Source: a bacterium 1XD21-70 (GTDB taxonomy: Bacteria > Bacillota > Clostridia > Lachnospirales > Lachnospiraceae). From it: a stretch of DNA of 64,000 nucleotides. The position numbers and the translations under genes were made by a program. The DNA is taken from positions 1 through 64,000 of the forward strand of contig RAYB01000002.1 in NCBI GenBank assembly GCA_003669055.1. Reading direction: 5' to 3'. Shown here in pieces: positions 1-64,000 of the stretch (within the stretch, counting starts at the first letter, position 1; each line of letters begins with the position of its first letter). The notes beneath the pieces were generated by a model. That model had not been told where the DNA came from, did no database searches, and saw only the letters and a program-made list of their open reading frames with translations.

Positions 1-2
1 AG

Positions 3-791
3 AAACATCAGGAAGATTTACAGAGGCTAAGAGGCTTTCGCCTGCTTGATGATGATTTCCTCACAAAGTGTTTTGAGCAAGATACGGCAAGCATAGAACT
101 GGTATTGCAGATTGTTCTGGAAAAACCGGATTTAAAGGTGCTGGACGTCCGTACACAGGTATTTGTGGAGAACCTGCTGAACCGTTCAGTGAGGCTGGAT
201 ATTCTGGCTACAGACAGCACAGGGGCAAAACTGAACGTGGAGGTACAACGCTCCGACAAAGGAGCCGGAAGAAAAAGAGCCAGGTACAACTCAAGCATGA
301 TGGACGCAAACCTTTTGAAGAAAGGTGAGGATTTCGACAAGCTGCCGGAAACGTGGGTAATCTTTATCACAGAGAATGACGTAATGGGAAAAGGGCAGCC
401 GCTCTATCCGATTGAACGGTGCTTTTTAGGAACCGGGGAAAGATTTGAGGACGGTTCGCACATACTGTATGTAAATGGCACTTACCGTAGCGATACGCCA
501 ATCGGGAAGTTAATGCACGACTTCTCCTGTACGGACGCAAAGGATATGTACTACGGAATCCTGGCAAGCAGGGTGAAATTTTTCAAGGAAAGCAAGGAGG
601 GAATCGAGATTATGTGTAAGGCCATGGAAGATATGAGAAACGAATCCTTACAGGAAGGCATCCGTGAAGGCATGAAAGCTACGGCACGCCGTATGCTGGC
701 AGCTGGCAAATATGCGTTGGAGGAAATCGTTAATATTTCAGGACTTTCTCTTGAAGAAGTAAAACAACTGAAAGCTGATAGAAGTGCATAG
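3..791 (+). CDS. Rpn-family PD-(D/E)XK nuclease / putative transposase, 5' partial
   Basis: The reading frame is already open at base 3, so the N-terminus lies outside the window; a TTG at 105 is only an internal codon, because the residues before it (LDDDFLTKCFEQD) belong to the family's conserved N-terminal region. The core VRLDILATD followed by NVEVQR supplies the Asp and ExQ catalytic residues of the PD-(D/E)XK fold. The C-terminus carries a helical stretch rich in EGIREGMK-type residues, as is usual for this family. Rpn-type proteins are recombination-promoting nucleases that spread like mobile elements. The gene appears intact to its stop. A C-terminal fragment of a related protein is found at 7548-7901. 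Family assignment is firm; activity is inferred. Confidence 0.9.
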   Translation, partial: KHQEDLQRLRGFRLLDDDFLTKCFEQDTASIELVLQIVLEKPDLKVLDVRTQVFVENLLNRSVRLDILATDSTGAKLNVEVQRSDKGAGRKRARYNSSMMDANLLKKGEDFDKLPETWVIFITENDVMGKGQPLYPIERCFLGTGERFEDGSHILYVNGTYRSDTPIGKLMHDFSCTDAKDMYYGILASRVKFFKESKEGIEIMCKAMEDMRNESLQEGIREGMKATARRMLAAGKYALEEIVNISGLSLEEVKQLKADRSA

Positions 792-888
792 ACAAAACTG
801 TAGTCTGGGAATCTAAAGACAGGTTCCCAGTCTATAATTTTTACGATTATACAAGACACTATTTATAAAATGTGAATTTGTCAAAAAA

Positions 889-1086
889 TTATTTTGTTTT
901 AATGGGCATGTATACCTGAGACATAATTTTAATATCGGGTTCATCCGCATTTTCGACTTGTGTATCCAAGACTTCTCTCATTAGTGCCATGCAAAACTTC
1001 ATGCCAGCATCTTCAGAAATTATGTCTTTCAAATAAATATCATTTTGATTATAGACCTCAGGAAAATGTATTGAAAAGTATGTCAT
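889..1086 (-). CDS. Small hypothetical protein or gene remnant
   Basis: A 65-residue frame starts at an ATG preceded by an A-rich stretch with no convincing Shine-Dalgarno. The same frame stays open for about 20 further codons upstream (to a stop at 1147-1149) with no ATG, so it may be the tail of a decayed longer gene. The product is acidic with no signal peptide or membrane segment. I recognise no family. It lies in an AT-rich stretch between an Rpn-type gene and a truncated SEC-C gene, a setting typical of gene debris. Confidence 0.3.
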   Translation of the reverse strand: MTYFSIHFPEVYNQNDIYLKDIISEDAGMKFCMALMREVLDTQVENADEPDIKIMSQVYMPIKTK

Positions 1087-1424
1087 TTTTTCTTTCTTAA
1101 CTTCCCAAATTCGATATTGAAGGATTCCACTACCATCAATTTTTATTTAGGAAAGTGTAATAATAAATTTAAATTTCTAATTCCTTATCATTAGGTAAAG
1201 ACTTCTCCATTACAATCATATCCTTTCAAATGTTAATAATTTACCAGAACTTGTAAGTATGATTCTAGCATAATTATAAACATAATTTCAATAAAATTCT
1301 CTTAACCATCAGGTTATTTTGTATGTTGAAACGGGTTCTATTATATGGCGGGAAAACTATTATCTAAAAATAAAGATGGATAAATATAAATTTTTTGTGA
1401 ATTTGATTAAAAAGTCCTTTATAA
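1087..1424. other. AT-rich gene-free stretch
   Basis: About 340 bases, clearly richer in A and T than what follows. No credible gene, tRNA or strong hairpin is visible. It ends where the GC-richer SEC-C frame begins abruptly, so it is likely a junction or decayed insertion. Confidence 0.5.
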
Positions 1425-3209
1425 AACGTCACTGGAGAAGCCTACCGGGAAGAATTTCTCGACCTCGGCGACCTGGAGCAGGAAGCCGTAGATTCCTTCA
1501 TCGGCGCGGTCTGCTCAGCAAAAGGCCTTCCTTCCGATCCCGGCAGGGATGCCGCACTGCGCAAGGCCTATGGCCAAAAATTTGAGAAGCTGCAATTCCG
1601 CCCGCTGTATATGCAGATTTTTGTGGAATCCTGGGCAGAAAATGATTTTTCTCTTCCCCGTTACGATACCTTTGAGGATCTGCTGCAGCATCTGCTCTGG
1701 CGGGAGCAAAAACGGTGGCTTTCGCTCTTAGACGGCGACCAGCCCTGCTGCAACTCCTTGATCCGGCTCCTTCTCCGGGCAAACATCAGTGGACGGCTGG
1801 ATATCAAAGCTTTGCTTGATCTGTACCGCCCCAACTGGGAAAAGGTAGATTCCTTTCTCTCCAGCCATTCCTTTCCCGGAAAGCAGCGCCAGGAAGCCGC
1901 ACAATCCCTGGTCAGTTCGGTCTGCCAAAATATGGATCAGGAAGATGCCACCGCCAATCCTGAAGGCCATCCGCATAGCCAAGACATGGACATGCTGGCG
2001 GCCTTAAAGGTATCCGGGCTCCATCTGGTGGCCAGGCAATACGGCGGATGGTCTGTATATGACGTATCGCAGATGATGGCGGTAATCGGCGATATGCTGG
2101 CAGTCCCCGGTGAAAAAGGAACTGAGTTCCTCAAACAGCTTGCCCTTCAAGAGCACATAAAAGAACTGTCCCTGGCCGGATTTGCCAAAGAAGCATTATA
2201 CCTGAAAGGCAAAATGGACTGCCTCATCAAAGAAAATCCGGAAGATAGCTGGAATGCCCTATTGAAAATGCAGAACAGGAATGCTGCCATGATGAATTAT
2301 CTCCTGGCCGGTGATTTCTGGCAAGCTGCCTCTGTATTCAAAAAAATGGCCAGTGAATGCAGTTACCAAAACACAAAAGCAGCAGAGTGCCTGGCACATT
2401 CCTGCTTCAATATCGAGCATTTTGCCTTCCTGATGCAGAAGGAAAAATACCGCGGGGCAGGGCTTGAGGCCGCCCAAAAGCTGTCTGTCCTGTTGCCGGA
2501 GAACCAAAAAGTCCGCCTGCGCCTTTTGGGATGCCAAGCCGTAGAACTGCAATGGCAGTATTTCCCATCCCATTCGCTCAGCCATGAGGCTCTTTTGGAG
2601 AAACTAGACAGGATTGAAAAAGAACTGGCAGCGGTTCCGCTTGGAGATCCGGATTTAAACGAAGCCTTTGATATGTCGTGGGGTATAGCCAAGACCCTGA
2701 AGATCAACGCCATTCAGGAAAACGGCGAAAAGCTGGGAAACCTTATCGATGAAGCCTACCATATTTTATCACAATATCCAGAACTAACCTGTGTCCTCAC
2801 CACCTGCATAACAGCCGTCCATGCGATGCATAAAAATGTTTTAAAGGACAAGGTTCCTCATGATGAGACTGAAAAATTATTCCGCTATGTAGAGTTGAAT
2901 TACCATTCAGAATCTGCCCGCGAGGCATTTTTTACCTTGTTAAACGATTCTGAAGATGCCGGTAGGCGTGGCGATTACATCACAAAGCCTGTGGCTCTCG
3001 GAGCCCGCCAGGATGCGCGCTACGGCCCATTAGGAAGCGGGCTTGAAGAATTTGACAAAGAGGCAGATTTCCTGAAAATGTTATCCGGCTATGTCCCTAC
3101 AGGAACCTTCCGCCGCGAACAGCCAAAAATCGGTGCAAATGCCCCCTGCCCCTGCGGGAGCGGAAAAAAATTCAAGAAATGCTGCAGGGGGAAAGGTAAA
3201 TATGGCTGA
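1425..3209 (+). pseudogene. SEC-C motif protein, 5'-truncated
   Basis: The frame that contains an ATG at 1611 is open back to a stop at 1422-1424, and the extra 62 codons read as normal protein ([17 protein letters not shown] and onward) with the same codon use. There is no ATG, GTG or TTG start between that stop and 1611, so the natural start has been lost and only translation from 1611 (532 residues) would be possible. The protein is mostly helical and ends in [13 protein letters not shown], a SEC-C zinc-binding motif like the one at the SecA C-terminus. The rest belongs to no family I can name. The loss coincides with the AT-rich to GC-richer boundary. It converges on the minus-strand gene at 3239. 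Calling it a pseudogene is an inference; a shortened functional product is possible. Confidence 0.6.
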
Positions 3210-3238
3210 AGGGAGCTCACACCTCGTTTTTACACCTC

Positions 3239-3493
3239 TTAAAGCACTGAGGAGATCTCCTTTTCTCCCATCCCCAGGGCGTCCCTCAGTTCTTTTTGGC
3301 CGGCCGCGGCGTAAGCCGCCGGCATACCAGCCGCCGACGCATTTCCTTTCAGCGCATTTTCCCCCGGCGCGCCCTTAAAATCTCCTTTCCCGGCTGGGAC
3401 ATTGCCAGCCGGCGCATAAGCTGATAATCTCCTCGCCCGGGATTCTGCCTCCACCCTTTTTGACAACAGCACCTGTTCACTCTTCATTGCCAT
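3239..3493 (-). CDS. Small protein with HTH-paralogue N-terminus and Ala/Gly-rich tail
   Basis: Encodes 84 residues from an ATG with a strong AAAGGAG site 7 bases upstream. Its first 25 residues (KSEQVLLSKRVEAESRARRL) match position by position the start of the HTH protein encoded just upstream (KKEQELLSERIEYYCKDRRL), but the helix-turn-helix itself is replaced by a low-complexity Ala/Gly/Pro stretch. The gene begins 18 bases after the stop of that upstream gene, so the two are probably co-transcribed. It looks like a duplicated copy whose C-terminal half has been replaced or drifted. No function can be given. It may be non-functional, although the ribosome binding site is well kept. Confidence 0.5.
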   Translation of the reverse strand: MAMKSEQVLLSKRVEAESRARRLSAYAPAGNVPAGKGDFKGAPGENALKGNASAAGMPAAYAAAGQKELRDALGMGEKEISSVL

Positions 3494-3511
3494 ACCTGTT
3501 CTCCTTTCCCG

Positions 3512-3757
3512 TCATTCAATCTCGAATTCAATATTGACAAATTCTTCTGAATCAAAAAATTCAGTTATGCTAACCTCCAACCCGCTGCAGATTTTCAGAA
3601 TCGTAAAAATTCCCGGATTCTTTGTTGAACAATTGATAATATGCATCAGTGTGGTAAGCGGAACCGCCGCACGGTTTGCTAAGGCGTAATAGGATAATCT
3701 TCGGTCTTTGCAATAATACTCAATACGCTCTGACAATAATTCTTGTTCCTTTTTCAT
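3512..3757 (-). CDS. XRE/Cro-type HTH transcriptional regulator
   Basis: An 81-residue protein with a compact helix-turn-helix: YYALANRAAVPLTTLMHII is the HTH core, and the following helix (FTILKICSGLEVSITEFF) is the standard C-terminal part of small XRE regulators. The start was placed at MKKEQ, with GGAAGG about 10 bases upstream; an ATG six codons earlier (3775) also has a possible AAGG site. Such proteins bind short operators as dimers and often repress their own operon. It heads a two-gene operon with its drifted paralogue. It lies just beyond the end of the surface-polymer locus, but nothing ties it to the control of that locus. Confidence 0.85.
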   Translation of the reverse strand: MKKEQELLSERIEYYCKDRRLSYYALANRAAVPLTTLMHIINCSTKNPGIFTILKICSGLEVSITEFFDSEEFVNIEFEIE

Positions 3758-3863
3758 AAAGCAACACCCTTCCATTTATGGTATTACCTTAAGTTTAGCC
3801 CTTTTTCCAGGTAAGTACTTCCAAATAATATACTAATTGGAATTTTTTTCCATTTTTGTATAT

Positions 3864-3905
3864 AAAAAGAGCGCCTGTAAGCATATCTCTGCTCTCCAAG
3901 CGCCC
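3864..3905 (-). terminator. Rho-independent terminator of the surface-polymer locus
   Basis: On the minus strand a 9-bp stem (GGGCGCTTG with CAGGCGCTC, two G-T pairs) is followed by a TTTTTAT run. It lies about 40 bases past the stop of the Wzy-like gene, the last gene of the long minus-strand locus. Confidence 0.75.
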
Positions 3906-3945
3906 AAATTCTTATTCTGCCTTTTTGTACCCGCAATATACCTGA

Positions 3946-5112
3946 TTATTGTCCATTCTGAGCAGCATCTTTCCCCGCTCCCCCATTTTCCCTGAAAATC
4001 ACCAGCAGCACAAAAAAGAAAATCAGGTTAGAAAATGATGTGATAATATAGGATTCCGTCGCCATCATGGCAACCATTGCAAGAAACAGGCTGAGCCCCA
4101 GCTTTTTAGCCAACGTTATCTCATCTGTACGGATCTTTACAATCACCATCCCAAACAAAACCAGCGTAATCAAAAACACCGGGATCCCATATACCATAAG
4201 TATGTGAAACAATCCGTTGTGGACATTGAAAAAAAGCAAATCCGGGATCTTTGCCGCATAGTCATTCCCGATCCCTGTCCAGGGTTCCTTGGCCCACGCT
4301 TCATAGAACTGCAGCCAGACCGGCTCCCGCCCCCCGAATATCCTCACCTTGCCGGAAAATGTCAGCCCGCGGTTGAGATAACTGACATAAATCCTGGTAA
4401 ATAGCGCCGGCACCGCCAAGGTAACCGACAACCCTCCAAACATCAGCGCATAATAAAGCGCCCGGATCCGCCAAAGAAGCTTCGGAACTGCCAAAAAGAA
4501 AAACAGCATGACCAATACTGCTACCAGGGTGGTCCTTCCCCTGAACTGCTTAGCGATTGGCCAGACCATCGTCGGGATTGCTGCCGCCAGATAAAGATAT
4601 ACCAGCCATCCCTTGTTCCATTTTGACAAAAAGGAACAGCCGCACAGGGCTGATATGACCGCAGCTTCAAATACCACCATGCTGATGGTATTGGCATTGT
4701 AGCCGCTCCCGTCATGGCTTGTCCAATAAGATAAAATCTGCAAAAATCCTGCAATAATGATCACAAGGCTCACATCGTCCATCTCTATCTTGTCTGACAA
4801 ATACAGGATCAGCAGCAAGTTGGCAATGTCGAAAACCACACCGATCCCTGATTTTGCCAAAAACATATTTACCACAACCAGGATCCCGGCCGCCACGCAG
4901 AGGATCAGCCCCCTCTCCCGCTCCTTGAGAGCACGCTTCCAGTCAACATGGTTAAAAAACAGCACTACTAATGGCAAAAATATCAGCTGCCCGCCGCGGG
5001 AAATCATAATAAGGAACCGGTCTGCCGATGTATAGGCCAGGATCAGGATCGCCATCAGGATCCCCCATACCACCCAGTCCACCCACAGAACTGCTTTTTT
5101 CTTTTCCATCAT
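3946..5112 (-). CDS. Wzy / O-antigen ligase-like polymerase
   Basis: A 388-residue, very hydrophobic protein with roughly ten predicted membrane segments. Late in the sequence GIGNDYAAKIPDLLFFNVHN leads into another membrane segment; a G-x-G then a conserved His-Asn in a large extracytoplasmic loop is characteristic of the O-antigen ligase/polymerase (Wzy_C) superfamily. Such proteins join undecaprenyl-linked repeat units, or ligate glycans, on the outer face of the membrane. It is the last gene of the locus and would polymerise or attach the product made by the genes upstream. No flippase is found in the window. Polymerase versus ligase cannot be told from sequence. Confidence 0.8.
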   Translation of the reverse strand: MMEKKKAVLWVDWVVWGILMAILILAYTSADRFLIMISRGGQLIFLPLVVLFFNHVDWKRALKERERGLILCVAAGILVVVNMFLAKSGIGVVFDIANLLLILYLSDKIEMDDVSLVIIIAGFLQILSYWTSHDGSGYNANTISMVVFEAAVISALCGCSFLSKWNKGWLVYLYLAAAIPTMVWPIAKQFRGRTTLVAVLVMLFFFLAVPKLLWRIRALYYALMFGGLSVTLAVPALFTRIYVSYLNRGLTFSGKVRIFGGREPVWLQFYEAWAKEPWTGIGNDYAAKIPDLLFFNVHNGLFHILMVYGIPVFLITLVLFGMVIVKIRTDEITLAKKLGLSLFLAMVAMMATESYIITSFSNLIFFFVLLVIFRENGGAGKDAAQNGQ

Positions 5113-5210
5113 TCCTTTATTCCTTTCTTAGGGTCTGTCCATGAAACGTCATACCATATTTTTGCATGGCAGTCAAGCAGAAAGTTTTGTCATTCCCCCA
5201 TATGCTCCCT

Positions 5211-6203
5211 TTACCTATTCCCCCTGGTAATTTCCTGTGAAAACCAGTTTCCGATCCTGGCAAGGAATGCCAATGCATCCTCCTTTATGGCATCCGGAAA
5301 CGAATTCAGCACCGGGGCTGTCTCGAAATTCAGCACCTGCCCAAACCCGATTGTCCGCAGCCCACGTACAAATCCGCTCCAATCCGTAGATGCCGTGTTC
5401 TCCCGTGTCTTAGTAAAGGTAAACGGGATCTGGTGCAGGTCTTTTACCCCGTCATTATCGTGGATATGGAGCACCTTTAAGCGCCCGCCTAACGTGGTAA
5501 TAAACTCCTCAAAATCCACCCCCACCAAGTTCGCATGCCCGGTGTCAAAACAAAATCCCAGCACCTCTGCGCCATACTGTTCATTGATCTGGTCAATGCG
5601 CTCTGCTGCCTTCTTCCCGTTGCAGCAAGGCCCCTCCACCAAATGCCCTCCCACATTGCTATAGAGGTTTTCTATGCAGACCGTAATCCCCCTCTCCCGT
5701 GCAGCCGGAGCAACTGATTGCAGGAAACGCTTTGTCTGCTCCCACTCTGCCTCCTCGGATCCTAAATTACGGGACAGCTTAAAGCCATGCACCACCAGAT
5801 AACGGCAGCCAAAAAAAGCACACACTGCCAGGCTCTTAGGTGCAACCACATCCCACAGGTAATCGTTTAATTCCTGCTTTCCGTTCGGGACATAGATCGG
5901 GTAGGGCATATGCATCTGGTGGATACGGATCCCCGCCTCCTTTGCCCCCTGCCTGTGGGGGGTAAAATATTCCTCCAGTTCCCGTTCCGAGCGGTCAAAA
6001 AAATCATTCCTCTCAAAACGGTAAAGCGTGGTATTTGTCAGGTAATAATTGAGGCTAAAATCCGCGCAGGAAAATCCTGCCGCTTTCATCATCCGGAATC
6101 CTGCCGCAGGGTTTTCATCCTCCACTATATTTTTCGTCTGTACACCAAGTTCCAGCGGCCTCTCCAGCCCCCTGTCCGCCTGTCCGTTTTTCCCTGCCGC
6201 CAC
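5211..6203 (-). CDS. Sugar phosphate isomerase/epimerase, AP-endonuclease-2 TIM barrel
   Basis: A 330-residue xylose-isomerase-like TIM barrel. The divalent-metal ligands are all present: Glu in CIENLYSN, Asp and His in CFDTGHANL, His-x-His-Asp in VLHIHDND and Glu in LNFETAP. It starts at a GTG with AAAGGAGG 6 bases upstream, inside the 3' end of the preceding gene, which implies translational coupling. Family members isomerise or epimerise sugars or inositols. It is a tandem paralogue of the next gene upstream, which has lost the same metal ligands. The true substrate is unknown; a role in making a sugar or polyol unit of the polymer is inferred from position. Confidence 0.85.
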   Translation of the reverse strand: MAAGKNGQADRGLERPLELGVQTKNIVEDENPAAGFRMMKAAGFSCADFSLNYYLTNTTLYRFERNDFFDRSERELEEYFTPHRQGAKEAGIRIHQMHMPYPIYVPNGKQELNDYLWDVVAPKSLAVCAFFGCRYLVVHGFKLSRNLGSEEAEWEQTKRFLQSVAPAARERGITVCIENLYSNVGGHLVEGPCCNGKKAAERIDQINEQYGAEVLGFCFDTGHANLVGVDFEEFITTLGGRLKVLHIHDNDGVKDLHQIPFTFTKTRENTASTDWSGFVRGLRTIGFGQVLNFETAPVLNSFPDAIKEDALAFLARIGNWFSQEITRGNR

Positions 6204-6204
6204 C

Positions 6205-7494
6205 TCACACCTCCTTTAGCCGGTCAAAATAAAATGACGGCATATATTCATCATTAAAAAACCCGATATTCTCCACTCCCAATTCCCGCAGCTGCCTTTC
6301 AATCTCCCGGTAATAGATATTGCAGATCAATACCACGCAGCCTTGGGGGAGTTTTTTTAGCGCCTCCGGTGGCTTTACCTCCAGGCCGCAGAAGGAAGTG
6401 CCCCAAAGCTTTTCATTATTATCGCAGGTGAACAGCGGCGGATACTTTTTCCCGTAACATTTCATATAATTGCGGCACATATTCCCGGCGCCGAAAAGAA
6501 CCACCAGCGGATTTTTTTTCAGTTGTGCCTCGATCCCTGCCTGCCAGCAAAAATATTCCGCCGTGGCCTTTGCCAATGATATCAGATGTGGGCGCAAAAG
6601 CGGAGAAAAACCAGCAGCCGTGCCAGACATATCCAACACCAGTTCCCCCTCAAAGCTGATATCCCTCAGCCCACGGATCAGTCCCAGCCAGTCTGTCTGC
6701 TGCTGCCCCTGAACCGAACAGGTAAAGGGCAGCAGCGAATTCTCCTGATGCCCGTCGCAGTCGCGCAGGATCACCGCCTTGATGCGGCTCCCCAGCGCAC
6801 ATGCGAATTCATGCATATCCTGTCCGCAGAGATTGCACACCCCTACATCCATGCAAAAACCAAAACGTTCCTCACCTGCCTCCTCATTCAGCCGGTCTAT
6901 CCATTCCGCCGCCTCCCTGCCATCCGAGCATACTCCCCTAACCAGATGGCCATTCACCCACCGGCACTGGTTTTCTAAGAGGAGCATTACCCGATGCTCC
7001 CGGGCAATTGCCGCCAGACGGAGATAATAAGTGCGGTTTGCCTCCCACTCCGACCCCAAAAAGGTTTTTGACAAAGCAAAACCCGTGTGTTCCTGCCAAG
7101 GCCGTACAACCAGATAGCCACAGCCTAGCGTGCCGCAATACCGGATGCTCTCCTCATGGATCTGCATCATCCGCTCCCACAGATCCGTCCGCTTCGTCTC
7201 CCGCAAAAAGTAAGGGGCTCGGGCAACCGGGATCCCCAATCCCTTCTCCCTGCACTGCCCTTCCATCCGCGCAAACTGCAGGCCAAGCATCCCCGGCTGC
7301 TCCACAGCCGAAACGCCCTCCGGCTGCCCTGCCTCTTCTTTATCCGCCATCCCTGCCCGTTCCAGTTCCTGCGGCGGGCAGCACATGCCCATTTCCAGAA
7401 AAATACTATGAAACCCGGCATCCGCAATATCCTGCAGTCCCTGCCTGGGAACTCTGGGATTCGTGATGCCAGCCGGTGAAACACTGATATTCAT
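6205..7494 (-). CDS. Degenerate TIM-barrel isomerase paralogue with C-terminal Rossmann module
   Basis: The start was placed at MNISVSPAG, which has AGGAAAGAGG 6 bases upstream; an in-frame start at 7620 would overlap another gene. Residues 1 to about 310 are a TIM barrel homologous to the downstream gene, but the metal ligands are changed: the aligned positions read CMDVGVCNL (His to Val), ILRDCDG (His-x-His to Ile-x-Arg) and LVLDMSG (Glu to Asp). Catalysis by the usual mechanism is therefore doubtful. The last 100 residues form a small nucleotide-binding-like domain (VVLFGAGN, then TCDNNEKLWGT) that recurs in six other proteins of the locus. A regulatory or scaffolding role next to the active paralogue is possible but unproven. 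Confidence 0.75.
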   Translation of the reverse strand: MNISVSPAGITNPRVPRQGLQDIADAGFHSIFLEMGMCCPPQELERAGMADKEEAGQPEGVSAVEQPGMLGLQFARMEGQCREKGLGIPVARAPYFLRETKRTDLWERMMQIHEESIRYCGTLGCGYLVVRPWQEHTGFALSKTFLGSEWEANRTYYLRLAAIAREHRVMLLLENQCRWVNGHLVRGVCSDGREAAEWIDRLNEEAGEERFGFCMDVGVCNLCGQDMHEFACALGSRIKAVILRDCDGHQENSLLPFTCSVQGQQQTDWLGLIRGLRDISFEGELVLDMSGTAAGFSPLLRPHLISLAKATAEYFCWQAGIEAQLKKNPLVVLFGAGNMCRNYMKCYGKKYPPLFTCDNNEKLWGTSFCGLEVKPPEALKKLPQGCVVLICNIYYREIERQLRELGVENIGFFNDEYMPSFYFDRLKEV

Positions 7495-7547
7495 AAAAAA
7501 CCTCTTTCCTCGTCTTGTCCACAGAATGCACCTAAAGGCCTGCCCCC

Positions 7548-7901
7548 TCAGCCGCAGCATTCCCACATCTCCTGGCCAAACTGCTCTAAATCCTTCGCCC
7601 TGGCCGCCAGTTTTAGCCATTTGGTCAGGATTTTGGCATCACTCTGCTCCTTGATTTTTGCAGACAACCCCTCAGGGATGCTTCCAAGTTCCTCTAACAA
7701 GGCTAAAATGCTCTCAGCTTTCCCCTCGGCTTTTCCCTCCGCTTTCCCCTCGGCCTTTCCCCGCATCCATCCGTCTTCAATCAGGTCATCAATCGCTTTA
7801 CACATCTCCTCTTTAGCACTCCCTTCCCCATCCAGCATCCGGATCAATCTTTTTTGTTCTCCCAAAAGCGCCAATGCTGCCATCTGTTCCACATGGTCCA
7901 T
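7548..7901 (-). pseudogene. C-terminal fragment of an Rpn-type PD-(D/E)XK protein
   Basis: A 117-residue frame resembling only the C-terminal third of Rpn-type transposases: a helical region, then four GKAE units encoded by imperfect 12-bp direct repeats (about 7713-7762), then the typical tail with LLEELGSIPEGLSAKI and KWLKLAARA. The nuclease domain is absent, and a stop lies three codons before the ATG. It sits between two genes of the polymer locus, so it is probably the remains of a mobile-gene insertion. No good ribosome binding site is visible. It may still be transcribed with the operon. Confidence 0.7.
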
Positions 7902-7915
7902 TCCCTGGAATTATA

Positions 7916-10318
7916 TCATTCTTTCAGCCGCCCCGCAATCACCGCTTTGATCTTCGTCGAACTAGTCGTCTCCGTGTAAGGAAAGAACACCAGGTCTGCC
8001 CCCCGTTTCCTCAGATATTCCCGCTTCGCCAGCCAGGCCGGATCCTCCTCGTAATCGCTGCCGGAAAACTGCACGTCAAACTGGTAGCGGCGGTAGGCTT
8101 CATCCGTATCCCCGTAGTCCGCAGGGATCTCCACCGCCTCGTCCACATACCGGCATGCCTGCACCAGTTCCATCCGCTCTGCAAAGGGGATACAAGGCAT
8201 GGTCTTTTTATTCTTCATCACGCTCTCGTCACTGACCACCCCCACGATCAGGTAATCGCATTGCTCCTTTGCCCGCCGGAACATGTTCAGATGCCCCACA
8301 TGGAACAAATCGAAGACCCCGGCAATATAGCCTACATGGTATTTTTTCGGCTCCGGGTCCTTCCCGTCCTTTTTCCCGGCAGGCACCAGGAGTTTCCTTG
8401 GATATTCCAGGTTCCAGTCATATACCCCATAGTTCTTCACCCCCAGCGCCTTTAACTGCCTCATCACCGGCACATAATTCTTGATGCAGATAATCACCTT
8501 ATAAGACTCCGGCGCCAGCGGTTGGAGTTTGTCCGGCGGCAAGACCGGGATGCCGGACATCTCTGTCCCCCATTTCCCCGGATTATTGTCCAGAATCCCT
8601 GCAATCTCATAATCGCCAGCAAACTGCGACAAGAATTTTTTCGTGAAATTGCCGGAGCCGAAAAGGTAGATCCTCTTCCCTTCTGTCCCCCGGAAAATAT
8701 CCCGGAAAATACGCCCGTATTCTTCCTCCGAATAGTTCATCCTCTGCCGGTTAGAATGTAAGATCCCCACATTCCGGCGGTACATCTGATGATATTCCCG
8801 CAACTCCCTCTCCTTGCGCAAATCTGCCATAAAGCTTCCGATAAACCGGTACCACAGATCCTTGTATTCCTCCAAATGGTACCGCTTTTGCAGCTGATCC
8901 CTCGGCAATAAAGCCTCCATCCGCGTATTGCCGCAGTAAACAAGGTCGATTGTCCTTTGCAGGATCACCTTTGCAGGCAAATTTTCCACATAGAATTCCT
9001 GGTCATAGAAGACAAGGCTCCCCTCTGCATGGAAGGCATTTAAGCACACCAGGTCGATATAACCCCGTTTCAGGATTACCCCTAAATTCTCCTGCTCCTC
9101 CTTGCTTCCAAAGGCCGCCTTCCTCCACTTGTCTTTGCCCGGGTCATCTGCCTTGCGTTTCTCCCATCCCGGCTCAAAATGCTCCCAGTCCACATCCTCA
9201 TAAGGCACATGCTCCGAAGATTGCAGGATAATATCCCAGAGCCTGTCCAGCTGTTCTAAAAAACGCTCCCTGTCCTCAAAAAAAATACGCCGGAAGTAAT
9301 CTGTTGCAGACTCCCCTTTTACATAAGGCATGACAAAAGCATCTTTCTCTAGGCAGGCATCCACCATCTTCACCCCATGTTTTTGCAGATCCTGCTGGTT
9401 CTCCATCATCTGCTGCAGCTTTTTCTTCCCCTCCTCATAGAGTGCCCGCTTCTCCACCTTGCCATCCCGGCGGATTACCGTCATCAGCGCATTCTCCTCC
9501 CCGCGGTCCATAGACAGGGTCACCTGCAAGGCATTGGCAAAGCATCCGTCCATGGGGCACTCCACCAGATAACCGTTCGCTAAGGTATGGAACAGCCCGT
9601 TCTCCATCAACGTCGTGTACAGACGTTCTTCCTCTAAGAATACCGTATCCGGATAATGGTACTGCGGGAAAATCCGAACCTCCAATTCCTCCTCCGGAAG
9701 ATAATCCTCCGCAAATATTGCCTGCGGCCGCACCAACCCGGGAAGCACCGAATAAAACCGGTACTGGGAAAATCCCGCCGCCTTAAGCATCTGCTTAAGT
9801 TCCGCCCGCGCATATGCCCGGCCTTTCAGCTGCCCCATATCCGCCGCATTGATCCTCACATAATTCTCAATGCCGTCAAAATTGCGCCCTGTAAACACAT
9901 CCCGGTCCCCGCAGAAATAGCGGATACCCAAACGGTTATCCGCCCCCAGAATCAGCCTGCCCTTGGGGCTCAGCATCCCATATAATATCTTTAAAAGTTT
10001 GGCTGGCGCCTGGCTGCGCTCCAGGGCACCGGCTAATACGATCACGTCATAACGGGCAGCGGCCTCTTCCCCCTCGATTGCCTGCTTTTCCTGTGCTGCC
10101 CGCCCTTGCAGGCTCTGCTCCCTCCGTTCCCCTCCTCCTGATGCCAACTCGTCTGCCCCTGCGCAGTCCACTGCCAGGCCGCACTCCGCCAGCGCCTCTG
10201 CCAGCACCTCGCAGGCAGGGTCGCCGCCTGTGACAAACAATGCCCGGCCTCCCTTATGGAATTCATACCAGCAAAGCAGGCCTTTGGGCAGTTCATGGAT
10301 TACATTTCTTGGTTCCAT
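7916..10318 (-). CDS. Four-module protein: methyltransferase-like, kinase-like, Rossmann, cytidylyltransferase
   Basis: An 800-residue cytosolic protein with separate modules. Residues 1 to about 230 resemble a class I SAM methyltransferase (YDVIVLAGALE, then LLKILYGMLSPKGRLIL). Residues about 250-520 are less clear; FVMPYVKGESATDYF and LVFYDQEFYVENLP recall kinase/phosphotransferase folds, but I am not certain. Residues 548-635 are the locus's recurring Rossmann module (IYLFGSGN, ILDNNPGKWGT). Residues 660-800 are a nucleotidyltransferase with the HxGH motif in GVFDLFHVGHLN and a terminal SSTKIKAVI, as in glycerol-3-phosphate cytidylyltransferase (TagD). The last domain would activate a phosphorylated alcohol with CTP. 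The combination suggests that successive steps on one substrate are joined in one chain. Confidence 0.8.
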   Translation of the reverse strand: MEPRNVIHELPKGLLCWYEFHKGGRALFVTGGDPACEVLAEALAECGLAVDCAGADELASGGGERREQSLQGRAAQEKQAIEGEEAAARYDVIVLAGALERSQAPAKLLKILYGMLSPKGRLILGADNRLGIRYFCGDRDVFTGRNFDGIENYVRINAADMGQLKGRAYARAELKQMLKAAGFSQYRFYSVLPGLVRPQAIFAEDYLPEEELEVRIFPQYHYPDTVFLEEERLYTTLMENGLFHTLANGYLVECPMDGCFANALQVTLSMDRGEENALMTVIRRDGKVEKRALYEEGKKKLQQMMENQQDLQKHGVKMVDACLEKDAFVMPYVKGESATDYFRRIFFEDRERFLEQLDRLWDIILQSSEHVPYEDVDWEHFEPGWEKRKADDPGKDKWRKAAFGSKEEQENLGVILKRGYIDLVCLNAFHAEGSLVFYDQEFYVENLPAKVILQRTIDLVYCGNTRMEALLPRDQLQKRYHLEEYKDLWYRFIGSFMADLRKERELREYHQMYRRNVGILHSNRQRMNYSEEEYGRIFRDIFRGTEGKRIYLFGSGNFTKKFLSQFAGDYEIAGILDNNPGKWGTEMSGIPVLPPDKLQPLAPESYKVIICIKNYVPVMRQLKALGVKNYGVYDWNLEYPRKLLVPAGKKDGKDPEPKKYHVGYIAGVFDLFHVGHLNMFRRAKEQCDYLIVGVVSDESVMKNKKTMPCIPFAERMELVQACRYVDEAVEIPADYGDTDEAYRRYQFDVQFSGSDYEEDPAWLAKREYLRKRGADLVFFPYTETTSSTKIKAVIAGRLKE

Positions 10319-10342
10319 TGGTTCTTGGTTCCTTTCGTATTG

Positions 10343-11692
10343 TCATATGGATTTCCCGAGCAAAAACAAGTCTGTCCCCACATTATATACCAAAATATGG
10401 TCTTCCCTGATTCCCAACAAACCAAGCTGGGCTTTCATCTCATCTGCATGGGTCTTATTTGCAATCACATAAACCGCTTTTGGATATCTTGTAACTGCCG
10501 CTTCCGGCTTCATCACAGTCAGCCCCTGCACAAATCCATCTCCGCTTTGGTTATCACAATATGCCAGGACTTTCCCATATCCTTTGCTTGCAGAAAGGTT
10601 GTGGAAAAATTTTCCCCATTTTCCGCATCCGAATATAATGATATCCTTCCCTTTTAGCTGCTTTCCGATCTCCTCAAGCATATGAAATTTAGACACAACC
10701 GGTTTAACATAAGCTTCATATATTGCATATGGGCTTTCCAAAAGACGCTCTGCCGCTTTCCATTCTGCGTTTGTCAAATCCGTCTTTTTTAATATTCCGT
10801 CCTCAAATGCCCGCCGGATTTTTCTCGTTAGCACATAGATATCCGGAAGCGCATCCTCCCAAAAATGCCTGGATTCTGCCATTGTGCGAAAACGTATATC
10901 GGTTTGCCGGAACATTTTATAATGGTAGGCAGAAATCCATTCCGCCTCTTTTCCATGCATCAGCTGATCCACATAGGCATACTCTTCCACCAGGTAATGG
11001 AACGCTTTAGGATTATAACAGGAGGCATTCGCATTATCTCTCCTGTAACAGTATACCACCTGATCCAAATACACTGCCCATTTCGCATTATACTGCGCCT
11101 GTATTAAAAATCCGATATCCTGGTATGCCGCTCCGGCAGTCTCATTTAAACGAATGTTCTTTATAAATTCTTTTTTATAAATTCCTGTCCATATATAAGA
11201 ATCAGAGAGCACTAATTCCGGATGCTCTCTTGGGATAACTGCAATTTTCCCCTTGGCCTCTTCATATTTTTCCTGTGAAAAAGCTTTTATATCATAATGG
11301 GTATCTTCCCCAGCCGGATTTTCTATAAATGCCTCGGCCACTCCCTTTACATAGTCTGCCCCTGACTCCTCTGCTAAAGCATACAAACTCTCATACATAT
11401 CGGGAAGGATCCTGTCGTCTGTCTCCACTACGCCAATATACTTTCCTTTGGCAAGTGCAATGCCTTTATTGACCTGATATCCATAGCTTTTTTTCTCAGA
11501 CAAGACAACCGTTATTCTTGGATCCTTTTTTTCATAATCTTTGAGAATTTCAAGAGTCCCATCCGTTGACCCTGCATCGACCGAAAGAATCTCAAGGTCT
11601 GCCAGAGTCTGCCCAAGGACACTATCCATACAATTTTTTATGTAGTTTGCCACATTAAAAGATGGCATAATCACAGTTATTTTAGGTTCCAT
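10343..11692 (-). CDS. GT2 glycosyltransferase with C-terminal Rossmann module
   Basis: A 449-residue protein. The N-terminal GT-A domain has the family 2 signature (ITVIMPSFNVANYIKNCMDS, SVDAGSTDGT, then VETDDRILPDMY supplying the DxD-type metal site). These enzymes transfer a sugar from a nucleotide donor to a lipid-linked or polymer acceptor. The last 110 residues form the recurring small Rossmann module (IIIFGCGKWGKFF, then AYCDNQSG). The gene lies between two multi-domain genes of the locus. Donor and acceptor cannot be assigned. Confidence 0.88.
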   Translation of the reverse strand: MEPKITVIMPSFNVANYIKNCMDSVLGQTLADLEILSVDAGSTDGTLEILKDYEKKDPRITVVLSEKKSYGYQVNKGIALAKGKYIGVVETDDRILPDMYESLYALAEESGADYVKGVAEAFIENPAGEDTHYDIKAFSQEKYEEAKGKIAVIPREHPELVLSDSYIWTGIYKKEFIKNIRLNETAGAAYQDIGFLIQAQYNAKWAVYLDQVVYCYRRDNANASCYNPKAFHYLVEEYAYVDQLMHGKEAEWISAYHYKMFRQTDIRFRTMAESRHFWEDALPDIYVLTRKIRRAFEDGILKKTDLTNAEWKAAERLLESPYAIYEAYVKPVVSKFHMLEEIGKQLKGKDIIIFGCGKWGKFFHNLSASKGYGKVLAYCDNQSGDGFVQGLTVMKPEAAVTRYPKAVYVIANKTHADEMKAQLGLLGIREDHILVYNVGTDLFLLGKSI

Positions 11693-11704
11693 ACATAGCC
11701 CCTC

Positions 11705-13312
11705 TCATTCTCCGATCGTCTTTGAAATATATTCGGCTACTCTTTCACTTGCGTGTCCGTCTTCATGGACACCATACCCCTCCAAAAACTGCCCTACTTG
11801 TTCCACATAGGCTTCCTTGTTAAAATTCCGGATATTCCATGCCAGTTCCTCATTGGACTCTGCAGCCGCAAACGGCAATTCCTCATATTTTATGAGAAGG
11901 TCATATTCGTTTGCTATATAATCCTGGATATCTGTTGCAAATAAAAACACGGGTTTCTTTACAAATGCCGGTTCAAACATAATGCTAGAAAAATCCGAAA
12001 TCATAATATCCGCAGCAGACGCCAGTTCCTGGCTGTCTTTATAATCGCTTACATCGATCACAAAATCTGGTTTTTCCATGTTTTTACACGCTTGGGCAAC
12101 CGACGGATGCAGGCGGAGGAGAATATTCCATTCTCCCAAAAACCTTTCCTCCAGCGCTTTTTTTATCTGCCCAAAGTCCAACTCCACTTCTTTGGCACTA
12201 TGAAAGCTTTTCCCTTTCTTTTTATCAAAACGATAGGTTGGGGCATACAATAACGTTTTTATCTTTCCGTCTATCTTATAGTGGCCATATACCTTTTTGC
12301 GGTTTTCTTCTTCATGGAACATTGCGTCTGACCGGGGAGAGCCGCAAGGCAGCACTTCCCCCTGGAACCCAAACCCTCTTCTGCAGGATTCTTCGTCAAA
12401 ATCACTCCCCGTAATAACATGGTCAATCATTTTTCCATCCCGCTTCCAGTTTTCAACCAGTTCCGGAACCTCTTCAAACGTGGACGCATCCAGATAGAAC
12501 TTTTTCAAGGTAATGCTCGCCCAATGTTTCGTCTGTAGGTATATCTGCCCCTCCCGTTTTACCACATAAGACGGGACTGCCAAATCCAAGACCCACATCC
12601 CTGCTGTTTCCATCTCATAGATAAATTTCTTCCAATTGCCTTTATTGACCTTTCGTACCCCTTCTGGAACCTCTGTTGTCATGTCGTCCAAAGCCCATAC
12701 AATATCCAGGTCTTTTCTAATTTTCACCAATGCTTCTGTGATATATTTTCCATGGTCTGTATAATCCCCATAGGCACGGAAAAACACTTTCTTTTTTTCC
12801 ACCGGATGTCTGCGGCAGCATTCCTCTGCAAATATCGTTTTCTTTAGAGAGTCATCTGCTGATTCCAAATAAGGCCATCCTTTTGACTTTCTCTCATTTG
12901 CTTCCATAATCAAAAGCACAAAATAATCCAATATCCCCAAACTCTCTAACTGCTCTGAGATCTCTTTATAAAATTTGGTGCTGCTAATCAATACCACTGC
13001 TTCGCCTGCATGGTACTGCCCTAAAAAAGAACTCCCGGTAATCTTTATTCTCCTGTCTTTAATATAAAAAGCCTCTGATATAAAATCATCCGCATAAAAT
13101 CCATGCTTTTTACAATCGTTATCAATAACACCATTTAAAACCGCTTTCTCTTTATAACGCATAAAATAAAAATCAGCACAGGCTCCTGCCCCAAATAAAA
13201 GCACCTTTTTCCCTGCTGATTTTTTTTCAAACTCTTCCCAAGTTTGGCTGTCTAATTCAGTTTTCCCTGAAATATGTAATCCATTCTGGATTGCCCGGTC
13301 AATGAAATCCAT
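11705..13312 (-). CDS. CDP-glycerol glycerophosphotransferase-like enzyme with N-terminal Rossmann module
   Basis: I start it at MDFIDRA, which has GGAAGG 8 bases upstream; starts at 13318 and 13339 are possible but badly spaced. An N-terminal module (VLLFGAGACADFYF, VIDNDCKKHG) is followed from about residue 150 by a TagB/TagF-type domain, shown by LLYAPTYRFDKKKGKSFHS and the C-terminal SDFSSIMFEPAFVKKPVF. TagF-type enzymes add glycerol phosphate from CDP-glycerol to a teichoic acid chain at the inner membrane face. It indicates a phosphodiester-linked component in the polymer. Whether it primes or polymerises is unclear. Confidence 0.85.
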   Translation of the reverse strand: MDFIDRAIQNGLHISGKTELDSQTWEEFEKKSAGKKVLLFGAGACADFYFMRYKEKAVLNGVIDNDCKKHGFYADDFISEAFYIKDRRIKITGSSFLGQYHAGEAVVLISSTKFYKEISEQLESLGILDYFVLLIMEANERKSKGWPYLESADDSLKKTIFAEECCRRHPVEKKKVFFRAYGDYTDHGKYITEALVKIRKDLDIVWALDDMTTEVPEGVRKVNKGNWKKFIYEMETAGMWVLDLAVPSYVVKREGQIYLQTKHWASITLKKFYLDASTFEEVPELVENWKRDGKMIDHVITGSDFDEESCRRGFGFQGEVLPCGSPRSDAMFHEEENRKKVYGHYKIDGKIKTLLYAPTYRFDKKKGKSFHSAKEVELDFGQIKKALEERFLGEWNILLRLHPSVAQACKNMEKPDFVIDVSDYKDSQELASAADIMISDFSSIMFEPAFVKKPVFLFATDIQDYIANEYDLLIKYEELPFAAAESNEELAWNIRNFNKEAYVEQVGQFLEGYGVHEDGHASERVAEYISKTIGE

Positions 13313-13342
13313 CTCCATACCCTTCCGCTCATTCTGCATACT

Positions 13343-14599
13343 TTATAAAGAATTTAAAATTTCTTCATATATCATGGCATTGCACTGTGCAATTGCCTCT
13401 GGCTCACTTTGCTTCCTCATCTTTTGGGATGAGTTTTCAGACACATAAGTGCATATATCGTCTTTATTTTCAAAAAGCGTACATACATAATAGGCCAGCA
13501 AAGCAGGCTCATCATAAGGATACAAAAAACCATCCTTCTTACTTTCAATCCCATTATAAGCCCCGCCAACAAAAGATATCACCGATGGCGTCCCCACCAT
13601 CCTGGCCTCCCTCAATGAATTCGGCGAATTTTCAATGGTAGATGCTGAAACAAACACATTCGCTTTTTTATACTGCAAAGCCATCTGTGCTTCATCCAAA
13701 TTCCCCACAAAATTGATATGGTTTGATACACTCATTTGATTTATAAGTTCTTTCAGATACTCTGCATACGGCTGCCTCTTTTTTCCTGCCATTATATCTG
13801 CCCCTGCGACATACACCTGTGTATCAGGAAATCTCTGAATAATAACAGGCAGTGCCTGAAGCAGATAATGGAAACCTTTCACCGGATAGGATGCCTGGCT
13901 CACAAAAATACTATGCTTTTGGCATTCCTCGTATTTCCATGCGCCCGCATATCTATAGAAAGAAGCCCTGAGAATCTCTTCACAGAAATGGTAAGAAATA
14001 TGGGGATTCTTCGCTTCCACGCATGCCCTGTCCCAATCGGTACGGCCAATCACATGCTTTACCATTTTCAAACTCTCATCCTCACATTTCCCATGTTTCT
14101 CAAAAATATTTTTATCTTCTTCCATGCTTGTCCCATCCTCATATTTCAGTGTAGTATATTCAAATGGGACACCTGGCATATAATGCCTGGCATATACGGA
14201 TACCAGCCCTTGGATATGAACCACAGAACGCTCTAATACCCCCTTTTTTCTACATGCGAGCAGCATTGCTGTAGTATGCGGATATTCCGTTCCCCATATA
14301 TGGATGATGTCTGGCATGGCCTTTTCCAATATAGTTTCAAATCTATCTACCATATCCACATGGTAGGTTTCTGCATTCATATCACATATAAATGAATAAT
14401 AGTTATGCCCATGGCAGTTTCCGTCTTTCAGCCGTTTACTGTCTCTGATGGGAAAACATAGACTAATATCCAGATCCCCCCTCTTTTCCAGTTCATGCAG
14501 CATCCCCGTCATCCAGCCGCCAAAAGGATTTCTTTTAATCGCAAATTCCTGGCTGAAATCCGGAAGCACAATATTGCATAACCATAACACTTTTTTCAT
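13343..14599 (-). CDS. GT4-family glycosyltransferase
   Basis: A 418-residue GT-B fold enzyme. The C-terminal half has the group 1 signature: SQASYPVKGFHYLLQAL, then NVFVSASTIENSPNSLREAR with the paired Glu residues that bind the donor, then GTPSVISFVGG. The N-terminal half has the acceptor-side FGGWMTGML. The ATG overlaps the TGA of the preceding 2-epimerase gene, and GGGGAAA lies directly before it, so the two are translationally coupled. That coupling makes UDP-FucNAc, made by the three genes upstream, the most likely donor. Confidence 0.88.
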   Translation of the reverse strand: MKKVLWLCNIVLPDFSQEFAIKRNPFGGWMTGMLHELEKRGDLDISLCFPIRDSKRLKDGNCHGHNYYSFICDMNAETYHVDMVDRFETILEKAMPDIIHIWGTEYPHTTAMLLACRKKGVLERSVVHIQGLVSVYARHYMPGVPFEYTTLKYEDGTSMEEDKNIFEKHGKCEDESLKMVKHVIGRTDWDRACVEAKNPHISYHFCEEILRASFYRYAGAWKYEECQKHSIFVSQASYPVKGFHYLLQALPVIIQRFPDTQVYVAGADIMAGKKRQPYAEYLKELINQMSVSNHINFVGNLDEAQMALQYKKANVFVSASTIENSPNSLREARMVGTPSVISFVGGAYNGIESKKDGFLYPYDEPALLAYYVCTLFENKDDICTYVSENSSQKMRKQSEPEAIAQCNAMIYEEILNSL

Positions 14600-15720
14600 T
14601 TTCCCCAGACCGTCCTATTCACAATATCCGTATAACTTTGAATGATTTTTACAACCTTCACAGAAACATTTTCATCTTCATAGTCCCCAGATAACATCAC
14701 TTTTTCCCTGTTCTGATACATATTGACTGCCAATTCCAGAGACTGGACAACTGTCTTTTCTGTAATCCCCCCAACTACAATCGTCCCCTTGTCCAATACC
14801 TCCGGCCTCTCCGTTGAAGTCCGGATCAGCACTGCCGGAAAACCCATCATAGCACTTTCTTCTGATAAAGTCCCGCTATCCGATAATACGCAATACGCCT
14901 CTTTTTGCAATTTATTATAATCAAAAAACCCAAACGGCTTCATGCTTCTCACCAAAGGATGGAAATGAAAATCTCTTTTCTCAATCATCTTTTTGCTTCT
15001 TGGATGTGTAGAATAAACAACCGGCATCTGATAGATAGCAGCAATCTCATTAACCGTATTCATCAATGAAAAAAAGTGTTCTTCCTGGTCAATATTCTCC
15101 TCCCTGTGAGCAGATAATACGATATACTTTTTCCTTTCAAGTCCCATTTTTTTCAGTATGGCGCTATTCTCGATTTCCTGCCTGTGTGTTTCCAGCACCT
15201 CCCGCATCGGTGAGCCTGTCACAAAAATCATCTTTCCATCTATCCCTTCCGACAGAAGATATCTCCGGGAATGTTCTGTATAAGGCAGGTTAATGTCCGA
15301 TATATGGTCTACAATCTTCCGGTTAATCATCTCCGGGACATTCCAATCCCAGCAGCGGTTCCCCGCTTCCATATGGAAAATCGGTATCTTTAACCGCTTC
15401 GCTGAAATCGCTGACAAAGCAGAATTCGTATCTCCTAAAATCAACACTGCATCCGGCTGTGCCTCCAGCATAATATCATAAGATTTTGCAAGGATATTCC
15501 CCATCGTTTCCCCTAGGTTTTTCCCCACACTTTCCAGGTAATAGTCCGGTTCCCGCAGCTGCAAGTCCTCAAAAAACACCTGGTTTAAAGTATAATCATA
15601 ATTCTGTCCTGTATGGACAAGTATCTGTTGGAAATACCGGTCACAGCATTTCATCACCTGCGATAACCGGATAATCTCCGGCCTGGTTCCCACAATTGTC
15701 ATCAATTTCAGTTTTTCCAT
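14596..15720 (-). CDS. capG: UDP-N-acetylglucosamine 2-epimerase family, CapG-like (UDP-FucNAc synthesis)
   Basis: A 374-residue non-hydrolysing 2-epimerase (WecB superfamily): TIVGTRPEIIRLSQVM at the start, then VLILGDTNSALSAISAKR, FHMEAGNRCWD and LSDSGTLSEESAMMGFPAVL. The ATG lies 2 bases after the capF stop with GAGGA 6 bases upstream. Because it follows capE and capF directly, it is best read as CapG, the last enzyme of UDP-N-acetyl-L-fucosamine synthesis, which inverts C2 of UDP-N-acetyl-L-pneumosamine. A general ManNAc-forming epimerase is the alternative, but the neighbours argue against it. Confidence 0.88.
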   Translation of the reverse strand: MEKLKLMTIVGTRPEIIRLSQVMKCCDRYFQQILVHTGQNYDYTLNQVFFEDLQLREPDYYLESVGKNLGETMGNILAKSYDIMLEAQPDAVLILGDTNSALSAISAKRLKIPIFHMEAGNRCWDWNVPEMINRKIVDHISDINLPYTEHSRRYLLSEGIDGKMIFVTGSPMREVLETHRQEIENSAILKKMGLERKKYIVLSAHREENIDQEEHFFSLMNTVNEIAAIYQMPVVYSTHPRSKKMIEKRDFHFHPLVRSMKPFGFFDYNKLQKEAYCVLSDSGTLSEESAMMGFPAVLIRTSTERPEVLDKGTIVVGGITEKTVVQSLELAVNMYQNREKVMLSGDYEDENVSVKVVKIIQSYTDIVNRTVWGK

Positions 15721-15722
15721 TT

Positions 15723-16886
15723 TCAATCCTCGGTTTCTTCCACCTTCAAATAATACGTATCCGGACGTTTCTCATCAAAGCATTCGTTTGCCCACATCAC
15801 TGTCACTAAATCACAATCCCCTTCATTGATTATATTGTGGGTATATCCGGAGGGAATATCTATCACTTCCAATTTATCCCCTGATACATGAAAATCCCAA
15901 ATGGTATCACTGTCTAACCGGCGAAGCCGGATCCATCCCCTGCCGCTGACCACAATAAACTTTTCATTCTTTGTATGATGCCAGTGCTCCCCCTTCTTAA
16001 TACCTGGTTTAATCACATTCACGGAAAATTGTCCCCGCTCCTCAGTCCTGAACAATTCCGTAAAACTCCCACGTTCATCCTGTTTCATAGCAACCGGATA
16101 TTTTAGCTGATCCTCTGGCAAATAGGTGAGATATGTGCTATAAAGCCTTTGGGAAAAACTGCCTTTCTCCATAAAAGGAACGTACAAACCTTCTCTGGCT
16201 TGCTTAAATTCATAGACCAAATCCGCGATTTCCTTCAATGTCACTTTATAAACCTGTTTTATTGACAACGGATTGGCAAATGTCCCTTTTTTCTTCGTAC
16301 ATAGCAGCCCTGTCATCTCTTCCACCACATCATCAATATAGACAAGCTGAAGTGTTTTTTCCGGGGCATCCACTCTTATCGGCAAATTTCTCGCCACATT
16401 ATAACAAAATGTGGCAACCACCGAATTATAATTAGGCCTGCACCATTTTCCGAAAACGTTGGACAGACGGTATATATATACGGGAACATCCATCTCTTGG
16501 CTATATTGCAGCAAAAGTTCCTCCGCTGCACGTTTGCTTTTTCCATACTCATTGTCAAGAACTGCCTGGGTCGAGGAAGCATACATAACCGGGCAGGGAT
16601 TCTTTTGCCTTACCAGTTCCTCCAGCATAAATTCCAAAAGCCCGGCATTTCCTTCCATATACTCCCGCGGATCCATTGGGCGGTTCACTCCTGCCAGGTA
16701 AAACACAAAATCACAGTCTTGGCAATACCTCTTTAAGGTGCCGGTTCCCATATGGTGGCTATACTGGTATAATTCCAGCTGCTCTCCCAGGCAATGGCAT
16801 CTGTTTTTTCCTGAAATGATGTTTTCCAAAGACACAATCAAGTTCCTTGCAAGAAATCCTCTTGCCCCAGTTATCAGCACCTTCAT
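15723..16886 (-). CDS. capF: CapF bifunctional epimerase/reductase with cupin domain
   Basis: A 387-residue protein with an N-terminal NAD(P)-binding Rossmann domain (VLITGARGFLARN) and a short-chain dehydrogenase-type site (YGKSKRAAEELL), then a C-terminal cupin whose zinc-binding sequence GEHWHHTKNEKFIVVSGRG is diagnostic of CapF. CapF takes the CapE product, epimerises it at C3 in the cupin domain and reduces C4 with NADPH in the N-terminal domain. It starts on an ATGA overlap with capE and is followed by capG. Length and domain order match the family. Confidence 0.93.
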   Translation of the reverse strand: MKVLITGARGFLARNLIVSLENIISGKNRCHCLGEQLELYQYSHHMGTGTLKRYCQDCDFVFYLAGVNRPMDPREYMEGNAGLLEFMLEELVRQKNPCPVMYASSTQAVLDNEYGKSKRAAEELLLQYSQEMDVPVYIYRLSNVFGKWCRPNYNSVVATFCYNVARNLPIRVDAPEKTLQLVYIDDVVEEMTGLLCTKKKGTFANPLSIKQVYKVTLKEIADLVYEFKQAREGLYVPFMEKGSFSQRLYSTYLTYLPEDQLKYPVAMKQDERGSFTELFRTEERGQFSVNVIKPGIKKGEHWHHTKNEKFIVVSGRGWIRLRRLDSDTIWDFHVSGDKLEVIDIPSGYTHNIINEGDCDLVTVMWANECFDEKRPDTYYLKVEETED

Positions 16887-17938
16887 ACTTTATGCTCCCA
16901 ATTTAATAATTCTTCCTGTATGTAAGGCAATTCCAGAAGCCGTTTCTTTACCTGTTCTAAGCCTAAACGTTCGGTATTATCTGATGTAAATGCAGCTAAA
17001 CTCGCCCGCTCTGTATCTCCATCCTTAAAATATTTGTCATAATCCAAACCGCGCTTATCACATGGCACCCTGAAAAAACCGCCCATATCAATAGCCTGTG
17101 CCCGTTCCTCGCTGGTCAAAAGAGTCTCATACATTTTCTCCCCATGACGGATGCCAATCACCTTGGTTTCATGGCCTGGATCAAATAAATCCGAAACTGC
17201 CTCAGCTAATACCTCTATTGTACATGCAGGCGCTTTCTGCACCATAATATCACCTGTCTGTGCGTTCTCAAATGCAAACAAAACCAAGTCAACCGCTTCC
17301 TCCAGGCTCATAATAAAACGCGTCATCAAAGGTTCTGTCACCGTCATCGGAAGCCCCTGCCTGATTTGGTTGATAAACAGCGGGATCACGGAACCGCGGG
17401 AGCACATTACATTTCCGTACCGGGTGCAGCAAATAGTTGTCTTTTCCGGCGCCACCGTCCTTGATTTTGCCACAATCACTTTTTCCATCATGGCCTTCGA
17501 TGTTCCCATGGCGTTTACCGGATAGGCAGCCTTATCTGTGGACAGGCAGATTACTTTCCCCACCCCTGCCTCTATCGCAGCCGTAAGCAAATGATCCGTC
17601 CCCAGAACATTTGTTTTCACTGCTTCAACGGGAAAGAATTCACAAGACGGAACCTGCTTGAGCGCTGCCGCATGAAACACAAAATCCACGTCATGGATTG
17701 CATCTTTTATGCTCTGCAGGTCACGGATATCGCCAATATAAAATTTCAATTTATCAAAATATTGTGGATATTCTGCCTGGTATTCATGCCTCATATCATC
17801 CTGCTTTTTCTCATCCCGGGAAAAAATCCGGATCTCCCGTATCTCTGTTTTTAAAAACCGTTTTAAAACTGCATTCCCAAAGGATCCTGTCCCGCCGGTT
17901 ATGAGTAAAGTCTTGTCTTTAAATATACTTGTCTCCAT
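16883..17938 (-). CDS. capE: CapE UDP-GlcNAc 4,6-dehydratase (5-epimerising)
   Basis: A 351-residue extended short-chain dehydrogenase. The NAD-binding motif is LLITGGTGSFGNAVLKRFL. The catalytic region reads AMGTSKAMMEKVIVAKSR, with Met in place of the usual Tyr in the YxxxK motif, as in the CapE/FlaA1 dehydratase group. It starts UDP-L-FucNAc synthesis by dehydrating UDP-GlcNAc and inverting C5. FlaA1/PseB proteins (pseudaminic acid route) are close relatives, but the adjoining capF and capG decide the assignment. The upstream ribosome binding site (AGGTGA) is weak. Confidence 0.93.
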   Translation of the reverse strand: METSIFKDKTLLITGGTGSFGNAVLKRFLKTEIREIRIFSRDEKKQDDMRHEYQAEYPQYFDKLKFYIGDIRDLQSIKDAIHDVDFVFHAAALKQVPSCEFFPVEAVKTNVLGTDHLLTAAIEAGVGKVICLSTDKAAYPVNAMGTSKAMMEKVIVAKSRTVAPEKTTICCTRYGNVMCSRGSVIPLFINQIRQGLPMTVTEPLMTRFIMSLEEAVDLVLFAFENAQTGDIMVQKAPACTIEVLAEAVSDLFDPGHETKVIGIRHGEKMYETLLTSEERAQAIDMGGFFRVPCDKRGLDYDKYFKDGDTERASLAAFTSDNTERLGLEQVKKRLLELPYIQEELLNWEHKV

Positions 17939-17947
17939 TTTGATCTG

Positions 17948-19108
17948 TCACCTGTCTCTTTTCAGTTTGTTGTAAAATATCTGGCCAATATGTGCAGGAT
18001 TATATGGATGCCAAACCGCATTTTCTATTTTTCTGAAATCTTCTTCATCCTTCTCATACCGGAGAAGGGATTCTAATAATTCATAGGCAAAATACATTTC
18101 GCTGTCCTGTTTTATCTCTTCCCTCAGCAGTAGTATCCGCAAGCCGGATAATATGCGGCTCTCTAGTTCTTCTTCTCTATGTTCTAACTTGGCACAAGCA
18201 ATCACTGTTTCATCTGGGATTTTGCATAGTATCTGTTTTAATTTTTGATCTAGTGAAAGAGGACAGGTTTTATAAAACAAGGAATTTATTTCATGCGTCA
18301 CTTGCTTTAACCTTCTGCCAACTAATAATTTCTGGTAATTGTCGGTTGATAATTTCCATTCACCGAATAAATCCATATATTTTTGGTATATTTCATTAAA
18401 CATGTCATGCTCATACGAATAGTATTTGCCTACAGAAGCATTTAATTTATTAGATTTATAAATAAAAAAATCGTATACTGGTTCTTTCAAGACTAATGCC
18501 GAATTTACATCTGGCGCGATGGCAATATTAAATAAAAGGTCAGCAGCATAAACATCCGTTCGGAACTTGTGCTTTCTTAATAATTTCCTACAATATAAAT
18601 TTGCTTGGTTTTGCGCTAAGTAGCTAGATAATAAATATGGCCAATTATTACGTACTTCTGTTTTATTTTTATAAAAAGAAGTATATTTTACATATTCATC
18701 CCACTTTCCAACATTATAAGCTGTTATATTCTGTTCGCTATCGCATTCATGCACAAGTACCTTTGTCCAAATTACATCTGGCTTAAATCTTTCTGCATTC
18801 TTGGCAATAAGCCCTAGGCCTCCCTTTTCTATTTTATCATCGGAATTAATAAAATAAATATAATCTCCCTTAGCTTCCTCTATACCTCTATTTAAGCTTG
18901 CATATATCCACTGGTTACTTTGATGGATTACTGTAATTCTTTCATCCTCTTTTGCAATTTTATCTGCTATGATTGACGTTTTATCCGTCGAGCCATCATC
19001 AATTATAATCAATTCCCATTGTAAATAATCTTGTTCCACTATGCTCTTTACCGCTAATGGAAAATACTTTTCATTGTTATATACAGGCATAATAATGCTA
19101 ATCAACAT
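17948..19108 (-). CDS. GT2 family glycosyltransferase
   Basis: A 386-residue protein with an N-terminal GT-A domain: MLISIIMPVYNNEKYFPLAV, then IIIDDGSTDKTS, then YIYFINSDDKI as the metal-binding DxD-like site. The C-terminal 200 residues are helical and unassigned. The gene and its upstream neighbour at 19222 are clearly more AT-rich than capE and the GC-rich genes further downstream, which points to separate acquisition of this part of the locus. It lies 9 bases before capE. Donor and acceptor are unknown. Confidence 0.88.
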   Translation of the reverse strand: MLISIIMPVYNNEKYFPLAVKSIVEQDYLQWELIIIDDGSTDKTSIIADKIAKEDERITVIHQSNQWIYASLNRGIEEAKGDYIYFINSDDKIEKGGLGLIAKNAERFKPDVIWTKVLVHECDSEQNITAYNVGKWDEYVKYTSFYKNKTEVRNNWPYLLSSYLAQNQANLYCRKLLRKHKFRTDVYAADLLFNIAIAPDVNSALVLKEPVYDFFIYKSNKLNASVGKYYSYEHDMFNEIYQKYMDLFGEWKLSTDNYQKLLVGRRLKQVTHEINSLFYKTCPLSLDQKLKQILCKIPDETVIACAKLEHREEELESRILSGLRILLLREEIKQDSEMYFAYELLESLLRYEKDEEDFRKIENAVWHPYNPAHIGQIFYNKLKRDR

Positions 19109-19221
19109 ATTTACTATTACCTCTGACAGATTACAACTTTATATATCTTTTTACTGTACAACAGCCAAATATTATTAATCAGTAAATAATCTATAATTCA
19201 CTAAAAAAGTGCAATGATGTG

Positions 19222-20487
19222 CTAGATGCACAGATAATCCGTTACCCCCAATTGTTCAAGTTCTTTTATTAATGGGATCCTATTTTTATTTGTCACTCCT
19301 ATTATAATCAATAATTTATTCCCATCATTTTTCCTGTATTCTGCTATATTACTGATTGATTCTACTCTGATGCCGTCTATTTCTTTTTGATTCTCCTGAA
19401 TATTTGTCACTGCAAAACGCCATACAGGTATTCCGCTCTCCTTCAATATATTATAAACATCAATGCCAAATACTCCTGCTCCATATATTACTACTTTTTC
19501 GTATTGCTTTATATAATTTAATTGGTCGGCCGAAATATTTTTACATTTTACCCCTTCTGCTTTTAATTCAAAGAACAATTCAAAATCTATTTTGTCATGA
19601 TAAGATAATTTTTGCTTACACACATTTTTTTCAGCTTCTGATAATCGGATATAAATATTTTTTGTCTCGAAAAAAAAGGATTTATAATATTCACCTATAA
19701 CCAGTTCAGCTTCTTTGCTTAAGCGCCCTGCCATAGATAACTCTCTCCAATAATTGTCTAAATCTTTAAATACGCAAAACATACTATATAGATTGTGTGC
19801 ATTTAAAAATGATTTTGAATTAGAACCTTTTCGATGCCAGTACTCATATAATTCGCTTTTTAAATAGCAAACCCTTTCACTGTTTAACAATGCTTTGATT
19901 GTAAAAAAACAATCCTCACAGATAATCCCCTCATGAAATTCAATATTATGGTTTACCAAATACAAACGATTGAAAAATTGTCTTCCAATGGCAAAACTCA
20001 TCAAATTTTCATCTGAAAGCCTTTTCAAAAATTCAATTCCTGAAAATAAGTTAATATATCCTGTCCCTTTCAAATATTCACTATCCGGTTGTGGTACACA
20101 AGCATTCTCCCTATATAAATGTTTTAAACCATAGTAAATAGATGTACAATTTGTTTCCTCTGCACAATGATATAATGTTTCTAATGTTCCAGAGCAAATA
20201 CGGTCATCAGAATCCACAAAAAATATATATTTCCCTCTTGCTATTCGCATAGCACAATTTCTTGCATATGAGGATCCTCTATTATTTTCATTGTCCAAGA
20301 GTCTAATGCGGCCATCTCTTTCTGCATACTTTCTCAAGATATTTACACTATTATCACTAGAACCATCATTAACACAAATCAATTCATAGTTTTTAAATTC
20401 TTGGTTCAATATACTTTCTATACTTTCCCCTATATACTGTTCTGTATTATATACTGGCATAACGATGGAGATTAATGGTTCAGCCAT
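19222..20487 (-). CDS. GT2 family glycosyltransferase with C-terminal Rossmann module
   Basis: The ATG lies 2 bases after the upstream SDR gene's stop; an in-frame TTG slightly upstream has the better-placed GGAGG and could be the real start. Residues 1 to about 230 are a GT-A domain (ISIVMPVYNTEQYIGESIES, CVNDGSSDNS, FVDSDDRICSGTLE). The last 100 residues are the recurring module (VVIYGAGVFGIDVYNIL, ending LIKELEQLGVTDYL). AT-rich like its neighbour. A 113-base AT-rich gap follows it, in which I see no gene or clear hairpin. Confidence 0.87.
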   Translation of the reverse strand: MAEPLISIVMPVYNTEQYIGESIESILNQEFKNYELICVNDGSSDNSVNILRKYAERDGRIRLLDNENNRGSSYARNCAMRIARGKYIFFVDSDDRICSGTLETLYHCAEETNCTSIYYGLKHLYRENACVPQPDSEYLKGTGYINLFSGIEFLKRLSDENLMSFAIGRQFFNRLYLVNHNIEFHEGIICEDCFFTIKALLNSERVCYLKSELYEYWHRKGSNSKSFLNAHNLYSMFCVFKDLDNYWRELSMAGRLSKEAELVIGEYYKSFFFETKNIYIRLSEAEKNVCKQKLSYHDKIDFELFFELKAEGVKCKNISADQLNYIKQYEKVVIYGAGVFGIDVYNILKESGIPVWRFAVTNIQENQKEIDGIRVESISNIAEYRKNDGNKLLIIIGVTNKNRIPLIKELEQLGVTDYLCI

Positions 20488-20489
20488 AT

Positions 20490-21326
20490 TTACCAACAAG
20501 TCCTCCCCCCATCAACAATCACCGTGCTTCCTGTCATATAGCTGCTTGCCTCTGAAATCAAATATAGGATGGTGCTTTTATACTCCTCCACATCTGCCAT
20601 TCTTCCCATAGGAACCAAATTAGTCAGTTTCTGCAAAAATTCTTCATTCTGGCCATTATACACACCGGCAGGACATAAAGCGTTTGCCCTCACTCCCTTT
20701 TGTGCATAATAGGTGGCAAGGTATTTTGTCAAGCCAATCAATCCATGTTTAATGACAGAATAGGTAACAGGCTTTACTGTCTGCTGATCCTCTGCCAAAC
20801 CATCTTTCCGATAAATCCGCTGATCTGGTGCAATAATGCCTAAATCAGAAGAAATGTTGAGGATAACACCCTTTCCCTGTTTTGCCATAATATTTCCTAA
20901 TACCTGCGCACAAACAAAAGCCCCTGTCAATCCAACCGCCATATCTTCCATCCACATCTGCAATGGAAAATTCTCAAACTGTATGGCCTTCATATTTGCA
21001 GCACTGCCTTCTACCTTAGGATTATTGGCTGCGTTATTGATTAACACATCAATATGTCCATACTTTTGCACAAGTTCATCTGCAATCTTTTCCACCTCTT
21101 CACGTTTTGTAATATCTGCAACATAGATTTCTATCTTACAGGAACTGCCATACTTTTCCTTCAGCCTCCTATCTGCAGTGTTCACTGCTGCCTGGGATAT
21201 GTCAAGTAATACAGGAATCCCTTTCCCTTCAATGACCGCCTCTGCATGTTTACAACCCAATAACCCCGCTCCGCCTGTGATTACCACTACCTTATTTTCA
21301 ATATAAAACTTTTCTATTGCTGTCAT
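20490..21326 (-). CDS. Short-chain dehydrogenase/reductase (SDR)
   Basis: The start was placed at MTAIEKF, which has AGGAGG 5 bases upstream; the longer frame to 21488 lacks a ribosome site and overlaps the nitrilase gene. The 278-residue protein has a classical SDR fold: VVVITGGAGLLGCKHA for NAD(P), NNAANN, a catalytic Ser in ILNISSDLG, and YSVIKHG as YxxxK. The C-terminal SSYMTGSTVIVDGGRT is the usual family ending. It oxidises or reduces a hydroxyl of an unknown, perhaps sugar-derived, substrate. It is the last gene of the nine-carbon-sugar-like cassette. Confidence 0.88.
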   Translation of the reverse strand: MTAIEKFYIENKVVVITGGAGLLGCKHAEAVIEGKGIPVLLDISQAAVNTADRRLKEKYGSSCKIEIYVADITKREEVEKIADELVQKYGHIDVLINNAANNPKVEGSAANMKAIQFENFPLQMWMEDMAVGLTGAFVCAQVLGNIMAKQGKGVILNISSDLGIIAPDQRIYRKDGLAEDQQTVKPVTYSVIKHGLIGLTKYLATYYAQKGVRANALCPAGVYNGQNEEFLQKLTNLVPMGRMADVEEYKSTILYLISEASSYMTGSTVIVDGGRTCW

Positions 21327-22108
21327 TTCTTCCTCCTGTATTGTGAGACATAAAATTCCCACTTCCGGTCTCTCTTTATGGGAAATTCCTTTCGCAGCTT
21401 CTTTACATCCTCCTGCAAATCCACCATTACCAGCCCCTGTCTTCCAGCCAATGTATCCAACAGTTCTCCATAAGGAGAAATGCAACAAGAATGACCGCTA
21501 TATTCTATGTTGTTTATGGTTCCTACACAATTTATAGCTAAAATGTAACTCTGGCTTTCTATTGCCCTTGCCTGCAAGAGGCACTTCCAATGTTTTTCTC
21601 TTTTCTGCGGCCAATTAGCCGGAACCAATATTATCTCTGCAGTCTCAGATGCAATCTGGAATAATTCTGGGAATCTCAAATCATAACATATGAAATTACT
21701 CCAGTGATATCCACCCAGGGTAAAATTTGTTATTTCACTCCCCGAAGCAAAAAACTTATCCTCATCCGCATAGGAAAAGGGATGGATTTTCGTATAATCT
21801 GAAATCACCTGACCATATTTATCAATAACCGAATAGTGATTTTCCGCCAAGTTCTCCCCCTGTTTCGTCCATCCTATTCCAATAGCTATCTGATATTTAC
21901 CAGCAATCTGGCAAAACTTATTTATTGTTTCTCTTTCCCTCTCAGCCGTTATCTGAGTATTCATGGAGAAACCCGTGAGGCTCATCTCAGGAAAGAAAAT
22001 CCCCTGTGCACCCATTTTTGACGCCTGTGAAATATAATCTATAGCAATAGTTTCATTTGCGGTTTTATCCTCCCAGATTATATTAGTCTGCGCTAATGCT
22101 ACTTTCAT
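21323..22108 (-). CDS. Carbon-nitrogen hydrolase (nitrilase superfamily)
   Basis: The start at MKVALAQTN fits the family's standard beginning; the earlier in-frame ATG (22159) lies inside the upstream gene. About 261 residues with the Glu-Lys-Cys triad: Glu in GIFFPEMSLTGF, Lys in SDYTKIHPFSYAD, Cys in FICYDLRFPELF. Such enzymes hydrolyse amides or nitriles in the cytoplasm. An amidase in a polysaccharide locus is unusual. It overlaps the downstream SDR gene by 4 bases, so both probably act on the same pathway, for example by removing or swapping an amide on a sugar precursor. Confidence 0.87.
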   Translation of the reverse strand: MKVALAQTNIIWEDKTANETIAIDYISQASKMGAQGIFFPEMSLTGFSMNTQITAERERETINKFCQIAGKYQIAIGIGWTKQGENLAENHYSVIDKYGQVISDYTKIHPFSYADEDKFFASGSEITNFTLGGYHWSNFICYDLRFPELFQIASETAEIILVPANWPQKREKHWKCLLQARAIESQSYILAINCVGTINNIEYSGHSCCISPYGELLDTLAGRQGLVMVDLQEDVKKLRKEFPIKRDRKWEFYVSQYRRKK

Positions 22109-22130
22109 GTCTGCTTTCCCACTCCACTTA

Positions 22131-22910
22131 TCAGATAATTGTCCTGCTTTGCCCTCCATCTATGAGCAATGTTGCACCTGTAATAAAAGAAGCACAATCG
22201 GAAGCTAAAAATACAATCCCATTTGCTATTTCTTCCGGAACGGCAAACCGCCTTAAAGGAACAGAAGTTTCTATATACTTTCTGACACCTGCTTCATCCT
22301 GTGCAAGCAGTTCTTCCCATCGTCCACCATTGTAAAATACATTTCCAGGTATTACACTATTTACACGTATTTTTCGCATTGCATAGTCATCCGATAAATA
22401 TTTTGATAATACACTGATTCCCTGCTTTGCCGCTGCATATGCATAGGGTGCAGAAATTCTGTTATATGCAGCCAATGAGGATACTGTAATAATGCTTCCG
22501 CCAACACTGCCTTCCCATAAATCATCAAATACTTCTATCAGCTGGACTGCGCTAAACAGATTAACCTCAAAACTTTTTTTCCAGCCTTCTATATCAAGGC
22601 AATCCTGAGAAACAGGTTTCCCACTTCCAACATTAGCCACAAGGCAATCTATATGGCCAAAAATTTCTTCGGCATATTTGCGAAATCCTATGATTTTCTC
22701 CTCTATGGTTGTATCGCCTGAATAAAGATAGACTTTATCCTTCCCAAATTCCTGCTCCAAAACTTCTTTTCTCTCTTTTGCTTTAAACTCATTCCTCCCA
22801 TTTATCAAAACACAGGCGCCTTCCTCCAAAAACTTATGGGCCACTGCATATCCAATGCCGTCTGTTGAGGCAGTAATCACTACATTCTTTCCCTTTAACT
22901 GTAAATCCAT
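22131..22910 (-). CDS. Short-chain dehydrogenase/reductase (SDR)
   Basis: A 259-residue classical SDR. It has TASTDGIGYAVAHKFLEEG for cofactor binding, a catalytic Ser in ITVSSLAAYN, and YAYAAAKQG for the Tyr-Lys pair. It ends with FITGATLLIDGGQS. It belongs to the same superfamily as the gene at 20490 but is not a close copy, so two separate redox steps are likely. The acidic Asp in TASTDGIG replaces the usual second Gly position of the TGxxxGIG motif. Substrate unknown. Confidence 0.87.
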   Translation of the reverse strand: MDLQLKGKNVVITASTDGIGYAVAHKFLEEGACVLINGRNEFKAKERKEVLEQEFGKDKVYLYSGDTTIEEKIIGFRKYAEEIFGHIDCLVANVGSGKPVSQDCLDIEGWKKSFEVNLFSAVQLIEVFDDLWEGSVGGSIITVSSLAAYNRISAPYAYAAAKQGISVLSKYLSDDYAMRKIRVNSVIPGNVFYNGGRWEELLAQDEAGVRKYIETSVPLRRFAVPEEIANGIVFLASDCASFITGATLLIDGGQSRTII

Positions 22911-22930
22911 ATTATCTCATATTCTTCTTT

Positions 22931-23881
22931 CTATATTTTGGAGGCAATAATAAACATATTAGATGTCAATTTATATTTCGCTAATATTTCAAAATACTTC
23001 CTGTTTGTCTCTGTTAAAAGTTCGTTGATTTTGGTTCCGGCTTCCTGTACATCTTCCCTGTCTTCCTTAAAATCTATTTTGGGTTCATTTAAGCCAAATA
23101 CACAGTCTGGCTGCGGCCCATTATTAAAATACCAATATAAATGATTGAGAAAATTATAATCTTGTATATAATCAATACATTCCACCTTATATCTACAATC
23201 TTCTAAAAGTATCCTGATAGACTTTTCTGAAAAGTAACTCAAATGGGCTTCGTGATAATAAAACTGTTCATAGGCATCAACTTTCCATAATTTTCTTAGC
23301 GGATCATTTAAGCTTGGTACCTCAATAAATACCTTTCCTCCATCTTTCAGCCTATCATGTACATCACGCATAAATTGTCTTGGGTTTTCTATATGCTCTA
23401 AAACTTGAAAAAATCCTATATAATCAAACTGCTCACCATTCCATTTAATTTGAGAAAGTTCTTCTGAATAGACTGGTATATTCCAATGCTCCCGGACATA
23501 TTCTGCACACTTTTTTGAAAGTTCAATCCCCGCTACATATCCGAATTCATCTCTGATCTTACTGAGGAACTGTCCCGCAGAACATCCTATTTCAAGAAAG
23601 CTTTTTTCTTTATCAAAGAAATCCCTAATGGCATGAATCCTGTCATTTTGATACCTGCAGCGCATTTGATAAATTTCTTTTGGGCTTTCTTCTTGATCGT
23701 TCGTCAATTCATCTTTATACTTTTTTCTATATTCTTTATCATAATACTCAGATACATCCTCAAATCCTGCTTCAAGCATCCCATAATCACACTTTGGGCA
23801 ATAATATACTATTCTGTTTCCATAGCGCAGCTTTTTTGTCAAAATATCATGGCTCTCATTCCCGCAAATCACACATTTCAT
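22931..23881 (-). CDS. Class I SAM-dependent methyltransferase with N-terminal zinc ribbon
   Basis: 316 residues. The first 30 contain CVICG and CPKCDYG, a four-cysteine zinc site seen in sugar C- or N-methyltransferases. The SAM domain follows: SFLEIGCSAGQFLSKI is motif I, and IGFFQVLEHIENPRQFMRDV with GGKVFIEVPSL are the post-motifs. This arrangement is common for enzymes that methylate nucleotide sugars or glycan ends. The C-terminal region is unassigned. It lies between an SDR gene and a VOC gene within the cassette, consistent with decoration of the same precursor. Confidence 0.85.
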   Translation of the reverse strand: MKCVICGNESHDILTKKLRYGNRIVYYCPKCDYGMLEAGFEDVSEYYDKEYRKKYKDELTNDQEESPKEIYQMRCRYQNDRIHAIRDFFDKEKSFLEIGCSAGQFLSKIRDEFGYVAGIELSKKCAEYVREHWNIPVYSEELSQIKWNGEQFDYIGFFQVLEHIENPRQFMRDVHDRLKDGGKVFIEVPSLNDPLRKLWKVDAYEQFYYHEAHLSYFSEKSIRILLEDCRYKVECIDYIQDYNFLNHLYWYFNNGPQPDCVFGLNEPKIDFKEDREDVQEAGTKINELLTETNRKYFEILAKYKLTSNMFIIASKI

Positions 23882-23901
23882 TATTCCTGTTTCCTTTTAT
23901 C

Positions 23902-24330
23902 CTATAATTCCTCCACCAGTTCCAAATAATTCCCCTCCGGATCTCTTGCAAAAAACACTCTTGCCTTCCCGTCAGGAGCGTCACAAGGTTCTGATAGCAC
24001 CTCACAATTTCGTTCCTTTAATTTATGGTAGATTTCCATTGCAGAATCAACAGTAATGGCTATATGCATCTTTCCGCATCGGTAAATCTTTTCACTCCAA
24101 TCCGGTAACACACCTGTGTGAGCAAATTGTATCAATTCAATCATGGTTTTATTCTTAAATTCCAATTTGCAAACCTGAATATCAACATTTCTTTCATTGA
24201 ATATTGTATCCGTGTACACCCCCTTTTCCTGCTGGCGTACAACGACTTTTAAATCAAATAAACCTTTATAGAAAGAAATCATTTCTTCCAGATTACTCAC
24301 ATAGATTCCAGTATGCCTTAGACCAATCAC
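23902..24330 (-). CDS. VOC-family (glyoxalase-like) protein
   Basis: A 142-residue single-domain protein starting at GTG with AGGGGGAGG 5 bases upstream. It shows the paired beta-alpha-beta-beta-beta pattern of the vicinal oxygen chelate fold: LRHTGIYVSNLEEMISFYKGLF, then HIAITVDSAMEIYHKLKE, ending FFARDPEGNYLELVEEL with the conserved Asp-Pro-x-Gly-Asn and metal Glu. Family members are epimerases, lyases, isomerases or dioxygenases; methylmalonyl-CoA epimerase-like proteins look similar. Its place between a class III aminotransferase and a methyltransferase suggests a metal-dependent step in the same pathway. Confidence 0.85.
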   Translation of the reverse strand: MIGLRHTGIYVSNLEEMISFYKGLFDLKVVVRQQEKGVYTDTIFNERNVDIQVCKLEFKNKTMIELIQFAHTGVLPDWSEKIYRCGKMHIAITVDSAMEIYHKLKERNCEVLSEPCDAPDGKARVFFARDPEGNYLELVEEL

Positions 24331-24445
24331 ACGCTTCCCTCCCCCTCATAAGCCTGATTTTTTTGCCGTTTTGTAAAGACAATTCCCCTTTTTCCTCAAT
24401 GCACTTCATGGCATCTGAATCGCCTATGATTTCCAGAAGCAAATA

Positions 24446-25840
24446 TCAAGTATCCTCTTCTATGATTTCCTCCATGGATTCAATCAGCACCTCCATGCCT
24501 TCCTTTAAAGCCTCGTCTGAAATAGTCAGCGGAGGCCCTACCTTAATAGTTCCTGTCATAGTTCTGATTGACATTACCCCTTTTTCAAACGCCCTCTCAA
24601 TGATTCTGTCAACTAACTCCACATCCAGTTCCTTTGTTCCCGGCTTCACAACAACCGCCGCAAACGCCATCCCCATCCCATGAATTGTCTTCACTCTGTC
24701 CGGGAATTTCTTCTTTAGTTCATTAAATTTATTTAGCAGAATTTTCTCTTTTCTCTTGGATTCGTTTACAAGATGATGCTCCTCCAAATATTTTAAATTG
24801 GCCAGTGCGGAAGCACACGGCAAAGGACTTCCCCCATGAGTGCTGTTTAGGGAACCGTCTACATCTAAAATCTCAGCAGAACTAAGAACTGCAGATAAAG
24901 GCAAAGCACCGCTGATTGCTTTTCCACAGCAGATGATATCAACATCAACCCCATAATACTCATAACCAAACAGTTTCCCTGTCCTGCCAAACCCTGCCTG
25001 AACTTCATCCGAAACCAGCAGAGCACCCTTTTCTGTAAGAAATTCCCTTAATGCCTTAATATACCCAATAGGATAAAACAGAGCCGCCCATCCCTGGTAA
25101 GGCTCAAAGATAGCGCCTGCGATTGTATCCAAATCCACGCCGGATGCCTCTAATTCTTTGATATCCCGCTCAAACAGCTTTCTTCCTTTATCTTCATCAT
25201 AAATCTGAGCCATATCCTCAAACGGGTCAGTTGGGCAAGGCAGATGATAAATACAAGGGTCAAGATTTCCAATCCATTTCCATGAATTTGGTTTCCCCGC
25301 CATAGTCTGTGCTCCGAGAGTCTTTCCATGAAATGCCCCATTAAACGCGATCATACCTAATTTCTTCTTATCTTGCTTGATTCCATGTAATCTGCATAAT
25401 TTCAAAGCACACTCGGTAGTTTCTGCTCCGGTCGTAAGTAAAAACACCTTATCCATACCCTCTGGAGCCATTTTAGCCAACTGCTCTGTAAGCAACGAAC
25501 GTTCCTCTAAAAAATAGTAATAGCTATTCAGCATAGGCTTTTGAATCATTTTTTCAAGTGCCTTTACCATCTCTGGATTTCCATGCCCTGTATTAGTCAC
25601 AAAAATACCTGACGATAAATCAATCCACTTGTTTCCCCATTTATCGTATACATGAAAATCTGTGGCATGGTCCCATACTGCATAAAGCTGATGGTTCATG
25701 GACCAGGGCTCATTTTTTAAGGAACGTTCTATAATCTCCATACTCTCCGGCACAGGGATTTTTGTACAAATCTCTCTGTTTTTTGTATGAATTAATTTTA
25801 CTTCCTTTGGTGTCCTGCGAAATAAATATTCATTTTCCAT
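24446..25840 (-). CDS. Class III PLP-dependent aminotransferase
   Basis: A 464-residue fold-type I PLP enzyme. Key features are FVTNTGHGNPEMVKAL near the N-terminus, LLTTGAETTECALKL for phosphate binding, LLVSDEVQAGFGRTG with the cofactor Asp, and ICCGKAISGALPLSAVL with the PLP-binding Lys. Class III enzymes usually transfer an amino group to an aldehyde or ketone at a terminal carbon, unlike the DegT/LegC sugar aminotransferases normally found in sialic-acid-like clusters. Its product is therefore not the standard legionaminic or pseudaminic intermediate. Located between the CMP-transferase and VOC genes. Confidence 0.9.
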   Translation of the reverse strand: MENEYLFRRTPKEVKLIHTKNREICTKIPVPESMEIIERSLKNEPWSMNHQLYAVWDHATDFHVYDKWGNKWIDLSSGIFVTNTGHGNPEMVKALEKMIQKPMLNSYYYFLEERSLLTEQLAKMAPEGMDKVFLLTTGAETTECALKLCRLHGIKQDKKKLGMIAFNGAFHGKTLGAQTMAGKPNSWKWIGNLDPCIYHLPCPTDPFEDMAQIYDEDKGRKLFERDIKELEASGVDLDTIAGAIFEPYQGWAALFYPIGYIKALREFLTEKGALLVSDEVQAGFGRTGKLFGYEYYGVDVDIICCGKAISGALPLSAVLSSAEILDVDGSLNSTHGGSPLPCASALANLKYLEEHHLVNESKRKEKILLNKFNELKKKFPDRVKTIHGMGMAFAAVVVKPGTKELDVELVDRIIERAFEKGVMSIRTMTGTIKVGPPLTISDEALKEGMEVLIESMEEIIEEDT

Positions 25841-25861
25841 ATATTACACTCTTTCCTCTCG

Positions 25862-26635
25862 TTAAAAATTCTGTTTCAAATATTCATAAAGTTTTGACCC
25901 GCTTTTCTCTATCTGATACTTAATGTAATCCAAGTCCTCAACCGTATCAACTTCTGTGCAATCAGGCGACACAAATGCCAGCATTTTATCTCCGTGCAAT
26001 TTATGATTCTGGATCACATAACTGCTTTTTATAACATCCACATACCCGTCAGGAATATATACATCAGGAAAATTCTGTCTGGCTGTATTAGCTGTGTCAT
26101 TATCCAAACCCTCTTGCATACTCTTATAATACCCCTCTTGGCTCTTTAAGAACCACTTGTAAGGCGACTCAGAAGCCACATGTGCTGAACGAAGGGAACA
26201 GCATTCCTGATGCTCTCTGCAGTATGCAATAGCCCTATCAATAATCTCTATCTCCCGCAAAGGTGTAGTTGCCCTTAGGTGTACAAGATATTCTGGTATA
26301 GACCTTTCCTTGTCATACAGATATTGAATTGCATGTTCTACAAATTCGATATCTCCAGACAGGTCAGAAGCAAATTCTTTTGGTCTTAAAAACGGTACCT
26401 CTGCACCAAATTGCAATGCAATCCGGGCAATTTCTTCCGAATCTGTTGAAACAATCACACGATGTATCTCCTCTGACAGTTTTGCTGCCACGATGGAATA
26501 TGCAATAAGGGGATACCCTTTTACCCTCTGGATATTTTTCTTTGGAACCCCTTTTGAACCACCACGGGCAGGAATCAGAGCAAGCACTTGATTTTTATCA
26601 ATTTTTATTAAGTAATCTTTCTTCTGTTCTATCAT
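25862..26635 (-). CDS. Acylneuraminate cytidylyltransferase-like (NeuA family)
   Basis: 257 residues with the signature ALIPARGGSKGVPKKNI of CMP-sugar synthetases and the second motif YLVHLRATTPLREIEIID. These enzymes couple a 2-keto-3-deoxy sugar acid (Neu5Ac, Leg, Pse, Kdn) to CMP. Together with the NeuB-like gene two positions upstream it argues for a CMP-activated nonulosonic or octulosonic acid. The length fits the single-domain NeuA form with no extra acetylesterase domain. The start is preceded by AGGTGCAGAC. Which acid it activates is not decided by sequence. Confidence 0.9.
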   Translation of the reverse strand: MIEQKKDYLIKIDKNQVLALIPARGGSKGVPKKNIQRVKGYPLIAYSIVAAKLSEEIHRVIVSTDSEEIARIALQFGAEVPFLRPKEFASDLSGDIEFVEHAIQYLYDKERSIPEYLVHLRATTPLREIEIIDRAIAYCREHQECCSLRSAHVASESPYKWFLKSQEGYYKSMQEGLDNDTANTARQNFPDVYIPDGYVDVIKSSYVIQNHKLHGDKMLAFVSPDCTEVDTVEDLDYIKYQIEKSGSKLYEYLKQNF

Positions 26636-26643
26636 GTCTGCAC

Positions 26644-27492
26644 CTAAATGTTATATTTCTCTATATATTTACGTACAAATTTCATCTGGCCAGAGATATT
26701 ATCTTCTTCCTTCCCTTCATCTCCCCGGGCAGCCTGAAGTATAAAATTATGGGAATACCCTATTTCACTTAATCCTTTAAACAGCCTCTCAAAATCTGCA
26801 CTCCCAGTTCCCAATTGAACTGTCGTCCCCTGATAGACACGGTCTTTGATATGGATATTGAAAATATGCTCCCTCAAAGTAGTCACTTCTTCGTACAAAT
26901 CATACCCGATTCCTGAACTGTTGCCGCTGTCATAGTTGGCACCTATTCTTGCATTATGAAATCCTTTTATATATTCCAGAAAATCTCCAGGATTCAGATC
27001 CGTCTCCAACCCAAACCGAATAGAGGTATCCGCTTTATCTACAATCCCTAACAGCCATTTCTGAAAAGCCTCCTTTTCTAAACGATTCTTTAAAGAGGAG
27101 TCATCCACCAAAGGAATTTCTATCAGTCCAATTCCTAATTCCCTCATGGCCAAAAGAACTTTTTCGAGTATTTCTGTGTTCTCCTTTTTTATCAAAAGCT
27201 GCTCTTCAAAATCTGCTTTATAAAATGGTCTGCGCATAAAATAATCAAAACAGACCGCATTCACCTGTACCCCTGTTTTTTTCTTTAATTCCTTAATCTT
27301 TTCAATCCCCTCTTCTGTCCATAGAGGGTTTTGCGTATATTTATCATAATCAAAAATAAATTCTATTTCTTCCAGCCCGATCTTCTGCGCAGCAAAAAAT
27401 TCATTTTCCCAATTATCAAAAGGGAAAAACTGTATTCCTCTCCCCTTAGGACAGGTCAGCCGCCCCTGCATAATGCCTATTTGGTGTTTCAA
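26644..27492 (-). CDS. Sugar phosphate isomerase/epimerase (TIM barrel)
   Basis: A 282-residue AP-endonuclease-2-type barrel, of the hexulose-6-phosphate 3-epimerase kind. It begins QIGIMQGRLTCPKG. Probable metal ligands are Glu in LIEIPLVDD, Glu-Thr-Asp in FGLETDLNPGDF, Asp in IGANYDSGNSS and His in FNIHIKDRVYQGT. It lies between the NeuB-like and NeuA-like genes, so it probably prepares the aldose that the condensing enzyme uses. It is not closely similar to the two other barrels of the locus (5211 and 6205). Confidence 0.85.
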   Translation of the reverse strand: MKHQIGIMQGRLTCPKGRGIQFFPFDNWENEFFAAQKIGLEEIEFIFDYDKYTQNPLWTEEGIEKIKELKKKTGVQVNAVCFDYFMRRPFYKADFEEQLLIKKENTEILEKVLLAMRELGIGLIEIPLVDDSSLKNRLEKEAFQKWLLGIVDKADTSIRFGLETDLNPGDFLEYIKGFHNARIGANYDSGNSSGIGYDLYEEVTTLREHIFNIHIKDRVYQGTTVQLGTGSADFERLFKGLSEIGYSHNFILQAARGDEGKEEDNISGQMKFVRKYIEKYNI

Positions 27493-27515
27493 TTTGTTCT
27501 TCCTTCTTTCTGCAA

Positions 27516-28349
27516 TTAACCTCTTAATTTTTTACGCACAGCTGCCTCGGCCTCTGTAAGTTTCTTTTCGCCATTGCCTAACGCCTTCTCCACAGTGCGG
27601 ATATCCTTTACCAGCCTCTGTAAGTCGTCAACCTCCAGGGAGGCTGCCTGGTCAGAACCATACATGCTCCTATCCAAAGTAATATGGCGTTCTATTGATG
27701 TGGCTCCCAAAGCAACTGCGGAGGTTGATACAATACGTCCTGTTTCATGTCCGCTATATCCCACTTTCACACCATACCGTTCCCTCAAAATCGGAATCAT
27801 CTTTAGATTTGCATCCTCGTTCTTCATCGGATAGGTACTGTTGCAATGTAATAGTTCATAAGGACATTGGTTCTGCTGAAATATTTCTACTGCTGCATCG
27901 ATCTCCTCATAGGTACTCATGCCTGTGGCAATAAACGTATACTTCCTCTCCTCTGCAACTGCCTGAAGCAGTTCCATATTCGTAAGCATGGCTGAAGCAA
28001 TTTTATTATATTTAAGATTATATTGACGCAGAAAAAGCTGAGCCTCTGTGTCCCATGCGGAAGCATACCATTCAATCTGATATTCTTTACAGATCGCATC
28101 AATTCTGTCATACTCCTCTTTTCCAAATTCCAGCCCTTCCTTCTGGGCTCTCTGTGTAGTTCCCCAAGGAGACTCCCTGTAACTGTCTAAATATTCCTTT
28201 GTATAAACCTTGTCCACGGTTCTCTTCTGGAACTTTACCGCATCGCATCCGCACAAATGAGCCCACTCAATCAACTGCTTTGCAATCTCCAGGCTGCCAT
28301 TATGATTAATTCCAATCTCCGCTGTAACAAATACATGTGTATTACTCAT
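27516..28349 (-). CDS. NeuB-family condensing enzyme lacking the SAF domain
   Basis: 277 residues. The N-acetylneuraminate synthase barrel is clear: FVTAEIGINHNGSLEIAKQL, CDAVKFQKRTVDKVYT, FIATGMSTYEEI, LLHCNSTYPM and IERHITLDRSMYGSDQAASL. The enzyme condenses phosphoenolpyruvate with an aldose to give a 2-keto-3-deoxy acid. Normal NeuB/LegI/PseI proteins have about 340-350 residues because of a C-terminal antifreeze-like SAF domain that closes the active site of the partner subunit; here the protein stops at the linker. The ATG overlaps the stop of the HAD-SIS gene with GGAGG 6 bases upstream. Confidence 0.9.
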   Translation of the reverse strand: MSNTHVFVTAEIGINHNGSLEIAKQLIEWAHLCGCDAVKFQKRTVDKVYTKEYLDSYRESPWGTTQRAQKEGLEFGKEEYDRIDAICKEYQIEWYASAWDTEAQLFLRQYNLKYNKIASAMLTNMELLQAVAEERKYTFIATGMSTYEEIDAAVEIFQQNQCPYELLHCNSTYPMKNEDANLKMIPILRERYGVKVGYSGHETGRIVSTSAVALGATSIERHITLDRSMYGSDQAASLEVDDLQRLVKDIRTVEKALGNGEKKLTEAEAAVRKKLRG

Positions 28350-29431
28350 TTTAATCCTCCCATAACTAAATTTGTTTCTATTATCTCACATATCATGTGG
28401 ATCATCATTTGGTATCCTTCCTGTACCCGCAAGTTTTCGTCAGAAGGAATCTCTATCATAAAATCCGTATAATCCCTGATTGGCTCAAACGATGGTTCCT
28501 CTCCTGTTATTAACACAGTAAGAAGCCCCCTTCTTTTGGACTGTTTAAAAGCCCTAAAAATATTACTTTGATTTGCCTTTACAGTAAAACCAAGAATTAT
28601 ATCTCCTGCCACGCTCTTTTCTTCCCAATTTTCAGAAAAAGCCAAAGAATAATCATTACCTGCAGCTGGCAATGTTATATAGAAACAATTTGCAGCTGAA
28701 ATATCTCCTGAATTATTACACTCTTTACCATAAAATATTTCAGATAATTGTATAGCAAAATATTGAGCCAACAAATTTCCGCTTCCATTCCCACAAAAAA
28801 ATAACCGTCCATTCTTTTGAAGAACGCTTATCATTCTCTGGCACACAATTTCCACAGTATGCAGTAACTGTTCCTCCTGCATCATCTGCTCAGCCATATT
28901 GCAGTATGCTGCCATGCATCTCTGAATAACCTTCATGGCTCCTGTTTGAACTGTCAATTTCTTCGCTCTTATTTTTCTCTGATGAAACCTTGTATACAAT
29001 TCTGCCAAACAGCCCTCTCCACCGGAAACAGTTAAAACTATGTCAACGATTTCTCTTACCTCATAGATCGCATCATGAGGGCAAGCAGACACCCCCGCAT
29101 ATTCCAAAGCCTTTATATCGTATTTCCCGTCACCTATATAACAAACCTTATCTGGATTGATCTGATAATCTTTGCAGAATTCTTCAAGAATCTGCCTTTT
29201 ATTCTTTTTCCCAAGAGAACTGTAATCTAAATTTACAGCTATTGACCTTGAAAAGGCTGTATCCTCACCGGAAATACACCCCACAAGCATCCCTTCATTT
29301 TGAAATGATTTGATTGCATCCAAATCCTTAAAAGCCACGGATTTCATTTCCTGGGACAGGCCATCTGTATATTTTTTCCCGTCTGTAATCACACCATCTA
29401 TATCAAAAATCAATGCCTGTATGTTGTCCAT
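28346..29431 (-). CDS. KdsC-like HAD phosphatase fused to SIS (GmhA-like) isomerase
   Basis: I start it at MDNIQALIFD with AAAGG 8 bases upstream; the frame continues to 29563 but would overlap the previous gene. Residues 1 to about 160 are a KdsC-type HAD domain: IFDIDGVITDGKKY with the nucleophile pair, CISGEDTAFSRS and YIGDGKYDIKAL. Residues about 175-360 are a SIS domain (RLFFCGNGSGNLLAQYFAIQ, AAGNDYSLAFSENWEEKSV), resembling sedoheptulose-7-phosphate isomerase. The fusion suggests aldose-ketose interconversion at one end of the pathway and removal of a phosphate from the ulosonic acid product at the other. Overlaps the NeuB-like gene by 4 bases. Confidence 0.88.
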   Translation of the reverse strand: MDNIQALIFDIDGVITDGKKYTDGLSQEMKSVAFKDLDAIKSFQNEGMLVGCISGEDTAFSRSIAVNLDYSSLGKKNKRQILEEFCKDYQINPDKVCYIGDGKYDIKALEYAGVSACPHDAIYEVREIVDIVLTVSGGEGCLAELYTRFHQRKIRAKKLTVQTGAMKVIQRCMAAYCNMAEQMMQEEQLLHTVEIVCQRMISVLQKNGRLFFCGNGSGNLLAQYFAIQLSEIFYGKECNNSGDISAANCFYITLPAAGNDYSLAFSENWEEKSVAGDIILGFTVKANQSNIFRAFKQSKRRGLLTVLITGEEPSFEPIRDYTDFMIEIPSDENLRVQEGYQMMIHMICEIIETNLVMGGLK

Positions 29432-29453
29432 AAAATATGCCTTTCTATTCCCT

Positions 29454-30767
29454 TTAAAACAAAGAATCAAAATCTGCCCGATTAAAAATCTCCAACTTAC
29501 CGCCTCGAGTCGCATTATAAATTCTGATTCCATGTAAATCCGCATATTTCTTTGCAGATTCATAGGCTAATGTCACATGGTTTACATATCCTACCCCATT
29601 TTCCTCTGGTTTATCTGATTTATAAAAATGCGTATACCCTATATTTTTCTGCGAATCTCCATATGAAAAATCCACACCTAACAAATAAATCTCCCGAAAT
29701 CCCATGTAGGCAGCTAACTGCATACAAGTATAGGTAACCGTTGTCCCTATATAACTTCGGGCAGAAAAATCATCTGAAAATTTAGGTAATCTATCAGAAC
29801 AATATTCATAATGCTGATGATAACGAAAAACATTATTCTCATGAAAACTGCTCCAAAAAACCTCCGAAGTATCTGTTAAAAATTTTCCTTTTACAGGCAA
29901 TGTATCTAATAAATCCTTGTATTCATCAAAACCTCTGTAATCAGACATCACATAATAATCTGGTCTCCATTCCGTCTGATCAAAAACACGGTAAATGTTA
30001 TTCATACTAATGCATATTTCATGATGCTCTTTTAAAACATCAAGGTCATTTGCCTTTAAGCTTGGCCCTGTCGCCACAATAAAACACCGTTTCCCCTCAT
30101 GCAAGTTGCAAAACTTCGCAATTGCCGGATTATGATAACTTTTTATCCGATCAGAACAATCATATATATCTGTCAGCTGATACTTCAAAAATTCCTCTGT
30201 TTTTTTAAGTTCTTCATAATTATGTAAGCATACACAAATTTCGTCTAAACCATCCACTGCCTCAGCATCGTTTACCAGTTTCAGATTCCCATACTGCTGT
30301 TTTATCCTGTCAACCAATTCTTCTGAAATATCATCCTGCTTGATAATGTATGGGTGATATCCATACTTTTTATATATCCAGTCATCCAGAATAATGCTAT
30401 ACAAATTCAAACCATATAAAGCATAATCCTTCCTGTCTTTTAAATACGATATTACATACTCCTTTAAATCATCTCTGATACATGGCTCTTTAAATTCTCC
30501 CGGGAGATCACCATGTATAAAATAATGGGTTATGTTTTTACCCTGCAAAATCTTAATACTTTCTATTTCATATAAATGTGCTATCAAAATAAATTCATGG
30601 GAATGATTTTGCAAATACTCGTCAACACTTATAACCTTTTTTTTATAATATTGCCCATCTGTTAACCATTTTTTAGAATCAACGAAAACAATCTCCCAGT
30701 CATTATCCAGATGGTTTAATACCCGGCGTCCAATGTCTCCTGCACCCCATATGTATAGTTTTTTCAT
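29454..30767 (-). CDS. DUF115 / Maf-like protein with N-terminal Rossmann module
   Basis: Starts at MKKLYIWGAGDIGRRV on an ATGA overlap with the upstream HAD gene, with AAGGG 7 bases before. Residues 1 to about 95 are the recurring Rossmann module. The C-terminal 250 residues are a DUF115 domain (CFIVATGPSLKANDLDVLKE, then RPDYYVMSDYRGFDEY, YIGTTVTYTCMQLAAYMGF and IYLLGVDFSYG). DUF115 includes the Maf proteins thought to put CMP-activated nonulosonic acids on flagellin, as well as an archaeal pterin kinase. Placed directly before the HAD-SIS and NeuB-like genes, a transferase for the same sugar acid is the most economical reading, though not proven. Confidence 0.8.
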   Translation of the reverse strand: MKKLYIWGAGDIGRRVLNHLDNDWEIVFVDSKKWLTDGQYYKKKVISVDEYLQNHSHEFILIAHLYEIESIKILQGKNITHYFIHGDLPGEFKEPCIRDDLKEYVISYLKDRKDYALYGLNLYSIILDDWIYKKYGYHPYIIKQDDISEELVDRIKQQYGNLKLVNDAEAVDGLDEICVCLHNYEELKKTEEFLKYQLTDIYDCSDRIKSYHNPAIAKFCNLHEGKRCFIVATGPSLKANDLDVLKEHHEICISMNNIYRVFDQTEWRPDYYVMSDYRGFDEYKDLLDTLPVKGKFLTDTSEVFWSSFHENNVFRYHQHYEYCSDRLPKFSDDFSARSYIGTTVTYTCMQLAAYMGFREIYLLGVDFSYGDSQKNIGYTHFYKSDKPEENGVGYVNHVTLAYESAKKYADLHGIRIYNATRGGKLEIFNRADFDSLF

Positions 30768-31615
30768 AAGACTACCCTTTTCATTGACATAAAATGTTCT
30801 ATTGCTTCTGCCACTCCGCATGCATCATTTGTTCCTGTCACATAATCCGCTGCATCTAAAACTTCAGACATTGCATTTTTCATGGCCACACCTGTTCCAG
30901 CCACCTTAATAATATCCAAATCATTGATCGAATCACCAATGGCTATTGTATCGCCCAATGAAATTTCTAATTTTTCGCAAAGTATCTTTAACGCTTTTCC
31001 TTTATCCACTCCGCTTTTCGTAAGTTCTAGGTTTCCCCAGCCACCGCTTACCAAACGAATCATTGGATTATTTTCCAGGTATTCCTTTACCTCTTTACGG
31101 TCAACTAATTCCCCGGTTCCATTTGGGTAAAAATTCATAGTTATTTTCTGTATAGCAAGCTGATTTTCCTCAATAAATCCCAATGGATCATCCAACCATA
31201 CCCTGTTGTTTAAAATATAGGTTCTCCGTGCTTTTGGTACATCCAAACGCCCCACAATCTCTTTTGTATTACTTGGGCAATATCCCTTCCCTTGGATAAA
31301 CATGTCAAGATGCATGTCTTTTGTCAGCAAAAACTTAAGAATAGGGATTATTGTGTTAGTATCAACACTTTCTTCATAAATGCATTTTCCAGTTTTATAC
31401 TCATATATTGCACTTCCGTTTGCTGTGATTGCATAGGAAATATCCAGTCCGCCCAAATCATCGTGCGGCATCAATCCATAGGGGCTGCCTGTTGATATGA
31501 TTACTTCAATGCCCTTTTGAGTGGCAGACTGTATGGCTCTGCGATTTCTCTCTGGCAGCTTGCGTTTTGTGTCTAGTAAAGTTCCGTCCAGATCCAATGA
31601 TATCAACTTTGTCAA
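30764..31615 (-). CDS. HAD-IIB (Cof-type) phosphatase
   Basis: About 283 residues. The start is best placed at a TTG, 9 bases after AGGAGG, giving the usual LTKLISLDLDGTLLD beginning; an ATG seven codons upstream (31636) is the alternative. Motif I is LDLDGTLLDTKRKL, motif II ISTGSPYGL, the conserved Lys lies in SGVDKGKALKIL, and motif IV is IAIGDSINDLDIIKVAG. Cof-type enzymes dephosphorylate small sugar phosphates or nucleotides. Its coupling to the DUF115 gene suggests a part in the same pathway, for which it is a second phosphatase besides the KdsC-like domain. Confidence 0.87.
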   Translation of the reverse strand: MTKLISLDLDGTLLDTKRKLPERNRRAIQSATQKGIEVIISTGSPYGLMPHDDLGGLDISYAITANGSAIYEYKTGKCIYEESVDTNTIIPILKFLLTKDMHLDMFIQGKGYCPSNTKEIVGRLDVPKARRTYILNNRVWLDDPLGFIEENQLAIQKITMNFYPNGTGELVDRKEVKEYLENNPMIRLVSGGWGNLELTKSGVDKGKALKILCEKLEISLGDTIAIGDSINDLDIIKVAGTGVAMKNAMSEVLDAADYVTGTNDACGVAEAIEHFMSMKRVVL

Positions 31616-31648
31616 ATTGCTGTATCCTCCTGCCATTCCATTTCTCGT

Positions 31649-32071
31649 TCACCCTTCCCCATCCATAATCCTCTGACGAATCTTTGTCGTGGATATGCTT
31701 TGTGTATAAGGAAGGTAGACCACATCCACCCCAACTTCATTTAACTCTTTCTCAAACTGGTTCCACCACGTTGTCCCTTTATAATCATCCCCAATAAAAA
31801 TCACATCAAAATGATACAATTCCCACAGCTTCTTTTTATCACGAAAACGCGTAATCTCTGCCTGATCCACATCTTTAATTGCAGCAACGATCCTCCGCCT
31901 GTCTTCTTCCCCGATAACAGGGGCAGATTTGCGCTCCTTCACCACCTCATCCCCATGCACTGCCACAATCAAATATTCACAATATTGTTTTGCTGTTTCT
32001 ATAATATTGAGATGCCCTACATGAAACAGGTCATAGGTTCCGTCTGTATAACCAACCTTATATTTCTTCAT
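31649..32071 (-). CDS. Glycerol-3-phosphate cytidylyltransferase-like (TagD family)
   Basis: 140 residues starting at ATG with AAAGGATGG upstream. HxGH lies in YTDGTYDLFHVGHLNII, and the second nucleotide-binding motif in QSISTTKIRQRI. The body matches TagD in length and order. The enzyme makes CDP-glycerol, or a CDP-activated relative such as CDP-ethanolamine, in the cytoplasm. It is one of three such domains in the locus (others at the C-terminus of the 7916-10318 product and the N-terminus of the 37331-38668 product). Directly downstream of a LicD gene, so the activated alcohol phosphate may be the donor for LicD. Confidence 0.88.
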   Translation of the reverse strand: MKKYKVGYTDGTYDLFHVGHLNIIETAKQYCEYLIVAVHGDEVVKERKSAPVIGEEDRRRIVAAIKDVDQAEITRFRDKKKLWELYHFDVIFIGDDYKGTTWWNQFEKELNEVGVDVVYLPYTQSISTTKIRQRIMDGEG

Positions 32072-32084
32072 CACATTCCATCCT

Positions 32085-32900
32085 TTACAGTTTTAACTCT
32101 GATATAGGATGCACCTTTCTCTCCGATTCTGGTGGGAGTTCCATATAATTTCCGAATTTATGTTTAAGGTATCCTTCATAGTCTTTGGCGCCTGTCAACG
32201 TAATCGTTCCAAAACAGTATCTTCCCTGCTCTAAAAACCATTTCCGATAAAACCCATATGTATTTTTTGGTGTGGGGAATGTCAATATCCTGACCAGTTC
32301 TGTCTTGTGCTTTGCATTCATTCTGATCAGCAATTCATACCAGGCAATCAGAACCTTTCTCGGCATCAGGCTCATGACCCCGTATAACCATTTTATCATC
32401 TTATTTTTTTCAGTCCGGCACCCAACTTCCGACCACAAAAATTTACGCAGCAAAAAGCAGCTAAAAAAATGTATTCTTCTCAATATCCGGTTGTCAGGAA
32501 CATTATCCAGTGGAAACAAATCAATAAAAACCCCTTGCTCATATGGCATAAATTCTTGTCCCAAACGCACAAATTTAGTGTTCCTTTTCCTTAACTTGGC
32601 ATATCCCCAGCGGTACCCTTGTGTGTCCCGGATTTCCTGAAAATAATACTTCTCCGGATCTAATTCTGTCCGGCAGGCCTTCCTGAATTTTTCATATTCT
32701 GTTCTTAAAAAACCAAGATCTGCATCATCATCCCAGGGAATATAACCGCCGTGCCGGATTGCCCCTAACATGGTTCCACCTACCATGTTATAATGGATTT
32801 TACATTTTTTACATATTCTGTCCACTTCCTGCAAAAGTTCAATCTCTGTCTCCTGCAGCAAATGCAGTTCATCCTGTGTCATATAATAACGTTCTGCCAT
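32085..32900 (-). CDS. LicD-family phosphotransferase
   Basis: 271 residues starting at MAERYYM with AAGGA 8 bases upstream. The LicD signature is YNMVGGTMLGAIRHGGYIPW followed by DDDADLGFLRTEYEKF, a nucleotidyltransferase-fold site with acidic metal ligands. LicD proteins transfer phosphocholine or a similar CDP-activated phospho-alcohol to surface glycans or teichoic acid. It lies between a TagD-like gene and a substrate-binding protein gene, which together read as uptake, activation and transfer of one small molecule. The exact head group is unknown. Confidence 0.88.
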   Translation of the reverse strand: MAERYYMTQDELHLLQETEIELLQEVDRICKKCKIHYNMVGGTMLGAIRHGGYIPWDDDADLGFLRTEYEKFRKACRTELDPEKYYFQEIRDTQGYRWGYAKLRKRNTKFVRLGQEFMPYEQGVFIDLFPLDNVPDNRILRRIHFFSCFLLRKFLWSEVGCRTEKNKMIKWLYGVMSLMPRKVLIAWYELLIRMNAKHKTELVRILTFPTPKNTYGFYRKWFLEQGRYCFGTITLTGAKDYEGYLKHKFGNYMELPPESERKVHPISELKL

Positions 32901-32904
32901 CTCT

Positions 32905-33894
32905 TTATTCCTTCTCACTAAATGAAAAATCCAGATAATCTTCTATGTTCACTTCCGTATTGATCAGTTTTTGTTCATAAAGAAACTTTGCTGTATTCTC
33001 CAGTTCACTCTGATCTTTTGCTGTTAACCCAACCGGAAAATTGCTGTTCTCCCATGTTTGGATCAACAATTCCTCCGGAAGCCCTGTAACGGAAGAATAC
33101 TCTTTGGCATATCCGGGAAAATCACTTTTCAGTTCCTCTACGGCTCTCTGATACTGTTCCATAAATATCTTTACAATCTCAGGATTCTGTGTTGTGTATT
33201 CCTGATTGGCCACAATTACATTTTCCCCAGCATATACTCCGGTTCCGTCTGCCAACAGTACCCCTGCTCCATCAGCACAGATCTTCAGCATAGTCGGGTT
33301 CCACATAGCTACAGCATCTACCTGGCCTGTCACCAATGCCGTTTCCAATTCCGAAACACCTAAATTAATCAGTTCTACATCCTCCATGGCCATACCTTTA
33401 TCTACCAATACGGCATTTAAAAAATCCTGGGCAATGGAACCTATTACTATCCCTATTTTCTTCCCTTTTAACCCTGTCACATCTGTAATATCTGATTCAT
33501 TCTGAACCACAATTCCCAATGTCCGCTCCCCATTGTAAGCAATTCCGATAATATCCCTCTTTTGTCCCGCCGCAATCCCGCTGATGGCAGGAACATTCCC
33601 CATCACACCCAGATCCTGTGCCCCTACTGCAAAGGCTTCATTTTCCGGCGGGCCAGATTCAAATTCCGTATAAGTAACTTTAATATCATATCCTGCTTCT
33701 GAAAGCGCTTCCTCCAGCCACCCCTTCTCCTCCATAATATATAATGGGGTGTATCCAAGAACCAATTGTTTTGCTATGTTGAGATGGTCTGTGGAATTTA
33801 AGGGAACTTCCTCTTTAGCAGTGTCCGTTTTTCCGCATCCTGCCATAGCCAATACCATAGTAAATGACAAAATAACACTTAAAGCTTTTTTCAT
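32905..33894 (-). CDS. ABC importer substrate-binding lipoprotein (SsuA/TauA/NMT1 type)
   Basis: 329 residues. The signal peptide ends in a lipobox (LAMAGC), so the protein should be tethered to the outer membrane face by its Cys. The mature part follows the NMT1/aliphatic-sulfonate-binding pattern: LVLGYTPLYIMEEKGWLEEAL, then GVMGNVPAISGIAAGQ, LKGKKIGIVIGSIAQDFL and VDAVAMWNPTMLKI. Ligands in this family include taurine, alkanesulfonates, nitrate and thiamine precursors. Its gene is the last of a permease-ATPase-binding protein set and is 4 bases from licD, which ties the cargo to polymer decoration. Confidence 0.88.
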   Translation of the reverse strand: MKKALSVILSFTMVLAMAGCGKTDTAKEEVPLNSTDHLNIAKQLVLGYTPLYIMEEKGWLEEALSEAGYDIKVTYTEFESGPPENEAFAVGAQDLGVMGNVPAISGIAAGQKRDIIGIAYNGERTLGIVVQNESDITDVTGLKGKKIGIVIGSIAQDFLNAVLVDKGMAMEDVELINLGVSELETALVTGQVDAVAMWNPTMLKICADGAGVLLADGTGVYAGENVIVANQEYTTQNPEIVKIFMEQYQRAVEELKSDFPGYAKEYSSVTGLPEELLIQTWENSNFPVGLTAKDQSELENTAKFLYEQKLINTEVNIEDYLDFSFSEKE

Positions 33895-33906
33895 AATTTC
33901 ATTCTC

Positions 33907-34692
33907 CTATTCCTCTTTACATTCAAAATACTTATATATATTTCTTCGTATTTTCTGAAAAACTTCCGAACTTCTGTCCCGAATCTCTGGCAAATCGATC
34001 TCTATAATGTCCAAAATCTTAGCTGGCCTGTTGGCCAGAACAATCACCCGATCCGCTAAGTACACAGCTTCTTCAATGTCATGAGTAACTAACAACATGG
34101 TACTTTTTTGTTTTTTTCTAATTGCCAATAATTCTTTTTGTAATTGGATTCTCGTCAATGCATCTAAAGCACCAAAGGGCTCATCCAGAAACAAAATCTC
34201 AGGTTCGTTTACCAAAGCCCTGGCAATATTGACTCTCTGAGCCATCCCGCCAGATAATTCTTTCGGGTATGCGTTCTCAAATCCTTTCAGGCCTACCAAT
34301 TCCAGCACTTCTCTTATTTTTCTTTTTTTAATATCCGGATCTTTGTCATTCATAACAAATCCTATATTTTTTTCCACTGTCAGCCAAGGGAATAACCTAT
34401 GTTCCTGATACACAAACCCCCGTCTTTTGTCCGGCTTTTTTATTACTTCCTGGCCAATAATAATCTGGCCTTCATAATCCGGATCCAAGCCAGACATTAA
34501 ACGCAGCAAAGTACTCTTACCACATCCACTCCCACCTACAATACAGACAAATTCCCCTCTATCAATCTCAAAATTAACACTGTCAAGAACCTGCAGATCC
34601 TGCTGCCTTTTCCGTTTATATTTTTTATGTAAGTTTTGTACTGAAATATATCCGTTTTGTTGTTCCATACTCCTTCTTTCTAAAAATTCCAT
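33907..34692 (-). CDS. ABC importer ATPase (SsuB/TauB type)
   Basis: 261 residues with all nucleotide-binding motifs: Walker A GGSGCGKSTL, Q-loop YQEHRLFP, signature LSGGMAQRVNIARAL, Walker B ILFLDEPFGALD, switch His in LLVTHDIEEAVYL. The ATG at 34692 overlaps the end of the permease gene by 13 bases; a later ATG (34668) has AAGGAG almost touching it, too close to be good. It energises import of the ligand bound by the lipoprotein at 32905, working with the permease at 34680. The sequence fits the sulfonate/nitrate/taurine ATPase subfamily. Confidence 0.92.
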   Translation of the reverse strand: MEFLERRSMEQQNGYISVQNLHKKYKRKRQQDLQVLDSVNFEIDRGEFVCIVGGSGCGKSTLLRLMSGLDPDYEGQIIIGQEVIKKPDKRRGFVYQEHRLFPWLTVEKNIGFVMNDKDPDIKKRKIREVLELVGLKGFENAYPKELSGGMAQRVNIARALVNEPEILFLDEPFGALDALTRIQLQKELLAIRKKQKSTMLLVTHDIEEAVYLADRVIVLANRPAKILDIIEIDLPEIRDRSSEVFQKIRRNIYKYFECKEE

Positions 34693-35447
34693 GCCAGCAC
34701 TTTCTTCTCCAGCAATCTCAAAATCTCATCCATAAATTTTCCCACAATGCCAATGGTGATCATTCCTATGATGACTACATCCATCTGCCCAAAGTTCCTT
34801 GCATTGGAGATCATATACCCAATCCCACTGCTTGCAGCCACTAATTCTGCCGCTACCACGCAAGACCAGCTGGTTCCCAAAGCCACTCGAAGCCCTGTAA
34901 ATATGCTTGGCATAGCAGCTGGTATTACCAAATCAAAAATATACTTTGCTTTTGGTGTTTCAACTGCATCTGCTACCTCTATCAACTTTGGATCTATATA
35001 GCGAATCCCATCTATCACATTCAGCAAAACCACAAAAAATCCGCCTAAAAAAATAAGAAATACCTTTGAAGATTCCCCGATCCCCATCCAAAGAATCACT
35101 AATGGAATCCATGCAATTGGGGGGATAGGTTTTAATATCTGAATCAATATTTTTGTCATTCGATAAATTGGCTCAGACAAGCCAATAATCACCCCAAAAC
35201 ACACACCCCCTGCAACTGAACAAAAATATCCCTTCAAAACTCGTCCTACACTAATTCCCATCTCTGCCAGCAAAGAGCCATCCCCTAATTTTTTAATCAA
35301 TGTACTTCCAATCATAAGGGGGGATGGCAAAAGAATTCTGCTGACACTGCCAGTCTCTGCTGCTATATGCCAAACTGCGACAATGAATACCATCAAAAAC
35401 ATGCTTTCAAACAGGCGGATCAAATTGCACTTCATTTTATCCCTCAT
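34680..35447 (-). CDS. ABC importer permease (SsuC/TauC type)
   Basis: 255 residues with about six membrane segments. The cytoplasmic EAA-type loop that docks the ATPase is recognisable around LIEVADAVETPKAKYIFDLVIPAAMPSIFTGLR (quoted by its start and end only: LIEVADAVE and PAAMPSIFTGLR). The start at 35447 has AAAGG 9 bases upstream; an ATG four codons later also has GAGG. It is the first gene of the importer set and lies after a 116-base AT-rich gap from the acetyltransferase gene. Confidence 0.9.
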   Translation of the reverse strand: MRDKMKCNLIRLFESMFLMVFIVAVWHIAAETGSVSRILLPSPLMIGSTLIKKLGDGSLLAEMGISVGRVLKGYFCSVAGGVCFGVIIGLSEPIYRMTKILIQILKPIPPIAWIPLVILWMGIGESSKVFLIFLGGFFVVLLNVIDGIRYIDPKLIEVADAVETPKAKYIFDLVIPAAMPSIFTGLRVALGTSWSCVVAAELVAASSGIGYMISNARNFGQMDVVIIGMITIGIVGKFMDEILRLLEKKVLAWNF

Positions 35448-35563
35448 TTAATGCTGCCTTTCATTCTTTCCTTTATTCTGTATATATTGTATGTCTCTCT
35501 TAATAGAGCATATTTGACAATTGTTTTTCGCCAGCTGCATGTTCTAGGATATTGTTTTCCCTC

Positions 35564-36490
35564 TTACTTCTCATCCTGATCCTTTCCATGTATCCTAATA
35601 AACACATCAATATCTTCAAAAAAATCTGTATAGCATTTTCTGATTTTTTCATCAGTCCAATTCCACCATTCAATCTGATTCAATGCATAAATTTGATATG
35701 GCTTAAATCGATATTTAATGATTCTTGCCGGAATTCCTGCTACAACAGCATAATCCGGAACATCTTTTGTAATAACTGCTCCTGCTGCTGCAATTACTCC
35801 ATTACCAATATCAGATCCATTTGTAATGATTACATTTTTTCCAAGCCATACATCATTTCCGATTTTTATCCTTTTTAATTTTGGCACCTTTCCTTGAGGT
35901 TGTACCCCTGAAAAATACCATGGCGAATCTTGGCAGTCATCATATTTTTCTTGATAAACTTGATTGCAAGACTCATCATGATATAAAAACGGATGTGTTG
36001 ATATATACTGCATCGCATGATTTTTTACAACATCTGTGCCATCGGCAAAACTGCAAAATGCCCCTACACTTTCCACTAACTCATGCTTACATAGTGGTCC
36101 ATAACTGTATTTACCACATTTTGTTATATGTTTATTTTCTTTTGGAAAAATATCCAAAATATTTTGGTCACTAAAAACATTGGCAGCCATTTGACGAACT
36201 TCATCATAAACATCAGGGTTTGCGTTTGTTAATAAAACAGTATATCTGGAATTATCTTTATGATAAAAATATTCTAAACTTTTAATATTAGGATTGTATT
36301 TTGATAGCTTATTGTCTATAATATATCTCTCATAAATGCCAAAGCTTTCATTCAATACTTTTTTAGTAAGCAAACCATATTCTCCAAAAGGATAAATCAC
36401 AAATTGATTATATCTTTCTCCCCCCCCCCGAAGCTGATCCAATAGATATTTTTCAATAGCTTTTCTGATCTTTTGATAATCTGTTATCAT
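35564..36490 (-). CDS. Hexapeptide (CatB-like) acetyltransferase with N-terminal Rossmann module, G10 tract
   Basis: 308 residues starting at MITDYQ with AAGGA 6 bases upstream. Residues about 25-130 form a small nucleotide-binding-like module (FVIYPFGEYGLLTKKVL, YIIDNKLSKYN). The C-terminal half is a left-handed beta-helix: KIGNDVWLGKNVIITNGSDI, then IAAAGAVITKDVPDYAVVAG and IPARIIKYRF, as in xenobiotic and sugar O-acetyltransferases. Codons 21-24 contain a run of ten G. As sequenced, the gene is in frame. Gain or loss of one G would bring a stop within 4 to 8 codons, so expression is probably switched by slippage. It would acetylate a sugar of the polymer. Confidence 0.87.
   Translation of the reverse strand: MITDYQKIRKAIEKYLLDQLRGGGERYNQFVIYPFGEYGLLTKKVLNESFGIYERYIIDNKLSKYNPNIKSLEYFYHKDNSRYTVLLTNANPDVYDEVRQMAANVFSDQNILDIFPKENKHITKCGKYSYGPLCKHELVESVGAFCSFADGTDVVKNHAMQYISTHPFLYHDESCNQVYQEKYDDCQDSPWYFSGVQPQGKVPKLKRIKIGNDVWLGKNVIITNGSDIGNGVIAAAGAVITKDVPDYAVVAGIPARIIKYRFKPYQIYALNQIEWWNWTDEKIRKCYTDFFEDIDVFIRIHGKDQDEK
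36420..36429 (-). repeat. G10 homopolymer tract in coding sequence
   Basis: Ten consecutive C on the plus strand, read as G10 in codons 21-24 of the acetyltransferase. It is the longest G/C run I noticed in the window. Either one-base slip gives a stop soon after (TAA with eleven G, TGA with nine). Confidence 0.95.
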
Positions 36491-36563
36491 CTTATTTCCT
36501 TCCAAATTATGTCAAATCTTGCCAACAATTACTTCTGCCTTCTTTAACAGTTTCCACATTTAG

Positions 36564-37295
36564 TCAAAATGTTTTCAAATACACCTCAGGCTCATTCAAA
36601 AATACATCTGTAATTCCTATCTTCTCCAAAACTGCCAAATCCAGCAATGTCCCTGTAGGTTTCTCCGGATACAAATGTCCGGTAAACCATGCACGGACAG
36701 GATACTCTTTCACTCGATCCGCTATCAGGTCCATCCCCTTCCAGTTCGGATGTAAAGCATTAGCCCCACATCCTTTCATCTTAAAAAGGCAATCAGAAAC
36801 CCTCGTATCTAAAACTCCAATCTCCGCATCCGGTTCCAATTTTCGTATCTGCTCTAACGATAAACTATAAAAGGAAGAATACACAATATTTTTCTGCACT
36901 CCTCTTCTCTGCACTAGTTCTACAATCTTCTTTTCTATTCCAGGATAAGGGTAAACATTAGTCTTTAACTCTATATTCAGTTTCATACCTGCTTTTAGCC
37001 TGTTTTCGCATAAATCTAATACCTCATCCATCGTGGGAATCCTTTGGTTTGGGTTCCCGCCTGCATAAATATGGAGTTTTCTTAGCTGGGACAGGGGATA
37101 GTCCCTCACAAATCCTATCCCTTCCGTCGTCCGATCCACCCGTTCATCGTGAATCACCACAAGTTCTCCATCCTTAGTCAGCTGAATATCTAGTTCAATC
37201 CCTTCCAAACCCTTTATTTCTATCGCTTTTTCAAATGACAAAAGCGTATTCTCCGGATATCTCTGGCTACATCCCCTATGCGCCCAGATTTTCAT
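36564..37295 (-). CDS. Glycerophosphodiester phosphodiesterase
   Basis: 243 residues, close to the minimal GDPD barrel. Motifs: WAHRGCSQRYPENTLLSFEK with the first catalytic His and Glu, then EGIELDIQLTKDGELVVIHD with the metal-binding Glu-x-Asp and second His, and LNIELKTN with a further metal Glu. There is no signal peptide, so it should act in the cytoplasm. GDPDs release sn-glycerol 3-phosphate from glycerophosphodiesters, which would feed the TagD-like cytidylyltransferases of the locus; trimming of a polymer is the alternative. Located between the acetyltransferase and cytidylyltransferase-oxidoreductase genes. Confidence 0.92.
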   Translation of the reverse strand: MKIWAHRGCSQRYPENTLLSFEKAIEIKGLEGIELDIQLTKDGELVVIHDERVDRTTEGIGFVRDYPLSQLRKLHIYAGGNPNQRIPTMDEVLDLCENRLKAGMKLNIELKTNVYPYPGIEKKIVELVQRRGVQKNIVYSSFYSLSLEQIRKLEPDAEIGVLDTRVSDCLFKMKGCGANALHPNWKGMDLIADRVKEYPVRAWFTGHLYPEKPTGTLLDLAVLEKIGITDVFLNEPEVYLKTF

Positions 37296-37330
37296 GATCC
37301 AATTCTCCTGTTTCTATTAGCCTTCTCCTG

Positions 37331-38668
37331 CTACTTCCGCCCCTCCCCCGCCAAAAACCTCTCCATCCCCCCAGCCAGCGCCGCCGAATCCCCGCGCGAC
37401 AGCTTAAACTCACTCTTATTGCTCCCATTGATCATGGAAAGGAAATCACTGATCTCATACCTCAGCCCATCCCCCAGGAAACGCTCGGAGAACTTCTCCA
37501 CGTCCCGCGGGTCCTCGTGGTGGACTTCAAAGTAAGCCGTTTTCCACCAAGGCGCCTCCACCACGATATAGCCCAAGGTTCCTGAGATCACCAGCCTTCC
37601 CTCGGACTTCACCCCCAGGCCGCAGGTTGCTGTCCCCATCGCGCCGGAGTATCTAAAATATGCCTTCGTGAACAGATCGAGCCCGTTCTCTCCGCGGATA
37701 GAGTCAAACCGGAGATCCTCAAACTGGCTCCCCAAAAGCTTAATCACCGGCAGCATCACATAGCTGCCCAGTTCCGTAAAGCTTCCCCCATGCTTCACGT
37801 CAACCAGTTCCCGGTTTTGGGGATTTTCCAGCTTGGTAAAGCAGGCTTCCACGTTCCGCACTGTTCCGATCATCCCGCTGCAGGCGATCCCCAGCAGTTT
37901 GCTGAAACCCGGGCAGTAAGCTGTCTTAATCCCCTCAAACAAGATCAGGCCGCGCTCCTTGGCATACTCAAACAATTCTTCCGCCTGGGCTTTCTCAAGC
38001 ACCATGGGCTTTTCACAAAGGACATGCTTTCCGTGCCCCAGCGCTGATTTGATATATCCGTAATGGGTTTCGTGCGGGGAGGCGATATAGACGGCATCCA
38101 CTGCCTGGTAAAACGCCTCCAGATCCTCATACGCATCGATCCCCCACTTCCGGGCAAACCGTTTTGCACTCTCTGCATGCGGGTTATACACAGCCTCCGT
38201 ATTCAGCCCGCTGACCAGCTTGGCCTCCGGGATAAACCGATTTGCGATCCTGCCGGTGCCGATGATCCCGATCCTGCGGATGCTCGCCTTCTGGGCGCGC
38301 AGCATCGTGCTGGAGATGTTTTTTGTCCGCTCTAAGTAAACTACCTTGCAGTATTCATTCAGGTAATCAAACTGCCCCACCCAGTCAGAACCCACGGTAA
38401 AGATATCCACCTGGTACTTTTGGATGTCCAGCGCCTTCTGCCCTGGTGAACTCTCGATCAGCACTTCATCGGCAAAGCCGGATTTCTTTACGTTCTCAAT
38501 CCTGGTCATCAGGGAATCAACGACATTGAGCTTGCCCCTCGTCTGGTCATACTCCTCCGTGGTGACTCCCACAATCAGGTAATCCCCCAGTTCCTTTGCC
38601 CTCTGCAAAAGCCTGTAATGTCCCTCATGGAACAGATCGAACGTGCCATAGGTGATCACTTTTGTCAC
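37331..38668 (-). CDS. TagD-like cytidylyltransferase fused to Gfo/Idh/MocA oxidoreductase
   Basis: Starts at a GTG with AAGGAGG 8 bases upstream, 13 bases after the previous stop; the open frame before it is not coding. Residues 1 to about 130 are a cytidylyltransferase (VITYGTFDLFHEGHYRLL with HxGH, SSTMLRAQ). From about 133 a Gfo/Idh/MocA dehydrogenase follows: IRRIGIIGTGRIANRF for NAD(P), HVLCEKPMVLEKA with the conserved EKP, and a C-terminal alpha/beta half. The oxidoreductase would form or interconvert a keto group on a sugar or polyol, and the other domain would couple the phosphate to CTP. The fusion suggests a CDP-linked polyol other than plain glycerol. Confidence 0.88.
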   Translation of the reverse strand: MTKVITYGTFDLFHEGHYRLLQRAKELGDYLIVGVTTEEYDQTRGKLNVVDSLMTRIENVKKSGFADEVLIESSPGQKALDIQKYQVDIFTVGSDWVGQFDYLNEYCKVVYLERTKNISSTMLRAQKASIRRIGIIGTGRIANRFIPEAKLVSGLNTEAVYNPHAESAKRFARKWGIDAYEDLEAFYQAVDAVYIASPHETHYGYIKSALGHGKHVLCEKPMVLEKAQAEELFEYAKERGLILFEGIKTAYCPGFSKLLGIACSGMIGTVRNVEACFTKLENPQNRELVDVKHGGSFTELGSYVMLPVIKLLGSQFEDLRFDSIRGENGLDLFTKAYFRYSGAMGTATCGLGVKSEGRLVISGTLGYIVVEAPWWKTAYFEVHHEDPRDVEKFSERFLGDGLRYEISDFLSMINGSNKSEFKLSRGDSAALAGGMERFLAGEGRK

Positions 38669-38681
38669 GTTTTTTTCCTCC

Positions 38682-41243
38682 TTACCGATTCCGTAATTTT
38701 TCCTGCACAAAGCGATAAACCTTCTCCCCGCTCGTCCCGTCGTGGTTCGCGGCAACCGAACCGTAGGCCTTTAGCTGGCTCTGCTTATCAAAGGCATGGC
38801 CGGTGATATTCCCGTCAAGGAAATCTGCCAGGGAGTTAAAAGCGCCCTCCATGCAGCAATACTGCAGCCACTGGGATCCCTTTTGGAACCCGGCCTCCCC
38901 CCGCAGCAGATCCTCTTTTTCAAACCCGATCCGGATCTCCTCACTGCTGCCCGTTTTAAGCCCAATCTGGTAAAGCTTTCTGTCATAGGGGGAATACAAT
39001 AAATACTCTTCTCCTCCGGTACCCTCTGCCGGGCTTACAAAGGTCTCCCTTGACCAGGAAATATAATATCCGTTCTTTTCTTTTTCCTGCCTGCCAAAAC
39101 CAGGCTGCCATTCTGCCATCTTTCCGCTCTTCTTATCTAACCGGACAAACATATTTCCCCACCCCGGCGAAAAGTACACATAATCCCCGTAAAATGCAGC
39201 CCAGCCAAACAGCCGTTCCTCGCACTCATGCCCATGCACCGGGTCTTTGCCGGCTAACCCATCCGGGAAATTGCTGTATTCCTGGATACTGCCGGACTGC
39301 GGGTGCCATCTTACCACTGTCTTCCCCTCAAACGGCAGGCACCAGATCTCCCTGCCGTCCGAAACCAGCGCGCAGCGCCCTTTCGCCCCGGCGGCCTTAA
39401 CGGCCGCAACCTGCTGCTCTCCCGTAGCCGCATCCATCACCAGCACGCGGTTATCCGTCGGCGAAGCCAGATATAGCTTCCCGTCAAGCACACAATATCC
39501 GCCCATGCGCCGGTCCCCGTTTGCAGCAATGCCGGTATACACATCCCGGCCGCCCTCAAAATACCGGATTTCTCCTTTCACCGTATCATACCTTACCATT
39601 GCCGGGTACTGATTGGGGATCAAAAACAGATAGTCACCGCAGCCGATGGCTCCGTAAAATGCCCCCTGCTGCTCCACCCTCTGCTTCAGAGGAATCCTTT
39701 TCTTAATCCAGTTTCCGCCTTCTCCCTGCCTGTCCAGCACCAAAATATCCTGGGCATTGGCCGGGCACAGGTAATCCTCCCCGTTGACCCGCACCGTCCA
39801 GATATAGTAATCGCCCCTGGCATACTCTGACAAATCACAGCAATACTTATATTGGAAATCTTTCCCTGGTGAATGGTAAAGCTTGTTGCCCTGGGTTACC
39901 ATCCATTCATGGGTGCCATACACAAAGAATCCCCGGATTACTTCCCCGCGCCAGTCGTCCTCCTTTGGCGCAGTGTGGATATTATTGTTCAGCACAAACA
40001 GCGGCTTCCCTGCAATCCCAAACAAAGAAGTCACCGATGTGGCCGAATCCCCGATATAGGCATCCGAATGCACGATCGCATCCGTCATATCCGGCGAATC
40101 ATCATAGATCCCGAAATCCCCTGCCATAAAATACCGCTTAAGCGTATCATACACCGGCTTATACTGCGGCCTCATGCTTTCAAACGTGGATTCCAAAAGC
40201 GGGTGCGGCCGCCACAAGAGGCAGGCATCCTTCCTGCCCTCAAAGCAACGGAACACGTATTCCATCTTCTTTAGGAAACCTTCCGTGTTCCCCAGCATCC
40301 CATTGATGCTGGTATTATAAAAATATACTTTCCTCCCGGTAAGCTTCTCCCTCCAGGCCTCTGGCGGTGCCGGGGGATTCTTGCAGAGCCGGACCACCCG
40401 GTCGAACTTCGGCGAGCCGAATGCCATCAGCTTCTCCTGGGGCAATGCCTCATCAAAAAATTTGCGGTATTTCTCTGCCTGTATCACAATTAAGTCTGCC
40501 TGGTAATAAGCCGGGCACCTGCGCTGCCCCTCGCTCATGCCCCCGGATGTAGAATAATAAGGAATATATACTAAATAGTCGGTAAACCTTTTTAAATTGG
40601 AAGAATAAAAAAAAGGATGTACACTGGTCACATAGTTGCAGTTATCATATGGATTATGGATAAATACAGCGTCCGGATGGCGCTCCTCGAAATCATAATC
40701 CTCGTAGTTGGTAACCGGCACATACTCCGGGTATAACTCCCCCTCATAATGCATCTGCCCGAAATCCCCGCCCTGGTTCCTGTCAAAATAAGGGATTGGA
40801 ACCACATAGGCATCGCAGTCCTCGTCCGCCTGCGCTGCCATCCACACGCTCTCTAGGGAATCCCACATGGAAACTTTATAAGGAAGGAACACCACCTCAA
40901 GACGCTCCTGTATATCCTGCCTGATGCTGTTGTCGATAGGGATCAGCTGCTTTTTCAGCTGTTTATGTACTTTTGACGGATTCAAAGGCTGTTTCTGGGT
41001 CACCAAAGTATATACCTGGAATACCAGTTCACAGTAATCCTCCAGAAGCTTTACCGTCGCAAAGCCCTCTCCCTCTTCCGCCTCAATCATGGTTCCCAGC
41101 TGGATAGCGGCTTCCTGGCATTGCCCCAGCAGATCCAGTACCGTCCCCTCGTCCCGGGCTTCCATGGATTTCTTCACCGCGCCATGTGCCTGCTCCAGCA
41201 ACTGGATATATTCATTTGCTATCTTTTTCTGATATCGTCTCAT
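38682..41243 (-). CDS. CDP-glycerol glycerophosphotransferase-like domain fused to a beta-propeller-like region
   Basis: 853 residues, first gene of the locus, with AAGGA 8 bases before the ATG. Residues 1-110 are helical. Residues about 115-440 resemble TagB/TagF-type glycerophosphotransferases: RLEVVFLPYKVSMWDSLESV, VDPs-type substrate segments, KVYFYNTSINGML, CLLWRPHPLLESTFESM and DAYIGDSATSVTSLFGIAGK. The remaining 400 residues contain repeated units such as GDYLFLIPNQYPAMVRYD, DGKLYLASPTDNRVLVMD, GDYVYFSPGWGNMFVRLD and YLLYSPYDRKLYQIGL, spaced like propeller blades. The enzyme part would add a phospho-polyol to a carrier at the membrane; the propeller may bind the polymer. No signal peptide or membrane segment. 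Confidence 0.8.
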   Translation of the reverse strand: MRRYQKKIANEYIQLLEQAHGAVKKSMEARDEGTVLDLLGQCQEAAIQLGTMIEAEEGEGFATVKLLEDYCELVFQVYTLVTQKQPLNPSKVHKQLKKQLIPIDNSIRQDIQERLEVVFLPYKVSMWDSLESVWMAAQADEDCDAYVVPIPYFDRNQGGDFGQMHYEGELYPEYVPVTNYEDYDFEERHPDAVFIHNPYDNCNYVTSVHPFFYSSNLKRFTDYLVYIPYYSTSGGMSEGQRRCPAYYQADLIVIQAEKYRKFFDEALPQEKLMAFGSPKFDRVVRLCKNPPAPPEAWREKLTGRKVYFYNTSINGMLGNTEGFLKKMEYVFRCFEGRKDACLLWRPHPLLESTFESMRPQYKPVYDTLKRYFMAGDFGIYDDSPDMTDAIVHSDAYIGDSATSVTSLFGIAGKPLFVLNNNIHTAPKEDDWRGEVIRGFFVYGTHEWMVTQGNKLYHSPGKDFQYKYCCDLSEYARGDYYIWTVRVNGEDYLCPANAQDILVLDRQGEGGNWIKKRIPLKQRVEQQGAFYGAIGCGDYLFLIPNQYPAMVRYDTVKGEIRYFEGGRDVYTGIAANGDRRMGGYCVLDGKLYLASPTDNRVLVMDAATGEQQVAAVKAAGAKGRCALVSDGREIWCLPFEGKTVVRWHPQSGSIQEYSNFPDGLAGKDPVHGHECEERLFGWAAFYGDYVYFSPGWGNMFVRLDKKSGKMAEWQPGFGRQEKEKNGYYISWSRETFVSPAEGTGGEEYLLYSPYDRKLYQIGLKTGSSEEIRIGFEKEDLLRGEAGFQKGSQWLQYCCMEGAFNSLADFLDGNITGHAFDKQSQLKAYGSVAANHDGTSGEKVYRFVQEKLRNR

Positions 41244-41297
41244 ATCCGGTATCCTTTTCCTTTATGGTATGCCGCCTGCTCTTCTCAAACTTCTATT

Positions 41298-41326
41298 ACC
41301 TTACCATATCTTCCTCAATAATTCAA
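41298..41326 (-). promoter_or_regulatory. Putative SigA promoter of the surface-polymer locus
   Basis: On the minus strand TTGAAT (41321-41326) and TAAGGT (41298-41303) are 17 bases apart with a TGG extended -10. It lies about 55 bases before the first gene of the long minus-strand locus. Confidence 0.5.
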
Positions 41327-41554
41327 TGTATTTCCTTGGTAATCTAATGCAGCAGCACATATACTGGTGTACTGGCACATTCCTGTTTCGCCAAATGGCC
41401 TGCCCGAATTTCCGTCTGCCGCATTGGCCCTACTCAATAACGCCACCGCAGAGCCTGCCCCAGCGAAGCGAGGGTATCGCCCCCCGCCGCCTTGCAGACT
41501 GAAAATTCATTCTGCATCATTTGGCTGAAAGTAAATGTGTCAGTACACTAGAGC

Positions 41555-41706
41555 GTGTTTGAAAATCCATTCCCGCCATCTGCACGCCCCATTTTGCGGT
41601 ATCTTTGGGTCAAATTCAGGTTACATAGCCCACTATGAACCCTTCATTTGACTCAAACCTCCCACAAATTATGACGCACATCTGGCAGAAAGCAATTTTC
41701 AAACAC
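41555..41706. mobile_element. 152-bp MITE-like palindrome
   Basis: The ends are the exact 12-bp inverted repeat GTGTTTGAAAAT / ATTTTCAAACAC. The interior is an imperfect palindrome throughout; its centre GGTTACATAG-CCCA-CTATGAACC is a near-perfect hairpin flanked by GGGTCAAAT / ATTTGACTC. It has no coding capacity. These are the features of a non-autonomous miniature element. It lies between divergent promoters. A structural RNA is an alternative. Confidence 0.6.
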
Positions 41707-41847
41707 ACACTAACCTTGTATCAGTATATCGGCAATATTTCAAAAAAATTAACCATCCCCACAGCAAACGCAAGTTCCTGGCCATCTGCCATCCGTACCC
41801 TCCGCAAACAAGGGGACACGCACCTTATTCACGGAAGACAGTATTCA

Positions 41848-42088
41848 GCCCCCGAGGAAGGGAGGGAGCCGGGGCAGACTGCCGGGGATGTTTGACTTTT
41901 GCAGGGGTTTAGACGCCTTTCAGTTTCTGCATTTTGCGTTAAAACGAAAATATCCACTGTCTGAGCGCAGCGAGTTTGGATATTTTCGTTTTGCCTTTAG
42001 CAAAATTCAGGAACTTTAGGGCGTCTTAACCCCGAAACGGGAAAACATCCCCGGCAGTCTGCCCCGGCTCCCTCCCTTCCTCGGGGGC
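41848..42088. repeat. Giant hairpin element, copy 1
   Basis: Left arm 41848-41893 and right arm 42043-42088 are perfectly complementary over 46 bases. Inside, pairing continues through AGACGCC/GGCGTCT, ATTTTGC/GCAAAAT and AAAACGAAAATATCCA/TGGATATTTTCGTTTT up to a terminal loop at 41956-41977 that starts ACTGTCTGAGCG. The same 22-base loop and the same order of boxes occur in the element at 61021-61336, while the stems differ in sequence but still pair. No gene overlaps it. Confidence 0.85.
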
Positions 42089-42123
42089 GTACCTTCCTCG
42101 GAGGTATACCTCCCTGGTTCCTC

Positions 42124-42152
42124 TTTACCCTCCCCCCCATCTATGGTAAAAT
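42124..42152 (+). promoter_or_regulatory. Putative promoter of the LysR gene with a C7 spacer tract
   Basis: TTTACC (42124-42129) and TAAAAT (42147-42152) are 17 bases apart, with TGG just before the -10. The spacer holds seven C (42132-42138). The start codon follows 30 bases after the -10. Confidence 0.4.
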
Positions 42153-42181
42153 AAAATCACCACCTATAAGGAGCACGAATC

Positions 42182-43057
42182 ATGGATATCAACTATGAAC
42201 TATACAAAGTTTTCTACCATGTAGCCAACACCCTAAGCTTCTCCGAGGCCTCCAGGCAGCTTTTTATTTCCCAGTCTGCTGTCAGCCAGTCTGTCAAACT
42301 CCTGGAAAAAAAGCTAAACCAGCCCCTGTTTATCCGCAGCACCAAGCGGGTACAGCTGACACCCGAGGGCGAAATCCTCCTTAAGCACATTGAACCGGCC
42401 ATGAACCTGATCCGCCGCGGGGAAAACCAGCTTTTAGAGGCCAATACTTTAGGCGGAGGCCAGCTGCGTATCGGCGCCAGCGACACGATCTGCCGCTATT
42501 ACCTGGTCTCTTACTTAAAAGAATTCCACCGCAGGTACCCTAAGATCCACATTAAGGTCACCAACCAGACTTCCATTGCCTGCGCAAAACTCTTAGAATC
42601 CGGGCAGGTGGATTTCTGCGTCACCAACTATCCCAATTCCGGCCTCTCCAACACCCAGAATGTGCGGATCATACGCGAGTTCCATGATGTGTTCGTGGCA
42701 AATGAAGAATACCGGCACTTAAAAGGCCGCAAGATCCATTTAAAGGAACTGAAAGACTGCCCGATCCTGATGCTCGACCGCAAGAGCACCACCAGCGAGT
42801 TCCTGCACAGCCTATTCCAGCGCCACCAGCTGGACCTGGTTCCGGAGATCGAACTGAGCAGCAACGATTTGCTGATCGACCTCGCCCGGATCGGGCTGGG
42901 CATCGCCTTCGTCCCGGATTACTGTGTGCCGGGGAATATCCCCAACCTTTTTTTGCTGGACTTAAGCGAGCCGGTCCCTGCCCGCCAGCTGGTGGTCGCC
43001 TCCAACGAGAACCTGCCGCTGTCCCAGGCTGCAAAGCAGTTCATGGATATGCTATGA
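42182..43057 (+). CDS. LysR-family transcriptional regulator
   Basis: 291 residues starting at ATG with AAGGAG 8 bases upstream. The N-terminal winged HTH is typical: YHVANTLSFSEASRQLFISQ, then SAVSQSVKLLEKKLNQPLF. The linker helix and a periplasmic-binding-like effector domain follow (LRIGASDTICRYYLVSYLKE to the C-terminus). LysR proteins bind as tetramers and respond to a small ligand; their target is often the divergent gene, here the surface-polymer locus 940 bases away, but intervening palindromic elements make that uncertain. Its last 6 bases overlap the convergent helicase gene. Confidence 0.92.
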   Translation: MDINYELYKVFYHVANTLSFSEASRQLFISQSAVSQSVKLLEKKLNQPLFIRSTKRVQLTPEGEILLKHIEPAMNLIRRGENQLLEANTLGGGQLRIGASDTICRYYLVSYLKEFHRRYPKIHIKVTNQTSIACAKLLESGQVDFCVTNYPNSGLSNTQNVRIIREFHDVFVANEEYRHLKGRKIHLKELKDCPILMLDRKSTTSEFLHSLFQRHQLDLVPEIELSSNDLLIDLARIGLGIAFVPDYCVPGNIPNLFLLDLSEPVPARQLVVASNENLPLSQAAKQFMDML

Positions 43058-45433
43058 GGGGCGAAAACCCTTCCCGTTCCAGAACCTCTCCAGCCACCCG
43101 GATACCGTGCTCCGGGTGACCGGGGCATACTCGGACCACTCCCGCGGGAACATCGCCTGCACCCTGGGCCATAAAAAACGGTCATCCAAAAGCAGGATGA
43201 TCCCCCGGTCCTCCCCGGTCCGGATCACACGCCCCGCCGCCTGCATCACCTTGTTCATCCCAGGGTACTGGTAGGCATAATCATAGCCATTCTCCATCCG
43301 CTCCTCAAAATACCCTTTGAGGATCTCCTGCTCCGTGCACACCATGGGAAGCCCGGTGCCCACAATGACCACGCCCTCTAAGCGTTCTGCTTTCAAGTCA
43401 ATCCCCTCGGAAAATATCCCTCCCAGCACGCAAAGGCCTACAAAAGAACGGTCCCTCTCCCCCTCAAAATCTGCCAGGAAAGCCTCCCTCTCCTCTTCCG
43501 TCATCCGCCCCTTTTGCATACTCCAGCTAAAGGAGCCGTCCCCAACCTTTTGCAGCAGTTCCTCCACAGACTCCATATAGCGGTAAGAGGGGAAAAACAC
43601 CATATAGTTCCCCTTGTGGCTCCTTGCAACCGCGCAGATATAGTCTACCACCTTGCCATATTCGCCCTGGTTCCGCCTGGTATAGCGGCTGCTGACATCC
43701 GAGCCGATCATCAGCAGGCGGTTCTCCTGCGGAAACGGTGACTGGGCATAAACCGCATAGTCCCCCGGTTTTCCGGACAGCAAGTTCTTATAATATAATA
43801 CCGGCAGCAGCGTGGCAGAAAAGAATATGCCCCCATGCCCTTTTTCCAGGCAGTCCGACAGGCAGCGGGAGGGGTCGATGCAAAAAAGGCGCAGAGCCAG
43901 TTCCCCATCCTTTCCCAGTTCCGTATAGATGCGGTAATGCTCATCCAGGTTTTCATACATGTTGAGGAAATGGCGCACCTGGAAATAAAAATCCAGCACC
44001 ATGTCCCAGTCCGCCAGGCCATTGCCGGCGTCCGGGTCTTCCATCATGTTTTCCATCTCCCCAAACAGTTCCATCAGGCTGCTGGCAAACAGGTTGATAT
44101 CCTCCTTCACCTGATACCCGCCGCATTCCCGTTTCATCTCCAAAAGCAATCGGTTGCAGCGCTCTAACCTCTTCTCCACCTTACCGGCCTTCCCTTTCAG
44201 GATCCTTTTTACGGTCAGGAAATCTTCCTTTTCTAAAGCGGCGCTGAACATCTCCCGCGCGCGGTGCACCAGGTTGTGCGCCTCATCAACCAAAAACAGG
44301 TACTCCCCCGAAACCCCGTCCGCAAAATACCGTTTCAGCCGGACATTAGGGTCAAACACATAATTGTAATCACAGATAATGCCGTCCACCCAGTTGCTGA
44401 TATCCAGGCAAAACTCAAACGGGCAGACATGGTGCTTGTCTGCATATCGGAGCACAAGTTCCCTGGTTATCCCCGTTTCCTGGTGGATGATATCGAACAC
44501 CGCCGCATTGACCCGGTCAAAATGCCCTTTTGCCAGGCTGCAGGCCACAGGGTTGCACTCTGCCTTCTCAAGCGGGCACAGCTTCTCCTTGGCGGTGATG
44601 GTGACTGTGCTGAAAAACAAGCCATGCTCCCGGAGCAGCCCAAAGCATTCCTCCGCCACACTGCGGGTGATCGTCTTGGCTGTCAGGTAAAACAGCTTTT
44701 CCCCCTTCCCGTCCCCCATCGCCTTTAATGCCGGATACACGGTGGACAGCGTCTTCCCTATCCCGGTCGGCGCCTGGATAAACAGGTTCTTCCCCATTTT
44801 CAGCGCCCGGTATACCGACACCGCCAGTTCCTTCTGCCCCTCCCGGTACTCATATGGGAATTTCAGGCCCTGCAAATATTCCTCGCAGAGAATCCCGTGC
44901 TGATATTGATATTCCGCCCACTTTTTGTACTCCCCTATCAGCCTTCCAAACCATTCCTCCAACTCCGCAAAGCTTTTATCCTGGCGGAAACGCCGGATCT
45001 CCTCCGTCTCGATATTGCAGTATGTGACCTGGATCCCGATCTGTTTTAAGTTGTGTTGGCAGGCATAGATATAGCCGTAGCAAAGCGCCTGTGCCAGATG
45101 GACCAAAACCGGCTCCTCCAGGCGCGACACATCCCGGTAAACCCCCTTGATCTCATCTATCACCGTCCCCTCCGGGCTGCTTATTACCCCGTCCGCACGC
45201 CCCTCGACCACAATCCGGTATTCTTCTGATTCCACCACATGCTTTAACGTGACCTCTGCCTGGTAATCCGCACCCATCCTCCGCTGGATCTTACGGTGGA
45301 TCCGGCTTCCCGCCTGCATGGCATCCCTCTCTGCCCCTCCCGACCTCCGGTTGTCAATGTCCCCGCCCCTCATCACAAATTCCACCAAACTCCGGACAGA
45401 TATCTTAACAATCTTCTTTTCCCTGCATCCCAT
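43052..45433 (-). CDS. Rad3/DinG-type helicase with N-terminal PD-(D/E)XK nuclease domain
   Basis: About 793 residues from MGCREKK, which has GGGGGA 4 bases upstream. Residues 1-200 resemble a Cas4/RecB-type nuclease (GRADGVISSPEGTVIDEIKG supplies the Asp and Glu-x-Lys). The helicase part has Walker A in APTGIGKTLSTVYP, an Fe-S cysteine set (LCPLEKAECNPVAC and HHVCPFEFC), DEAH in FLVDEAHNLVH and motif VI in MQAAGRVIRTGEDRG. XPD-type enzymes unwind DNA 5' to 3' and are used in repair or removal of unusual structures. The family occurs as a single long gene in many Clostridia. No nearby repair genes. Confidence 0.88.
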   Translation of the reverse strand: MGCREKKIVKISVRSLVEFVMRGGDIDNRRSGGAERDAMQAGSRIHRKIQRRMGADYQAEVTLKHVVESEEYRIVVEGRADGVISSPEGTVIDEIKGVYRDVSRLEEPVLVHLAQALCYGYIYACQHNLKQIGIQVTYCNIETEEIRRFRQDKSFAELEEWFGRLIGEYKKWAEYQYQHGILCEEYLQGLKFPYEYREGQKELAVSVYRALKMGKNLFIQAPTGIGKTLSTVYPALKAMGDGKGEKLFYLTAKTITRSVAEECFGLLREHGLFFSTVTITAKEKLCPLEKAECNPVACSLAKGHFDRVNAAVFDIIHQETGITRELVLRYADKHHVCPFEFCLDISNWVDGIICDYNYVFDPNVRLKRYFADGVSGEYLFLVDEAHNLVHRAREMFSAALEKEDFLTVKRILKGKAGKVEKRLERCNRLLLEMKRECGGYQVKEDINLFASSLMELFGEMENMMEDPDAGNGLADWDMVLDFYFQVRHFLNMYENLDEHYRIYTELGKDGELALRLFCIDPSRCLSDCLEKGHGGIFFSATLLPVLYYKNLLSGKPGDYAVYAQSPFPQENRLLMIGSDVSSRYTRRNQGEYGKVVDYICAVARSHKGNYMVFFPSYRYMESVEELLQKVGDGSFSWSMQKGRMTEEEREAFLADFEGERDRSFVGLCVLGGIFSEGIDLKAERLEGVVIVGTGLPMVCTEQEILKGYFEERMENGYDYAYQYPGMNKVMQAAGRVIRTGEDRGIILLLDDRFLWPRVQAMFPREWSEYAPVTRSTVSGWLERFWNGKGFRPS

Positions 45434-45452
45434 AACATCCCCCACATAATCT

Positions 45453-45494
45453 AAAAAAAGCAAGCAGCCACAATCTTCTTTTGTGCTGCCTGCC
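45453..45494 (-). terminator. Rho-independent terminator after the HPr-like gene
   Basis: On the minus strand GCAGGCAGCACAA pairs with TTGTGGCTGCTTGC (one mismatch) and is followed by TTTTTTT. It lies just past the stop at 45527. Confidence 0.85.
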
Positions 45495-45526
45495 CTTTGC
45501 CATTATTATTTATTATTTTTCTTTTT

Positions 45527-45772
45527 TTATGCGATCTTTTCATCTGCAGGCGCAATTGTCTCCAGATATTCCTCGAATTCTTTGTTTTCCCCGTGCAATC
45601 TTACAAAAAGAGTTTTGGTAAGATCCATACTCAGTACGCCCAGGATAGATTTCCCGTCGATGACAACACGGTTGTAAAACACATCAACATCAAAATCGCA
45701 CTTCATGGCTGCGGTCACGAATGTCTTGGCATCCGCGATGCTTACTAATTTGATCTTTCTCTCCTTCATCAT
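45527..45772 (-). CDS. HPr-like protein lacking the catalytic histidine (Crh-like)
   Basis: 81 residues with the HPr length and fold pattern. Where HPr has GLHARPA with the phosphorylated His15, this protein reads SIADAKTF, so it cannot accept phosphate from enzyme I. The second site is kept: DGKSILGVLSMDL contains a Ser (residue 42) at the place of regulatory Ser46, the target of HPr kinase. The same pattern defines Bacillus Crh, a co-repressor partner of CcpA. AAAAAGGAG lies 7 bases upstream of the ATG. It has its own promoter and terminator. A role in carbon catabolite control is inferred. Confidence 0.82.
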   Translation of the reverse strand: MMKERKIKLVSIADAKTFVTAAMKCDFDVDVFYNRVVIDGKSILGVLSMDLTKTLFVRLHGENKEFEEYLETIAPADEKIA

Positions 45773-45791
45773 TCACAACTCCTTTTTCGTG

Positions 45792-45814
45792 AATAGTGAG
45801 CACCACTATTGGTG
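45792..45814 (-). promoter_or_regulatory. Overlapping alternative palindromes in the hpr-like leader
   Basis: AATAGTG-AGCAC-CACTATT (45792-45810) and CACCA-CTAT-TGGTG (45801-45814) share bases, so only one can fold at a time. They lie at the predicted transcript start, just downstream of the -10, and could be an operator or an RNA switch. Confidence 0.45.
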
Positions 45815-45822
45815 TTATCCTT

Positions 45823-45851
45823 TTTATACCACTTTAAGCCTAAAAAGTCAA
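45823..45851 (-). promoter_or_regulatory. SigA-type promoter of the HPr-like gene
   Basis: On the minus strand TTGACT (45846-45851), 17-base spacer, TATAAA (45823-45828) with a TGG extended -10. Confidence 0.75.
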
Positions 45852-46039
45852 ATTTTGCCATCCGCACGGCAGACTTCCTTTTTCTGCACAATTCTCCTAA
45901 ATTCTTGCATCCCTTGTTTTTCATTTTTATGTAAATTCCCACTTAAGCCTTTTCTGCCCAAAACACCATACAGAAAAATGAATTCCCAGCCCTCTTCTAT
46001 ACGCCAAAAAATGCGCATTTTACAAGAAAAACAACGATT

Positions 46040-47578
46040 TTATCCTGCAATCTGCCCTTCCATAAGGATGATATATCCGTCCTTGTCAGTCCTAAAACGC
46101 ATAATAGACAAATACATGTTTCCGTTGTTTGCCCTTTTCATGGCATCCAGATATTCCGTAACAGGATAGGTCCCTATCTCATACGTGACAGGATGTACCC
46201 CCATAATGCTGGCATCCTTCCTGATCCATACAGAACCGGTATAAATCTCTTCCAATAACGGGTCATCGGAACTTTCTACTACAATATAATGATTTCCGTC
46301 CTCCGTAGGGTACAGGGAATGGATCTCATTCTGAGGGCCGTCCAGGGATATGCTGTAGCAAGGCGCTGAAAAATAAGAGTTCTCCTGCGCTTCTATGGAG
46401 CGGAGGGTAAAGGTCTCGCCGCGAAAAACCAGGGCATCCCCAGGCTGCAGGCCTTTTACCAGTTCTGCGTCTAAGTAAAGTTCCCGGTAGACGGAAACAG
46501 TGGATGCTTCATAATAGTCCCCCCTGTCTTCTACAGTGAAAGGGCTCCCTTGCCAGCTGCTGCCCCAGAAACTGAGCCTGTCCATGTCCTCTTCATACGG
46601 GCTGATGGCAGCCTTGGAAGGGGCTTCGAGCCGGGAAGGTATCTGTCGGCCGTCCTGGGGGGCGGCAAAATATTTACGGATATTGTCCTCTGTCACTGGC
46701 TGCCACTGAATTTGGGGCGGCTGGTTATAGAGGGCATCCTGGGAATTGGCTTCTCCTTCTGCCGCTTCCTGGCCATTGACCTGTATGTTCCCGTTTACCC
46801 CCCACCATATGCTTAAGACATCTTCAAGCATCCCCTGGCTGTTCAGCGTTTTATAGCTATGCCAGCTTCCGCCGGACCTCTCTTCGATTTTGACATTCAT
46901 ATCTTTCACAAAGCTATAGTAATTGTTATATTCTGACATCCCGCTCCTGTCTAAGGAAATAACCAGGTTCCCCTGGATATAGGAATAAATGCCTTCCGCT
47001 ATGTAGCTATTCCCCCACCAGGCAGGGCAAGAAGATACATAAAGTTCATCCTGGCCGTCCTGGTTGGCGTCATATAGGGCAAAGTAATATTCAAACCGGC
47101 CGGTCTGGGGGTTCAGCCCGACCTTAGTGCCATAATGGAGGTGTAGGTTGTCAAATTCCATATTCGACCCATAAGAAACCCCCCGCTTCCCATCCAGATA
47201 TTCTCTTAATATCTGTCCGTATTCTGCGGCATACAAGGAAGCCTCTTCCTGAACTTCCAAAGAATCCCCGGCAGGATCAGATTCCTCCTCCAACGGCGCC
47301 TCTTTATCGGCAGAGGCCGTTTTCCGGGATTCTTCCCCGTCTTTGGAAGAAGTTTCTGCCCGGAGCCCTTTGCCAAAGCCCTCATCCTTTCCTCCTGATA
47401 AAAACAGAATGGCTAAGGCAAAAAAAGCAATTGCGGCAATCACGGCCAGTATGGCTATAACAATTATATTTTTGGGGGAAGGCTGGGGATGCACGGGGAC
47501 ATTCCCCAGCTGTTTGCCGCACCATTTGCAAAATTTCCAGTCATTATCATTTTCTTTACCGCAATTAGGGCAGTACAT
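46040..47578 (-). CDS. Zinc-ribbon, single-pass membrane protein of unknown function
   Basis: 512 residues starting at MYCPNCGKEN with GAGGAGG 8 bases upstream. The N-terminus is a zinc ribbon (CPNCG and CKWCG), followed by one membrane segment (about residues 38-63: IIVIAILAVIAAIAFFALAI), an acidic Ser/Glu-rich linker, and a 400-residue extracytoplasmic region without cysteines that I cannot assign. FALYDANQDGQDELYVSSC recalls the FG-GAP-like DxNxDGxDE calcium motif. Such zinc-ribbon proteins are common in Clostridia and probably respond to or act on the cell envelope. It stands alone, upstream on the minus strand of nothing obviously related. Confidence 0.75.
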   Translation of the reverse strand: MYCPNCGKENDNDWKFCKWCGKQLGNVPVHPQPSPKNIIVIAILAVIAAIAFFALAILFLSGGKDEGFGKGLRAETSSKDGEESRKTASADKEAPLEEESDPAGDSLEVQEEASLYAAEYGQILREYLDGKRGVSYGSNMEFDNLHLHYGTKVGLNPQTGRFEYYFALYDANQDGQDELYVSSCPAWWGNSYIAEGIYSYIQGNLVISLDRSGMSEYNNYYSFVKDMNVKIEERSGGSWHSYKTLNSQGMLEDVLSIWWGVNGNIQVNGQEAAEGEANSQDALYNQPPQIQWQPVTEDNIRKYFAAPQDGRQIPSRLEAPSKAAISPYEEDMDRLSFWGSSWQGSPFTVEDRGDYYEASTVSVYRELYLDAELVKGLQPGDALVFRGETFTLRSIEAQENSYFSAPCYSISLDGPQNEIHSLYPTEDGNHYIVVESSDDPLLEEIYTGSVWIRKDASIMGVHPVTYEIGTYPVTEYLDAMKRANNGNMYLSIMRFRTDKDGYIILMEGQIAG

Positions 47579-47641
47579 AGGCAAATCCTCCTCTGATTAT
47601 TAGCCTTTGCATCAAGGCTGATGTCCCATGGCCGGGCAAGC

Positions 47642-47680
47642 AAAAAGCAGCTGAACCTTCAAACGGCTTCAGCTGCTTCT
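47642..47680 (-). terminator. Rho-independent terminator after tRNA-Trp
   Basis: On the minus strand AAGCAGCTGAA pairs with TTCAGCTGCTT around a short loop and runs into TTTTTG. It follows the tRNA by a few bases. Confidence 0.8.
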
Positions 47681-47686
47681 CTCAAG

Positions 47687-47757
47687 CAGGGGAAGAGGGG
47701 CTCGAACCCCCATCTACGGTTTTGGAGACCGCCGCTCTACCATTGAACTATTCCCCT
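47687..47757 (-). tRNA. tRNA-Trp (CCA anticodon)
   Basis: The minus strand folds as a 71-nt tRNA: acceptor stem AGGGGAA/TTCCCCT, D-arm GTTC-GAGC, anticodon loop CTCCAAA giving CCA, and T-arm GGGGGTTCGAGCCCC. The discriminator is G, as usual for tRNA-Trp. The 3' CCA is not encoded. Confidence 0.95.
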
Positions 47758-47879
47758 ATATGTTTATCTCAGCAACTTCTATAGACTATCACATAATGCG
47801 GCATTTGTCAACATTTTTTTGAAACTTTACGCTTTTTTGAAAATTGGGGGATTTTAAAATTTGGAACTTTTTTCATAGC

Positions 47880-47895
47880 CCGATAGACGTATCGG
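47880..47895. promoter_or_regulatory. Palindromic operator candidate before the chemotaxis receptor gene
   Basis: CCGATA-GACG-TATCGG is a perfect inverted repeat. It covers the -35 region of the -10 at 47908-47913, where a repressor or activator could act. Confidence 0.45.
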
Positions 47896-47904
47896 CATGT
47901 GATA

Positions 47905-47913
47905 TGGTATAAT
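47905..47913 (+). promoter_or_regulatory. Extended -10 promoter of the chemotaxis receptor gene
   Basis: TGGTATAAT is a consensus extended -10. There is no good -35 hexamer 17 bases upstream; the inverted repeat at 47880-47895 lies there instead. About 85 bases of leader follow. Confidence 0.6.
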
Positions 47914-48001
47914 ATACCCAAATACAAAAAGCAGCAGGAACACTTAACAAAACTTTTGGCAAATCCAAAGCCGGCTAAGTGTTCCGCCTAGGAGGAGAAA
48001 G

Positions 48002-49975
48002 ATGAAAAGCATACGCAAGAAAATCACAGTATGCCTGATGGCAACCGTCCTGATTGCCTTAGTGGCAGTTGGCTCGTCCAGCATTATGCTCAGCTACAGG
48101 AGCACCGTCGCCACAGTAGACCAGATGATGGGCCAGACTGCCGTGTTAGCGGCAGAACGCATTGAACAGGAACTGACCGCCTACAAGAATGTGGCCATGG
48201 ACACCGGCTGCATCCCCCAGCTTTCTGACCCGTCCGTGCCGGTGGAAGAAAAACAAGCGATTATCAATGAACGTGTCAAGATGCACGGCTTCCAGCGGGG
48301 CAACATCATCGGAGCGGACGGCTTTAGTATCTTTGACGGCAAGGACTACTCAGACCGTGAGTACGTCAAACAAGCCATGCAGGGCAATGTCTATGTGTCC
48401 GAACCGCTGATCAGCAAAATCACCGGGGAACTCTCCATCATGGTAGCGGCGCCGCTCTACGCAGACGGGAACCATGGTTCAGACATCATAGGCGTGGTTT
48501 ATTTTGTGCCGCCGGAGACCTTTTTAAATGACATCGTCTCCTCTGTCAAAGTAGCCAAAAGCAGCCATGCTTATATGATCAACAAATCCGGTGATACTAT
48601 CGCCGACGTGACCTTAGATACCATCACCACCCAGAATATCGAACGGGAAGCCCAGGGCGATGCCTCCTTAAAGGATCTTGCCCGCATCCATGAGGATATG
48701 CGCCAGGGGGCAAACGGCTTTGGCAGCTTCCGCAGTTCTGACGGGATCCGTTTTGCCGCTTATGCCCCGGTAGGCAGTACAGACGGCTGGAGCGTTGCCG
48801 TGACAGCGCTGAAATCAGAGTATCTGGCAGATACCTATTTCGGCATCCTGATCAACTTAGCAGTAATTGCGGCCTCCATCCTGGCCTCCATCGTGGTGGC
48901 TTTACAATTGTCCAACAATATCAGCATCCCCATGCGCGCCTGCGCAGAGCGGATGAAGCTTTTAGTGCAGGGCGACCTCAAATCCCCCGTCCCGCAGGCC
49001 CATGGCCAGGACGAGACAGCCGAACTGACCCGCACCACCGCAGACATGGTGACCGGCCTTAACACTATCATCAACGATATCGGATACCTGTTAAACGAAA
49101 TGGCCAACAAGAATTTCGATATCCAATCGTCCCACCGGGACACTTATGTGGGCGAGTTTTCGAGCATCCTGCGTTCCATGCGCAACCTGAAAGTGGAACT
49201 GAGCAATACCATGCGCCAGATCGATACCTCCGCCGGCCAGGTCTCCTCCGCCAGCGGCCAGGTCTCTACCGGCGCCCAGAATTTAAGCCAGGGATCGATT
49301 GAACAGGCCAGTTCGGTGGAAGAACTGGCAGCCACGATCAACGACATTTCCAACACTGCCAAAAAGACTTCTGCCGCCGCCGAGGAAGCGGGCAATTTTG
49401 TAGGGCAGGCCGGGGCACAGCTGGGTACCAGCGTGGAGTATGTCAAGGAACTGAACGCCGCCATGGAAAAGATCTCCTCCTCCTCCGAGGAAATCTCCAA
49501 GATTATTGCTGCAATTGAAAGCATCGCCTTCCAGACCAACATCCTTGCCCTGAATGCCGCCGTGGAAGCTGCCCGTGCGGGCACCTCAGGCAAAGGCTTT
49601 GCCGTCGTTGCCGATGAGGTGCGCAACCTTGCCTCCAAATCCGACGAAGCCGCCAAAGCCACCAAAGAGTTAATCAGCAGTTCCATCACCGCTGTCACCG
49701 AGGGCAGCCAGGCAGTCGGCAAGGTCACGGAGGCCTTGGAACGGACCAGCTTCCTTGCCGGCCATGTGACCACCCAGATGGATATTGTGGTGAAGGCCGT
49801 GGAAGACCAGACGGTTGCCATCGAACAGGTCACTGAGGGCATCGACCAGATCTCCTCCGTCGTACAGACCAACAGCGCTACCGCCGAGGAAAGCGCCGCT
49901 GCCAGCGAGGAACTTTCTGCCGAGGCCACCAGCCTCAAGCAGCTGGTGGATAGTTTTACACTTGCCAGAGATTAA
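48002..49975 (+). CDS. Methyl-accepting chemotaxis protein
   Basis: 657 residues starting at ATG with AGGAGG 6 bases upstream. A membrane segment near residues 8-30 and another near 280-305 enclose a dCache-like extracytoplasmic sensor domain of about 250 residues. A HAMP linker follows, then the long coiled-coil signalling domain with the highly conserved hairpin tip [20 protein letters not shown] and [15 protein letters not shown], which contacts CheA and CheW. The ligand is unknown; dCache domains usually bind amino acids or other small metabolites. No other chemotaxis gene is in the window. It shows that the organism is probably motile. Confidence 0.95.
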
Positions 49976-50000
49976 GCCGACACACAGGCTGCGCATAAAA

Positions 50001-50039
50001 AAGGGAGGCCGGGGCACTTCTTGTGCACCGCCTCCTTTT
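50001..50039. terminator. Bidirectional terminator between the receptor and MATE genes
   Basis: GGAGGC and GGCAC pair with GTGC and GCCTCC; the plus strand runs into TTTTCC and the minus strand into TTTTTTAT. It lies between two convergent genes. Confidence 0.75.
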
Positions 50040-50095
50040 CCTGTTGTCCGCCCATTCCCAAATCCGTCTGCCGTCCGATAATCCAACCAAGCCCG

Positions 50096-51451
50096 TTACC
50101 GCTGCAGCTTGCCAAAAATCCGCCACAGCATCACCACTGCCGCAATCGCCAGCACAAATTCTGCCGTAAACTGGGCATAGGCAAGCCCATAAAGGGGGAA
50201 GAAATAATTCAGCAGATACAAGGCAGGTATCTCAAGGGCAATCTTCCTTAAGATGGCAAACACCAATGCCGCCTTGCCCTTGCCTATCGCCTGGAATACG
50301 CCGACTGCCAGAAAATCCATGCAGATAAAAGGCAGCCCCAGGCAAAAACCCCTCAGGAAACGGCTCCCGAATACAATGATCTGGTCATTTTTCATAAATG
50401 CATGAATCAGGCTGCCTGCCCCCAAATAATAGAACAATGCCACTGCCGCAATCGACGGCAGCATGATCCTGGCTACAAACAAAAGCCCTTCTTTCATCCT
50501 CTTTATATTCCCGCTGGCATAATTATAGCTGATAAGCGGCATAATGCCCTGGGAAAAGCCCAGTGCCACCTGCATAGGAACCATGTTAAGCTTCTGGGCA
50601 ATCCCCATTGCCGCCACTGCATTCGCACCATAAGAGGAAGTGAAGTTATTCAGGATGGTCATCCCCGTCACATTCAAAAGATTCTGGATCGATGCCGGGA
50701 TCCCCACCCCGCAGATTCCCAGCACAACCGCTTTATCCAGGCTGAATTTATGGGGCGCCACACACACATAGGTCGTCTTGCGTTTTGTATAAAGCAAAAC
50801 AAAAAAATACAGGCAGGCCACACAGTTCGAGAGGAAAGTTGCCAGGCCGGCACCCGCCGCCCCCATATTCAATCCCCACGGGAGGATAAAAACCGGATCC
50901 AGGATAATGTTCAGGATGCACCCGCTCATGGTCCCTACGCTGGCATGGAATGCTGCCCCTTCCGACCTGACCATATATGCCAGCACCACATTGAGTATGG
51001 CCGGCGCCGCGCCGCAGATCACTGTCCACAGCAGATATCCGTTGGTAGCTGCCGCCGTATTCGCATCTGCCCCCAAAAGCACCAGCAATGGTTCCCTAAA
51101 GGCCAGGCACAGCAGGGAAAATACTGCCCCGCTGACTAGGGCACAGTAAAACCCAAACGCAGAACTGCGCCGTACCGTCTCATAATCCCGCCTTCCTAAA
51201 GCCCGGCTCATCATACTGGAACAGCCCACACCAAACAGGTTATTGACAGCATTGAATGCCAGAAGAACCGGGGAGGCAAGGGCTACGGCCGCATTCTGAA
51301 CCGGGTCGTTTACCATCCCTACAAAATAGGTGTCCGCCATATTATAGATCACCATCACCAGGGAACTTAAGATCGTGGGGATCGTCAGCTGGGCTACTGC
51401 CTGCGGGATGGGTGTCCGTTCAAATAGATCTGTTTTCTGGTTCTGTTCCAT
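50096..51451 (-). CDS. MATE-family efflux transporter
   Basis: 451 residues with twelve membrane segments in two similar halves. The N-terminal IPQAVAQLTIPTILSSLVMV, then NMADTYFVG, are typical of the MATE/DinF group, as is the conserved GFSQGIMPLISYNYASGN of the second half. MATE pumps export cationic drugs or metabolites in exchange for sodium or protons. GGAGG lies 10 bases before the ATG. It is convergent with the chemotaxis receptor gene and shares its terminator. Substrate unknown. Confidence 0.93.
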   Translation of the reverse strand: MEQNQKTDLFERTPIPQAVAQLTIPTILSSLVMVIYNMADTYFVGMVNDPVQNAAVALASPVLLAFNAVNNLFGVGCSSMMSRALGRRDYETVRRSSAFGFYCALVSGAVFSLLCLAFREPLLVLLGADANTAAATNGYLLWTVICGAAPAILNVVLAYMVRSEGAAFHASVGTMSGCILNIILDPVFILPWGLNMGAAGAGLATFLSNCVACLYFFVLLYTKRKTTYVCVAPHKFSLDKAVVLGICGVGIPASIQNLLNVTGMTILNNFTSSYGANAVAAMGIAQKLNMVPMQVALGFSQGIMPLISYNYASGNIKRMKEGLLFVARIMLPSIAAVALFYYLGAGSLIHAFMKNDQIIVFGSRFLRGFCLGLPFICMDFLAVGVFQAIGKGKAALVFAILRKIALEIPALYLLNYFFPLYGLAYAQFTAEFVLAIAAVVMLWRIFGKLQR

Positions 51452-51582
51452 ATATGTTCATCCTCCTGTCCATCAATACTATGGGATCCTCTTGGCATGT
51501 AAAACTGATTCTATCACGTTCTCCCCCATAAGACAAGGGATTTGGGAAAGATGAACAAGGACGGGAAAATTGTGCATCTGTC

Positions 51583-52134
51583 TCAGCCCCCGCCGGGATT
51601 CTCCTTCCGGCAGGGATTGCCGCAGCCTATCTCATAGCTATATACGTTCCTGCATCCCCCCTCCTGACCTTCCCTGCCCGTATGTATCCCCTTCAGCCGA
51701 AAACCACATTTCTCAAACAGCCTCCGGGACGGCATATTAGATTCCAATATGTTGGCGCAGACCTGTTCCAGCCGCAATTCGCAAAACGCAAAGGATACCA
51801 GGGCGTTTACCGCGCTCTCCCCGTATCCTTTGCCGCGGGCAGATTTTTTGAGTTTGATATAGACCTCTGCCATTCCTTTTTTCAAACCCGTTTGGGAAAG
51901 CAGGATGATCCCCAGCCCAACCCGGGGATTGCCTTTATCTGCAATGATATAACGCTGGTTGCCGTCAGAATCTGCCCGGATGCAAAACCAATCCATCTGG
52001 TGCCCGTAAGATGCAGGGCTGGGGTAGCCGCCTGTCACTTTTGCAATCCCGGGATCCTGAACCAGGCTGATCAGCAACTCCTCGTCCTGCTCTTTTGCTG
52101 TCCGGAGAACCACCTTATTTCCTGCAATCTCCAT
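51583..52134 (-). CDS. GNAT-family N-acetyltransferase (RimJ/RimL type)
   Basis: About 183 residues from MEIAGNK, which has GGAGG 4 bases upstream; the earlier in-frame start (52179) lacks a site. It has the GNAT core with KKSARGKGYGESAVNALVSF as the acetyl-CoA P-loop and LRLEQVCANILESNMPSRRL followed by FEKCGFRLKG as the C-terminal motif. The family acetylates amino groups of proteins, antibiotics or metabolites. It stands alone between the MATE gene and the degenerate ABC gene, in the same orientation. The Cys-rich tail (GGCRNVYSYEIGCGNPCRK) is unusual. Confidence 0.88.
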   Translation of the reverse strand: MEIAGNKVVLRTAKEQDEELLISLVQDPGIAKVTGGYPSPASYGHQMDWFCIRADSDGNQRYIIADKGNPRVGLGIILLSQTGLKKGMAEVYIKLKKSARGKGYGESAVNALVSFAFCELRLEQVCANILESNMPSRRLFEKCGFRLKGIHTGREGQEGGCRNVYSYEIGCGNPCRKENPGGG

Positions 52135-52215
52135 ACATCCTCCTCTGCCAGCAGCACTGCCGGAAAGTAACATAAACATGCTTACGCCTCACATTATATC
52201 AAGGTTTGGGGTGCT

Positions 52216-53712
52216 TTACAATTCTATATCACGAAACAATTCAAATTCCGATGCCTGCTGCCTGCCCCACTCTGCCGCCGCCACCTCTTCCTCTATCCTC
52301 CCTGCCCGCACCTTATAGACCCGGTCGCATAATTCATACAGTTCCCGCACGTTAGGCGAAAAGAGCAGCGCCCCGGCCTTTCTTCTTTGCAGTTCATTTA
52401 AAAACTGCTTTACAATGTTCCGCATAATCATGTCCGTCCCGGAAAGCACATTGTTTAACACAACTACCTTTGAACGGTTCAGAATCCATTTATACAAGGC
52501 AGCAACCAGCTGTTCCCGGTTGCTCACCTCGCACAGCGGCCTTTTTAAATTCTCACTTGGGAAATTCAGCGCTTCCAAAAGATCCTCCGCCACTCTTTTT
52601 TCCAGGCGGGCATGGATCATGGCCCGGGATGTCAAGCGGTTCAGGCTGGTGATGGTTAAGTTATCCTTTAAGGAAAGCTGCGGAAACACACTGCTTTTGT
52701 AAAAATCCACATATCCAAACCCCAATTCGATCAGACCTGCCCTTTTCATCCTTATGTTCACCGGCTCCCCGTCCAAAACAACCGTCCCTGACTCCGTCCG
52801 CGCATCCCCCAAAAACAGCTTTTGGACACTGGTGCACAGTGCATCTTCCTCATCCGTAAACCCCACAACCTCCCCCTTGTTCAGATGAAAGGTCAATCCC
52901 TGCAATCCCTGTCCGCAGATCCGGCAGGCCTCCAGCAGAACCTCCTGCTCCCGGCCTGCCGCCACCCTCCCTACCGCCTCCGGAAGATTATAGTCCCCGG
53001 ACATCATTTTATTGATATCATACTGGCCATATTCCTCCCGGAACAAGATCCCCTCGTCCCTCCCGTTCCGCAGGACCACCAAACGGTCTGTAAAAGAGGT
53101 CACCCGTTCCGTCATGGATTCCACCAGCAGGATGCTGACTCCTTTTTGCTTTAATCTCAGCAAAAGCCGTCCCAGGCGGCAAAATTCCTCCTCGGTATAG
53201 TCATTGGTAATGTTATCCATGATAATCAGTTTTGCATGAAGGTAATACGCCCGCAGCAAGGATACCTGGTGCTTCTCATACAGGCTGAGGCTGTTCACGG
53301 ACGCCCTGCTATCCAGGCAGATATCCAGGGCATGCGCCGCCTCCCGTACCTTGCGCAGCTGCATCCGGGTTGGGAATATCCCCGCAACGGCACCCGGCTC
53401 CGTCAGGCAGACATTTTCCTCCACAGTAAGGCAGGGGAAAAGATCCGGCACTGCCCGGATATGGTAAATGCCATTCCCAGGCCGCCCTGCCTTTCCCCCT
53501 GCCTCGCTTTTTCTGCCCGCAATATAGATTTCACCCTCTTCAAAACTCCGGCTGCCGGCCAAAATCTGGGCAGCCACGGATTTCCCGGAGCCGCTTAAGC
53601 CGGTCATCCCCAGGATCTCCCCCTCATAGACTGACAGGTTCAGGCCGTTTAGCACTTGGCTTCCATGGATGGCTTTTTTCAGCCCCTCAACCCTGACGAT
53701 TTCTCTTTTCAT
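52216..53712 (-). CDS. Degenerate tandem ABC ATPase of the RbsA/MglA type
   Basis: About 498 residues, starting at MKREIVRVEG inside the end of the histidine kinase gene. It has the two-domain layout of sugar importer ATPases, but key motifs are eroded. Domain 1 keeps Walker A (GLSGSGKS) but has SLYEKHQVS for the signature and IIMDNITNDY for Walker B, losing the catalytic Glu. Domain 2 has no Walker A (VVGFTDEEDALCTSVQK) and reads VVLNNVLSGTDMIM for Walker B. A real RbsA-like ATPase lies in the same operon, so this is probably not the motor of the importer. It may regulate the transporter or the adjacent kinase. Confidence 0.8.
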   Translation of the reverse strand: MKREIVRVEGLKKAIHGSQVLNGLNLSVYEGEILGMTGLSGSGKSVAAQILAGSRSFEEGEIYIAGRKSEAGGKAGRPGNGIYHIRAVPDLFPCLTVEENVCLTEPGAVAGIFPTRMQLRKVREAAHALDICLDSRASVNSLSLYEKHQVSLLRAYYLHAKLIIMDNITNDYTEEEFCRLGRLLLRLKQKGVSILLVESMTERVTSFTDRLVVLRNGRDEGILFREEYGQYDINKMMSGDYNLPEAVGRVAAGREQEVLLEACRICGQGLQGLTFHLNKGEVVGFTDEEDALCTSVQKLFLGDARTESGTVVLDGEPVNIRMKRAGLIELGFGYVDFYKSSVFPQLSLKDNLTITSLNRLTSRAMIHARLEKRVAEDLLEALNFPSENLKRPLCEVSNREQLVAALYKWILNRSKVVVLNNVLSGTDMIMRNIVKQFLNELQRRKAGALLFSPNVRELYELCDRVYKVRAGRIEEEVAAAEWGRQQASEFELFRDIEL

Positions 53713-54658
53713 CCTGCTCCCCCGCTTCAAACGGCAGATTGATCTCCACCATCGTTCCCACGCCCAGGGTGCTCCGGATCCGCAGGCCATACTGCCTTCC
53801 ATAATAGAACTTGAGCCTCCGGTCCACATTGGCCAGCGCAATGCCTGCCCCCTTTTGCCTTCCTGCCCCGGAAAGCGTCTCCTGCCCCGCCTGGGAGCAT
53901 TCCAGGCTCCGGCGCAGCTGCTCTAGGCGTTCCTCGCTCATCCCCAGCCCATTATCGCTGACCAACAACGTGATCCTGCCTTCCGTGCGGATCGCCCGCA
54001 GCTTGATATGCCCTTTCCCGATCTTCATCTCCAGCCCATGGTGGATGGCATTTTCCACAATCGGCTGGATGGTAAGGATCGGCATCGGATAATGCAAAAT
54101 CACCTCATCCTCCATCCCTTCCACCAGATATTCGACCTTGTCCGGGAAACGGTATTGCTGGATCAGCAGATAATTCCTCACATTTTCCAGTTCTTCCTTC
54201 AATGTAGCCATCTCCCCCGGGCGCGAGATGCTATAGCGGAACAGCGTGGACAAAGACTCCGTCATGGCCGCAATATCCTCGGCGTCGCATAATAGCGCAT
54301 GGCTGCGGATCGTATCCAAGGTATTATAGAGGAAATGGGGGTTGATCTGGCTCTGCAGCGCAAAAATCTCTGCCTGCGAACGCAGGTTCTGCGCCTCATA
54401 TTCATCCTGGGAGGCACGTTTAACCGCCTCCATCATCCGGTTGACCGGCTTTCGCAGGAGTTTCAGGTAAGCAGCACAAAAGCCTATCTCCACTGCCAGG
54501 TAAATGCCTGTCCACGCCAAAAGCCTTCCCGGCCCATAGATTTCCCCTGCCAAAAAAGGCATCACAAAATAAAACACAGAAAATAATGCATTTCCTGTAA
54601 ACGCCAAAACCGTATTGCGGCTGATAAATTCCGTATCCTTTTTCCAGTCCCGTTCCAT
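53687..54658 (-). CDS. YesM/LytS-type sensor histidine kinase
   Basis: 323 residues, unusually short for the group. Two membrane segments lie near residues 12-60 with no large sensor between them. The His-kinase domain is QSQINPHFLYNTLDTIRS with the phosphorylated His, and an ATPase domain follows (NAIHHGLE as N-box, LVSDNGLGM as G1, and a GIALANVDRRL lid). The start is one base after the regulator's stop. Without a sensor domain of its own it may take its signal from the sugar-binding protein or transporter encoded in the same operon. It should phosphorylate the regulator at 54660. Confidence 0.9.
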   Translation of the reverse strand: MERDWKKDTEFISRNTVLAFTGNALFSVFYFVMPFLAGEIYGPGRLLAWTGIYLAVEIGFCAAYLKLLRKPVNRMMEAVKRASQDEYEAQNLRSQAEIFALQSQINPHFLYNTLDTIRSHALLCDAEDIAAMTESLSTLFRYSISRPGEMATLKEELENVRNYLLIQQYRFPDKVEYLVEGMEDEVILHYPMPILTIQPIVENAIHHGLEMKIGKGHIKLRAIRTEGRITLLVSDNGLGMSEERLEQLRRSLECSQAGQETLSGAGRQKGAGIALANVDRRLKFYYGRQYGLRIRSTLGVGTMVEINLPFEAGEQDEKRNRQG

Positions 54659-54659
54659 A

Positions 54660-56261
54660 TCAACTATAAAATTTGCGGTAATCCACAGGCTTGATCCCCA
54701 CTGTCCGGATAAACAGCTTGCTGAAATATCTGGTATCTGTGTATCCTACTTTACAGGCAACCTCATTGATTGTCAAGCTGGTCTCCCGGATCAGCCGCTG
54801 TGCCTCCTCCATCCTCACCTGGGTAAGGTACTGGGTAATCGTGATCCCGGTCTCTTTCTTAAACATGCTGCTCCCGTAGGAATAAGACAAGTCGGCCGCA
54901 TGCACGATCTCCTCCAGCAGCAAATTCTCAGCAAAATGCCCCTGGATATACTTTTTCATGCACTTAATCGGACGGCTGACACCGTCTTTATGCATCTGCC
55001 TGGCCTTCTCCATCTGTTCGGTGGCAATCTTCCAATACAGCCCGTAAAGTTCTTCGTTGGAGCAGCAGAAATCTGCCCGTTTGAAGACCTGGAGGCAGAA
55101 GCTTCTGGCAGGCTCCCCTATCTGCGGATCCCTGGCATACAAGACGGCCTCTGTGTAACAGGCCACGGTCTCCAGAAACAGGTTCAGGTAATAGGGGTTT
55201 TCCTTAAACTGCCTCCTGGCCTCCTGATAAGCCCTGTCATACCACTCCCAAAACGCCGTTTCGTCCCGGTCAAAAAGGATGTGGTCCAGCTGCTGCCTCG
55301 CTTCCCCGGAAAGCTGTACCGGCATACGGAAGTCTGTTTTTTCACTACAGACTGCCAATTTCCCCCTGCCGCCAACCAGCCTCTGCCGGATTGCATAATC
55401 CGCACTGGAAAAAACATTTTCCAGCCGTTTGGTGTTTCTCTCCACGCTGCCGACCGCCGCGCTGACCTGGTACAGATTGTAGGGAGTTATCTTGTCCTTT
55501 AAAAGCAGTTCCACCTTTCTTAAGATCTCCGGGTACTTCTGTTCGCCCATGTGCATCAAAAGATAGCAGCGGGTATCTTTACAGTACATTTCCACATCAA
55601 AGCAATCCCCGCGGACAGCCCGGTAATACTTGTCCCCCAAAACTTCCAGGTTCCTGCTCAAAAAACTCTCTTCCACTGCCTCCTCGACATCCAGCTTTAC
55701 GATCAGCACCGCAAAAAGCCCCTGCTGTACAGAAAAGATATCTTTCCAGCCACAGGCAAAGTCCGCTTCCCCCGCCGCCCTCCCTTCCAAGCGGCGCACA
55801 TAGCCTGCCATGGCCTCCCTGCGCTTCCTGGCCCTGTCCTGGGCAATCGCCTGCTCCATGTCCGCAATCCTAGTCTGCAGCTTTTCCCGCTCCCCCTGCT
55901 TCTCCTCAATCGCCTCCAATGCCCCGTTCAGTTCCTCCGCCCGGATCGGCTTTAGCAAATACTCCGCCACGCCGTATTTAATCGCATCTTTCGCATAGCA
56001 GAAATCCTTGTATCCGCTGATGATGATAAACTCCGCCGATATCCCCCGTTCCCTGGCGGTGCGCAGAAGATCAATGCCGCTGATGCCCGGCATCCGGATA
56101 TCCGTGACCACAATATCCGGATGCCTCTTTTCAATCAGTTCCAGGGCGCTTTTGCCGTCCGTCGCCTCACCCACAACCTCGTGCGGCAGGCCGGGTTTAA
56201 TCAGCTTTTTGATCAGCTGGATTATGCTCACCTCATCATCTGCTATCAGAATCCTCAGCAT
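54660..56261 (-). CDS. YesN-type response regulator (REC plus AraC HTH)
   Basis: 533 residues. Residues 1-120 are a receiver domain: ILIADDEVSIIQLIKKLIKP, HPDIVVTDIRMPGISGIDLL with the phosphorylated Asp, and a conserved Lys in YLLKPIRAEEL. The middle 300 residues are a helical linker of unknown role. The C-terminal 100 are an AraC-type double HTH (SYSYGSSMFKKETGITITQY and EVACKVGYTDTRYFSKLFIR). It belongs with the kinase immediately downstream and should activate sugar import genes, probably this operon. Confidence 0.92.
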   Translation of the reverse strand: MLRILIADDEVSIIQLIKKLIKPGLPHEVVGEATDGKSALELIEKRHPDIVVTDIRMPGISGIDLLRTARERGISAEFIIISGYKDFCYAKDAIKYGVAEYLLKPIRAEELNGALEAIEEKQGEREKLQTRIADMEQAIAQDRARKRREAMAGYVRRLEGRAAGEADFACGWKDIFSVQQGLFAVLIVKLDVEEAVEESFLSRNLEVLGDKYYRAVRGDCFDVEMYCKDTRCYLLMHMGEQKYPEILRKVELLLKDKITPYNLYQVSAAVGSVERNTKRLENVFSSADYAIRQRLVGGRGKLAVCSEKTDFRMPVQLSGEARQQLDHILFDRDETAFWEWYDRAYQEARRQFKENPYYLNLFLETVACYTEAVLYARDPQIGEPARSFCLQVFKRADFCCSNEELYGLYWKIATEQMEKARQMHKDGVSRPIKCMKKYIQGHFAENLLLEEIVHAADLSYSYGSSMFKKETGITITQYLTQVRMEEAQRLIRETSLTINEVACKVGYTDTRYFSKLFIRTVGIKPVDYRKFYS

Positions 56262-56266
56262 TCAAA

Positions 56267-57232
56267 TCATTCCTTTTCCGCTCTCTTTGTCGCAAATCCA
56301 TCCAGGGCAACCGCAAACAGGATGAACAGGCCGATTACCACCTGATGCCAGAAGGTGTTTACATTCAAAAGGCTCAGGCCGTTCTTGATTGTCGCCATCA
56401 AAATCGCCCCCAGCGCCGTCCCGAACATATTACCCTTCCCCCCGGACATGCTGGTGCCGCCGATCACCGTTGCCGCGATGGCATCCATCTCGTAAGCATT
56501 GCCCGCCGTGGGAACCGCCGCCTCGCTCCTTGATGCCAGGATAATCCCCGCCACTGCGCAGAATACCCCGCTGAGGACAAAGACCAGTATCTTGATCTTA
56601 TCCACATGGATCCCCACCAGCCGTGCCGCATCCTCATTGCTCCCGATCGATACCGTATACCTGCCGAACCGTGTTTTATAAAACAAGTAGCAGCTGATTG
56701 CCAAAAGAACCAGCGTGATGATGATCGGAACCGGAACCGGCCCGAGATAGCCCTGTCCAAAAAACTGGATTTCCGGATATTTCAGCCCATAGAGGGGAAT
56801 CCCCTCGGTGTACACATAAATCATGCCCCTCAAGATACTCATCGTCCCCAATGTCGCAATAAAATATGCCATCCCCAGCTTTGTCACTAAAATCCCGTTA
56901 ACCAGGCCAATAAGCGCCCCCAAAAGCAGCACCACCAGGATCGCCAAATAAATATTCTGCCCTCCTAAGATCATCGCCGCCAGCACCATCCCTGAAACCC
57001 CTACCGTGGAACCCACGGAAAGGTCAATCCCCCCTAACGATATCACAAAGGTCATGGCAAAGCCCACAATCGCCGTATAGACGGCCTGCCGGATCCCCAC
57101 CATGATATTGGAAAATTTCAGGAAATTCGGGCAGGCAATACTAAGGGAAATAAACACTGCCAGGTACACAAAAATAATTCCGATTCCGTCAATAGTTGCT
57201 ATTCTTTTCAAGACCTTGTTCTCAGACTGCAT
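56267..57232 (-). CDS. Sugar ABC transporter permease (RbsC type)
   Basis: 321 residues with about eight to ten membrane segments and family features: FAMTFVISLGGIDLSVGSTV, then YFIATLGTMSILRGMIYV, and SRSEAAVPTAGNAYEMDAIA, which precedes GGTSMSGGKGNM, the ATPase-contact region. It forms the membrane pore for a ribose/galactose-type sugar or a related polyol. The ATG overlaps the end of the ATPase gene by 11 bases. Substrate not known. Confidence 0.93.
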   Translation of the reverse strand: MQSENKVLKRIATIDGIGIIFVYLAVFISLSIACPNFLKFSNIMVGIRQAVYTAIVGFAMTFVISLGGIDLSVGSTVGVSGMVLAAMILGGQNIYLAILVVLLLGALIGLVNGILVTKLGMAYFIATLGTMSILRGMIYVYTEGIPLYGLKYPEIQFFGQGYLGPVPVPIIITLVLLAISCYLFYKTRFGRYTVSIGSNEDAARLVGIHVDKIKILVFVLSGVFCAVAGIILASRSEAAVPTAGNAYEMDAIAATVIGGTSMSGGKGNMFGTALGAILMATIKNGLSLLNVNTFWHQVVIGLFILFAVALDGFATKRAEKE

Positions 57233-58712
57233 ATTGTTTTATCTCCTCTGCTGTTGCTTTTGCTGCCTCCAATGCGGCAACCACCCTGCCATGTTTCATT
57301 ACCAGGATCCTGTCGCAGATCCCGATCACCTCTTCCTCCTCCGAGGAAACCACAATTACCCCTTTTTTCTCGGCCACGCAGGCGCCTATGGTTTCATAGA
57401 CCTCCGTCTTGGCATGGATATCGATCCCCCTGGTCGGCTCCTCCAAAAGCAGCACCTGGGCATCTGCCAAAATCCAGCGGGACAGCATCACCTTCTGCTG
57501 GTTCCCGCCGCTTAGGGAAGCGATCTGCTGTGTGCAGCTGCTGCATTTTATATTCAGGCGCCGGATATAGTCCCTGGCTGTCTCGTTTTCCTGCGCCTTG
57601 CGGATGGTACGGTACCGGCAAAGCTTTTTTAGGGATGCGACGGACATATTCCAGGCCAAGTCCTGCTTTAAAAACAGGCCTTCCACCTTCCTCTCTGCCG
57701 GCAGGAAACCGATATCTGCTGCCATCGCACCCCGGATGCTGTTGTAATAATCCCTCCCCCGTACCCGGATGGCTCCCGCCTTTAGCTTGCGCTCCCCGAA
57801 CAGCGTCCGGATCACCTCATTCTTCCCACAGCCCTCCAGGCCCACAATCCCCAGGATCTCCCCCTGGCGGAGTTCAAAGGATACCTCCCCGAACGCCTTC
57901 CCGTCGGAAATATTGTCTGCTTTTAAAAGCACCTCGCCGGCCTGCCTCTTCCTGGGGGGATATTTATTTTTCAGTTCCTTGCCCACCATGCCGGAGATAA
58001 TCCGTTCCATGCCAAACTCGGCTGCCAAAGCCTCATCAACCTTCTTCCCATCCCTGAGAATGGAAATGGTATCACAGATTTCCAGCAGTTCCTCCAGATG
58101 GTGTGAGATAAAGATAACCGAACGCCCTTTGGCCTTTAGTTCCCGGATTACCCGAAACAGCTGCTCCCTTTCCGCCGCCTGGAGCGACGCCGTCGGCTCG
58201 TCCATAATAATAATCTGGGCATCTGCATACACCGTCCGCGCAATCTCCACCATCTGCTTCTGGGCAAGCGTTACCTTCTTTAAAGGAACCCCCAGGTCCA
58301 TCTCCACCTTCAGCTGCCCGGATAAAATCTCCTCCGCCGCCTTCGTCATCTCTTTATCCTTCAGCCCTGCAAACAACCCCTTCCCCCTTGCCCGTTCCCG
58401 GTTAAGGAAAATATTCTGGGCTGCGTTCAGTTCCGGAATCACGCTCAGTTCCTGGTAGATCGTGCTGATGCCCAGCCTCTGTGCCGCCTGTGCGTCCGGG
58501 ATCTCCGCCTTTTCTCCATGGATGCGGATCTCCCCGGACGTCGCCTTGTAGATGCCGCAGAGGATTTTAATCAAGGTGGATTTTCCTGCCCCGTTCTCGC
58601 CAATCAGCCCCAGTACCTCGCCCTTGTGCAGGGTCAGATCCACCCCCTTAAGCACCTCCACCTGCCCGAAGGATTTGTGGATATCTTTCATTTCCAGTAC
58701 TATGTCCTTCAT
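57222..58712 (-). CDS. Sugar ABC transporter ATPase (RbsA/MglA type)
   Basis: About 496 residues from MKDIVLEM, preceded by GGGAGG. Two nucleotide-binding domains. Domain 1 has LIGENGAGKSTLIKIL (Walker A), LAQKQMVEIARTV (signature) and IIIMDEPTASL (Walker B). Domain 2 has the usual variant Walker A GLEGCGKNEVI, the signature LSGGNQQKVMLSRWI and LLLEEPTRGIDIHAK. Both are intact by the standards of the family, in contrast with the degenerate homologue at 52216. It drives uptake with the permease at 56267 and the binding protein at 59746. Confidence 0.95.
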   Translation of the reverse strand: MKDIVLEMKDIHKSFGQVEVLKGVDLTLHKGEVLGLIGENGAGKSTLIKILCGIYKATSGEIRIHGEKAEIPDAQAAQRLGISTIYQELSVIPELNAAQNIFLNRERARGKGLFAGLKDKEMTKAAEEILSGQLKVEMDLGVPLKKVTLAQKQMVEIARTVYADAQIIIMDEPTASLQAAEREQLFRVIRELKAKGRSVIFISHHLEELLEICDTISILRDGKKVDEALAAEFGMERIISGMVGKELKNKYPPRKRQAGEVLLKADNISDGKAFGEVSFELRQGEILGIVGLEGCGKNEVIRTLFGERKLKAGAIRVRGRDYYNSIRGAMAADIGFLPAERKVEGLFLKQDLAWNMSVASLKKLCRYRTIRKAQENETARDYIRRLNIKCSSCTQQIASLSGGNQQKVMLSRWILADAQVLLLEEPTRGIDIHAKTEVYETIGACVAEKKGVIVVSSEEEEVIGICDRILVMKHGRVVAALEAAKATAEEIKQYAV

Positions 58713-58763
58713 CTTTCCTCCCTTCACCAATAGGATAATGCCTGTATTGCCATGATACCGCCG

Positions 58764-59588
58764 TTATGTATAATATTCCGGCACAAATTTCAGCTGCCGG
58801 TATTGCCCGATATCATGGCCAAACAGCACTTTGGCCTGATATTTTTTCTCCAGCCGCCGGATTCTCTCTGCCGTTTTCCGGTAACCGATTGTGTCATAGG
58901 CCAGCCCCGGGAAACGGAGCGGAGGGCCATAATTCTCCTTTGTGTTGATACAGTCAGAAACCAGCAGGTAATTCCCGCTGTCCTTTAAGGTTACCAAAAG
59001 CCCCATCATCCCAAAAGTATGCCCTGCCCCGAAATTGAGGATCCGGATCCCCTCCAAAAGTTCCCGTTCCTCCTCCTCGTCCGCAACCGGTTCCCAGTCG
59101 ATCTCCTTTTCCAGCCAGGCCCGGATATCATTCTTGATGTATCCCCCCATATCGCCGTGCAAGGCGTAAAGCCTCATCGCCCCGGTCAGTTCCCTGTCGC
59201 TTACCAGCACCTTTGCCTGAGGGAAAAATTCGATGCATCCCGCATGGTCTTCATGGAGATGCGACAGCACGATATACCTGATATCCCCCGGACGGCAGCC
59301 CAGCATCTTAAGCGCCGCCAGCACCCCCTCCTGTTCCCCGACGGATACCGGCGTCCGCAGGCAATTCCCTTCATCCCAGCGCCCTCTCATCGCATCGGGA
59401 TGGCAGCCGGTGTCAAACAGCACCAGCCCCTCCTCATTTTCAATCAGCATACAGGTGATGGGCGAGTCTGCCCAGATGCTCTTCACCTCATGTTCCCTGG
59501 CATTCCCCATCACCGGCATGCACACCATATTTGCAAGGTCGCACTGGATCATCCCTCCGCTGACCACATACATCCTCTTGTTCGCCAT
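58764..59588 (-). CDS. MBL-fold hydrolase (N-acyl homoserine lactonase-like)
   Basis: 274 residues starting at MANKRMY with GGAGGGGG 4 bases upstream; the open frame before it is not coding. The metal site is YIVLSHLHEDHAGCIEFF (HxHxDH), further ligands lie in NFGAGHTFGMMG and LVSDCIN, and FGHD near the C-terminus supplies the last His. Lactonase-type MBL enzymes open lactone rings. Between the binding-protein gene and the ATPase gene of a sugar importer, it more likely hydrolyses a sugar lactone or related ester that comes in, rather than a signalling lactone. Confidence 0.87.
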   Translation of the reverse strand: MANKRMYVVSGGMIQCDLANMVCMPVMGNAREHEVKSIWADSPITCMLIENEEGLVLFDTGCHPDAMRGRWDEGNCLRTPVSVGEQEGVLAALKMLGCRPGDIRYIVLSHLHEDHAGCIEFFPQAKVLVSDRELTGAMRLYALHGDMGGYIKNDIRAWLEKEIDWEPVADEEEERELLEGIRILNFGAGHTFGMMGLLVTLKDSGNYLLVSDCINTKENYGPPLRFPGLAYDTIGYRKTAERIRRLEKKYQAKVLFGHDIGQYRQLKFVPEYYT

Positions 59589-59663
59589 AGATCCCCCTCC
59601 TTCTGCAAAAAACCTTTTGCCGCAGCGCCAACCGCAAAGCCTCTGCCCGCCGCCGCTCCCGGT

Positions 59664-59694
59664 ATAAAAGAGGGCTGTTATCTGCAACAGCCCC
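59664..59694 (-). terminator. Hairpin terminator after the binding-protein gene
   Basis: GGGCTGTT (59672-59679) pairs with AACAGCCC (59686-59693); on the minus strand TCTTTTAT follows. It lies between the binding-protein gene and the rest of the operon and may act as an attenuator giving excess binding protein. The plus strand also reads into TTTTT. Confidence 0.75.
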
Positions 59695-59745
59695 TTTTTG
59701 TAATCTTTCTTATTCTTTGGCCTCCCGGCTTCCCAAGGCTCTTCC

Positions 59746-60873
59746 CTATTCAAAAATAACCCGGTCAAGTTCAGACAGGTTTTCCTTGTCATAAACCTTG
59801 GACGGACGGTTGATGACCTTCTCCACCTCTTTGCCATTGATGCAGAAATCCGTGACTGCATCCACAATGTCAAAACCGGTACCGTACTCGCCTACGTCAA
59901 TCGTAGCCCGCATTTCCCCGGCCTCGATCGCCGCAACGCCGTCCTTCGTACAGCCGAACCCTACCACCGCTATCTGGTCCAAAAGGTTCCTTTCTTTAAT
60001 CACAGTCAGCCCGCCCAGTACCATCTCATCATAAGGCCCATACAAAATTGTGATATCCGGATTCGAGGTAAGGATGCTCTCTGTCACGCTCTGCCCCTTT
60101 TCCCTGGTCCACTCAGCCGTCTGGGATGCGACAACCGGAAGGTTCCCGTTCCCCTCCAGAGCCTCATAAAACCCATCCATCCTCTTGGTATTGACGACAC
60201 CGGCATAGCCCTCTAAGACTGCGATTTTCTGTGGGTCTGCACCCAGGTTCTCATTGATCCAGGCACCGATCTCCCGCCCGGCCTGTTCCTGGTCATACCC
60301 GATGCTGGAGACATAATAGATATTTTTCTCATTGATCTCCGTCATATTAAATAAGAACACCGGGATATCCGCCTCTGCCGCCTCCCTCAGATACGGCAGC
60401 ATGGACTCGTCCGACTCCGTTGCCAGCGCAATCGCATCCACCTTCTGCTGGATCATCGTCTCTAAGATATTGCCCTGCTCTGTGATGGTGCTGGCATTGC
60501 TAGAAGGCGCCTGGACAATCAATTCAATGTTATCGCCTGTCTCCGCAATATGCTTCTTCGCTCCGTTGATGGTCATGGTATATGCGGTATTCATCGTCAC
60601 AGGAATCAGCCCCAGCTTGATCTTGCGGCCTGTAATCTGCCTAGGCTTCACCGCATACTCCTCCTGGCCCGCTGCTTCTCCGCTCTCATTCCCCTCCGAT
60701 TCCCCGCTCTCCTCTTCCTTCCCTCCTGCCTCTGTCCCCTTGGCCTCTGCTGCCTCTAAAGAAGCCGCCTCCGTCCCCGCCGGGCTCTCCGCCTTCTGGT
60801 TCGACGTAGCACATCCCCCCAAAGCCACCGCCAACAATACAGCCGCCATCCCCATACCAACTACTTTTCTCAT
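59746..60873 (-). CDS. Sugar-binding lipoprotein (RbsB type) of the ABC importer
   Basis: 375 residues. The signal peptide ends at a lipobox (VALGGC), followed by an Ala/Glu/Gly-rich linker of about 50 residues that would span the cell wall. The binding domain is of the Peripla_BP_4 type: RKIKLGLIPVTMNTAYTMTI, QKVDAIALATESDESMLPYL, LEGYAGVVNTKRMDGFYEAL and VGFGCTKDGVAAIEAGEMRA. GGGAGG lies 7 bases before the ATG. It is the first gene of the operon and delivers the unknown sugar to the permease. Confidence 0.92.
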   Translation of the reverse strand: MRKVVGMGMAAVLLAVALGGCATSNQKAESPAGTEAASLEAAEAKGTEAGGKEEESGESEGNESGEAAGQEEYAVKPRQITGRKIKLGLIPVTMNTAYTMTINGAKKHIAETGDNIELIVQAPSSNASTITEQGNILETMIQQKVDAIALATESDESMLPYLREAAEADIPVFLFNMTEINEKNIYYVSSIGYDQEQAGREIGAWINENLGADPQKIAVLEGYAGVVNTKRMDGFYEALEGNGNLPVVASQTAEWTREKGQSVTESILTSNPDITILYGPYDEMVLGGLTVIKERNLLDQIAVVGFGCTKDGVAAIEAGEMRATIDVGEYGTGFDIVDAVTDFCINGKEVEKVINRPSKVYDKENLSELDRVIFE

Positions 60874-60930
60874 AAATTACCTCCCTCATTTGTCGTATTC
60901 GCTGCTATCATCACCGTGTTTCCATAAAAT

Positions 60931-60959
60931 ATTATACATTCTACACAACATCCCGGCAA
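60931..60959 (-). promoter_or_regulatory. SigA-type promoter of the sugar ABC operon
   Basis: On the minus strand TTGCCG (60954-60959), 17-base spacer, TATAAT (60931-60936). About 55 bases before the first gene of the operon. I see no clear cre site. Confidence 0.7.
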
Positions 60960-61020
60960 TGCTACAGATTTTTGAATTAGTATGGTAATTTCATTCTTTC
61001 CTTCCCAAGCGTAAACAAAG

Positions 61021-61336
61021 CCATCCGGTTCCGCGCCCTGTAGGGGAAGGCCAGCCTGCGTAAGAAACGGGCGGCGCCTGGGTGGGAAGCAGATGGGTTG
61101 TTCTGCATTTGCAGGGATCTTAGGAGTTCTTCGCTTTCCGGATTTTGCGTTGAAAGGAAAATGCATACTGTCTGAGCGCAGCGAGTTTATGCATTTTTCT
61201 TTCGCTTCTAGCAAAATACGGAAAGTTTAGAACTCCTTAATCCCGAAACCGCAGAACAACCCATCTGCTTCCCACCCAGGCGCCGCCCGTTTCTTACGCA
61301 GGCCAGCCTTCTCCTACAGGGCGCGGAACCGGATGG
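61021..61336. repeat. Giant hairpin element, copy 2
   Basis: Left arm 61021-61106 and right arm 61251-61336 are complementary at 83 of 86 positions. Pairing continues inward (AGGAGTTC with GAACTCCT, ATTTTGC with GCAAAAT, ATGCATA with TATGCAT) to the 22-base loop at 61167-61188, identical to that of the 41848-42088 element. The stem sequences are unrelated to those of copy 1, but positions and shared boxes (TTGCAGGG, TTTTGCGTT, TAGCAAAAT, CCCGAAAC) are the same. It begins 17 bases after the sigG stop. Confidence 0.85.
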
Positions 61337-61353
61337 CGCCCCTCCTTTAGTTT

Positions 61354-62130
61354 TTAATTCAGGTAATTCCTCATACTCTTCAGCGCATTTTTCTCCAGGC
61401 GCGACACCTGTGCCTGGCTGATATGGATTTCCTCCGCCACCTCAGTCTGGGTCTTCCCTTCAAAGAAACGCAGGTCAATGATGTGGCGTTCCCGTTGGGG
61501 AAGGCGGTCCATGGCCTCCCTTAAGGAAATCTCCTCCACCCAGTTTTCCTCCAGGTTTTTCTTATCGCTGATCTGGTCCATCACATAGAGGGGGTCTCCC
61601 CCATCGGTATAGATCGGTTCGTAAAGGCTGACCGGGCTCTGGATGGCATCCAGGGCATAGGTGATCTCTTCCTTGCTGATCCCAATCTCATTGGCAATCT
61701 CCATCAGCGTTGGCTCCTTGGCATTTTTCCGCATCAGGCCTTCCTTGGCATAGATCGCCTTGTAGGCAGTGTCCCGCAAAGAACGGCTGACACGGATAGA
61801 ATTATTGTCCCGCAAATAACGCCGCACCTCACCCATGATCATCGGCACGGCATAGGTGGAAAAACGGACATTCTGCGTAATATCGAAGTTATCAATGGCT
61901 TTAATGAGGCCGATGCATCCAATCTGGAATAAGTCATCCACATTTTCATTGCTACCGGAAAACCGCTGGATTACACTGAGAACCAGGCGCAGGTTCCCCT
62001 TGATATACTGTTCCCTGGCTTCCATGTCGCCGTCAAGGATCCTTCTGAACAGTTCATCCTTTTCCTCATTTGTCAAAAGCGGGAGTTTTGCCGTATTGAC
62101 CCCACAAATCTCAACCTTATAACCAGCCAT
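61354..62130 (-). CDS. sigG: RNA polymerase sporulation sigma factor SigG
   Basis: 258 residues. It begins with YKVEICGVNTAKLPLLTNEE, the conserved SigG leader. Region 2 contains LRLVLSVIQRFSGSNENVDD and LFQIGCIGLIKAIDNF, region 3 RVSRSLRDTAYKAIYAKEGL, and region 4 ends in IHISQAQVSRLEKNALKSMR. SigG directs gene expression in the forespore after engulfment in endospore formers. GGAGG lies 8 bases before the ATG. spoIIG genes (sigE, spoIIGA), which often lie upstream, are absent here. An inverted repeat (62153-62162 with 62189-62198) lies upstream of the gene. Confidence 0.95.
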   Translation of the reverse strand: MAGYKVEICGVNTAKLPLLTNEEKDELFRRILDGDMEAREQYIKGNLRLVLSVIQRFSGSNENVDDLFQIGCIGLIKAIDNFDITQNVRFSTYAVPMIMGEVRRYLRDNNSIRVSRSLRDTAYKAIYAKEGLMRKNAKEPTLMEIANEIGISKEEITYALDAIQSPVSLYEPIYTDGGDPLYVMDQISDKKNLEENWVEEISLREAMDRLPQRERHIIDLRFFEGKTQTEVAEEIHISQAQVSRLEKNALKSMRNYLN

Positions 62131-63147
62131 AGTACATACCTCCGCATCTGAGAATCATTTTCCGTCAGATCATGTTGTGACCTTTCAAGAAAATGATTTA
62201 CGGAAAACAAGAGGTTTATACTTCCTATTTTTCCCATGCATGGCAGCATGCCCGGGGCATTTTTTATTTCTGTCCTATACCCTCAGGGAACAAGAGGGCA
62301 CACGGTTTTATCTAAAAAGCAGCGCTCCTGCCTTTTTGCGGCGAAGCGCTGCTTCTTGCTTTTATGTGTATTTTTATTTCGGATCCCTGTCAGCCCGGCG
62401 CTTTTTTTGCGCTGGCCAGGAGCAATGCCGCACCCATAAGGGAACCCATGTACAATACCATATCCAAAGCTGTCCTCATATGGTCTTTGGCCTACAACAG
62501 TTCCGGCACAAATGGAGGCAAGCCAATGCTGCTATTGCCGCCTGCCAGGCTGTCATTGCTGCCGCTGTCACCTGGCGGGGCATCACTGCTGCTATTCTTT
62601 GATGTGGCACCGCTGATCGCCGCCTGCCAGGCTGTCATTGCTGCTGCTGTCACCTGGCGGGGCATCACTGCCACTGCCATTTCCTGAAAAACACGGTTGC
62701 CTTTCCCCTCCGGCCCTGTCACTTCCGCCGCCTTTTTCCTAGAACCCAATCCCCCTTCCTCAAAATACCATAGCTGTTGCCGGTTACCCCCCTGCAAGGG
62801 CACCTCATATTAACGGAAACCCTGTGATACTAAAAGCAGGCGTCTGCAAGGAAACCTGCCATTTCTAATACAATATCAAACCCTTCGCAGCATTTCGGAT
62901 CTCTCCTATGCTTACGTTTCTATTATAGTACATTTTTTCCTAAATATCAATAGTTTTTGTCAAAAATGTAACCAATAAATAATAATTTCATCTGCTTTCT
63001 AATCAAATAATATATATATCCTTTCTCACCGTTCCTACATCCATAGGAATATCCTCCATAATCGTCCCATTAGTTGCACTGATTTTATGATTTTTTGCCA
63101 AACCATCCCCATACGAAAACTTTATTGTTATTTTTTTATCAATCAAT
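62131..63147. other. Gene-poor 1-kb region with hairpins and direct repeats
   Basis: No credible gene. It holds the inverted repeat upstream of sigG, a perfect 10-bp stem AAGCAGCGCT/AGCGCTGCTT (62317-62354) with T-runs on both sides, a G-C hairpin around 62398-62416, and two 54-base direct repeats (62537-62590, 62619-62672). The part from about 62900 is AT-rich. Frames of about 100 codons cross the repeats on both strands but read the two copies in different frames, so they are probably not coding. Confidence 0.5.
62537..62672. repeat. Two 54-bp direct repeats, 82-bp period
   Basis: Copies at 62537-62590 and 62619-62672 start GCCGCCTGCCAGGCTGTCAT and differ at two positions. Each contains GCCAGG and CCTGGC, which can pair. 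The period is not a multiple of three. Only two copies are seen, with no CRISPR-like regularity. Confidence 0.85.
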
Positions 63148-63176
63148 TTGCCTTTTCTCCTTTTTGATGTTATACT
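63148..63176 (+). promoter_or_regulatory. Promoter of the nicotinate phosphoribosyltransferase gene
   Basis: TTGCCT (63148-63153), 17-base spacer, TATACT (63171-63176) with a TGT extended -10, ending 30 bases before the start codon. Confidence 0.75.
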
Positions 63177-63206
63177 ACACATTAATTTACCAGGGAGGAA
63201 TTACTT

Positions 63207-64000
63207 ATGAGTAAAAGAAATCTCACTTTGCTGACAGACCTGTATGAACTGACTATGATGCAGGGCTATTTTAAAGAAAAGGATGCCAATGAAACCGTTA
63301 TTTTCGATGCCTTTTTCCGCGCAAACCCCAGCAATGCCGGTTACTCCATATGCGCCGGCCTTGACCAAGTAATGGAATACATTAAAAACCTGCATTTTGA
63401 TGAGGAGGATATCGGCTACCTTCGGTCTACCGGGCTATTTGCGGAGGATTTTTTGGCCTACTTAAAGGACTTCCGGTTTTCCGGCGATATCTATGCGATC
63501 CCCGAGGGAACCGTCGTTTTCCCAAGGGAGCCATTGGTAAAGGTCATCGCCCCCATCATGGAAGCCCAGCTGATTGAGACAGCGCTCTTAAATATCATCA
63601 ACCACCAGTCCCTGATCGCCACCAAAGCCGCCCGGGTTGTATACGCTGCCAAAGGCGATGGTGTCATGGAATTCGGGCTGCGGCGCGCCCAGGGGCCGGA
63701 TGCCGGCATTTACGGAGCCCGAGCCGCGATGATCGCCGGGTGCATCGGCACCTCCAACGTCCTCTGCGGCAAGATGTTCGATGTCCCGGTCAAGGGCACC
63801 CACGCCCATAGCTGGATCATGAGTTTCCCTGACGAACTGACCGCTTTCCGCACATATGCCCGCCTCTATCCCACGGCCTGTATCCTGCTGGTTGACACAT
63901 ACGATACCTTGGGCTCCGGCGTCCCCAATGCCATCCGGGTGTTTAAGGAAATGCGAGAAGCCGGCATCCCCTTAAGTTTCTACGGCATCCGTCTGGATAG
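63207..64000 (+). CDS. pncB: Nicotinate phosphoribosyltransferase, 3' partial
   Basis: Starts at ATG with AGGGAGGA 7 bases upstream; 264 codons are present and the gene runs off the window. It begins LTLLTDLYELTMMQGYFKE, the family's standard opening, and continues with FFRANPSNAGYSICAGLDQV, TALLNIINHQSLIATKAAR, VMEFGLRRAQGPDAGIYGAR and VPVKGTHAHSWIMSF with the catalytic-loop His. The enzyme makes nicotinate mononucleotide from nicotinate and PRPP with ATP hydrolysis, in NAD salvage. It has its own promoter. Confidence 0.95.
   Translation, partial: MSKRNLTLLTDLYELTMMQGYFKEKDANETVIFDAFFRANPSNAGYSICAGLDQVMEYIKNLHFDEEDIGYLRSTGLFAEDFLAYLKDFRFSGDIYAIPEGTVVFPREPLVKVIAPIMEAQLIETALLNIINHQSLIATKAARVVYAAKGDGVMEFGLRRAQGPDAGIYGARAAMIAGCIGTSNVLCGKMFDVPVKGTHAHSWIMSFPDELTAFRTYARLYPTACILLVDTYDTLGSGVPNAIRVFKEMREAGIPLSFYGIRLD

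What the first reader, a model, noticed from the sequence alone, without database searches (positions are those of the whole stretch)
41848..42088. Pair of giant hairpins with one conserved loop and covarying inner stems (copy 1)
Seen directly: this 241-bp element and the 316-bp element at 61021-61336 share an identical 22-nt terminal loop, the same order of short boxes (TTGCAGGG, TTTTGCGTT, TAGCAAAAT, CCCGAAAC) and the same orientation. The intervening stems differ in sequence yet pair within each copy (AGACGCC/GGCGTCT here, AGGAGTTC/GAACTCCT there; ATATCCA/TGGATAT here, ATGCATA/TATGCAT there). The outer arms are unrelated between copies but 46/46 and 83/86 complementary. Inference: selection, or the copying mechanism, maintains the fold and not the arm sequence. 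This could be a structured RNA family, a foldback mobile element mobilised in trans, or a DNA structure recognised by a protein.
Basis: partly seen in the sequence, partly recalled or inferred. Interest (0 to 1): 0.78.

Follow-up and report, generated by a model that had tools for sequence, protein, structure and literature searches.

The report
Mobile hairpin with widely shared cap
Two long DNA hairpins in a gut bacterium belong to a family of small, apparently mobile elements whose 21-letter tip recurs in widely separated bacterial groups, while their arms drift quickly but stay matched, apparently because one arm is copied onto the other.

Summary
Copies 1 (41848-42088) and 2 (61021-61336) are hairpins sharing a 22-nt loop and box order, with complementary but different arms. 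The genome holds 21 copies; 9 of 24 genus genomes, this one included, have any, up to 137. Sporadic bursts, a site without the element in one sister genome, and terminal repeats with 8-11 nt target duplications in 8 of 20 fully delimited copies of relatives point to a MITE-like mobile element. The same repeats bound IS4-family transposase genes at 4 places in the genus. Window copies lack those ends, so their mobiliser is unproven.

Covariation is real. But 23 nearest-relative pairs show 130 matched double changes against 99 singles, where about 7 doubles are expected from independent mutation. Arm-to-arm copying explains this better than compensatory selection alone.

The surprise is the cap CTGTCTGAGCGNAGCGAGTTT: exact matches in at least 120 stretches from several phyla (capped), 85 of 93 tested on arms of at least 15 nt, none in the viral collection. 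Its function is open; a wobble bias, not seen in every set, suggests one strand folds.

The parts
41848..42088 (+). hairpin element copy 1 (241 bp; strand named is that of the CTGTCTGAGCG cap)
41848..41893 (+). 5' outer arm of copy 1, 46 of 46 complementary to 42043-42088
41956..41977 (+). 22-nt cap of copy 1 (ACTGTCTGAGCGCAGCGAGTTT)
42043..42088 (+). 3' outer arm of copy 1
41755..42117 (.). 363-bp segment present here and replaced by 5 bp in sister genome G018 (contig C87), with both immediate flanks kept; contains copy 1 plus 93 bp 5' and 29 bp 3'
61021..61336 (+). hairpin element copy 2 (316 bp)
61021..61106 (+). 5' outer arm of copy 2, 83 of 86 Watson-Crick with 61251-61336
61167..61188 (+). 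22-nt cap of copy 2
61251..61336 (+). 3' outer arm of copy 2

Best explanation
It is a non-autonomous, MITE-like mobile element: a long foldback hairpin too short to carry a transposase, moved in trans through its ends. In close relatives the ends are CAATGTCAKTWAGTTAAG inverted repeats, with 8-11 nt target duplications in a part of the copies, and the same repeats bound IS4-family transposase genes in the genus (shown). The copies in this window have lost, or never had, those ends, so their own mobiliser is inferred. The arms stay complementary mainly because one arm is occasionally copied onto the other (template switching in the extruded hairpin, 'quasipalindrome correction'), so both arms change together (the pattern is shown, the mechanism inferred). 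The cap and the asymmetric internal loops largely escape homogenisation and are presumably selected as a recognition or folding signal of one strand (inferred).
For: Copy number 21, 66, 137, or 0-4 among 24 genus genomes. Direct repeats of at least 8 nt exactly at the ends in 8 of 20 elements with both ends recognised (62 elements of G012 and G017 examined), against 0.16 on average, at most 1, with swapped flanks. The same TIR flanks IS4-family genes on both sides at G003:C12, G005:C70, G019:C34 (broken) and G000:C58 (broken remnant in the window's genome): 4 of 22 IS4-family places found. G018 lacks 41755-42117 between matching flanks. Doubles 130 against singles 99 in 23 nearest pairs, about 7.2 doubles expected; 39 against 1.3 expected in the 13 closest pairs; 63 of 130 doubles are transversional and have no wobble path. 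L303 has the 5' linker on both sides and L295 has linkers swapped relative to the core, where 52 of 74 printed elements show the usual arrangement. Copy 1 and its G017 sibling: 6 double-kept, 2 single-kept, 3 broken among 89 pairs. Ralstonia set: 15 doubles, 1.0 expected. No bias relative to neighbouring ORFs. Template switching that homogenises arms and inverts spacers is published (PMC8604942, PMC8794818; abstract and passages).
Against: The window genome's copies show neither the CAATGTC ends nor a convincing TSD (a 9-nt candidate in L009 only). 12 of 20 delimited relatives' copies have no such repeat. G012 has no NF033592 match and G017 only four below the cut-off. Some TIR pairs in G017 hold no cap (L357), so the cap is not needed for that end type to spread. 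The G018 difference could be a deletion there; it includes 93 bp 5' and 29 bp 3' of the hairpin, and the intergenic stretch further upstream differs too. Double changes could in part come from recombination between copies that spans the loop. Outside the genus singles outnumber doubles (33 to 15 in Ralstonia, 61 to 12 in a mixed set), although doubles still exceed expectation. The wobble bias is not explained by dsDNA transposition. Pair counts rest on the fold of one member and one alignment path.
Confidence: 0.7

Rival explanations
1. A structured non-coding RNA family: the cap strand is transcribed, the RNA hairpin with its cap is functional, and covariation reflects selection on the RNA.
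For: Strong covariation. G.U beats A.C on the cap strand: 29 to 10 in the core alignment of this genome's copies and 67 to 21 in 75 non-redundant loci from elsewhere. Conserved asymmetric internal-loop boxes.
Against: No Rfam match above the gathering score in the window or in 14 loci from elsewhere, tRNA apart. No bias relative to neighbouring ORFs. No promoter-like match directly at the 5' end of either hairpin (4 and 1 consensus matches in the two regions, 1.5 and 0.7 expected). Sporadic bursts and absence from 15 of 24 genus genomes. Far more double changes than independent mutation allows. With isolated mismatches only, the core bias of this genome's copies vanishes (15 to 12) and outer arms show no significant bias (39 to 29).
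Confidence: 0.13
2. A single-stranded-DNA hairpin element moved by an HUH/Y1 transposase, like REP/REPIN elements with RAYT.
For: One strand appears to fold; divergent close pairs of copies recur in Ralstonia G330 and in the genus.
Against: PF01797 is not found in G012, which has 66 copies (assembly about 91% complete). Only 1 of 60 Y1 loci has a cap within the fetched flank. Target duplications are expected of DDE rather than HUH transposition (recalled).
Confidence: 0.08
3. Each insertion makes new arms by copying flanking host DNA into an inverted copy, so arms are locus-specific.
For: Arms differ strongly between copies of the window genome.
Against: Arms of copies in G017 are homologous to each other (0.705 against 0.479 shuffled), and copy 1 shares arms with a G017 copy. 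L288 alone looks like an extended or nested arm.
Confidence: 0.04
4. Assembly or palindrome artefact.
For: A number of copies lie at contig ends.
Against: Cap hits occur in many independent assemblies, two titled complete chromosomes (NZ_AP019846.1, NZ_CP101417.1), and most window-genome copies lie inside contigs.
Confidence: 0.01

Closest known systems
Bacterial MITEs (general)
   Same: Short, non-coding, inverted ends, target duplications, transposase in trans, hairpin-forming, intergenic
   Different: Arms diverge in a matched way between copies, and a 21-nt cap recurs across phyla on unlike stems, with different terminal repeats where these could be seen
IS4-family insertion sequences (NF033592 / PF01609)
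   Same: The CAATGTC terminal repeat of the relatives' copies bounds IS4-family genes in the genus
   Different: No transposase gene inside; the window copies lack this repeat
REP / REPIN elements with RAYT transposases (recalled; listing only)
   Same: Intergenic palindromes, inverted pairs, strand-specific folding suspected
   Different: No association with Y1_Tnp found; target duplications present; far longer stems
Template-switch (quasipalindrome) evolution of hairpins, PMC8794818 and PMC8604942 (abstract and passages)
   Same: Instant double changes, arm homogenisation and spacer inversion
   Different: Described there for RNA genes and yeast coding sequence; here it appears to run along whole mobile-element arms

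Membership tests
MITE | short, no transposase gene | tested here: met
   241 and 316 bp; only short ORFs overlap the hairpins (86 aa at 41635-41895 and 114 aa at 60870-61214)
MITE | terminal inverted repeats | tested here: inconclusive
   Present in G017 and G012 copies; in window copies only the hairpin arms themselves
MITE | target-site duplication | tested here: inconclusive
   8 of 20 delimited relatives' copies; none convincing among the 21 copies of the window genome
MITE | occupied and empty sites | tested here: inconclusive
   One site: G018 lacks 41755-42117 between matching flanks; deletion in G018 not excluded; copy 2 could not be tested
IS4-mobilised element | same TIR as an IS4-family insertion sequence | tested here: inconclusive
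   Met for relatives' copies, not met for the window copies
IS4-mobilised element | cognate transposase in the same genome | tested here: inconclusive
   Only a broken remnant with these ends in G000; none over the cut-off in G012 or G017
REP/REPIN with RAYT | linked Y1_Tnp gene | tested here: not met
   1 of 60 Y1 loci has a cap nearby; none found in G012
Known Rfam RNA family | score above gathering threshold | tested here: not met
   window: only a tRNA; 14 loci from other genomes: 0
Structured RNA | transcription and RNA-level function | not testable with these tools
   no RNA data

The most novel reading that the evidence does not exclude
The cap hairpin is an independent selfish module, found from Firmicutes to Bacteroidetes, Proteobacteria, a Leptotrichia chromosome, and Nitrospirae and Thermotoga MAGs, that has been taken up by several unrelated transposon end-types (CAATGTC ends like those of IS4-family elements in Lachnospiraceae; GTAACTATTCAGCT ends with 8-bp direct repeats in a Proteobacteria MAG). 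Its cap would be read in single-stranded form by some widely conserved host factor, and its arms are renewed by template switching.
Probability: 0.3. Interest if true: 0.9.

Novelty: new variant of a known kind. Interest (0 to 1): 0.72.

Why it matters
Covariation is commonly taken as proof of functional RNA structure. This family looks like a natural counter-example with many copies: the arms co-vary because they appear to be copied onto each other, and this can be counted copy by copy. Separately, a 21-nt motif kept exactly in distant bacterial phyla on unlike stems, and with no exact match in the viral collection searched, points to a widely shared recognition event for which I found no description, and which can be tested biochemically.

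Tried and rejected
Y1/RAYT transposase as driver: genus and cross-phylum searches gave no linkage. A recurrent neighbouring gene within 1.8 kb: the 25 most widespread clusters were translations of the repeats themselves or ordinary genes, none shared widely. Rfam at relaxed E-value on 4 loci: mostly miRNA-type hits below their gathering scores, plus a real cobalamin riboswitch in L013. Cis-regulatory role: no orientation bias, by crude ORF calls. Plasmid carriage: 3 partial hits for one Ralstonia copy. Energy of the cap alone: not unusual by nearest-neighbour DNA parameters, so the idea that GCGNAGC forms an unusually stable GNA mini-hairpin rests on recall. An empty site for copy 2: the sigma-70-type gene to its right has a long match in 21 of the 23 other genus genomes (not G009, G012), but the left flank matched in one genome only, on another contig; my notebook entry saying 'all 23' is wrong.

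Listings (20 papers hold the 12-mer, 19 listed, titles unrelated, none opened; 0; 1, unrelated) showed no description of this element; only open-licence PMC text is searched. A Thiomargarita MITE paper (PMC4853749, passages) is a parallel only.

Limits: nearest pairs come from 74 of 86 collected elements. The 86 are a sample: 41 of 137 from G017, 21 of 66 from G012, 21 of 21 from G000, 3 others. The 93 loops leave out hits near locus ends; its random-position control has median arm 0 but 95th percentile 39 and maximum 188, perhaps because random points fall near other palindromes. The 75 loci drop arms under 25 and duplicates. Part's output was cut. The 3'-hairpin motifs were chosen after looking at the sequences.

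Full report
WHAT IS THERE. Both hairpins are real and as described. Copy 1 ends 93 bp before the start codon of a LysR-type regulator (42182-43057, PF00126 and PF03466), in the intergenic region divergent from an 853-aa ORF on the minus strand (38682-41243; no Pfam family). Copy 2 lies between a 375-aa ORF (59746-60873, minus) and the 3' end of a sigma-70-type factor gene (61354-62130, minus). The cap strand is + in both.

FAMILY IN THE GENOME AND GENUS. The loop with up to 2 mismatches occurs 21 times in the window's genome; the reversed control pattern 0 times. In the genus, 9 of 24 genomes match, G000 included: 137 copies in G017, 66 in G012, 21 in G000, 1-4 in six more, none in 15. With an exact N-pattern, 12 of 299 genomes of the family sample match, G000 included. 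Anatomy of the window-genome copies, by eye: 5' (A)CAGCC, an arm, TTGCATTTGCAGGGATTTTAGG..., GCGTTGA, the cap, TTAGCAAAA...CCCGAAACC, the second arm, GGCGTACCCCC.

COVARIATION. On an alignment of 20 of the 21 copies (one is cut by a contig end), 39 of 65 predicted pairs have double changes; 182 double-change cells against 49 in shuffles; covariation score 0.411 against 0.148; sliding the partner by one base drops pairing from 95% to 49-54%. The structure was predicted from the same alignment.

WHY THE ARMS MATCH. Of 86 collected elements, 74 had enough flank, and 23 non-overlapping nearest-relative pairs were formed (80-98% identical). At Watson-Crick positions: 1949 unchanged, 130 matched double changes, 4 unmatched doubles, 99 singles (33 G.U, 25 A.C, 41 other). 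Independent mutation predicts about 7.2 doubles; in the 13 closest pairs there are 39 against 1.3. Selection against broken pairs can only lower the number of independent doubles, so the two arms seem to change together. 63 of 130 doubles are transversional and cannot pass through a wobble. 105 of 130 lie more than 60 nt from the cap (positions, recounted). Of 74 elements printed, 52 show the usual linkers (5' CAGC, 3' GTACGC when read as reverse complement); L303 carries CAGC on both sides, L295 has the two swapped relative to the core, L012 also matched CAGC on both sides but inside its long arm, and the rest were not resolved. The first two fit the arm homogenisation and spacer inversion described for template switching in PMC8604942 (abstract and passages) and argued for RNA hairpins in PMC8794818 (abstract and passages). 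Recombination between copies across the loop remains a possible source of some doubles. Outside the genus the excess is smaller: Ralstonia 15 doubles (1.0 expected) with 33 singles in 11 pairs; a mixed set 12 doubles (2.2 expected) with 61 singles in 10 pairs.

HOW IT MOVES. In G017 and G012 many copies extend to CAATGTCAKTWAGTTAAG inverted repeats. Of 62 elements from these genomes, 20 had both ends recognised, and 8 of these have an exact direct repeat of 8-11 nt at the ends; swapping flanks gives 0.16 on average, at most 1. An NF033592 search of ten genus genomes found 22 places; at 4 of them the repeat lies on both sides of the gene: G003:C12 and G005:C70 (intact frames), G019:C34 (broken) and G000:C58 (broken remnant in the window's own genome), and a further G005 gene has it on one side before the contig ends. 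Two others have a short TIR pair nearby that does not bound the gene. Against this: G012 has no such gene and G017 only four matches below the cut-off; some TIR pairs hold no cap (L357); and the window genome's copies carry neither these ends nor convincing duplications. For copy 1, sister genome G018 has both flanks (100% over 41717-41754, then resuming at 42118) with 5 bp in place of 41755-42117; by eye G012's right flank is similarly short. Insertion here is therefore more likely than deletion there, but the missing segment is 122 bp longer than the hairpin, and the stretch 41264-41716, which holds two other repeat families, is also shorter in G018. Copy 1 has a sibling in G017 (205 of 229 bases identical) with 6 matched doubles, 2 single-kept and 3 broken among 89 compared pairs, the broken ones next to or in a poly-C run of the relative.

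BEYOND THE GENUS. Of 93 loops with enough flank, 85 sit on arms of at least 15 nt (median 53). Prevalence is low: 1 of 150 in a sample of the Ralstonia genome's phylum (that genome itself, 49 copies) and 2 of 99 in the Parabacteroides genome's phylum, the centre included. The viral collection has no exact match. A second box, GCGTTAA, is in the 5' arm of 15 of 108 loops against 0 in the 3' arm, 9 of the 15 with a stem-matched TAGC. A 3'-side TTACTTT-type motif, chosen by inspection, lies beside 27 of 108 against 1 on the 5' side. Ends differ where visible: L060, L081 and L154 of one Proteobacteria MAG have 8-nt direct repeats around GTAACTATTCAGCT, the fourth cap locus of that MAG (L100) was not flagged, and single cases are L128 and L162. 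Over all 93, direct repeats of 9 nt occur in 12 against 5.0 expected and of 8 nt in 28 against 16.9; many of the listed ones are not at element ends.

WHICH STRAND. Mismatched pairs lean to G.U over A.C on the cap strand: 29 to 10 in the core alignment of this genome's copies and 67 to 21 over 75 loci from elsewhere. Counting only isolated mismatches genome by genome, the core bias is significant for G012 (14 to 1) and not for G000 (15 to 12) or G017 (22 to 13); outer arms show no significant bias (39 to 29; G000 13 to 5, G012 14 to 11, G017 20 to 16). The 5' arm is richer in G than C in 54 of 75 loci, 16 the other way. This hints that one strand, as RNA or single-stranded DNA, folds and matters. 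There is no bias in orientation relative to neighbouring ORFs (58, 14, 34 and 6 loci in four sets; crude ORF calls).

VERDICT. A mobile hairpin element with arms in concerted evolution is the best reading. A structured RNA passenger is possible. The cap's function is open.

Noticed in passing
window 41363-41551: A different repeat, about 189 bp, with further copies in the own genome (for example C56:23586-23776, C43, C79), upstream of copy 1; the stretch is shorter in G018.
   Followed up: no
window 41547-41712: A third, palindromic repeat (self-match on the opposite strand) with many copies in G017 and G004; its ends resemble GTGTTTGAAAAT / ATTTTCAAACAC. Copy 1 therefore sits beside two other repeat families.
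   Followed up: no
G017 element flanks (L253, L259, L263, L266 and others): GTTACTGTTCAC recurs just outside the CAATGTC ends, in several copies on both sides, and ACTGTTCAC also flanks the G003 and G019 IS4-family elements; it may be an extended terminal repeat or a favoured target, and was not resolved.
   Followed up: partly
L357 1501-1757 (G017:C2:94055-94311): A pair of CAATGTC-type ends about 240 bp apart with no cap between them: a cap-less relative with the same ends.
   Followed up: partly
Ralstonia G330, L391-L399: Copies recur as divergent minus/plus pairs 213-294 bp apart, in L394 around what looks like a terminator hairpin.
   Followed up: partly
L236 (Pasteurellaceae bacterium Pebbles2): The only Y1_Tnp locus of 60 with a cap nearby, about 1 kb away.
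   Followed up: no
L288 (G017): The 5' arm contains GGTACGC, normally the 3' linker, as if one hairpin were nested in or extended from another.
   Followed up: partly
L013 800-988 minus strand (G000:C80): Cobalamin riboswitch (RF00174, 112.6 bits) some 400 bp from a hairpin copy.
   Followed up: no
window 47687-47757 minus strand: tRNA gene.
   Followed up: no
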